From IMG/VR virus record IMGVR_UViG_3300034190_000192, positions 1 through 29,506 of that record: DNA of 29,506 nucleotides; one strand, written 5' to 3'. The translations under genes were made by a program, and so were the position numbers. The number at the start of each line of letters is the position of its first letter. Position 1 is the first letter of the stretch. Positions 1 through 29,506 of the stretch are shown in pieces. This DNA comes from a virus. A model generated the notes under the pieces. That model made no database searches. It had not been told where the DNA came from and worked only from the letters and a program-made list of their open reading frames with translations.

Positions 1-1188
1 AAGACGGTCTGGGCTGTAAATCATCTAATCAAACATTGTCTGACTTGTGAGTTGCCACGGCCTAGAGTTGCTTTCGTGGCCCCCACTTTTACACAAGCCA
101 AGCGTATTGCGTGGGATTATGTGAAATATTATGCATCTGTAATCCCCGGTGTGAATTTTAATGAAACTGAGTTAAGAGTTGATTTTCCTAATGGCGGTAG
201 ACTGATGCTGCTGTCTGCTGAGAACCCTGATAGCTTGCGCGGTATCTATCTTGATCTTTGTGTATTTGATGAATTTGGGATGCAGAACCCAAGGGTATGG
301 GGGGAGGTTGTTAGACCAGCCCTATCCGACAGAGAGGGTGCGGCTGTATTTCTAGGCACCCCGGCAGGGCATAATCATTTTTATGATTTGCTTGAAACTG
401 CTAAGTCAGAAACAGAGAATGGATCTGACCAATGGTACTGGAAGATAGTCAAGGCGTCTGAGAGCAATCTTGTTAAGGAAGAAGAACTAGAAGCTGCTCA
501 AGCGCAAATGACAATGGAACAGTACGAGCAAGAGTATGAGTGTTCCTTCACAGCCGCTATCATTGGCGCGTACTACGGAAAACTACTGGCAGATGCAGAA
601 GATAACGGCAGGATAACTAGAGTGCCGTATGACCCGGCCTACCCTGTGCATACTGCGTGGGATCTGGGGATAAATGATTCAACAGCTATCTGGTTTGCCC
701 AGATATTCAGAAGTGGAGCAGTAAATGTCATTGACTACTATGAAAGCAGCGGTGTTGGACTGGATCACTACGCTGAAGTCCTACGTCAAAAAGATTACCA
801 CTGGGGCGATCACTTGGCTCCGCACGACATTGAAGTGCGGGAAATAGGATCTGGTAAAAGCCGACTAGAAACCGCGTTTAGTCTTGGCATCAGGTTCAAA
901 GTCATCCCGAAAATGAAAGTAGCTGATGGTATCAACGCTGCTAGAGTGTTAATACCTAAATGCCACTTTGATCGTGATAAATGCGCTGAAGGCGTAGAAA
1001 TGTTGAAACAGTATAGGCAGGAGTGGGATGAACGTAGAAAAATGTTTAGAGATCACCCGCGCCATGACTTTACGTCTCATGCTGCGGATGCGTTTAGGTA
1101 TCTGGCTGTTGGATTGGAGAATAGGCAAGCTGCTGTTCGCGCACCGCAGAAAGTTGCAGTCAATGAATATAATCCCTTCACGATATGA
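1..1188 (+). CDS. terL: Terminase large subunit, 5' end cut by window edge
   Basis: ATPase/nuclease motor that packages phage DNA into proheads. The frame is open from base 1: the first two codons read K-T, which fit the end of a Walker A GKT motif, so the N-terminus lies outside the window. A TTG at 52 is only an internal codon. Numbering from the first codon seen, a Walker B motif (LCVFDE) lies near residues 87-91, an LGTPAG coupling-type motif near 118, and nuclease acidic residues in AWDLG (D221) and HAADAF (D363). The ATPase and nuclease domains are therefore complete apart from the extreme N-terminus. The stop overlaps the next gene by 4 nt (ATGA). Confident in family; the subtype (T7-like or other podoviral) is less certain. 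Confidence 0.95.
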   Translation, partial: KTVWAVNHLIKHCLTCELPRPRVAFVAPTFTQAKRIAWDYVKYYASVIPGVNFNETELRVDFPNGGRLMLLSAENPDSLRGIYLDLCVFDEFGMQNPRVWGEVVRPALSDREGAAVFLGTPAGHNHFYDLLETAKSETENGSDQWYWKIVKASESNLVKEEELEAAQAQMTMEQYEQEYECSFTAAIIGAYYGKLLADAEDNGRITRVPYDPAYPVHTAWDLGINDSTAIWFAQIFRSGAVNVIDYYESSGVGLDHYAEVLRQKDYHWGDHLAPHDIEVREIGSGKSRLETAFSLGIRFKVIPKMKVADGINAARVLIPKCHFDRDKCAEGVEMLKQYRQEWDERRKMFRDHPRHDFTSHAADAFRYLAVGLENRQAAVRAPQKVAVNEYNPFTI

Positions 1189-1586
1189 CAACACAAGACA
1201 TAGAGGACATAGTTTATTTAATAAGATCAAGTGATTACCATAACTGGTGGGGCAAAGAACATTTTATTGATCTAATCAAGACACCGTACAGCTTAGAGCA
1301 GTATGCCGTTATAAGAGAGGGGAATGAACCAATATGTTTCGCAACATGGGCGTTTCCAAATGAAAGCCATATAAAACAGTATTTGTTAGAACACAGATTC
1401 CCGACAGAGGGGTTTTATGGAAAAGGCAAACATCCTTGGTTAATTGATTTCATATCTGTTGGTGGAAGACGCAACACAGCATTAGGTTTTAGAAAATTAA
1501 AAAGTATGTTATCTAAGAAAGGTTATTGTCAGGCGTTTTGGTTTCGTACCGAAACATCTAAGCTTGGTTTTCACGATTGGAGTTAG
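1185..1586 (+). CDS. HlyC-like toxin-activating lysine acyltransferase
   Basis: 133 aa. It resembles the HlyC/RTX-toxin acyltransferase family, which moves a fatty acyl group from acyl-ACP to internal lysines of a target protein and has a GNAT-like fold. Visible matches to HlyC are a YHNW segment with H19 at the catalytic histidine position, the strand pattern YAVIREGNEPICFATWAF (residues 40-57), and WLIDFIS with D88 at the catalytic aspartate position. It is shorter than HlyC (about 170 aa). The start overlaps the terL stop (ATGA). No RTX toxin gene is in the window. The gene is visibly more A+T-rich than terL and portal, which suggests later acquisition. The family call is mine from motif pattern; the substrate is unknown. 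Confidence 0.75.
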   Translation: MTTQDIEDIVYLIRSSDYHNWWGKEHFIDLIKTPYSLEQYAVIREGNEPICFATWAFPNESHIKQYLLEHRFPTEGFYGKGKHPWLIDFISVGGRRNTALGFRKLKSMLSKKGYCQAFWFRTETSKLGFHDWS

Positions 1587-1588
1587 TC

Positions 1589-1945
1589 ATGGGCGGTGCA
1601 GCAAAAAGAGTTAAAAAGGCAGCAAGACAAATCACCAAGGGTGTTGGTGATATTGTTGAAAAAGGTATTGAAGATCCTGTCAAAAAGATTGGCAAGGAAA
1701 GCTTTGATATAATCGCTGGCACTACAGACGAAGAGCGTAGAGCCATGCTTGGTGATATGCCTGACATGACGCCAGAGGTAACGCCAGAGGTGACGCCAGA
1801 GGTTGTTCCTGACGATGACACACTGATGGGCAGAGGCACACGGCGCACAAGGGCTTTGAAGCGTTCTGGTGCGGCTGGGACGCTCATGGAAGGATATGGG
1901 GTCACATATGCCACGCCTAGTGCCAAAGCACCTACAGGGAGTTAA
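1589..1945 (+). CDS. Unknown Lys-rich protein with TPEV repeats
   Basis: 118 aa from ATG 1589; an upstream TTG at 1577 in the same frame would lie inside the preceding gene and is less likely. The N-terminal half (residues 1-45) is rich in Lys with an amphipathic pattern (KRVKKAARQITKGVGD...). The middle carries three copies of TPEV from a 12-bp DNA repeat, and the C-terminus is Arg/Gly-rich. I recognise no domain. Placement between terminase and portal in a head operon suggests a minor virion or packaging-associated protein, which is inference only. Confidence 0.7.
   Translation: MGGAAKRVKKAARQITKGVGDIVEKGIEDPVKKIGKESFDIIAGTTDEERRAMLGDMPDMTPEVTPEVTPEVVPDDDTLMGRGTRRTRALKRSGAAGTLMEGYGVTYATPSAKAPTGS
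1769..1804 (+). repeat. 12-bp tandem repeat, three copies
   Basis: Unit ACGCCAGAGGTN occurs three times in a row (1769-1780, 1781-1792, 1793-1804), differing only at the last base. It is in frame and encodes three T-P-E-V units in the gene at 1589-1945. Copy number could vary by slippage without breaking the frame. Confidence 0.9.
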
Positions 1946-1947
1946 TT

Positions 1948-2172
1948 ATGGGATTTCTAAAGCCAAAGGTTTATATACCGCCAGCCCCGCCCCCACCGCC
2001 ACCACCAGCGCAAGCAAGCGATGAAGACACACAACGCGCTATGGCTTTGGCTGAAGAAGGTGTAAAACAGGCTAGAAAGAAAAAGGGTGCTGGTTCTACT
2101 ATCGTTGCTGGCGCACTTGGCGAAGAACAGCAAAAGACTTCAGCAGGCGGCACACCAACTTTATTGGGGTAG
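1948..2172 (+). CDS. Small proline-stretch protein upstream of portal
   Basis: 74 aa from ATG 1948, two bases after the previous stop. Residues 11-20 are almost all proline (PPAPPPPPPP), followed by an Ala/Glu/Lys helix-prone segment and a Gly-rich C-terminus ending TPTLLG. Small proteins with an MGF/MGW start and a proline run just before the portal gene are familiar to me from marine podoviruses, but their function is not established. It may be a minor structural protein. The poly-Pro run is likely to slow ribosomes unless EF-P acts. Confidence 0.75.
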   Translation: MGFLKPKVYIPPAPPPPPPPAQASDEDTQRAMALAEEGVKQARKKKGAGSTIVAGALGEEQQKTSAGGTPTLLG

Positions 2173-2175
2173 ATC

Positions 2176-3768
2176 ATGCACATGAACAGCATCAAAGAAT
2201 TAGTCAGTAGATATGATTATCTCAAAACCCAGCGCGACAACTGGAACAGCCACTATCAAGAGTTGGCTGATTACATGCTTCCAAGAAAAGCAGACGTTGT
2301 TAAAAGCCGTTCCAAAGGCGACAAGCGCATGGAACTTATCTTTGATGGCACAGCACTACAAGCTGTAGATCTTTTATCATCAAGTCTTCATGGTCTTCTT
2401 ACAAGCGGTGCCGCGCCTTGGTTCCATCTTGACATGAAGGATGAAAACATAGGGCGTGACGATGATGTGCGTGAGTGGCTGCAAGACACAAGCCATAGGA
2501 TGCTCAGAGCATTTGATCAGTCAAACTTTGGCACTGAAGTCCATGAGATGTATGTTGACCTTGTTGTGTTTGGAACAGGCTGCATGTTTGTTGAAATGGA
2601 AGACGGTGCTTTGCGTTTTAGCACCCGGCACATATCAGAGTTTTATATACAGGAAAATCAGTTTGGTATGGTTGATACGGTGTTTCGATCATACAAGTCT
2701 CCTGTGCGCCAAGTGGTTCAACGCTTCGGGCTGGAAAACGTCACTGACTTTATTGTAAAGAAAAATCAAGACAAGCCTGATGAAGAAATAGAAATTTTGC
2801 ATGTTGTTATCCCAAGAGAGGACAGGGATAAGACAAAACTTGACAACAAGAACATGCCGTTTGCATCAATCTACATTGATATGCAATCGTCAGCCATGCT
2901 TTCTGAAAGTGGTTTCCAAGAGTTCCCGTACATTGTTCCACGATATTTGAAGGCAACTGGTGAAACAATGGGGCGTTCCCCCGCGATGGTTGCGTTGCCT
3001 GATGTCAAGATGCTGAACTTGATGTCTAAGACAATCATCCAAGCTGCTCAGAAACAAATTGATCCTCCTCTACTTGTTCCTGATGACGGATTTCTTCTCC
3101 CTATCCGTACCCAGCCGGGGGGATTGAACTTCTTTAGAAGCGGTAGCAGAGACACAATCACACCGCTAAACACAGGCGCAAACATTCCTATTGGTATAAA
3201 CATGGAAGAACAGCGCAGAGGGGCTATCAGATCCGCGTTCTTCGTTGATCAGCTTCTTACAGGCGGTGGGCCTAACATGACCGCTACAGAGATCTTACAG
3301 CGGCGGGAAGAACAACTTAGAGTGATCGGCCCAGCCCTTGACAGGCTGAAGAATGAAATGTTGCGTCCGTTGATTGATCGTGTGTTTGCCTTGATGGTTC
3401 GCGCTGAAATGGTGAAGGAGCCACCAGAAATACTGCAAGGGCGTGATGTAGACATTGAATATATCTCACCGCTTGCTCGCGCACAAAAGTCAAGCAGTCT
3501 CAACAGCACAATGAAGGCATTGGAAATACTGATGCCACTTGCCCAGATGCTTCCTGTTGGAGATCACATAGACCCAGATGGATTGGTCAGACATATCACT
3601 GAATCTCTTGGTGTCCCAAAAACAACTCTGAGGTCTACCGCTGAAATACAGCAAACAAGACAGGCAAGGGCTGAAGCAGAACAACAGCAAGCAGAAGCTG
3701 CCCAAGAGTCACAAGACGTTCAAGATATAGCACAGTTGGCTCAAGCCACTAGAATGGTAAGCAAGTGA
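2176..3768 (+). CDS. Portal (head-tail connector) protein, T7 gp8-like
   Basis: 530 aa, close to T7 gp8 (536 aa). It forms the dodecameric ring at the capsid vertex through which DNA is packaged and ejected. Family-typical features are the N-terminal helix region with R-x-N-W-x-x-x-Y-x-x-L-x-x-Y (residues 17-34), the LTSGAAPWF segment near residue 75, and a Gln/Ala-rich C-terminal helix (about 490-520) like the barrel helix of podoviral portals. ATG 2176 and ATG 2182 are both possible starts; a GGGGTAG upstream fits either. The stop overlaps the next start (GTGA). Confidence 0.95.
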   Translation: MHMNSIKELVSRYDYLKTQRDNWNSHYQELADYMLPRKADVVKSRSKGDKRMELIFDGTALQAVDLLSSSLHGLLTSGAAPWFHLDMKDENIGRDDDVREWLQDTSHRMLRAFDQSNFGTEVHEMYVDLVVFGTGCMFVEMEDGALRFSTRHISEFYIQENQFGMVDTVFRSYKSPVRQVVQRFGLENVTDFIVKKNQDKPDEEIEILHVVIPREDRDKTKLDNKNMPFASIYIDMQSSAMLSESGFQEFPYIVPRYLKATGETMGRSPAMVALPDVKMLNLMSKTIIQAAQKQIDPPLLVPDDGFLLPIRTQPGGLNFFRSGSRDTITPLNTGANIPIGINMEEQRRGAIRSAFFVDQLLTGGGPNMTATEILQRREEQLRVIGPALDRLKNEMLRPLIDRVFALMVRAEMVKEPPEILQGRDVDIEYISPLARAQKSSSLNSTMKALEILMPLAQMLPVGDHIDPDGLVRHITESLGVPKTTLRSTAEIQQTRQARAEAEQQQAEAAQESQDVQDIAQLAQATRMVSK

Positions 3769-3971
3769 ACAAAGAGATAGAAAAGACAAAAGATCTTTAT
3801 AGACAGACATTTAACACAGACAGTGGAAGCAAAGTCTTAACTGATCTGGAAGCTAGGTGTAATTTTAATACACTTAGCTATGTTGCTGGCGATGCCAATG
3901 CAACAGCGTTTGAAGAAGGCAAGAGAGCCGTAATTCTTCATATCTACAACATGATTAGAGAGGAGTCATAA
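3765..3971 (+). CDS. Bbp19-like small phage protein
   Basis: 68 aa, GTG start overlapping the portal stop. The pattern YRQTFNT...KVLTDLEARC...ATAFEEGKRAVILHI matches what I recall of the Bbp19-like phage domain (named after Bordetella phage BPP-1), found next to portal or scaffold genes. The function is unknown; the conserved ATAFxEGxRxVxLxI helix suggests a small helical head-morphogenesis factor. The GTG start is chosen because no ATG exists upstream in frame without deep overlap into portal. Confidence 0.75.
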   Translation: MNKEIEKTKDLYRQTFNTDSGSKVLTDLEARCNFNTLSYVAGDANATAFEEGKRAVILHIYNMIREES

Positions 3972-4819
3972 TGTCATTAGAAAACGCCGAACAGGTAGCC
4001 CAGCCAGAGGCAACCCCTGCTCCAGCGATTGAAACGCCAGCAGAGGTAGCATCAGGCGGGTCTGGTAACGAGTTTTTGAACATGATACCAGAAGACTTGC
4101 GAGAGCATCCAAGTCTTTCACCTATCAAAGATATTCCAAACCTAGCCCGGTCATATGTTAATCAGTCCAAGTTGCTTGGTGCTGATAAGCTGCCGTTGCC
4201 AGCAAATCCGACAGATGAGGATCTCGACAGGATTGCTGACAGATTGGGAAGGCCAGAATCTGCATCAGGCTATGAGATAGCTGTAGATGGCAACATCATC
4301 ACAGAAGATGTGGCGCAAGATTTTGCACAGATGGCTCATTCGCAAAGGCTTACACCATCACAAGTAGAAGGTGTTTTGAATTATTATAAAGACCGCGTTG
4401 AAGGAACTGTAAAGGCAGACGCAGACAAAAGGCACCAATCACAGATAGATGCCAGCAACCAACTCAAATCAGAGTGGGGGTCTAACTACGATAAAAATGT
4501 TGAATTGGCTATGGGGCTTGCTGAAGAGTTGTCTGACACTCAGGCCATCACAAGGATTGTTCTTGAAGATGGAACAAACTTGGGCGATCACCCTGAGTTT
4601 ATTAAAGCATTTGCAAAATTCGCAGAGTTCAAGCAATCTGTAACAAGTGAAGATACTGTTGCAGAAAAGTCACAGGTCAATCATATGACAAGGCAAACTG
4701 CACAAGCGGAGATAGATTCTATCATGCGTGGGCCTGATTACACCAACCGCAAAGACCCTGTGGCGCGTGATCGTGCTGTTCAAAGGGTTCAAGAGTTAAT
4801 GAGCGTTGTGCATGGTTGA
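3971..4819 (+). CDS. Capsid assembly scaffolding protein, T7 gp9-like
   Basis: 282 aa (T7 gp9 is 307). Scaffolds guide capsid shell assembly and leave before DNA filling. It is acidic, with a disordered Ala/Pro/Glu N-terminus (1-30), then a conserved block around residues 35-100 (EHPSLSPIKDIPNLARSYVNQSKLLG...RLGRPESASGYEI) that recurs in podoviral scaffolds, then long helices. The start has a strong GAGAGGAG ribosome site and overlaps the previous stop (TAATG). Lying directly before the capsid gene supports the call. Confidence 0.9.
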   Translation: MSLENAEQVAQPEATPAPAIETPAEVASGGSGNEFLNMIPEDLREHPSLSPIKDIPNLARSYVNQSKLLGADKLPLPANPTDEDLDRIADRLGRPESASGYEIAVDGNIITEDVAQDFAQMAHSQRLTPSQVEGVLNYYKDRVEGTVKADADKRHQSQIDASNQLKSEWGSNYDKNVELAMGLAEELSDTQAITRIVLEDGTNLGDHPEFIKAFAKFAEFKQSVTSEDTVAEKSQVNHMTRQTAQAEIDSIMRGPDYTNRKDPVARDRAVQRVQELMSVVHG

Positions 4820-5030
4820 CGGTTTGACAACAAAAGAGATTAGGCTGGAATGTTTGCGACTAGCTGTTGAAAATGGCACAAGTCGTGATATGATACAGCC
4901 TCATCTACTCGCAGATACATACTACGAGTGGGTAATGCAGGGTAGCGAGGAAACTCGTCCTGATGACAATCGGAAAGACGAAGGCCACAAGAAGGCCAAA
5001 AATTCTAGGAGTGTCCGGGCTATCGGGTAG
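4812..5030 (+). CDS. Small helical protein between scaffold and capsid
   Basis: 72 aa from ATG 4812, overlapping the scaffold end by 8 nt. Residues 6-45 form a compact helical segment (TTKEIRLECLRLAVENG..., TYYEWVMQG) and the C-terminus is charged and probably disordered. Similar short proteins with a 'KEIRxECLRLA' type helix occur in many phage head operons without a known role. An in-frame TTG at 4806 is a less likely start. Confidence 0.7.
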   Translation: MVDGLTTKEIRLECLRLAVENGTSRDMIQPHLLADTYYEWVMQGSEETRPDDNRKDEGHKKAKNSRSVRAIG

Positions 5031-5073
5031 CAGTCTGCAAATCAAATGTCATTAGGTAAAAGGAGACATAGAT

Positions 5074-5937
5074 ATGTCTGTTGAAGTAACCACGGCATTT
5101 GTCCAGCAATATTCTGCAAACGTGCAGATGTTATCACAGCAAAAAGGTTCTCTTTTGCGTGATGCAGTGCGTGTAGAAAGCATGACTGGCAAAAATGCCT
5201 TCTTTGATCAGGTGGGCAAGGCAACAGCGCAAAAGCGTACAACGCGCCACGCCGACACTCCACAGATCGACACACCCCATGCAAGACGCCGGGTGTCACT
5301 TGTTGACTATGAATACGCTGATTTGATTGACGAGCAAGACAAGGTTCGTATGCTCATTGATCCAACCTCTGCTTATGCACAAGCTGCTGCTTTTGCATTA
5401 GGCCGTGCGATGGATGATGAGATCATCTCAGCAGCTTTGGGTACAGCATTTACTGGTGAGACAGGCAGCACATCAACTGCGCTTCCTGCTGGTCAGCAAA
5501 TTGCTGATGGTAGTGCAGATTTGACTGTTGCAAAACTAAGGACTGCTAAAAAGACCTTAGACCTTGCGTCAGTTGATCCGTCAATCCCACGCTACATTGC
5601 TGTAGGCCCAGATCAGATTGAAGCATTGCTTGGCGATACAAACGTCACCAGCAGTGATTTCAACACGGTCAAAGCTTTGGTACAAGGTGAAGTCAATCAG
5701 TTCATGGGCTTCAACTTCATCACAACAAATCGTCTGTCAAAGTCTGGCAACATCCGTTCATGTTTTGCATGGGCAGAGGATGGTCTTGCTCTGGCGATTG
5801 GTAAAGATGTTATGGCAAGAATTGATGAGCGTTCCGATAAGGGTTACGCAACTCAGGTCTACTATTGCATGAGCATCGGTGCTACTCGCATGGAAGAAGA
5901 AAAAGTTGTCCAGATTGACTGTGACGAATCGGCTTAA
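5074..5937 (+). CDS. Major capsid protein
   Basis: 287 aa, preceded by a strong AAAGGAG ribosome site as expected for the most abundant virion protein. It fits the HK97-fold capsid group seen in phiKMV-like and marine podoviruses: N-terminal arm with QQYSANVQMLSQQKGSLLRDAV, a DYEYADLIDEQDKVRMLIDP segment near 88-107, an Ala-rich spine helix (AQAAAFALGRAMDDEIISA), and a C-terminal P-domain-like strand region. There is no slippery stop suggesting a frameshifted minor form like T7 gp10B. It follows the scaffold and is followed by a possible decoration protein and a terminator. Confidence 0.93.
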   Translation: MSVEVTTAFVQQYSANVQMLSQQKGSLLRDAVRVESMTGKNAFFDQVGKATAQKRTTRHADTPQIDTPHARRRVSLVDYEYADLIDEQDKVRMLIDPTSAYAQAAAFALGRAMDDEIISAALGTAFTGETGSTSTALPAGQQIADGSADLTVAKLRTAKKTLDLASVDPSIPRYIAVGPDQIEALLGDTNVTSSDFNTVKALVQGEVNQFMGFNFITTNRLSKSGNIRSCFAWAEDGLALAIGKDVMARIDERSDKGYATQVYYCMSIGATRMEEEKVVQIDCDESA

Positions 5938-5950
5938 AGGAGAGTGATCA

Positions 5951-6430
5951 ATGACTACTAGAAACTCAACTCTCGTTGAAAACTTTGAAGCCACCCCACA
6001 GGTAGCCAATGCGCCTCATAACCTACACGGTGTTGTCCGTGTGGCACAGGGTAACATTGCCTTACTTGCTGGTGATAGCACTGACAATGACATTGTTATG
6101 CTTGCACCAGTCCCAAGCAACGCAAGCATCAAGTCGCTTCAAGTTGGCTCAGACAACTTAGGCGGTAGCTGCACATTCAATGTGGGCATCTACACTGACG
6201 CTGGTGTTGTGAAGGATGAGGACTTTTTTGCTACATCTGTGGCTGATGCCGCTGCTCTTGCTGAGTTGCGTTATGAGGCAGCAGACCTAAATACTACAGG
6301 TCAGCAGTTGTACGAAATGGCTGGAGATAGCGATGATCCGGGCGGTTACTATTACATTGCGGTGACATTCAACGCAACTGGTGGTACAGCCGGAGACATG
6401 GCGTTCATCATCGAGTATGTGGTGAACTAA
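5951..6430 (+). CDS. Probable capsid-associated beta-rich protein
   Basis: 159 aa with a good ribosome site (AAAGGAGAG) 13 nt after the capsid stop. The sequence is acidic, Gly/Ala-rich and predicted beta-strand rich, with no Lys/Arg clusters and no membrane segment. Proteins of this type directly follow the capsid gene in several marine podoviruses. A decoration or head-surface role is inference from position and from the sharing of the capsid transcript just before a terminator. I recognise no named domain. Confidence 0.75.
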   Translation: MTTRNSTLVENFEATPQVANAPHNLHGVVRVAQGNIALLAGDSTDNDIVMLAPVPSNASIKSLQVGSDNLGGSCTFNVGIYTDAGVVKDEDFFATSVADAAALAELRYEAADLNTTGQQLYEMAGDSDDPGGYYYIAVTFNATGGTAGDMAFIIEYVVN

Positions 6431-6437
6431 AAAGATT

Positions 6438-6463
6438 GAGAGGGCGGTGCAAGCCGCCTTCTC
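6438..6463 (+). terminator. Stem-loop terminator after the capsid transcript
   Basis: GAGAGGGCGG, loop TGCAAG, CCGCCTTCTC: a 10-bp stem with one G-U pair and a 6-nt loop, starting 8 nt after the stop of the post-capsid gene. The trailing U tract is weak (CTTCTA), so it may reduce rather than stop read-through. Its place right after the capsid genes parallels T7's late terminator. Confidence 0.7.
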
Positions 6464-6473
6464 TTCTATGGTA

Positions 6474-6496
6474 GGGGGTCAATCCGAAACACCCCC
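6474..6496 (+). other. Second hairpin ahead of tail tube gene
   Basis: GGGGGT at 6474-6479 pairs with ACCCCC at 6491-6496 across an 11-nt loop. It ends about 22 nt before the start of the gene at 6519, just upstream of its TTAGGAG ribosome site. It could add to termination, protect the 5' end of a processed mRNA, or affect translation. Pairing is seen; function is not. Confidence 0.4.
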
Positions 6497-6518
6497 CGCC
6501 ACCACTTAGGAGTTTGCT

Positions 6519-7115
6519 ATGGCATCAGTTGTAGATCTTTGTAACAGAGCGTTAGATCTGTTAGGCGCAGCAAACATAACCGCGCTTACTGAAAACTCAA
6601 AAGAAGCCAGATTGTGTAACGGCAACTTTGATGATGTCAGGGATGCCGTTCTGCGTTCTCATCCGTGGAATGTAGCTATTACAAGAAAGAACTTAGCAGC
6701 CGACTCAGCCACTCCTGCGTTTGGATTTTCATTTCAATTTACTTTGCCAACAGACCCATTCTGTTTGCGTGTGCTTTCGTTTTGGAATAGTAACGTGAAC
6801 AACGAAGTGGCGGCATATGACAGCAATGTGATGTTTAAGATAGAAGGTCGCAAGATCCTGTCTAACGAGGATACATGCAACATAATTTACATAGGCCGTG
6901 TAACTGACACAGAACAGTATGACAGCCTTCTAAACAAGGCTATATCTGCACGGTTAGCTGCTGAGATTGCTTACAACATTACAGGAAGCAACTCAGTCGC
7001 ATCAAATATGCTTACCATATACGAAGCGCGTCTGAAGGAAGCGAAGGGCGTTGACAGTATGGAAGGATTCCCAGAGCAACCACAGGCAGACGATTTCACA
7101 AACATTAGGCTGTAA
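6519..7115 (+). CDS. Tail tubular protein A (adaptor), T7 gp11-like
   Basis: 198 aa, the same length class as T7 gp11 (196 aa). It forms the ring joining portal to the nozzle. Family-typical parts are the N-terminal helix VVDLCNRALDLLGAANITAL, the segment CNGNFDDVRDAVLRSHPWN (about 33-51) shared by podoviral adaptors, and the C-terminal helix region KAISARLAAEIAYNITGS. The start has a TAGGAG site 10 nt upstream. The order adaptor then nozzle matches T7 genes 11-12. Confidence 0.92.
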   Translation: MASVVDLCNRALDLLGAANITALTENSKEARLCNGNFDDVRDAVLRSHPWNVAITRKNLAADSATPAFGFSFQFTLPTDPFCLRVLSFWNSNVNNEVAAYDSNVMFKIEGRKILSNEDTCNIIYIGRVTDTEQYDSLLNKAISARLAAEIAYNITGSNSVASNMLTIYEARLKEAKGVDSMEGFPEQPQADDFTNIRL

Positions 7116-7118
7116 AAC

Positions 7119-9863
7119 ATGGCGCGTGTCTCCACCATAATCACCAATTTTAGAACTGGTGAGATTTCGCCAAAGCTTGAAGGCCGTATTGATCTACAAA
7201 AATACAATGAGGCCGTTCAAACTCTAAACAACATGCTTGTGTTTCCATCCGGCGGCGTAACGCGCAGACCGGGTTCATTCTTTGCTGGTCGGTCGAAAGA
7301 CGGTGGCAAGATTAGATTAATAAACTTTGAGGTAAGCGATGAGCAAGCTTATGTGCTTGAGTTTGGTGCAAACTACATCAGGTTTTACAAGGATGGTGGC
7401 ATACTCACAGAGGCCACAACAAACATCACTGGCATAACTCAAGCAAACCCAGCGGTTGTAACAGCCGCTTCACATGGCTTAAACAACGGTGACAGAGTAT
7501 TCATCAAGTCTGTTGCTGGCATGGTAGAGGTAAACAACCTAGAGTTTACGGTTGCAAATAAAACGACTAACACCTTTGAGTTGTCAGGTATAAATAGCAG
7601 TGCCTTTACAGCCTATTCAAGTGGCGGCACTGTTGGCAAAATAGTTGAGGTAACAACCACATATTCTGTAACTGATATATTTGAAATAAATCACGCGCAG
7701 TCAGCAGATGTTTTGTTTTTGGCGCACAAAGACCATGAGCCAGCCAAACTCACAAGAACCACAGCCACAAGTTTTACGCTCACAGATATAGATTTTATTG
7801 ATGGGCCTTGGTTAGACGAAAATGAAACAACCACAACCTTGTACGCATCTGCCGCTACTGGCACTGGCATCACAATCACAGCATCAGCCAGTTTGTTTGC
7901 AAGCAATGATGTTGGCAGATATATCCGTTTTAGTGAAATATTAGAGATCGAACATGACGCATGGGCTGCAAGCACTAGCTATGCAGCTAATGTTACAGTC
8001 CGTCATAATGGTCATGTTTACAAACAGGCCACAGGATCAACTCAAACGTCAGGCAACACACCGCCAGTGCATTTAAGTGGAACAGAGACTTACGGTTCTA
8101 TTAATTGGGAGTATCTGCATGACGAACACGGTCATGTAAAGATTACTGGTTTTACTAGCGCAACAGAGGTTACGGCTGATGTACATGAAGACCAGTACGG
8201 CAACTCAAGACTGCCTGACAGCGCAGTTGGTTCAAGCAATGCTAATACGAGATGGTCATTAGGGGCGTTTGGCGGCTCAGAAGGCTTCCCAAAGGCCGTT
8301 GCGTTCTATGAGCAGCGTTTGTACTTTGCTGGCACTACAGGCCAGCCACAGACCATATTTGGCTCAGTATCGGCTGATTTTGAGAACATGACGCCCGGCA
8401 CCATAGATGACTCAGCCGTAAACTTTACTATTGCATCTGACAGAGTGAACGTCATCAAGCATTTATTGCCAGCGCGTTTCTTACAAGTGTTGACCACAAG
8501 CTCAGAGTTTACCTTGTCAGGTGGCACAGGATCTACGCCAGTAACGCCCACAAACGTGAACGTGTTGCGTGAAACTACATTTGGTTCATCAGATGTGCGT
8601 CCTGTCCGTGCAGGAAACAGTACAATCCTTATCCAGAAGGGTCAGGAGAAGGTTAAAGAGATTACCTTTGATTTAGATACAGATGGCTTGCTAGGCATAG
8701 ACCTAACTATATTGGCTGATCATATACCGCGTGGTGGTCTTACAGACATGGTATGGCAACAAGAGCCAGAGTTAATCTTGTGGTTTGTTCATAGTGATGG
8801 GCGGTTAGTTGGCCTGACATATGACCGGGCTAATGCCGCTATTGGCTGGCATGATCACGCTGTTGGTGGTGTAAGCGCACACGCAACAATCACTGTAACT
8901 GATTATGCTAACATAGAAACAGGAACCACACTGACATTTACAAAGAGCGATGGCACGACAGTAACATTTACCTCTGAGGCGTTAGGGTCTTCAGACCCGG
9001 CATCATCTTTAGGCTTTAGACCAAATACAGACAATAATACAACTGCTGACAATATATTCACAGCAGTCAATGCTCACGATGACTTTACTGTGGAAAACCC
9101 AGCGGCAAATGTAATTACTATCAAAGAGTCTGCGCCTACGGCTGGTGGTTTGCTGAGTATAAAAAGTTCTGACACTACTAGGCTTGCCACAACTAATCAG
9201 GCAGCGGCTATTGTTGAGAGTGTCACATCAATACCGTCTGGGGCAGAAGATCAGGTCTATGTGTCTGTCAAGCGTGAGATTGATGGCAGTACGGTGCGCC
9301 ATGTCGAGTTTTTGAAGCCCATAGAGTTTGGCACAGATGTTACAGACGCTTTTTTCTTAGATAGCGGCCTAACATATGACAGCACAGCAACAACCACCAT
9401 TACAGGGCTAAATCATTTAGAAGGTGAAATAGTCTCTGTTTTGGCTGACGGATCATCCCATCCTGATAAAACAGTGTCAGGCGGCTCAATAACCTTAGAC
9501 AGAAGCGCGTCAAAGGTTCACGTTGGCTTTGGCTACAGGTCAACTGTAGAAACATTACGCATAGAAGCTGGCGCAGATGATGGTATAGCGCAAGGCAAGA
9601 TTAAACGGATACATGGCGTGACTGTCAGGTTTTTCAATACTGTGGGTGCGGAAATGGGGCCAGACACAAGTAACTTAGATAGGTTGCCATTTCGTGACAG
9701 TAGCATGGCTATGGATGAGGCTGTGCCGTTGTTCAACGGTGACAAAGAGATTAGTTTCCCGGCTGGATACGAGAATGATGCAAGGGTTGTTGTGCGGCAG
9801 TCACAGCCTTTGCCCATGACAATACTTGCTATTATGAGAAGGTCAAACACGTTTGATGCTTGA
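7119..9863 (+). CDS. Tail tubular protein B (nozzle), T7 gp12-like, enlarged
   Basis: 914 aa, compared with 794 in T7 gp12. The N-terminus is typical of the family (ITNFRTGEISPKLEGRIDLQKYNEAV..., FPSGGVTRRPG). Extra domains appear inserted. Residues about 105-175 (TGITQANPAVVTAASHGLNNGDRVFI...) resemble the E1-FCCH-type beta domain common in marine phage nozzles. About 285-335 (AWAASTSYAANVTVRHNGHVYK...) resembles a carbohydrate-binding-module-like repeat. About 585-705 is a further beta insert. The nozzle ring holds fibres and gates DNA exit, so the inserts may touch the cell surface (inference). Confidence 0.9.
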   Translation: MARVSTIITNFRTGEISPKLEGRIDLQKYNEAVQTLNNMLVFPSGGVTRRPGSFFAGRSKDGGKIRLINFEVSDEQAYVLEFGANYIRFYKDGGILTEATTNITGITQANPAVVTAASHGLNNGDRVFIKSVAGMVEVNNLEFTVANKTTNTFELSGINSSAFTAYSSGGTVGKIVEVTTTYSVTDIFEINHAQSADVLFLAHKDHEPAKLTRTTATSFTLTDIDFIDGPWLDENETTTTLYASAATGTGITITASASLFASNDVGRYIRFSEILEIEHDAWAASTSYAANVTVRHNGHVYKQATGSTQTSGNTPPVHLSGTETYGSINWEYLHDEHGHVKITGFTSATEVTADVHEDQYGNSRLPDSAVGSSNANTRWSLGAFGGSEGFPKAVAFYEQRLYFAGTTGQPQTIFGSVSADFENMTPGTIDDSAVNFTIASDRVNVIKHLLPARFLQVLTTSSEFTLSGGTGSTPVTPTNVNVLRETTFGSSDVRPVRAGNSTILIQKGQEKVKEITFDLDTDGLLGIDLTILADHIPRGGLTDMVWQQEPELILWFVHSDGRLVGLTYDRANAAIGWHDHAVGGVSAHATITVTDYANIETGTTLTFTKSDGTTVTFTSEALGSSDPASSLGFRPNTDNNTTADNIFTAVNAHDDFTVENPAANVITIKESAPTAGGLLSIKSSDTTRLATTNQAAAIVESVTSIPSGAEDQVYVSVKREIDGSTVRHVEFLKPIEFGTDVTDAFFLDSGLTYDSTATTTITGLNHLEGEIVSVLADGSSHPDKTVSGGSITLDRSASKVHVGFGYRSTVETLRIEAGADDGIAQGKIKRIHGVTVRFFNTVGAEMGPDTSNLDRLPFRDSSMAMDEAVPLFNGDKEISFPAGYENDARVVVRQSQPLPMTILAIMRRSNTFDA

Positions 9864-10278
9864 GGTAGTTAAATTCAACGCGAAGCATGTCGCTGACATA
9901 GAAACAAACTTTGATTTACCAAAGTCATTCAAAGATGCTTTCAAGTCAGGTGATACAGTTGATGCCTTTACTGTCATGCAGGGCGACACAGTGGTAGCGA
10001 TTGGCGGTATACATGTGTTGTGGGAAGGTGTTGGAGAAGGTTTCTGTATGCTGTCCAAACACGCTGGCAGATGGCAAACGTCAGTTGCAAGATATGCAAA
10101 AACGATGTTTGACGGTATAATAGCAAACAATGACTTGCACAGAGTACAGGCAAGCATCAATGAATTAGACCCAGAGGCCATCAGATTTGCTAGATGGCTA
10201 GGGTTCAAAGACGAAGGCATGATGCCCAAGTATGGGCCAGATGGCTCAAACTATTATAGGATGTCAATGGTGTTGTAA
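9856..10278 (+). CDS. GNAT-fold protein at the T7 gp13 position
   Basis: 140 aa from ATG 9856 (TTG 9853 also in frame), overlapping the nozzle gene by 8 nt. The C-terminal half carries GNAT-like features: VQASINELDPEAIRFARWLGF followed by a final beta strand with YYRMSMVL. In T7 the equivalent slot after gp12 holds gp13 (138 aa), whose sequence I also read as GNAT-like and which is needed for proper internal core assembly. This is probably the gp13 counterpart. The acetyl-CoA loop is not clearly conserved (no clean Q/RxxGxG/A), so catalysis is doubtful. Confidence 0.8.
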   Translation: MLEVVKFNAKHVADIETNFDLPKSFKDAFKSGDTVDAFTVMQGDTVVAIGGIHVLWEGVGEGFCMLSKHAGRWQTSVARYAKTMFDGIIANNDLHRVQASINELDPEAIRFARWLGFKDEGMMPKYGPDGSNYYRMSMVL

Positions 10279-10700
10279 TGATTGGCGCATTTTTAGGATA
10301 CAAGGGTAATCAGGCAGCGGCGAAAGCAGCGCAGCAAACTGCTGAGTTCAATGCACAGGTAGCTGAAAATGAAGCTGTAATCTTGCAGCGGAAGAAGACT
10401 GCTGAAGATGCTAACCTCAGAAAAGCATCTGAACGCACTATCGCCACCCAGCGCGTAGCTACAGCCGCATCAGGCATTGAAATGTCTGGCAGTGCGCTTG
10501 AAGCATTGAAAGACTCATACATGAATACACAGATGGATGCTTTGAATTTAGCATACGCTTCAGACATTGAGCAGACCGCAAAGGCTAGTGAGGCTGCGCT
10601 TGCAAGAGCAGAAGGCAGAGCAAGAGCAACAGCTTATAAAACAGCTTCATATCAATCTTTACTAGAAGGCGCAGAAAAAGCCGCAAATTACATGAGTTAA
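10278..10700 (+). CDS. Internal virion protein B, T7 gp14-like
   Basis: 140 aa (T7 gp14 is 196), ATG overlapping the previous stop (TAATG). It has a short N-terminal glycine/hydrophobic start (MIGAFLGYKGNQAAAKAAQQ), then an almost fully helical Ala/Glu/Lys body with the stretch ATAASGIEMSGSALEALKDS (around 61-80), a signature seen in podoviral gp14-like proteins. gp14 is ejected first and forms the outer-membrane part of the T7 ejection channel. Position before two large internal proteins supports the call. Confidence 0.85.
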   Translation: MIGAFLGYKGNQAAAKAAQQTAEFNAQVAENEAVILQRKKTAEDANLRKASERTIATQRVATAASGIEMSGSALEALKDSYMNTQMDALNLAYASDIEQTAKASEAALARAEGRARATAYKTASYQSLLEGAEKAANYMS

Positions 10701-10704
10701 TGAA

Positions 10705-13071
10705 ATGGTACAGATTAAAAAATATGAACAACAAGTAGACGTAGCGGCTGGTGGTCTTGGCCCAAGAGCCAGTGGTGCATTTGAGGCACCCGGCAAAGCA
10801 CTAGCTGGGCTTGGAGCAAAGGTCGATCAAGTTGCTTTTGACTTTCTGGAAAGACAAAAAGCCGCTGAAACAAAGCGCGTACAAGATGAAGAGTTTACTA
10901 ACTTCAGCCAAGAGGCTGATGATTTTAATAGAAACAACAAAGACACTGACACTGAAGTTTACCAGCAAAATTTCAAAGCGTTTAGAGATCAAAAGCTAAA
11001 TGCCATTGACGCCAGAACAGATTTAACAAAATCACAAAAAGATAAGGTAAAGCAGTCGCTTTCATCAACAGCTTTGTCGTTTCAGTTTAAGGGTGAGAAC
11101 GCTGCCTTTGGCAGAGGGCAAGCTATACGAACAGAGGCGTCAAAGGCAAAGCTAGGAGAGATGATACGTCAGGCGTCTGTCGTGCCGGAAAACCATCCTG
11201 ACAGAAGGCGATTAGAAGCAGAGATTGATCTTGAGTTAAAGAACAATATCGTTGATGGCATCAGAACTGGCTACGATAGTGACTCAATCAAGCAAGGCTT
11301 CAAGGCCATTGACCTTGGCAAACAAATAGACGCAGCCGCAAGTATTGATGAGTTAGATAATCTAGCAGAAACCATACCCGGCAAAGGTATGGCTGATAGC
11401 ACCCAAGAAAGATTTAAAAACAGAGTGAAAGCAAGAAAACGCGAAATGCGTGGATTGGCTTATGATCAGGCTATTGGTGATATTGATGCTTTGTCTGTAT
11501 CTGCGGCTGACCAAGAGGGTTTGCAAGATGCAATAATGAATGGCAAGCCTTTTGTTGGTGTGACAGATGACGGTCAACAGAAAGTAATCAATACGGCTGA
11601 TTTGACTAACGGTCAGAGAATGGCTCTTGTTCGTTCTGTTGCTGATCCAAAGTTTAAGGATTTGGTAGATCTTACACAGCAAAATGCTGTTGATGACATA
11701 ACTGAGTCAGAAGATCCATTGTCCATGTTCCAAAGTCAGGTAAGCAACCCAGAGGACAGAGAAACAAGAGATATTGAATTAGGTGCGCTTGAAGCCGCTG
11801 AACAGATGTCACAAGCCGCACAGAACGGGCTTGCGACAGGAGATATGACAACGGAAGAAGTGACATCAATGCTTGCTCGAACTGAACAGCTTTTGCAGAG
11901 TGAGGTAAGCCCAAACGGTGCGTTGTCTAAACGAGCCGACAAGTTTGGTGATGCAGCCCAGCAGACTTTATCAAGGGTTGCAAAAGTAAGGACAGCGTTA
12001 GCCAAAAGTATCAAAACTGAAAGCAAACGTGACGTATTAAGAGATGCTGCTAAAAACGGAACTTTGCTTAACGCATCTAATCAACCTGATCTCAAGGCTT
12101 CTACAGATGATGTGCAAGCTGTTGTAAATGAAAACCTTGATGCTCTGAAGGATAGCCCACAGAAACAGTTAGACTTTTTGCAGAAGAATGGTGTGACTTC
12201 ACAAGTTTTCACAGACACACTTGTAAAGCACAAAGGAAGATTATCTGATCCAAACAAAACGGATATTGACGATGAGGATAGGTTCGCCATCACCTTGTTT
12301 AGAAACATGGAGATGAGAGAAGACTTATTGAATAAGCATCTCAATGCAAAAGATCTTGCTTGGTGGAGAAGCTTTGAAACTTTGTCTGATGTCTATGGTG
12401 ATGAGGATGCGCTTCAGCAGATGAGGTTGCAAAGGGACATTGACCCAGAAGCGTTTTCTAAAGAATTAGACAGAATTTTAGATGTCACAGACGCACAACT
12501 TACTCGTCAGCCTTGGTACAAGTTTGATTTAGACTCACCGCAAAACACCGGATACATGAAGCAAGAAATAAAAGACCTTGCAAAAGAGTATATAAAACAA
12601 GGAGTTGGTGTAGACAAAGCACTTGAAAGAGCCGGAGAAGATTTAGCAAGAAGTCATACTTTGATTGGCTCTGTGCTTGTTCCTAATTTACCTGAGTTTG
12701 ATCAAGGTGGCGAACTGTCAAACATTGAACAAATAGCCACGTTAGTCATTGATGATTTTGCTGAAACAAACAAACAGATGCTTGAAGATGCGGGGTTGGA
12801 TAAGGGCAACATAGGGTTGCTTAACATCGAAGGAACGGCTGACAGGTTCTATCTAGTAAGAGATGGCGGCTTCCCAATTCAAAACTCAGAGGGCAAATAT
12901 ATGTCCTACACAAAAGAAGAGTTGATGAAGCTTGGGCCGGATGCAGCGAAACTTGCAGCAGATAATAGTTTGCAGAGCGTTAACGATGCGCTGGGTCGAA
13001 AAGGCGCACAACTTGAACGTGCAGAAAATGTAGAAGAAATAGACGCTTTTGATGTGGAAACGATAAACTAA
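10705..13071 (+). CDS. Internal virion protein C, T7 gp15-like
   Basis: 788 aa (T7 gp15 is 747). Long, helical, charged protein with a typical N-terminus for this slot (VQIKKYEQQVDVAAGGLGPRAS) and many coiled-coil-like stretches between about 40 and 700. No membrane segment or enzymatic motif is visible. gp15 forms part of the periplasmic tunnel through which T7 DNA enters. The Shine-Dalgarno signal is weak; the start lies 4 nt after the previous stop, so coupling is likely. Identity rests on size, helicity and order rather than on a clear motif. Confidence 0.82.
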   Translation: MVQIKKYEQQVDVAAGGLGPRASGAFEAPGKALAGLGAKVDQVAFDFLERQKAAETKRVQDEEFTNFSQEADDFNRNNKDTDTEVYQQNFKAFRDQKLNAIDARTDLTKSQKDKVKQSLSSTALSFQFKGENAAFGRGQAIRTEASKAKLGEMIRQASVVPENHPDRRRLEAEIDLELKNNIVDGIRTGYDSDSIKQGFKAIDLGKQIDAAASIDELDNLAETIPGKGMADSTQERFKNRVKARKREMRGLAYDQAIGDIDALSVSAADQEGLQDAIMNGKPFVGVTDDGQQKVINTADLTNGQRMALVRSVADPKFKDLVDLTQQNAVDDITESEDPLSMFQSQVSNPEDRETRDIELGALEAAEQMSQAAQNGLATGDMTTEEVTSMLARTEQLLQSEVSPNGALSKRADKFGDAAQQTLSRVAKVRTALAKSIKTESKRDVLRDAAKNGTLLNASNQPDLKASTDDVQAVVNENLDALKDSPQKQLDFLQKNGVTSQVFTDTLVKHKGRLSDPNKTDIDDEDRFAITLFRNMEMREDLLNKHLNAKDLAWWRSFETLSDVYGDEDALQQMRLQRDIDPEAFSKELDRILDVTDAQLTRQPWYKFDLDSPQNTGYMKQEIKDLAKEYIKQGVGVDKALERAGEDLARSHTLIGSVLVPNLPEFDQGGELSNIEQIATLVIDDFAETNKQMLEDAGLDKGNIGLLNIEGTADRFYLVRDGGFPIQNSEGKYMSYTKEELMKLGPDAAKLAADNSLQSVNDALGRKGAQLERAENVEEIDAFDVETIN

Positions 13072-16000
13072 TGGCAGAAGAAGATTTCCTGACCCCATCT
13101 AAGCCTGTCGCGGTTGAAACGCCAGAGTTTCAAGCTTTTGCAAAGGCAGAGCGTCAAAGAGAGATAGAGGCGCAAAAGCCAGAGGTGTCTTTCTCAGACT
13201 TTATTGGTGCAAGCGTCGAAGAAGACTGGATGACTTCTTATGCTTTTCAAAACAAAGAAGAGTTTGCCCCTGATTTGAATTATCTCAAAGAGGGGCTTGA
13301 TCAAGAACTTTACGATGAACTTACCGCTGGGATACCAGAAAATTACCACGATTATTTGGAGGATACTGTAAGCGAAGCACATGCAAGAAGTATGCGTGAG
13401 ACAGTTTTGCAGTCAGTTGAAAACGAAAAGAAGATGCAGTCTTGGGGATGGTACGGTGTTCCTCTGCGGTTAGCTACAAACATTGCAGACCCCGGAGCGA
13501 TAGGGGCAACATTACTTACAGAAGGTGTTGCTGCTCCTTTGATATGGGGTAACAAGCTTTCAAGAGTTGGTCGCATCGTTAGAGGTGCGATAGGTGGCGC
13601 AGCATCAAACGCTGCCATAGAAGGCTATATAGCCTCTGAGAGCGTCACAAGAGATGAATATGATGTTTTGTATGCCGCTACCGCTGGGATGCTTCTAGGG
13701 GGCGGTATAGGCGCAATAAGTAGGGGTGTGGGTAACGAGCCTGAGTTACGTCAAGCGCAAGAAAACCTATTGCAAGAGGTTGAAGGCGCACAAAGAGCAG
13801 ACTTGGAAGCTAGGGCAAAGCAGGATTTACTTGGAGAAAGAAGCGTTGGTGCGGCTGAAGCACCATTTGACCCACCTCTTATGGAAAGAAATCTAAGAGA
13901 TACGGATGCAGTAGAAGCAACTATCGAAAACTTTGGCGAAATGCAAAAGTCAGAGTTTTCTAACGTGCGTATCGACATGGCTAACTACATGCTCAGTTCT
14001 GACAATCCAATAATAAATGGTTTGGGAAGGATTTTGGGAGAAGATGCGGTTGGTGTGCGTGGCGATAATGTCATTGAGTCAACTGCTGATTTGCTGAAGA
14101 CAAACGCCTTCAAAGGCAAACTTGCACGTTTCTATCAAACTTATGGTGTAGAATACAAAGCGTGGGCAAAAGAAAACAATGTAGGTTTCTTTGCAAGATC
14201 AAAGTCAAAGAACAGAACTTCTTTTGGCGAACAGGTAGCAGATGCCATTGAAAATCCAAATGGCATACATTCTCCAGCCGTAAAGCGTATGGCACAAAGA
14301 AACTCAGCTTTGTATCGTGACATTCTGCGTGAAGCAAAAGAAGCTGGCGTCAAGGGTTTTGAGAATATCCCAGAAAATCTGACGTATTTTACCCACAGAT
14401 GGAACAAATTTAAGTTCGATGACCTCAGAGGCAAGATCGGTGATGATGGAATTGAGCGTTTGCTAACACAAGGGTTGGTAAATGGAACGACTGATCTCAC
14501 CGAAGACGCGGCTGCGCAAATAGCCAAAGCCATGAACATAAAGATCAAGAGTGATTTAGCCGGATTAGACTCTGGTTTTTCACGATTGTTCACTGCTGAC
14601 AGCAGAGATACGCTCAAACAGATAATGAAAGAAGAGCGTTTTGGCAAAGAAGAAAACGGTGTTTTCAGATCATTTAGCGATGAAGAATTAGATAGCCTTT
14701 TGGGTTTGTTTGAGCAGTCACAAACAGGCGTCCCATCAAGAGCAAAGTACAGGCTCAAATTTGACATGGAGACAGCGTTTGAGGCTAATAACAAACTTAC
14801 AGGAACGAGGGAAATCTTTTCCATAAAAGACTTACAAGAGCGTGATGCTGAACAAGTCTTTACTCTTTACGCAAACGAAATGTCTGGACGTATTGCCCTT
14901 GCTAAGAAAGGCATAAAATCAGAAAGTGATTTTGAAACTCTTATTAATCAGGCAAAAGATTACGCTATAAATGAAGGCGTAGGAAAAACGAGACAGCGCA
15001 ACAGAAAAAGAATTGGCAAAGAAGAAGAAGTTGCGAGAACTATATACAACATGATTTTGGGCAGAAGACCGCCAAACTCAGGTGATCCAAATGCTGCGTA
15101 TATGAAAATCTCACGCCTCATACAAGATTATAACTTTATTAGGCTGATGAACCAAGTAGGCTTTGCACAGTTTGCTGAACTTGGGAACGCTGTGCAAGTA
15201 GGTGGCATTAGGGGGTTGATCAGGGTTGTGCCTGAGTTCAAGGCCATGATCAAACGTGCTGAGAACGGCGAATTGACTGATCCTGTTTTGCGTGACATTG
15301 AGGCGTTCTATGGCACTGGCGCAGAGCGTATGACAAATCAGATGATCCATAGAATTGATCAGCTTGAAAGCAATTCACCATATGGACGCGGTATCCTTGA
15401 TGGTATGCAAAGGACTGCTGACAGAGCAAAAAGAATAACTGCCGACATATCTGGTATGGCCCCCATAACTCTTGGTCTTGAGCGTGGAACATCAAGAATT
15501 GTTATGCAAACACTTGCTGATATGGCTTTTTCAAACAAATCACTAAGCGTCAAGAGAATGAAAAGTCTTGGCCTTGGGGGCGATGAAGCACAGCTTGTTT
15601 TTGACAATTTCAAACAACACGCAAAACTACAAGATTCTTATTTGTTCAAGACAAAAAAATTAAGAGAGATAAACCTTGAGCAATGGGATCCAAAGGCTAG
15701 AGATATTTTAGGGATAGCCGTTGCCAGATGGACAAGAAGGGCCATTCAACAGAACGATGTCGGCAATCTAAGCCTCTTTATGACTAAAGAATACGGAAAG
15801 ATGTTGGTTCAGTTTAGAACCTTTATGATTGTTTCTCATGCAAAACAACTTTTGCACAATGTCAAAATGCGCGACATGAAAGCATTTCAAGCAATGATGT
15901 ATTCATCTATTTCTGCTGGTTTGGCTTACACTGCACAGCAACAGATACAAATGATTGGCTTGAGCGATGAGGAAAAGAGAGAGCGTAAAGAAGAACGGCT

Positions 16001-16364
16001 GACGCCCATGGCTATTGCAAAGGCATCATTTGCAAGATCTAGTTATGCAGCATTTATTCCGGGTGCTGTAGATACAGCGTTAGATTTTTATGGCCCCGGT
16101 GAACAAATGTTTAACTACAGAAGCAGCGGTCTGGAAAGCAATTTGATTACAGGCAACCCAAGCTATCAAATAATCTTTGGGGCATCCGGCTTAGAGTCAA
16201 CTCTTAAATCAGCTACGAGGGCTAGTCTAAATCCAGATATACAGATGAGCAGAGGTAGGGCTAGGGCTGGATTGAGTGCTTTGCCTTGGTCAAACGCTAT
16301 GGGAATACAAAACGCTTTGAGAATAGCAACAGAAGATTTACCTACAGAAAGTAGAGTGGACTAG
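13071..16364 (+). CDS. Internal virion protein D, T7 gp16-like, without visible lytic transglycosylase
   Basis: 1097 aa, shorter than T7 gp16 (1318). It overlaps the previous stop (TAATG). Residues 130-220 are rich in Gly/Ala (PGAIGATLLTEGVAAPLI, GAIGGAASNAAIEG, AATAGMLLGGGIGAIS), consistent with membrane-inserting helices used in the ejection channel. The remainder is long helical. I see no N-terminal lytic transglycosylase signature of the kind carried by T7 gp16, which accounts for much of the size difference. Other late blocks (ADISGMAPITLGLERGTSRI, SLFMTKEYGKMLVQFRTFMI near 800-930) look like those of marine podoviral internal proteins. Confidence 0.85.
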   Translation: MAEEDFLTPSKPVAVETPEFQAFAKAERQREIEAQKPEVSFSDFIGASVEEDWMTSYAFQNKEEFAPDLNYLKEGLDQELYDELTAGIPENYHDYLEDTVSEAHARSMRETVLQSVENEKKMQSWGWYGVPLRLATNIADPGAIGATLLTEGVAAPLIWGNKLSRVGRIVRGAIGGAASNAAIEGYIASESVTRDEYDVLYAATAGMLLGGGIGAISRGVGNEPELRQAQENLLQEVEGAQRADLEARAKQDLLGERSVGAAEAPFDPPLMERNLRDTDAVEATIENFGEMQKSEFSNVRIDMANYMLSSDNPIINGLGRILGEDAVGVRGDNVIESTADLLKTNAFKGKLARFYQTYGVEYKAWAKENNVGFFARSKSKNRTSFGEQVADAIENPNGIHSPAVKRMAQRNSALYRDILREAKEAGVKGFENIPENLTYFTHRWNKFKFDDLRGKIGDDGIERLLTQGLVNGTTDLTEDAAAQIAKAMNIKIKSDLAGLDSGFSRLFTADSRDTLKQIMKEERFGKEENGVFRSFSDEELDSLLGLFEQSQTGVPSRAKYRLKFDMETAFEANNKLTGTREIFSIKDLQERDAEQVFTLYANEMSGRIALAKKGIKSESDFETLINQAKDYAINEGVGKTRQRNRKRIGKEEEVARTIYNMILGRRPPNSGDPNAAYMKISRLIQDYNFIRLMNQVGFAQFAELGNAVQVGGIRGLIRVVPEFKAMIKRAENGELTDPVLRDIEAFYGTGAERMTNQMIHRIDQLESNSPYGRGILDGMQRTADRAKRITADISGMAPITLGLERGTSRIVMQTLADMAFSNKSLSVKRMKSLGLGGDEAQLVFDNFKQHAKLQDSYLFKTKKLREINLEQWDPKARDILGIAVARWTRRAIQQNDVGNLSLFMTKEYGKMLVQFRTFMIVSHAKQLLHNVKMRDMKAFQAMMYSSISAGLAYTAQQQIQMIGLSDEEKRERKEERLTPMAIAKASFARSSYAAFIPGAVDTALDFYGPGEQMFNYRSSGLESNLITGNPSYQIIFGASGLESTLKSATRASLNPDIQMSRGRARAGLSALPWSNAMGIQNALRIATEDLPTESRVD

Positions 16365-16367
16365 CCG

Positions 16368-16388
16368 TTTGATAATTTATTTGATAAT
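16368..16388 (+). promoter_or_regulatory. Tandem TTTGATAAT repeat before the fibre genes
   Basis: TTTGATAAT occurs at 16368-16376 and again at 16380-16388 (12-bp period) in the 47-bp gap between the internal-protein operon and the tail fibre gene, one of few real gaps on the + strand. GATAAT resembles a bacterial -10 box. No convincing -35 pairs with it, so a promoter or a regulator-binding repeat are both only possible. Confidence 0.35.
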
Positions 16389-16411
16389 ATGCGGAACTAC
16401 TGGAGATTGAT

Positions 16412-17800
16412 ATGACAGTTAGTAGCACCAACACTAGAAACAGTTACAGCGGCAACGGCAGCACCACTGTCTTTGCCTACACGTTCAAGATATTTGATGA
16501 TGACGATATTACAGTCATTATCAGGACTGACTCGACTGGCGCAGAAACCACGCAGACGAAAACAACACACTATTCTGTGTCAGGTGTGGGTAGTGCTAGT
16601 GGTGGTAATATAACATTTGGGTCAGCCCCGGCGTCAGGGGAGACTGTTGTTTTACTCCGCACAACTGCCAGAACCCAGCTTACAGACTATGTAGCAAACG
16701 ATCCGTTCCCAGCGGCTACGCATGAAGATGCCTTGGATAAACTAACTTTTTTGGTGCAAGAGTTAGAAGAAGAGGTAGGCCGTGCTATCAAGCTGTCAAA
16801 GACAAACGAGATTGCTACTGCTGAATTTACTGTCGGCGCATCTGATCGTGCTAACAAAATCCTAAGTTTTGATGCTAGTGGTGATTTGACTGTTACTGAA
16901 GGCAAGGTTGACACTGTGACAGCAACGGCGTCTGGACTGTCAGCAGGGGCAACACCCACAGCCACTGCTACATACACAGGTAGCACAGGCGCACTGGCTA
17001 TAGCGTTTGGTATTCCGGCTGGCGCAACAGGGCCAACTGGCCCGGCTGGTGGTGGCCTTGCGGATCTATCGGCAGATACTACACCGCAGCTTGGCGGTGA
17101 CTTGGATATGAATGGTCAGGATATTGTCACAACATCTAATGCTACAATAGATCTTGCACCTAACGGCACTGGTACAGTTGTTGTCAAAGGAAATACAAAT
17201 CCCGGCACTATTGTATTTAACTGCGAATCAAACAGCCATGGTCAAACTGTCAAAGCCCAACCGCATAGCGCAGCAGTAACTAATACATTGACACTGCCAC
17301 CCGGCGGTGATGGTGAGATTGTCAGTACGGTGGCTACGCAGCAACTTACAAACAAAGTTATACCTGATGACCAAAACCTATCGTTTGGTACGGATAGCGA
17401 TGCGTTTATTAAGTATGATGAAACAACGACTGATCACCTAAAAATTGGCGGTGCTGTTACTACGTTTGAAAAAGCTGCTGTTGGTGCAACTGATACAGAC
17501 ACAACAAACACTGGCAATGTGACATTAGACTTTGATGCAAGTCAGAATTTTGTTCTTACACTTACAGGTAATGTTACTTTAGTAAATCCAAACACTGAAA
17601 ATGTTGGTCAGTCTGGATTCATTGTATTTATTCAAGATGCAACAGGTGGCAGAACTGTATCGACTAGCACTGATTATGAGACTGCTGGTGGTGCTGGGCT
17701 TACATTATCATCAGCGGCAAGCACAACAGACATTGTACCTTATGTTGTTGCCGCAGGTAATAGAATATTACTAGGTGCGCCACAACTGGCGTTTGCATAG
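16412..17800 (+). CDS. Tail fibre with T7 gp17-type N-terminal domain
   Basis: 462 aa. Residues 1-140 match the T7 tail-fibre N-terminal attachment domain (SSTNTRNSYSGNGSTTVFAYTF, then ...DYVANDPFPAATHEDALDKLTFLVQELEEEVGRA), which binds the nozzle/adaptor. It is followed by a short collagen-like stretch (PAGATGPTGPAG, about 205-217), a beta-rich shaft containing QLTNKV, a repeat pattern common in marine phage fibres, and a C-terminal domain. The start has a GGAG site 9 nt upstream. It is likely the fibre that anchors to the particle, and may work with the larger protein that follows. Confidence 0.9.
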   Translation: MTVSSTNTRNSYSGNGSTTVFAYTFKIFDDDDITVIIRTDSTGAETTQTKTTHYSVSGVGSASGGNITFGSAPASGETVVLLRTTARTQLTDYVANDPFPAATHEDALDKLTFLVQELEEEVGRAIKLSKTNEIATAEFTVGASDRANKILSFDASGDLTVTEGKVDTVTATASGLSAGATPTATATYTGSTGALAIAFGIPAGATGPTGPAGGGLADLSADTTPQLGGDLDMNGQDIVTTSNATIDLAPNGTGTVVVKGNTNPGTIVFNCESNSHGQTVKAQPHSAAVTNTLTLPPGGDGEIVSTVATQQLTNKVIPDDQNLSFGTDSDAFIKYDETTTDHLKIGGAVTTFEKAAVGATDTDTTNTGNVTLDFDASQNFVLTLTGNVTLVNPNTENVGQSGFIVFIQDATGGRTVSTSTDYETAGGAGLTLSSAASTTDIVPYVVAAGNRILLGAPQLAFA

Positions 17801-17809
17801 GGGGTCGCT

Positions 17810-20368
17810 ATGTCAGGGCCAATAGGTTCAAGCCAATGGATGTATTCAAGTGGTGCGGCTGGGTTTTACCCCTACAGCATTGACCAGTCTCTGCGGTTTG
17901 ATAAAGCTAGTAGCACTGTTTTACACAGAACCCCAAGTAGCGCATCAAATCGCAAAACTTGGAGTTTTAGTTGTTGGATAAAAAGATCAAATCTAACTGC
18001 AGTTTCTACTGGTCAAAGTATTTTTTCAGCAGGGAGTAATGTTTATAACAGGCGTGTTGACCTTGATATTGGGTCAGGCCATCAATTAACTTTTTTTATG
18101 GATGGACGAGCAGATGGAGCCAGTTATTATTCTTTTATAGCAGACAGGCTTCTGCGTGATACGGCGGCTTGGATGCACATAATGGCAGTTATGGATACTA
18201 CTGATTCTACAGCCGATGACCGTTTAAAACTCTATGTAAATGGTGAACGCCAATCAGGTGCTTATCAATATGGAAACGGCGCACCTCCATTAAATAGCGA
18301 TTGGTATATTAATAGCACATACCAACATGACATTGGCGATGGACACCACAATACTGTTACGCAGTTTTGGGATGGATATATAGCAGAGGTTCACCATGTT
18401 GACGGCACTGCGCTAGACGCCACCAGCTTTGGTGAAACGAAAGGTGGGGTGTGGGTGCCGAAAGAGTACAGCGGTAGTCACGGTACTAACGGATTCTATT
18501 TGTCATTTGCAGATAGTGCGGCAATAGGCGATGACCTATCAGGCAACACCAATGACTTTACTCCAACCAACCTAGCCGCACACGATGTCGTGCCGGATAG
18601 CCCGACCCTGAACTACAGCACAATCGTGCCAATGCCAAACACAAGTTTGAGTGAAGGAAACTTGCGACTAACCACCAGCCGCACTGGTTACTGGGATGGA
18701 ACCATTGGCAGTTTCGGTGTCACTAGTGGCAAGTGGTATCACGAAGTTAGGTTTAGCAAGACTGAAGCCAACTTCAGATGTGTAACTGGCTGGATAGGCA
18801 ACGAAGCCGCACAGACTGTGACATTGAACGGTAAGGGTGGCACTGGTTCTCCATTCGGCACATTATTTGATAACTATGCTGTAACATCGTGGTTGACATC
18901 GTTTTACAAAGATGGCGGCAATGATGGCACAATGACCGCACCTGCAAGCGGCGATGTCATGAACATTGCGGCTGATTTTGATAATGGCAAAATCTGGTTT
19001 GGCATCAATGGCACTTACTATGCAAACGATGGTGGCACAGATGGCGACCCCAGCGCAGGTACAAACGAAAGTTTGTCTGGCATTGATTTAACTGCATCAG
19101 AATATGTGCCTTTTTTTGCAATACGGTCAGACAGCAGTGTTGGTGGCAATGTGATGATTGCCAACTTTGGGCAAGAAGGCACATTTGCTGGCACCGAAAC
19201 TGATGGTGGTTACTCTGATGGCAACGGCTACGGTTCGTTTTTCAATTCAGTACCGTCTGGTTTCTTGGCGTTAGCATCAGCCAACCTACCAGAACCAGCC
19301 ATCGGGCCGAACAGCGACACAACGAGTGACCAGCACTTTGACACTGCATTATGGACTGCTGACGTTACTAACCCTGCGGCTGGTGACAAATCAATTTCAT
19401 TGTTGTTCCAGCCCGATTTAGTATGGTCAAAGAACCGTGACAACGCCGAACACCACTACTGGATGGACAGCGTTAGGGGCGATAATGACGGTAGTAAGTG
19501 GCTTAAATCAAACTCAACTGCCGCTGAAGGTGCTGATGCTATTGGTAGCACAACCGCTAAGTATGATTTCACATCTACTGGCTTTGATATTATTGACACT
19601 GATAGCACAAGTGGTGAGGTGTATTATTCACCTACATCACGCACCTACGTTGGCTGGAACTGGAAAGCGGGCGGCACAGCAGTCAGCAACACAGATGGCA
19701 GTATGACGTCACAGGTATCGGCTAATCCAGATGCGGGTTTTTCTATATGCACATATACTGGCACAGCAACAGTATCAGAAAGTTTTGGACACGGCTTGAG
19801 TCAAGCACCCGAACTGGTCATCACAAAAGCCCGTAACACAACAGATAATTGGCGGGTTCACGGTAGCGTTTTAGGAACAAATAAATTTTTATCGCTAAGC
19901 GGCACAGGTGCTGTTGGCACAGATAGTTCAAATGGCGGGTTTCCAGATAATACTGATACCCTTGTCAATTTAGGTTATGAAAGCACTAATGGAACTAACT
20001 ATGTAGCGTACTGTTTCCACAGCGTTGAAGGCTACAGCAAGGTCGGCAGCTATGTCGGCAACGGCAGTGCAGATGGCACGTTTGTCTACACAGGACACCG
20101 TGTAAAATGGCTTATGGTAAAGAACACAGATAATGCGGCGACAAGTTGGTGGATAATGGATACGGAAAGAAGCACGTTTAATGTAATGAACGACTTTTTG
20201 TTTCCAAACCTAGCGAACGCAGAAAGTGCAAGCACTGTTTTGTTTGCAGATTTTCTAAGCAACGGTTTTAAAATTCGTAATGGCACCTACGGTGAAACAA
20301 ACGCATCGGGAAATAAATACATCTACCTCGCCTTTGGAGATAGTTTCAAATACGCCAACGCCAGATAG
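17810..20368 (+). CDS. Large receptor-binding protein with lectin-like, SPRY-like and DUF7483-like regions
   Basis: 852 aa. Residues about 20-220 look like a concanavalin-type (LamG) jelly roll: WSFSCWIKRS..., LKLYVNGERQ, and WDGYIAEVHHVDGTAL. Residues about 280-465 resemble a SPRY domain (SGKWYHEVRFSKTEANFRCVTGWIG, GKIWFGINGTYY, YVPFFAIRS). The final third (GWNWKAGG, GFSICTYTG, GHGLSQAPELVITKAR, YVAYCFHSVEGYSKVGSYVGNG) fits the DUF7483-like fibre domain I know from marine phages. All are surface-binding folds, so host attachment is the likely job. No enzymatic residues are seen. It follows the gp17-like fibre by 9 nt. Confidence 0.85.
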   Translation: MSGPIGSSQWMYSSGAAGFYPYSIDQSLRFDKASSTVLHRTPSSASNRKTWSFSCWIKRSNLTAVSTGQSIFSAGSNVYNRRVDLDIGSGHQLTFFMDGRADGASYYSFIADRLLRDTAAWMHIMAVMDTTDSTADDRLKLYVNGERQSGAYQYGNGAPPLNSDWYINSTYQHDIGDGHHNTVTQFWDGYIAEVHHVDGTALDATSFGETKGGVWVPKEYSGSHGTNGFYLSFADSAAIGDDLSGNTNDFTPTNLAAHDVVPDSPTLNYSTIVPMPNTSLSEGNLRLTTSRTGYWDGTIGSFGVTSGKWYHEVRFSKTEANFRCVTGWIGNEAAQTVTLNGKGGTGSPFGTLFDNYAVTSWLTSFYKDGGNDGTMTAPASGDVMNIAADFDNGKIWFGINGTYYANDGGTDGDPSAGTNESLSGIDLTASEYVPFFAIRSDSSVGGNVMIANFGQEGTFAGTETDGGYSDGNGYGSFFNSVPSGFLALASANLPEPAIGPNSDTTSDQHFDTALWTADVTNPAAGDKSISLLFQPDLVWSKNRDNAEHHYWMDSVRGDNDGSKWLKSNSTAAEGADAIGSTTAKYDFTSTGFDIIDTDSTSGEVYYSPTSRTYVGWNWKAGGTAVSNTDGSMTSQVSANPDAGFSICTYTGTATVSESFGHGLSQAPELVITKARNTTDNWRVHGSVLGTNKFLSLSGTGAVGTDSSNGGFPDNTDTLVNLGYESTNGTNYVAYCFHSVEGYSKVGSYVGNGSADGTFVYTGHRVKWLMVKNTDNAATSWWIMDTERSTFNVMNDFLFPNLANAESASTVLFADFLSNGFKIRNGTYGETNASGNKYIYLAFGDSFKYANAR

Positions 20369-20377
20369 GAGATTACT

Positions 20378-20950
20378 ATGGCATATAAATATAATGGTAA
20401 ATTCATCCGCGCTGGCAGAAGCTGGCAAGATGATAACAACATCACCCACCCTGCAACGTGGATGCGGTGGTCAGATGATTACAAAGTAACTATGGGTCTT
20501 GTGTGGGAAGATGCGCCAGCAAGTGAAGCACCGTTTGATAATAGATTTTATTGGGGTCGGCAAGCTGATGGTACGTTGATAGAGCGTAGTTTAACTGATG
20601 TTGCTGCGGTTGATGAAGATGGAAATGCTATCAATGATCCTGCTACTGGTCAGCAAATGGTTACATTGGGATTGAAGTCTGTAGCAATAGCAAAAACAAA
20701 AGAAACGGCAAATGCAAAGCTGGCTAAAACTGACTGGATGATTGTCAAAGCCGCAGAGGTTTCCAGCTATACTGTTCCGTCTGATGTGTTGACATATCGT
20801 GCGGCTGTACGCACTGCCAGCAACAATATTGAAACTGCTGTGACAAACGCCGCTGACCATGCCGCGTTTCGTGCTTTGCACGATTATACTGAGGATGATG
20901 ATGGCAATCAGGTAGTGGCACCGATTGCAGATTGGCCGGATGAAATCTGA
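20378..20950 (+). CDS. Probable tail-fibre assembly/chaperone protein
   Basis: 190 aa, AGGAG ribosome site upstream. The N-terminal half is a small beta region (YKYNGKFIRAGRSWQDDNNI, FYWGRQADGTLIERSL). The second half has the pattern ANAKLAKTDWMIVKAAE...VPSDVLTYRAAVRTASNNIE, which recurs in phage proteins coded just after fibres and usually annotated as tail-fibre assembly proteins. A role in folding or attaching the two preceding fibre proteins is inference from position. An alternative is a small fibre-tip subunit. Confidence 0.65.
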   Translation: MAYKYNGKFIRAGRSWQDDNNITHPATWMRWSDDYKVTMGLVWEDAPASEAPFDNRFYWGRQADGTLIERSLTDVAAVDEDGNAINDPATGQQMVTLGLKSVAIAKTKETANAKLAKTDWMIVKAAEVSSYTVPSDVLTYRAAVRTASNNIETAVTNAADHAAFRALHDYTEDDDGNQVVAPIADWPDEI

Positions 20951-21120
20951 TGGCTAAACCAACATTACAATCAATTCATGTCGAACTTGAAAAACACATG
21001 GCTGTGTCTGATGAGCGTTGGACAGAAACTATACTGCGTATCAAACGCATTGAGCATATTATGATTGGCTCTGCCGGGACTATGATTGTTTTGTTATTGG
21101 GTGTAATCCTGCGAGGCTGA
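20950..21120 (+). CDS. 56-aa single-TM membrane protein, XhlA/holin-like
   Basis: ATG overlaps the previous stop (TGATG); 56 codons, short enough to be skipped by gene callers. Residues 1-36 form a charged amphipathic helix (VELEKHMAVSDERWTETILRIKRIE) and residues 37-54 a membrane helix (IMIGSAGTMIVLLLGVIL) ending in R-G. This helix-then-TM layout is like XhlA-family lysis proteins. It opens a run of small membrane proteins leading to the lysozyme, so a role in lysis timing is plausible. Confidence 0.75.
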   Translation: MAKPTLQSIHVELEKHMAVSDERWTETILRIKRIEHIMIGSAGTMIVLLLGVILRG

Positions 21121-21121
21121 C

Positions 21122-21613
21122 ATGGAGCCTATCACAACAGCCGTAGCAGCCGTAGCAGCCGCTAGTAATGCTATAGCATTTATCAAGGCAAGGATTAACG
21201 ATGTTCAATCTGTTGCTGATATTTCACAACAAATCGGTACGCTCTTTGACTGCCAAAAGAAACTCAATGACGAGCGTAATAAACAAGCTAGTGTCGGCGA
21301 CATCACGTTCAAAAGCAGTATTGATGCGGTTCTTGAGGCTAAAAAACTTCAAGAGCAAATGAATGAAATAAGGACTATGATTAATCTACGGTTTGGCCCC
21401 GACACATGGCAGGAGATCGTTGACTTACATAATAAGAAACTCAGGGAACAGAAAGAGGCGCAAGCGAAAGCGAGACGTGAAGCGATACTCAAGGCTAAAG
21501 AGTTTGAAGAAACGCTTAAAACGGTACTCATCATCACTGGTGTCATTGGGGTAGCCGTTTCTTTGTTTATATTTTTGATGGTGTCTGTAGCTAGAGCAAT
21601 GGGGATAGCATGA
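21122..21613 (+). CDS. Coiled-coil membrane protein with terminal hydrophobic segments
   Basis: 163 aa. It has an N-terminal Ala/Val-rich hydrophobic helix (PITTAVAAVAAASNAIAFI), a long charged helical body (about 40-132, including VDLHNKKLREQKEAQAKARREAIL) and a C-terminal membrane helix (VLIITGVIGVAVSLFIFLMVSV, 134-155). Proteins with this layout sit between fibre and lysozyme genes in marine podoviruses, but I know of no proven function. Possible roles are a lysis accessory or spannin-like bridge, or a virion membrane protein. The start lies 1 nt after the previous stop. Confidence 0.75.
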   Translation: MEPITTAVAAVAAASNAIAFIKARINDVQSVADISQQIGTLFDCQKKLNDERNKQASVGDITFKSSIDAVLEAKKLQEQMNEIRTMINLRFGPDTWQEIVDLHNKKLREQKEAQAKARREAILKAKEFEETLKTVLIITGVIGVAVSLFIFLMVSVARAMGIA

Positions 21614-21825
21614 CTGACTGGTGGAAACGATACATACAGTTTAATCTAACAGCCAAGATTACTATGATTGCATCTGTGGCTATGTCATGGCGATGTGCTG
21701 AATGGTTTATGAATCTTGAGGCACCAACAACACAACAGTCTGCATTTGTGTCTGTAATCATGGGCGTGATGACAGGTGTGTATGGTATCTATCTTGGCAA
21801 AGAAGCTAGGACACCAAAAGAATGA
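21610..21825 (+). CDS. Two-TM small membrane protein, holin candidate
   Basis: 71 aa, overlapping the previous stop (ATGA). Two hydrophobic helices, about residues 13-34 (LTAKITMIASVAMSWRCAEWFM) and 45-63 (AFVSVIMGVMTGVYGIYLG), are separated by a short turn, with a charged C-terminus (KEARTPKE). The layout is that of class II holins. It is one of several membrane proteins in this cluster, and I cannot say which sets lysis timing. Confidence 0.7.
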   Translation: MTDWWKRYIQFNLTAKITMIASVAMSWRCAEWFMNLEAPTTQQSAFVSVIMGVMTGVYGIYLGKEARTPKE

Positions 21826-22040
21826 TGTACCAAGCTGTAGTCATTGCTTGCTTGATCGGTACCAGTGCGGTGCAGCGTGAACAATGTACGTTTCTTGAGG
21901 CGCAGCAGTGGCAAGAAAGTGAGCATATGTGCAAGCGTCACGCGCTTGTCTTAGCTGAACGTGTGCATATACACATGCGCGGATACGAGGCTGTGGGCTG
22001 GAGTTGTAAGCCGCTACCAAGGGGAGTGTTGTCAAGATGA
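21822..22040 (+). CDS. Small Cys/His/Trp-containing protein, possibly exported
   Basis: 72 aa (ATG 21822 or 21825), overlapping the previous stop. A short hydrophobic N-terminus (MMYQAVVIACLIGTSA) could be a signal or anchor; VIAC loosely resembles a lipobox but the segment is short and lacks positive residues. The rest has four more or less evenly placed Cys (C10, C22, C37, C61 counting from the first Met) and three His, suggesting disulphides or metal binding. No family recognised. Location in the lysis cluster makes an outer spannin-like role conceivable but unsupported. Confidence 0.65.
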   Translation: MMYQAVVIACLIGTSAVQREQCTFLEAQQWQESEHMCKRHALVLAERVHIHMRGYEAVGWSCKPLPRGVLSR

Positions 22041-22381
22041 TACAGTTACTAGGCGTTGTTGGCAGTCTGGCGCAGACATTTCTTGAAGGCAAAGTCGAGA
22101 AAGAAAAAGCCAAATCAGAGATAATGAAGACCGCTGCCCAGCATGATAGCAAGTGGGAAATGATTATGGCTGAGTCCACCAAGGGGTCTTGGAAGGACGA
22201 GGTAATCACAATAGCTGTGCTAACGCCTTGTATTTTATCGTTTATTCCGGGCATGGAAGACATAGTGAAGTCTGGCTTTGAACGGCTGAGTGAACTTCCA
22301 GACTGGTATCAGAACATATTGTATGTCACAATCTTGGCTGGATTGGGTCTGAAGGGGCTAGATAAGTTTAGGAGAAAGTGA
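22037..22381 (+). CDS. Holin, GTA-type three-TM family
   Basis: 114 aa, overlapping the previous stop (ATGA). It has an N-terminal helix (LLGVVGSLAQTFLEG), a charged middle that carries W-E-x-I-M-A-x-S-x-x-x-S-W-K-D-E (about 40-55), then hydrophobic segments (VITIAVLTPCILSFIPG and ILYVTILAGLGLKGL). This SWKDE-then-FIPG pattern fits the 3TM holin group named from gene transfer agents. The lysozyme at 22814 has no signal peptide and so would need a holin such as this to reach the wall. Confidence 0.8.
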   Translation: MIQLLGVVGSLAQTFLEGKVEKEKAKSEIMKTAAQHDSKWEMIMAESTKGSWKDEVITIAVLTPCILSFIPGMEDIVKSGFERLSELPDWYQNILYVTILAGLGLKGLDKFRRK

Positions 22382-22569
22382 TGCCGGGGAAACGTAAGTT
22401 TGCAAAGGTTCCTAAAACTAAGGGCGGTGTGCCAAAGAAATATGTGCGCGGTGCCAAGAACCCAAAGAAGCGTGAGGCAGAGATCAAGCGTACTGCAAAG
22501 CTGTATCGGCAGGGCAAGCTGACCCCGGCTATGATGGATCGTATTAGCAAGCAGAGGAGTCGCGGATAA
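22381..22569 (+). CDS. 62-aa highly basic protein
   Basis: ATG 22381 overlaps the holin stop (TGATG); a GTG at 22378 is also in frame. About a third of residues are Lys/Arg (MPGKRKFAKVPKTKGGVPKK...). The C-terminal part (YRQGKLTPAMMDRISKQRSRG) looks helical. I know no function for it. It is the first of five small basic proteins clustered with the lysozyme. Confidence 0.75.
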   Translation: MPGKRKFAKVPKTKGGVPKKYVRGAKNPKKREAEIKRTAKLYRQGKLTPAMMDRISKQRSRG

Positions 22570-22817
22570 TGTCTAGGTTTGCAAGCATCTCAGGCGCATC
22601 ACGGTATTCTCAAGCAACTCTCAATAAGGTCTACAAGCGTGGGCTAGGTGCATACTATTCATCAGGCTCTAGGCCAAAGGTATCAGCACATCAGTGGGCT
22701 ATGGGCAGGGTAAAGTCTTTTGTGTCTGGCAAGGGTGGTGCAAGAAAAGCTGATTCGGATTTGCTACGCGGTGGTAGCAAGAAGAAAAAGAAGACAACCA
22801 CAAAGAAAAAGAAATGA
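22569..22817 (+). CDS. DUF5824-like small basic protein
   Basis: 82 aa, ATG overlapping the previous stop (TAATG). The core KVYKRGLGAYYSSGSRPKVSAHQWAMGRVKSFV (about 20-52) followed by ARKADSDLL matches my memory of the DUF5824 phage family, known from cyanophages and other marine phages. The C-terminus is an almost pure Lys/Thr tail (KKKKKTTTKKKK). Function unknown; the tail would bind nucleic acid or membranes electrostatically. Confidence 0.78.
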   Translation: MSRFASISGASRYSQATLNKVYKRGLGAYYSSGSRPKVSAHQWAMGRVKSFVSGKGGARKADSDLLRGGSKKKKKTTTKKKK

Positions 22818-23263
22818 ACAAAGATAAGTTACGCGAAGAGATAGCCGAAGACGAAGGCTGTAAATACGAGGTGTATTTAGATCACCTTGGCTTGCCAACT
22901 TGCGGTATCGGTCATCTTATCACTGAGGCTGACGAAGAACATGGCAAGCCTGTCGGCAGTGTCGTTGAGCAAGAGCGTGTCAAACAGTTGTTTGCTCTTG
23001 ATATGGCTGTGACTCTTGATGAGTGCCGGGTGCTGTATGATGACTTTGATGATCTGCCAGAAGAGTGCCAGCACATCATAGCTAACATGATGTTCAACAT
23101 GGGTCGGCCCCGGCTATCCAAGTTCAAGGGTATGAAGGCTGGCGTAGACGCTAGAGACTGGAACAAGGCGGCAGATGAGATGGTGGACTCGCGGTGGTAT
23201 ACTCAAGTACCCAACCGGGCTAGACGTTTGGTAGATCGCATGAGGGCATTGGCAGATGGCTAA
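22814..23263 (+). CDS. Endolysin, T4-type lysozyme (GH24)
   Basis: 149 aa, overlapping the previous stop. It cleaves the MurNAc-GlcNAc bond of peptidoglycan at the end of infection. The T4 lysozyme triad spacing E-x8-D-x5-T is intact: E14 (DEG), D23 (YLDHLG) and T29 (PTCGIGHL, the GIGH motif). The later block ANMMFNMGRPRLSKFKGM and WYTQVPNRARRL match the T4-type lobe. There is no signal peptide or N-terminal TM helix, so export depends on a holin. It is slightly shorter than T4 lysozyme (164). Confidence 0.93.
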   Translation: MNKDKLREEIAEDEGCKYEVYLDHLGLPTCGIGHLITEADEEHGKPVGSVVEQERVKQLFALDMAVTLDECRVLYDDFDDLPEECQHIIANMMFNMGRPRLSKFKGMKAGVDARDWNKAADEMVDSRWYTQVPNRARRLVDRMRALADG

Positions 23264-23564
23264 GACACCAGCATGGCAGCGTAAGGCTGGCAAGAACCCC
23301 AAGGGCGGCTTGAACGCTAGAGGCCGTGCATCTGCTAGGCGGCAGGGCATGAACCTAAAAGCACCTGTAAAGAAGGGCGACAACCCCAGACGCGCTAGTT
23401 TCTTGGCTCGTATGGGAAACATGAGGGGGCCAGAGAGAAAGAATGGCAAGCCGACACGGTTGTTATTATCACTCCGGGCATGGGGTGCCAGTAGCAAAGC
23501 TGATGCAAAGAAGAAGGCAGCAGCAATCTCCAAGCGTAACAAGGCTAAGAAAGGAAAGAAGTGA
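23256..23564 (+). CDS. DUF6321-like basic protein
   Basis: 102 aa, overlapping the lysozyme by 8 nt. The sequence KTPAWQRKAGKNPKGGLNARGRAS... then APVKKGDNPRRASFLARMGNM and KPTRLLLSLRAWGASSKADAKKKA fits the DUF6321 family that I recall from phages and environmental viromes. The end is a Lys-rich tail. Function unknown. High positive charge and late expression suggest binding to DNA or envelope. Confidence 0.8.
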   Translation: MAKTPAWQRKAGKNPKGGLNARGRASARRQGMNLKAPVKKGDNPRRASFLARMGNMRGPERKNGKPTRLLLSLRAWGASSKADAKKKAAAISKRNKAKKGKK

Positions 23565-23689
23565 TGCCGGGGATGAAGAAAAAAGGTATGAAGAAGAACG
23601 GCAACGGTGGTATGCTGACCGCCAAGCAAAAGACTTTGCCAGCGGCACTGCAAAAGAAAATTATAGCATCTAAGAAGAGGAAGAAGTAA
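23564..23689 (+). CDS. 41-aa Lys/Met-rich microprotein
   Basis: ATG overlaps the previous stop (TGATG) and encodes MPGMKKKGMKKNGNGGM..., 41 codons, ending ASKKRKK. It is short enough to be skipped by gene callers. Tight coupling to the gene before and exact abutment with the one after support it as real. MPG-start Lys-rich peptides like this occur in marine phages; function unknown. Confidence 0.65.
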   Translation: MPGMKKKGMKKNGNGGMLTAKQKTLPAALQKKIIASKKRKK

Positions 23690-23806
23690 ATGCCGGGACA
23701 TTATGGTGGTAAAAAAGGTGGCATGAAATCTGCCAAGATGAAGAAGCAAGCGGCAACAGCCATAGCCATGAAGAAGGCTGGCAAGAAGCCTAAGAAGAAG
23801 CGTTAG
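23690..23806 (+). CDS. 38-aa Lys-rich microprotein
   Basis: Begins directly after the previous stop (TAA-ATG). It encodes MPGHYGGKKGGMKSAKMKKQ, then an Ala-rich helix and a KKPKKKR end; 38 codons. It shares the MPG start and Gly/Lys style with its neighbour, suggesting duplication or common selection. Its TAG stop overlaps the stop of the convergent minus-strand gene. Confidence 0.65.
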   Translation: MPGHYGGKKGGMKSAKMKKQAATAIAMKKAGKKPKKKR

Positions 23807-23815
23807 GTAACTAAC
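23802..23815. repeat. Short inverted repeat at the convergent gene ends
   Basis: GTTAG-GTAA-CTAAC lies exactly over the two converging stop codons. The 5-bp stem lacks a T tract, so it is at best a weak bidirectional stop signal. Confidence 0.3.
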
Positions 23816-24054
23816 TCTCCACCGCTTGCAATATATTGAGCAAGGCACTCTATAACATGTGCCTCTGTTGTGTATGCACTGGCATCTGTCAGTGATACAA
23901 CGTGCTTGGGTTTCAGTGGCTCAAAGCCATGATGCTCTAAAATTCTGAACAATCCCCAGCCCGACAAGATTAGCGCGGCGTAGTAGTCATGCGCTACCAG
24001 CCTCGCTTCTTGAATGTCTATATGCTTTTTTAGTGAAACAACTTTCGTTTCCAT
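23803..24054 (-). CDS. Unknown 83-aa protein, last gene of minus operon
   Basis: ATG at 24054 with a GGGAG ribosome site about 10 nt upstream on the minus strand. The protein is mixed alpha/beta with no recognisable domain; it has a charged N-terminus (METKVVSLKKHIDIQEARL), a hydrophobic AALILSGWGLFRIL stretch, and ends GGELVT. It overlaps the preceding gene by 68 nt in a different frame, and its stop overlaps by 4 nt the stop of the converging late gene. Function unknown. Confidence 0.65.
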   Translation of the reverse strand: METKVVSLKKHIDIQEARLVAHDYYAALILSGWGLFRILEHHGFEPLKPKHVVSLTDASAYTTEAHVIECLAQYIASGGELVT

Positions 24055-24205
24055 AGCACAACAACTCCCCTAGTCCATTGATTACCCAATCACCACCAGA
24101 CATCGGCATCTGCTTCTCGCAACGCTCACAAGTTACCCATTGTTGCATTGCTGGCGTTTTAACGGCTGTCTGGCGGCTCTTGCGTATTTTGTGCCTAGTT
24201 ACCAC
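23987..24205 (-). CDS. Small zinc-ribbon-like protein
   Basis: 72 aa from GTG 24205, which overlaps the preceding stop; an internal ATG (M20) could be the true start. The N-terminus is basic. C26-x2-C29 and C50-x5-C56 could bind zinc (CERC ... CYGNESC). No family recognised. The long overlap with the next gene means one of the two might be mis-called; coupling and the ribosome site favour both being real. Confidence 0.55.
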   Translation of the reverse strand: MVTRHKIRKSRQTAVKTPAMQQWVTCERCEKQMPMSGGDWVINGLGELLCYGNESCFTKKAYRHSRSEAGSA

Positions 24206-24561
24206 CGCTTTGTGACACTAGGCTGTTGTGGGGCTTCCTGACGCCCTTCTGGATAATGTTGTGTTTCGATGGCCTCTGCAATGGGCTTGAACCCACCTTG
24301 TGAAATACCATCAGCAATGTTGTCGGCAGACTCTACCATGATGACTTCATTGATTGCGATGCCGATAGACCCATCAGCCTCTGTCCAAGCTGATGCCTCA
24401 TACTTGCTATCTGGTGACAGTGATACAGGCGCAACCTGTTTCATTATTGGGTCATAACACTGCACATTCGCATTGCCATAGTCCGGCGCACGATCTGATT
24501 TCTTGTCCCGATTAGGAAACAACTTAAAACCAAATACTTTCTTTCTTTGTTTTACAGGCAT
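24199..24561 (-). CDS. Unknown 120-aa protein downstream of annealing protein
   Basis: ATG 24561 starts 1 nt after the annealing-protein stop with a GGAGTGG site. It has a basic N-terminus (MPVKQRKKVFGFKLFPNR), an acidic beta-like centre (SKYEASAWTEADGSIGIAINEVIMV, about 53-77) and a polar Gln/Pro-rich C-terminus. I recognise no domain. Because it is co-transcribed with the recombination pair it may be an accessory factor, for example a small DNA-binding partner (inference). Confidence 0.65.
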   Translation of the reverse strand: MPVKQRKKVFGFKLFPNRDKKSDRAPDYGNANVQCYDPIMKQVAPVSLSPDSKYEASAWTEADGSIGIAINEVIMVESADNIADGISQGGFKPIAEAIETQHYPEGRQEAPQQPSVTKRW

Positions 24562-24562
24562 A

Positions 24563-25216
24563 TTACCACTCCAGTTTTAATCTACGCGCAGCTTGCGCTA
24601 AGGTTTCTTCAATCTTATTGAACACTGCTGGTGCATGTTCTTTTGCTTCTTTCATGCGTCCAGCAAAATAGTCTGGCGAAACCAATTTCTCAAAGTCATT
24701 AGATGTTTTCATGTTAGCTGGGCTACATTTCATATCAACCTCACGCAAAAAGTCCCTCGCCTTCTGCTCTTCTGGGTTGAATCCGCTGTTTTGTGTAGGC
24801 TGAGTTTTCTCTGCCATGGCTTCAGTCTTACGCTCAACAGCATCTAATTCATTGGCTGATGCGTACTCGCCGCCTGACAATCCAATCGAACTCAAGGCAC
24901 GGCCTACGGCTGATGTCTCACAGTTTTCCAAGGCTGATGTAGTGTTGACATGGCCTTGGCCTCTGATTTCCTCTGCCATGCCAGAGCCTATCTGCACACC
25001 GTTGGCATTTACAACGATGGCTTTGATGACAACACGATGACCGTCATCAACAAGCACGTTGGTATCTACGCCATACTCTAAGCCATGAAACCGTCTGAAA
25101 GCTTCCATGCGATGTACGACTTGGGTGTATTTCTTGCCACCCCGCTGGGCTACGCCATGAGATTTGTTCAATTCATTGACGAAATCCATAGTGTTGGAAA
25201 AGCTATTTTCCGCCAT
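24563..25216 (-). CDS. Putative single-strand annealing protein (Rad52/DdrA-like)
   Basis: 217 aa, ATG 25216 with a GGAG site inside the preceding small gene. Residues 29-67 (KYTQVVHRMEAFRRFHG..., RVVIKAIVVNANG) and 78-127 (GMAEEIRGQG, ALENCETSAVGRALSSIGLSGGEYASANEL) follow the pattern of a Rad52-like phage annealing family that I know by its E-T-S/G-A-V/I-G-R-A-L motif and acidic G-x-G-E/Q-x. Such proteins pair complementary ssDNA. The operon also encodes a RecB-type nuclease, as in phage exonuclease/annealase pairs. The C-terminal 80 residues are linker plus helices. Confidence 0.7.
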   Translation of the reverse strand: MAENSFSNTMDFVNELNKSHGVAQRGGKKYTQVVHRMEAFRRFHGLEYGVDTNVLVDDGHRVVIKAIVVNANGVQIGSGMAEEIRGQGHVNTTSALENCETSAVGRALSSIGLSGGEYASANELDAVERKTEAMAEKTQPTQNSGFNPEEQKARDFLREVDMKCSPANMKTSNDFEKLVSPDYFAGRMKEAKEHAPAVFNKIEETLAQAARRLKLEW

Positions 25217-25349
25217 GTCTTTGCTCCATCAAATCCGCAATCAGTTTCATGGCTGTGGTAAAGGCAACCATTTGTTCTAGCACCTTTGCCTCTAACTCAT
25301 CAATTTTCATCTGCATTATGTCAATGCGCTGTTGTGTTTCATCATCCAT
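25203..25349 (-). CDS. 48-aa coiled-coil microprotein
   Basis: Overlaps the upstream gene by 8 nt and the annealing-protein gene by 14 nt. It encodes MDDETQQRIDIMQMKIDELE followed by a further helical stretch ending MEQRHGGK. Heptad-like spacing of I/M/L suggests a coiled coil. It is short enough to be skipped by gene callers, but without it there would be an unusual 126-nt gap in an otherwise gapless operon. Function unknown. Confidence 0.65.
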   Translation of the reverse strand: MDDETQQRIDIMQMKIDELEAKVLEQMVAFTTAMKLIADLMEQRHGGK

Positions 25350-25707
25350 TTTCTTTTGCCTTCTGTTTAGCCAGTATTGCTACGTTATCTGTATATTGAT
25401 CTATAAACATTTCAGTGACTCTGTTGGTTTTGACGTAGGGAAGTGCAGAATCTTCCTTTGGAAAATCATCGAAACCAAAGTGGATTCCATGATCATCTGC
25501 AATACCCTTGAGCCTTGCCATCAGCAAGCAGCTTCTTGACCAACCAAGCAACTCATCAATGTCTATGTCATCCTCAAAAGACTGTGTGTTGTCCCAGAAA
25601 TGACGCTTGCTCCATTCTGTCAACAAGCCAAACTCTTGCTTGGTAAGCTTCAAAGTGATCATTTGATTTGTCTTTGGTTTGTTTTTTACGCCTTTTGGTC
25701 TACCCAT
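25342..25707 (-). CDS. Unknown protein with basic AT-hook-like N-terminus
   Basis: 121 aa. It starts MGRPKGVKNKPKTN, a GRPKG motif often seen at the start of phage DNA-associated proteins and similar to an AT hook core. Then comes a helical segment (ITLKLTKQEFGLLTEWSKRHF), an acidic stretch (EDDIDIDELL) and a helical C-terminus. It overlaps the winged-helix gene by 8 nt. DNA binding is plausible but not shown. Confidence 0.65.
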   Translation of the reverse strand: MGRPKGVKNKPKTNQMITLKLTKQEFGLLTEWSKRHFWDNTQSFEDDIDIDELLGWSRSCLLMARLKGIADDHGIHFGFDDFPKEDSALPYVKTNRVTEMFIDQYTDNVAILAKQKAKENG

Positions 25708-26059
25708 TTTCTTCTCCCTGATAGTGTTTGGATGCCCACATAACTAGCTGGCTTCTGCCGCTGATAGCTTTACGCTTGCGGTGGTCTACGATAACCAGCC
25801 CCTTCTCTTTTAACTGCTTGTACCGGGCAGTGATTGTGCTGTATCGGTGATGTGACAAAACCTCTAGCACCTGATCAGATATGCAACCGCTTGGCCCAAA
25901 GCCTTCGATAACCTCATAGACAACCTGTTCCATGTAGGTAGCGTTGATACTCTCTGCCGCCTCATGGCTTGTCGATGGATCTTCATTACGCACCAACTTG
26001 AATGGTGGCGTGTATGAAAACAAATCGTCCATGTCATCAAGATCTTTTGCTGTAATCAT
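25700..26059 (-). CDS. Winged-helix DNA-binding protein
   Basis: 119 aa from ATG 26059, which overlaps the nuclease stop (ATGA); the longer frame to 26155 is just open sequence inside the nuclease gene. After an acidic N-terminus comes EDPSTSHEAAESI (26-38), a motif known to me from phage winged-helix proteins, then helices with the recognition part (ISDQVLEVLSHHRYSTITARYKQLKEKGLV) and a beta wing ending KAISGRSQLVMWA. It is likely a transcription regulator or replication-initiation-type DNA binder. It sits within the recombination operon. Confidence 0.75.
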   Translation of the reverse strand: MITAKDLDDMDDLFSYTPPFKLVRNEDPSTSHEAAESINATYMEQVVYEVIEGFGPSGCISDQVLEVLSHHRYSTITARYKQLKEKGLVIVDHRKRKAISGRSQLVMWASKHYQGEENG

Positions 26060-26922
26060 TTCCAAAACTCCCTTGCTAGTTTGAGTATGTGTGGCCCATG
26101 ACGCCGGGTGATCTCCGTAAAATCCGGCGTCACAAGGCCAGCCAGTGTGTGCCAATTCCCATTAGCGGCACGAATTAAATTTTGTGTGGTGATCCAACTG
26201 CGCTTCAAATCCTGATATATATTCTCAAGATGATCCTCTTGAAGCAGTGGGCAGTTGTCTTCATTCCAGATGTGATAGCCTGATGCGCTGACTTGCAACA
26301 GCGATGGCTTCTGCCCGGTGGCTCTCCAATATCCAGCCATTTGCCAGATATTATATTCAGTTGGTTGCATGTCTGGCTTGGGTATGCGCCATGTCCGGGT
26401 GCCATCTTTCTTGACAGGATTGCGTTGTGGCATCTTGCATTTGAGATCGCACAGTACATCACCCCCATAGTAATCGCGGAACATCATAATCTTTACGTCC
26501 AACTCTGGAACTGTGAACCATGTCTGATGTTCGCCGTGAATCGTGTTGAGGCCATGACGCCTCTGCCATTCTCTCAATCCCTCTACCGCATGGCCTAGCA
26601 TGTCTGGCAAGAACTCCCGGTAAGCTTCATGTTCTTCTTTGTCTTTGCCATCATCCCAATCACGCGGCTGATACGCATCATAGTCTGCAAGCATATTCCG
26701 GGTGGCTTCTGCGATAGGCATACCATCTTGTCTGCCTTTATCTGGGTTATATTTTTCAAGACCCTCAACGCGGTTTAGACCGCCCTCGACTATGCGTCCT
26801 GTAAACATTGCCGTGTTTGTGGGGAACTGCATCTTGTGCTGATGACGCAACCAAAGTTTGAAAAGCATTTCATACTTGGCTGACGTACCGCCTGATACGC
26901 TATCGTGGGTGTACCAATCCAT
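26056..26922 (-). CDS. RecB/Cas4-type PD-(D/E)XK exonuclease
   Basis: 288 aa. The nuclease core is visible: D150 (MMFRDYYGG), then D159-L-K161 (GDVLCDLKCK), and a RecB-type motif IV Q194-x3-Y198 (WQMAGYWR). An upstream E131 (HGEHQTWF) may complete the site. There is no ATPase domain. Such proteins resect double-stranded ends to produce ssDNA for an annealing protein, which here is encoded three genes downstream. ATG 26922 overlaps the preceding stop (TAATG). A role in phage recombination or end processing is inferred from the pairing. Confidence 0.8.
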   Translation of the reverse strand: MDWYTHDSVSGGTSAKYEMLFKLWLRHQHKMQFPTNTAMFTGRIVEGGLNRVEGLEKYNPDKGRQDGMPIAEATRNMLADYDAYQPRDWDDGKDKEEHEAYREFLPDMLGHAVEGLREWQRRHGLNTIHGEHQTWFTVPELDVKIMMFRDYYGGDVLCDLKCKMPQRNPVKKDGTRTWRIPKPDMQPTEYNIWQMAGYWRATGQKPSLLQVSASGYHIWNEDNCPLLQEDHLENIYQDLKRSWITTQNLIRAANGNWHTLAGLVTPDFTEITRRHGPHILKLAREFWK

Positions 26923-27146
26923 TAGCGTAAACCGAATATCGGGTTGAGGTCAGTGACTGGTTGACTGCAACCATCTTTATGACCGCCACGCTCACCACAA
27001 TACTTACAAACTCGGTTGGCGCGTTCTATTTGTGCTGGTGTTGCGTCTGTAAAACTGACATCATCATCTGCGTTGTTGAAGTAGACAGCTTCATAGTGTC
27101 CATCAGCAAACTGTATCAGCCCATCAAAATGCCATTCTCTTTGCAT
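26922..27146 (-). CDS. Small zinc-knuckle-like protein, first gene of minus operon
   Basis: 74 aa, ATG 27146 with an AAGGGAG site upstream on the minus strand. The N-terminal half is beta-like and acidic (FDGLIQFADGHYEAVYFNNADDDV). The C-terminal part has C47-x2-C50-x5-H56-x3-C60, a compact zinc-knuckle-like cluster. No family recognised. As the leader gene of the recombination operon it could be a nucleic acid-binding accessory. Confidence 0.65.
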   Translation of the reverse strand: MQREWHFDGLIQFADGHYEAVYFNNADDDVSFTDATPAQIERANRVCKYCGERGGHKDGCSQPVTDLNPIFGLR

Positions 27147-27171
27147 TGCTTTCTCCCTTGCTAGTTTTTAC

Positions 27172-27200
27172 AGCCTACCACAGCGTAAACATATTGTCAA
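27172..27200 (-). promoter_or_regulatory. Putative promoter of the minus-strand recombination operon
   Basis: On the minus strand a perfect TTGACA (27195-27200) lies 17 nt before TAGGCT (27172-27177), a weak -10. It is about 25 nt upstream of the first ATG of the operon at 27146. An imperfect dyad (TTTACAGC / GCGTAAA, 27167-27189) covers the spacer and -10. Confidence 0.5.
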
Positions 27201-27222
27201 CCGATCTGTTCTATGCCATACT
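27194..27222 (+). promoter_or_regulatory. Putative promoter of the regulator/methyltransferase operon
   Basis: TTGTCA (27194-27199, 5/6 to consensus) and CATACT (27217-27222, 4/6) are spaced 17 nt and precede the XRE gene, whose ribosome site is AAGAGGTG. Its -35 box is the complement of the divergent promoter's -35, shifted by one base, so the two cannot be bound independently. Confidence 0.5.
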
Positions 27223-27249
27223 GGAAGCCAAATCGAAAAGAGGTGTGTT

Positions 27250-27459
27250 ATGACACTAAGCGAATATTTGAAGACAAACAAGATCAGTCAGGCTCGATTC
27301 GCAAGGCGGTGTGGGATAACTCGTTCTGCCGTTTGTCACTTCATAGCTGGCAGACGCTACCCAAGCCCGGAAATCATGCGTAGGATTTTGTTGGCAACAG
27401 ATGGTGAGGTAAAGCCAAATGACTTTTTTAACGAGACAATGCTATCGGTGCAACGGTAA
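27250..27459 (+). CDS. XRE/Cro-type helix-turn-helix regulator
   Basis: 69 aa. The HTH spans about residues 12-34: ISQARFARRCGITRSAVCHFIAGRRYPSPEIMRRIL, with the usual Q-A-x-F-A-x-x-x-G-I-x-x-x-x-V layout. It is of the small single-domain Cro type with no dimerisation or peptidase domain. Divergent transcription from the recombination operon over a 103-bp gap, with shared promoter elements, is the classic layout for a regulator that controls both itself and the opposite operon (inference). No integrase is in the window, so lysogeny is not shown. Confidence 0.85.
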   Translation: MTLSEYLKTNKISQARFARRCGITRSAVCHFIAGRRYPSPEIMRRILLATDGEVKPNDFFNETMLSVQR

Positions 27460-27682
27460 GGGTTTCCGTTACGTCAAAGATTGGTTTGATCCTAGTGATG
27501 TCGTTCCAGAGGATTGCGATTTGTGCAATGGCACTGGCAAGCTACCGCCGGAAACTGAGCAAGGTGATGGCAGACTGGCTCGACTTGCGGCGGCTGATAT
27601 GTGTCTTAGATGTGAAACCTTTTTGGATGGAAGCCTGACTTGCCCGGTGTGCAAGCTGGTGTATGGAAGCCGCCATGAGTAG
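27419..27682 (+). CDS. DnaJ-type CxxCxGxG zinc protein with C-terminal zinc ribbon
   Basis: 87 aa, overlapping the regulator by 41 nt. Two DnaJ-like zinc motifs are seen: C8-Y-R-C11-N-G-K-G and C33-D-L-C36-N-G-T-G, enough to form one zinc site. A second pair C62-x2-C65 and C75-x2-C78 looks like a zinc ribbon. There is no J domain, so this is not a DnaJ chaperone. Small proteins of this kind are frequent in phage early regions with unknown roles, possibly nucleic acid or protein binding. Confidence 0.75.
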   Translation: MTFLTRQCYRCNGKGFRYVKDWFDPSDVVPEDCDLCNGTGKLPPETEQGDGRLARLAAADMCLRCETFLDGSLTCPVCKLVYGSRHE

Positions 27683-28184
27683 ACAAAAAGATGATTTTTA
27701 CCCAACGCCATTAGTAGCTATTGAAGCATTGCTTGACCATGAAAGATTTGATGGTGACATCTGGGAACCAGCTTGCGGTGATGGTGCTATCTCTGAGCCT
27801 GTTTCTCTGTATCACAATGTTATCAGCACTGATCTAAATGAATACGGCTTTGGCGATTCGGGCATAGACTTTCTGATGGAACAAAAGCTTGCAGCCCCCA
27901 ACATAATTACAAACCCACCATACAAGCTGGCTCAACAATTCATACAGAAGGCTATTGATCTGGGTGCAAAGAAGCATTGCTGGTTGTTGCGTCTTTCATT
28001 CTTGGAAGGCCAGCAACGCCGTGTCTCTCTCTTTGACAACCATAGGCCAGCTAGGGTCTGGGTGTTCTCTCAACGGCTGACAATCTGGCGCGGTGATGAA
28101 GAACCAAACGGCAATGGCACCACTGCTTATGGCTGGTTTGTTTGGGAAGGTAACGCAACAGAAACAAGGATTGATTGGCTATGA
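27675..28184 (+). CDS. Small adenine-specific DNA methyltransferase-like protein
   Basis: 169 aa from ATG 27675 (MSRQKDDFYPTP, a start typical of this group); ATG 27663 is also in frame. SAM-binding motif I is EPACGDG (31-37), followed by an acidic residue at the end of strand 2 (D53 in STDL), and the catalytic NPPY is at 80-83. This points to N6-adenine modification. It is very short with no evident target-recognition domain, so it may use a partner, have relaxed specificity, or act on another substrate. No restriction enzyme is nearby. The last codons form the first copy of the 16-bp repeat. Confidence 0.8.
   Translation: MSRQKDDFYPTPLVAIEALLDHERFDGDIWEPACGDGAISEPVSLYHNVISTDLNEYGFGDSGIDFLMEQKLAAPNIITNPPYKLAQQFIQKAIDLGAKKHCWLLRLSFLEGQQRRVSLFDNHRPARVWVFSQRLTIWRGDEEPNGNGTTAYGWFVWEGNATETRIDWL
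28169..28184 (+). repeat. 16-bp direct repeat, left copy
   Basis: GATTGATTGGCTATGA covers the last codons and stop of the methyltransferase gene and the ATG of the GNAT gene. A perfect second copy lies at 28682-28697, 513 bp on. Confidence 0.9.
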
Positions 28185-28687
28185 AAGTAAGGTTAGCAAA
28201 ATTAGAAGATCTTAAATATATTAATCATTTAAGTAAAGTTGAAAGCCACTCACTTGGTTTTATACCTAACACCGCATACGAGTCTGCCATAACAGGCATT
28301 AAAACAGGCAAGAGATGGTCTAATGTTTGCAATGATAAATTATGGGTTTGCGAAGAAAATAAAGACTTGGTTGGTTTCCTTTTGATGTCTTTTGGCAAAT
28401 GGTCAAAAGTTAATCAAATAGCAATACAAGAAGATGCTAGACTCATTGAGCGTGGGAAAGTGTTGCTGCAAGCTGGCATGGATCATGGGCTGTCTGTAGG
28501 CAAGCAAGACTTTGTTTGCGGATGTGCAGACGATTTGCCATCTAATCAATTCTGGAAAGGTGTTGGTTGGAAAAAGTTGGGGCAGCGCAAAGGCATATCT
28601 CATACAAACACTTGGAAAGAAACTTCAGACAGGACAGTAAATGTTTACCACAATCAGTTAAACAGTTTATTTTTTGAGAAAGATTGA
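28181..28687 (+). CDS. GNAT-family N-acetyltransferase, probable inserted cassette
   Basis: 168 aa from ATG 28181 (TTG 28175 also in frame). The N-terminus MKVRLAKLEDLKYINHLSK is typical GNAT strand 1/helix 1. Further on are VCEENKDLVGFLLMSF (strands 2-3) and the C-terminal FWKGVGWKKLGQRKG with a final VNVYHNQL strand. The acetyl-CoA loop would lie near ARLIERGKVLLQAG and is not a textbook Q/RxxGxG. The gene is visibly more A+T-rich than the genes either side and lies between two perfect 16-bp direct repeats, pointing to recent gain. The substrate is unknown. Confidence 0.8.
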   Translation: MKVRLAKLEDLKYINHLSKVESHSLGFIPNTAYESAITGIKTGKRWSNVCNDKLWVCEENKDLVGFLLMSFGKWSKVNQIAIQEDARLIERGKVLLQAGMDHGLSVGKQDFVCGCADDLPSNQFWKGVGWKKLGQRKGISHTNTWKETSDRTVNVYHNQLNSLFFEKD

Positions 28688-28697
28688 TTGGCTATGA
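28682..28697 (+). repeat. 16-bp direct repeat, right copy
   Basis: Second perfect copy of GATTGATTGGCTATGA. It covers the GNAT stop codon and the ATG of the resolvase-like gene. Confidence 0.9.
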
Positions 28698-29095
28698 CCG
28701 ACAGTAGACAAAAGGGTGCGGCGTTTGAACGTCAGATTGTAAACTATATCAAAGACCATCTTGGCGAATCATTGCCTGAGATGCCGAAACGAAACCTCTC
28801 TCAATATCAAATCAAAGGTGAGGCTGACATTGTGATCCCCGGCTGGTCTATTGAGTGTAAAGCCTACGCTTCTGGCTCAACATACAAGCAAGCATGGTGG
28901 GAACAAGCTTGTGCGGCATCCGGCGACAGGTTCCCGGTCTTGATATACAAGTTTAACAACCGCCCAATTCGTTGTGTCATACAGCTTATGGCTATCTGCC
29001 GCGACTTCTCATATGACCCACGGCTTGTTGCAGAAATGTCACTAGCAACTTGGGTTCAAGTGGTGCGTGAAAGTTATGGGGTTGACAAGAAATAA
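28694..29095 (+). CDS. Holliday-junction-resolvase-like PD-(D/E)XK nuclease
   Basis: 133 aa from ATG 28694. The order of motifs fits the small archaeal-Hjc-like/phage PDDEXK group: K7-G-A-A-F-E12-R in the first helix, G-E-A-D45-I-V, then E54-C-K56, and a later Q71 in WWEQACAA. These enzymes cut branched DNA, which in phages clears junctions before packaging. It is encoded with a DNA methyltransferase and next to a recombination operon. It could instead be a general phage endonuclease of the same fold. The region just after its stop folds into a three-way junction. Confidence 0.75.
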   Translation: MTDSRQKGAAFERQIVNYIKDHLGESLPEMPKRNLSQYQIKGEADIVIPGWSIECKAYASGSTYKQAWWEQACAASGDRFPVLIYKFNNRPIRCVIQLMAICRDFSYDPRLVAEMSLATWVQVVRESYGVDKK

Positions 29096-29099
29096 CAGG

Positions 29100-29153
29100 C
29101 CGATAAAATCGCGCTTGCGCGTTTAGGCGCATTGCTAAGTAATGCGTTATCGG
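29100..29153 (+). other. Three-way-junction inverted-repeat element
   Basis: Outer arms CCGATAA (29100-29106) and TTATCGG (29147-29153) are perfect complements. Inside are two hairpins. The first is 29107-29124, with CGCG/CGCG around CTTG, extended by two A-T pairs past a T-T mismatch. The second is 29128-29146, CGCATT/AATGCG around a 7-nt loop. Only AGG links them. The element begins 4 nt after the resolvase gene's stop. It could be a structured 3' end of the mRNA, a small RNA, or a DNA cruciform site; no T tract follows, so it is not a classical terminator. Confidence 0.6.
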
Positions 29154-29190
29154 AGCAAACCGAATTGCCTAACAAAACAATCCATTGATA

Positions 29191-29228
29191 AATAAAAAAA
29201 GCATAGCCAAGTGTAAAGGCTATGCTTT
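29191..29228 (-). terminator. Rho-independent terminator of the right-edge minus-strand gene
   Basis: AAAGCATAGCC (29198-29208) and GGCTATGCTTT (29218-29228) form a perfect 11-bp stem with a 9-nt loop. Read on the minus strand it is followed by a T-rich run (TTTTTTTATT over the stem end and beyond), the standard form, and begins 23 nt after the stop of the gene at 29252. On the + strand the trailing T run is short, so it may only partly stop the resolvase transcript. Confidence 0.88.
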
Positions 29229-29251
29229 AAAGATATTGCCACGCGGCATTG

Positions 29252-29506
29252 CTAGGCTAGTTGGAATTGTTTCAATTCTTCCAAACCATTTTTGGTAAAC
29301 TCTCTTTCTTTTTCGTCTGGCTGGTGTCCATCCCAACAGACCCATTGAACAAGCCCCTCTATGCTACCGTCACCATATTTTTTGGCATTGTATTTCTGTA
29401 TATGGAAACCAGCGGCTTTGAGTGATGCGCCTGATTCATGCGGCTGGGTGTATGTTATCAACACCCGGTAGCCCATAGCAAAGCAAGCTTGCCTAGCCTT
29501 ACCAAG
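29252..29506 (-). CDS. XF1762-like (GNAT/Mom-like) protein, 5' end cut by window edge
   Basis: The frame stays open to the right edge (10 codons before the ATG at 29476 read LGKARQACFA), so the true start is outside and the 74-aa ORF is only the C-terminal part. The sequence KARQACFAMGYRVLITYTQP...GASLKAAGF matches what I recall as the core of the phage XF1762 family, in which a helix with R/A-x-x-M-G-Y precedes R-L/V-I-T-Y-T and SLKAAGF. The family has a GNAT-like fold and has been compared with Mu Mom. Substrate unknown. The gene ends at a strong terminator. Confidence 0.65.
   Translation of the reverse strand, partial: LGKARQACFAMGYRVLITYTQPHESGASLKAAGFHIQKYNAKKYGDGSIEGLVQWVCWDGHQPDEKEREFTKNGLEELKQFQLA

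Follow-up and report, generated by a model that had tools for sequence, protein, structure and literature searches.

A GNAT-fold gene framed by 16-bp direct repeats at a gene overlap of a marine phage: a probable single-gene insertion

The origin of mosaic junctions at phage gene boundaries is debated, with recombination at limited homology on one side and illegitimate recombination followed by selection on the other (PMC3945230, PMC3029335). In mycobacteriophage LRRHood, genes 43-46 are an insertion relative to phage Cali and are flanked by 29-bp direct repeats (PMC3029335). Phage morons typically carry their own promoter and terminator (PMC3029335). T4-family phages under selection have been observed to undergo deletions of 6.5-10 kb precisely between direct repeats of 5-10 bp (PMC5449768), and Rad52-like phage recombinases catalyze a relaxed homologous recombination with exchange at short or diverged homology (PMC3945230).

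We analyzed a 29,506-nt stretch of DNA (hereafter the window) from a marine phage, whose terminase and portal are nearest to those of HTVC010P-type Pelagibacter phages (about 50-59% identical). A GNAT gene in this window belongs to the LRRHood-type insertion class, which was published with 29-bp repeats (PMC3029335). In both cases, a segment absent from close relatives is flanked by two repeats, of which the relatives have one copy; one repeat is found where the upstream gene ends and the other ahead of the downstream gene. The LRRHood insertion comprises four genes and 29-bp repeats, whereas the window has one gene and 16-bp repeats. Moreover, one LRRHood gene is nearly identical to a known phage gene, whereas our search found no donor with the window GNAT allele (best relative, about 82% identical in amino acids and 73.7% in nucleotides) and no GNAT relatives in annotated phages or in genome contigs. 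Like a moron, the window GNAT is an extra ORF of different composition between genes that are contiguous in relatives. However, it overlaps the upstream stop codon and its end lies 6 nt from the next ATG, and the insert contains no terminator-like site and only one weak promoter-like match, inside the coding sequence, with neither signal above that of shuffled sequences.

The GNAT gene and its framing repeats

The inserted gene (28181-28687, plus strand; 507 bp) encodes a 168-aa GNAT-fold N-acetyltransferase, as assigned by Pfam, AlphaFold and Foldseek against the PDB. Upstream lies a DNA methyltransferase gene (27675-28184, plus strand; phrog_799), and downstream lies a gene of the PDDEXK_15 nuclease/RusA-like Holliday junction resolvase family (28694-29095, plus strand; PF24608, phrog_244), hereafter the nuclease gene. 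Pfam GNAT models matched all 41 aligned relatives (41/41, best 4e-6), whereas the window protein itself, with an E value of 0.0077, did not reach the curated cut-off. The AlphaFold model (pLDDT 84.7) matched GNAT enzymes (acetyltransferases) in the PDB with an E value of 3.5e-10; acetyl-CoA binding and acetyl transfer are predicted functions. The window GNAT protein matched no Mom model (PF25680). A preliminary description of this DNA had pointed to a higher A+T content of the gene, and this was confirmed by its GC of 37.5% and GC3 of 33.7%, compared with 46-50% and 41-49% in the neighbors. In the other phages checked, too, genes of the GNAT family are more AT-rich than the DNA around them.

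The same description placed two perfect 16-bp copies at both gene junctions, and we found GATTGATTGGCTATGA exactly at 28169-28184 and 28682-28697 on the plus strand, with no third copy in the window at up to three mismatches. With one mismatch, the repeat extends to 19 bp (28166-28184 and 28679-28697). The copies are 513 bp apart from start to start, that is, one 16-bp copy plus 497 bp; the 513 bp reported earlier is thus correct as a start-to-start distance, but the length between the copies is 497 bp. The left copy consists of the last codons and stop of the methyltransferase (...AGG ATT GAT TGG CTA TGA, RIDWL and stop) and overlaps the GNAT start at ATGA. The right copy begins with GATTGA, the end of the GNAT gene, and runs into ATGA, where the nuclease gene starts. 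The repeat therefore consists of the methyltransferase 3′ end together with the 4 bp by which that gene overlaps the nuclease gene. Since the GNAT gene ends in ...TTT TTT GAG AAA GAT TGA, of which the last six bases are the first six of the right copy, the duplicated methyltransferase tail supplies the GNAT stop codon in a different frame. The native C-terminus of close GNAT relatives is NSLFF or nearby; therefore, the terminal EKD of the window protein is probably junction sequence.

A simple base-composition estimate gave 0.087 expected 16-bp pairs across the window and 0.0035 within 600 bp. Repeat length alone is not decisive, because the window also contains a second exact 16-bp direct repeat, ATTGAAGCATTGCTTG, at 5617 and 27720. 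These copies lie 22 kb apart, the one at 27720 within the methyltransferase gene, and are unlinked to the GNAT gene. The position of the repeat at gene starts is decisive: when the ATG starts of plus-strand window ORFs with 80 aa or more were compared in pairs (351 pairs), the GNAT and nuclease starts had 16 bases in common, and the runner-up pair had 9. The earlier statement that the match is improbable by chance is thus supported, and a chance origin was ruled out.

The empty site in related phages

Relatives for comparison of the empty site were retrieved by the nuclease and methyltransferase genes. In 12 close relatives (methyltransferase 93-97% identical), the methyltransferase gene is joined directly to the nuclease gene with one junction copy; the single-copy empty site was recorded in L001-L006, L014, L015, L018, L022-L024 and L194, some of which have GGGTATGA for GGCTATGA. 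The flanks of the closest relative, L001, are 95% and 96% identical to the window, and the identity is undiminished at the junction. When one repeat and the insert were removed from the window, the predicted product was identical to L001 at 134/136 bases, so that the one-repeat join foreseen in the preliminary description does exist. All 35 distinct directly joined pairs (35/35) lacked the GNAT gene, down to 57% methyltransferase identity. Insertion in the window lineage is therefore far likelier than repeated loss, and the GNAT gene is most simply read, by parsimony, as a gain in the lineage of the window phage itself. An ancestral GNAT gene lost from every relative by recombination between the repeats would find some backing in the 16-bp repeat, which would permit precise loss, and in the spontaneous phage deletions documented between 5-10 bp repeats (PMC5449768); we nevertheless consider it very unlikely, as the empty pairs span a wide divergence and the composition of the gene is unlike that of its neighbors.

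The window insertion is known from a single metagenomic record, which raises the question of whether a GNAT-bearing phage was misassembled with the window phage. However, both flanks are collinear with L001, a chimeric record would have to be joined twice at the same 16-mer and restore two working gene junctions, and the same anatomy occurs in other records with two further GNAT-family insertions (see below). We regard misassembly as highly improbable.

In L007-L013 and other relatives without the methyltransferase, the nuclease gene starts behind unrelated sequence and the 16-mer is absent. The right copy is therefore derived from the methyltransferase 3′ end rather than being a required nuclease leader; it comes from the METHYLTRANSFERASE, and a leader or ribosome-binding-site origin was ruled out. 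A related proposal is that selection has kept the repeat as a translation-initiation sequence required ahead of every gene start, so that it would be no trace of insertion. Both copies do end in a start codon, and a start codon stood at the right copy in 15/21 junctions with a repeat score of at least 6, compared with 20% of random positions. Start codons were also frequent at junctions without repeats (23/42), the 16-mer is mostly methyltransferase coding sequence, and the duplicated overlap of locus L151 joins convergent 3′ ends without a start codon. Together with the unrelated sequence that precedes this nuclease gene in some relatives, these observations leave the proposal with very little probability.

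The 16-mer was found in 22 contigs of the viral collection, as a single copy in each, and at least 8 of these copies lie at methyltransferase/nuclease junctions; the right-hand junction sequence matches 22 contigs. No other gene in that collection was framed by two copies of the 16-mer.

Nine further methyltransferase/nuclease pairs contain an insert, with other genes in the slot; among these are Mom-family genes (L252 and L253; PF25680), a cytosine-methyltransferase-like gene (L244) and, in L250, another GNAT. A Mom gene occupies the same slot in L021 as in L252. Among cultured Roseobacter phages, CRP-811 lacks and CRP-821 carries a cytosine methyltransferase just upstream of a related nuclease, joined at the ATG. 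Given these varied genes, the methyltransferase/nuclease slot is a cargo position. In L021 (970-3160), a PAPS-reductase-family gene, a GNAT and a Mom-family gene lie near one another in this slot, hinting at a cargo site for DNA modification. Additionally, in a comparison of L003 (985-1497) with L036, the methyltransferase and nuclease starts were similar (ATGGCAGATAGCAGACAGAAAG and ATGACTGACAGTAGACAGAAAG), and a 22-bp imperfect direct repeat lies at the methyltransferase ends; by sequence, the methyltransferase gene itself looks like a cassette.

A putative route of insertion

Overall, the comparison with relatives shows a single-copy empty site, a precise duplication at gene ends and two intact neighbors, with the polarity set by parsimony. 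We consider it very probable that a single GNAT ORF was acquired horizontally and inserted at the methyltransferase/nuclease overlap, with duplication of 16 (up to 19) target bases. The gain by short homology proposed in the preliminary description is supported in part, by the single-repeat joins and the missing gene in relatives, the AT-rich composition and the non-chance repeat. Two short-homology or illegitimate joins would have brought in a bare ORF. On the left, the GNAT start ATGA would have joined against the ATGA overlap; on the right, the join would precede the nuclease ATG by about 12-15 bp, behind the GNAT codons for ...NSLFF and the 6 nt GAGAAA. As no donor allele was found, a base-level reconstruction of the joins is not feasible. 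In the filled locus, the methyltransferase stop overlaps the GNAT ATG and the GNAT stop precedes the nuclease ATG by 6 nt, and this translational chain suggests how the insertion may have been retained: selection would favor whole, translationally chained overlapping neighbors, which the duplicated junction provides. An ORF that enters two overlapping genes breaks one of them unless the overlap is duplicated, which accounts for all three GNAT cases described here, the convergent one included.

The remaining direct repeat would also allow the precise loss of the GNAT gene. Such loss is plausible because phages delete between repeats of 5-10 bp (PMC5449768); the T4-family deletions were observed, whereas the loss at this locus is a prediction.

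Rad52-like recombinases offer a possible route of exchange, and the preliminary description suggested that the phage's own annealing protein may have helped; the window encodes one candidate for such a protein (24563-25216, minus strand). This conserved protein may be a single-strand annealing protein: it matched only phrog_11717 and phrog_23738, both without an assigned function, 7/24 of its relatives gave weak Rad52 scores (best E 0.015), and its structure model had no significant PDB match. By these profiles, scores and model, no recombinase was identified with confidence in the window. The insert itself encodes no recombinase, the GNAT gene being its only gene, and no terminal inverted repeats pair its two ends. 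A transposon or MPME-type element was ruled out in the absence of terminal inverted repeats and a transposase, and RNA or tRNA elements were likewise ruled out. The term "insertion/excision cassette" of the preliminary description suggests a dedicated mobile unit, but the searches found no recombinase in the insert, no terminal inverted repeats and no further gene using the 16-mer pair.

Parallel insertions and other junctions

We examined 80 GNAT-family loci for framing direct repeats, and 3/80 had an exact repeat of at least 12 bp: the window (16 bp), L151 (15 bp) and L121 (12 bp). Among 4000 draws of mismatched boundary pairs, 12 bp was reached in 0.3% and never exceeded. The L121 GNAT is absent in L289 and L290, where the empty site is a single AAAATGGGATTGTTAA, the upstream gene end overlapping the start of a Mom-like gene; L121 duplicates this overlap on both sides of the GNAT (AAAATGGGATTG[T/C]TAA, 15/16). 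The GNAT of L151 and L152 is absent in L300 and L301, and the duplicated 20 bp (18/20) is the 3′ end of an integrase gene overlapping a convergent gene. With an integrase as neighbor, an att-related origin of the L151 repeat is conceivable. Sequence comparison thus indicates that two further insertions of the GNAT family, in unrelated phage settings, share the anatomy of the window locus, with 16-20 bp around the gene overlap duplicated. In another GNAT presence/absence pair, L112 and L113, the divergence was too high for a duplication to be read.

Three insertions of one family in unrelated settings, with duplications of 16, 16 and 20 bp, and the presence of this family at many different loci could also reflect a dedicated process acting in trans, in which a staggered-cut enzyme, such as an integrase or a nuclease, inserts the GNAT family with target duplications of about 16-20 bp. 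We judge this unlikely. Exact repeats of at least 12 bp were confined to the three loci, the three duplicated sequences have no obvious motif in common, the window insert lacks terminal inverted repeats, and the repeats at other cargo genes were varied and mostly shorter, as expected if they arise non-specifically. Insertion of a bare ORF at the overlap remains our preferred reading.

Across 63 clusters of presence/absence junctions at these loci, an approximate set in which some are replacements rather than pure insertions, 21 had a direct repeat score of at least 6 (about 0.7 expected, at a chance of 1.1% each) and 14 a score of at least 8 (about 0.1 expected, at 0.16% each). The exact 16 bp of the window is the longest exact run among the presence/absence junctions compared.

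Less familiar than the insertion class itself is the apparent recurrence, by sequence, of overlap duplication for one roaming GNAT family at three unrelated sites. These data suggest a constraint, namely that overlapping genes tolerate an insertion when it duplicates their overlap. A general rule, by which compact phages gain bare ORFs at overlaps and the overlap (about 10-30 bp) is duplicated in the process, is a tentative extension that we would doubt as it stands; the GNAT family fits it at three unrelated sites with known empty alleles. If it were true, each new gene would start out framed by direct repeats, with its neighbors preserved and scarless loss permitted. For the debate on mosaic junctions, the locus offers a recent event for which the empty allele is known and the duplication is precise, and the same gene family provides two parallel events elsewhere.

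The window differs from L001 by a second single-gene insertion, a 121-aa ORF without an assigned function (25342-25707, minus strand). The 10-bp direct repeat that frames it reads CCATTTTCTT on the plus strand, with the left copy at 25346-25355 and the right copy at 25704-25713, both listed on the minus strand. The minus strand of the window has exactly two copies of the motif AACTAGCAAGGGAG, at 26068-26081 and 27153-27166. Similar forms are found repeatedly in relatives, where most lie on the opposite strand to the nuclease gene, and the motif adjoins several presence/absence junctions; it is possibly a shared leader or ribosome-binding segment that aids gene shuffling.
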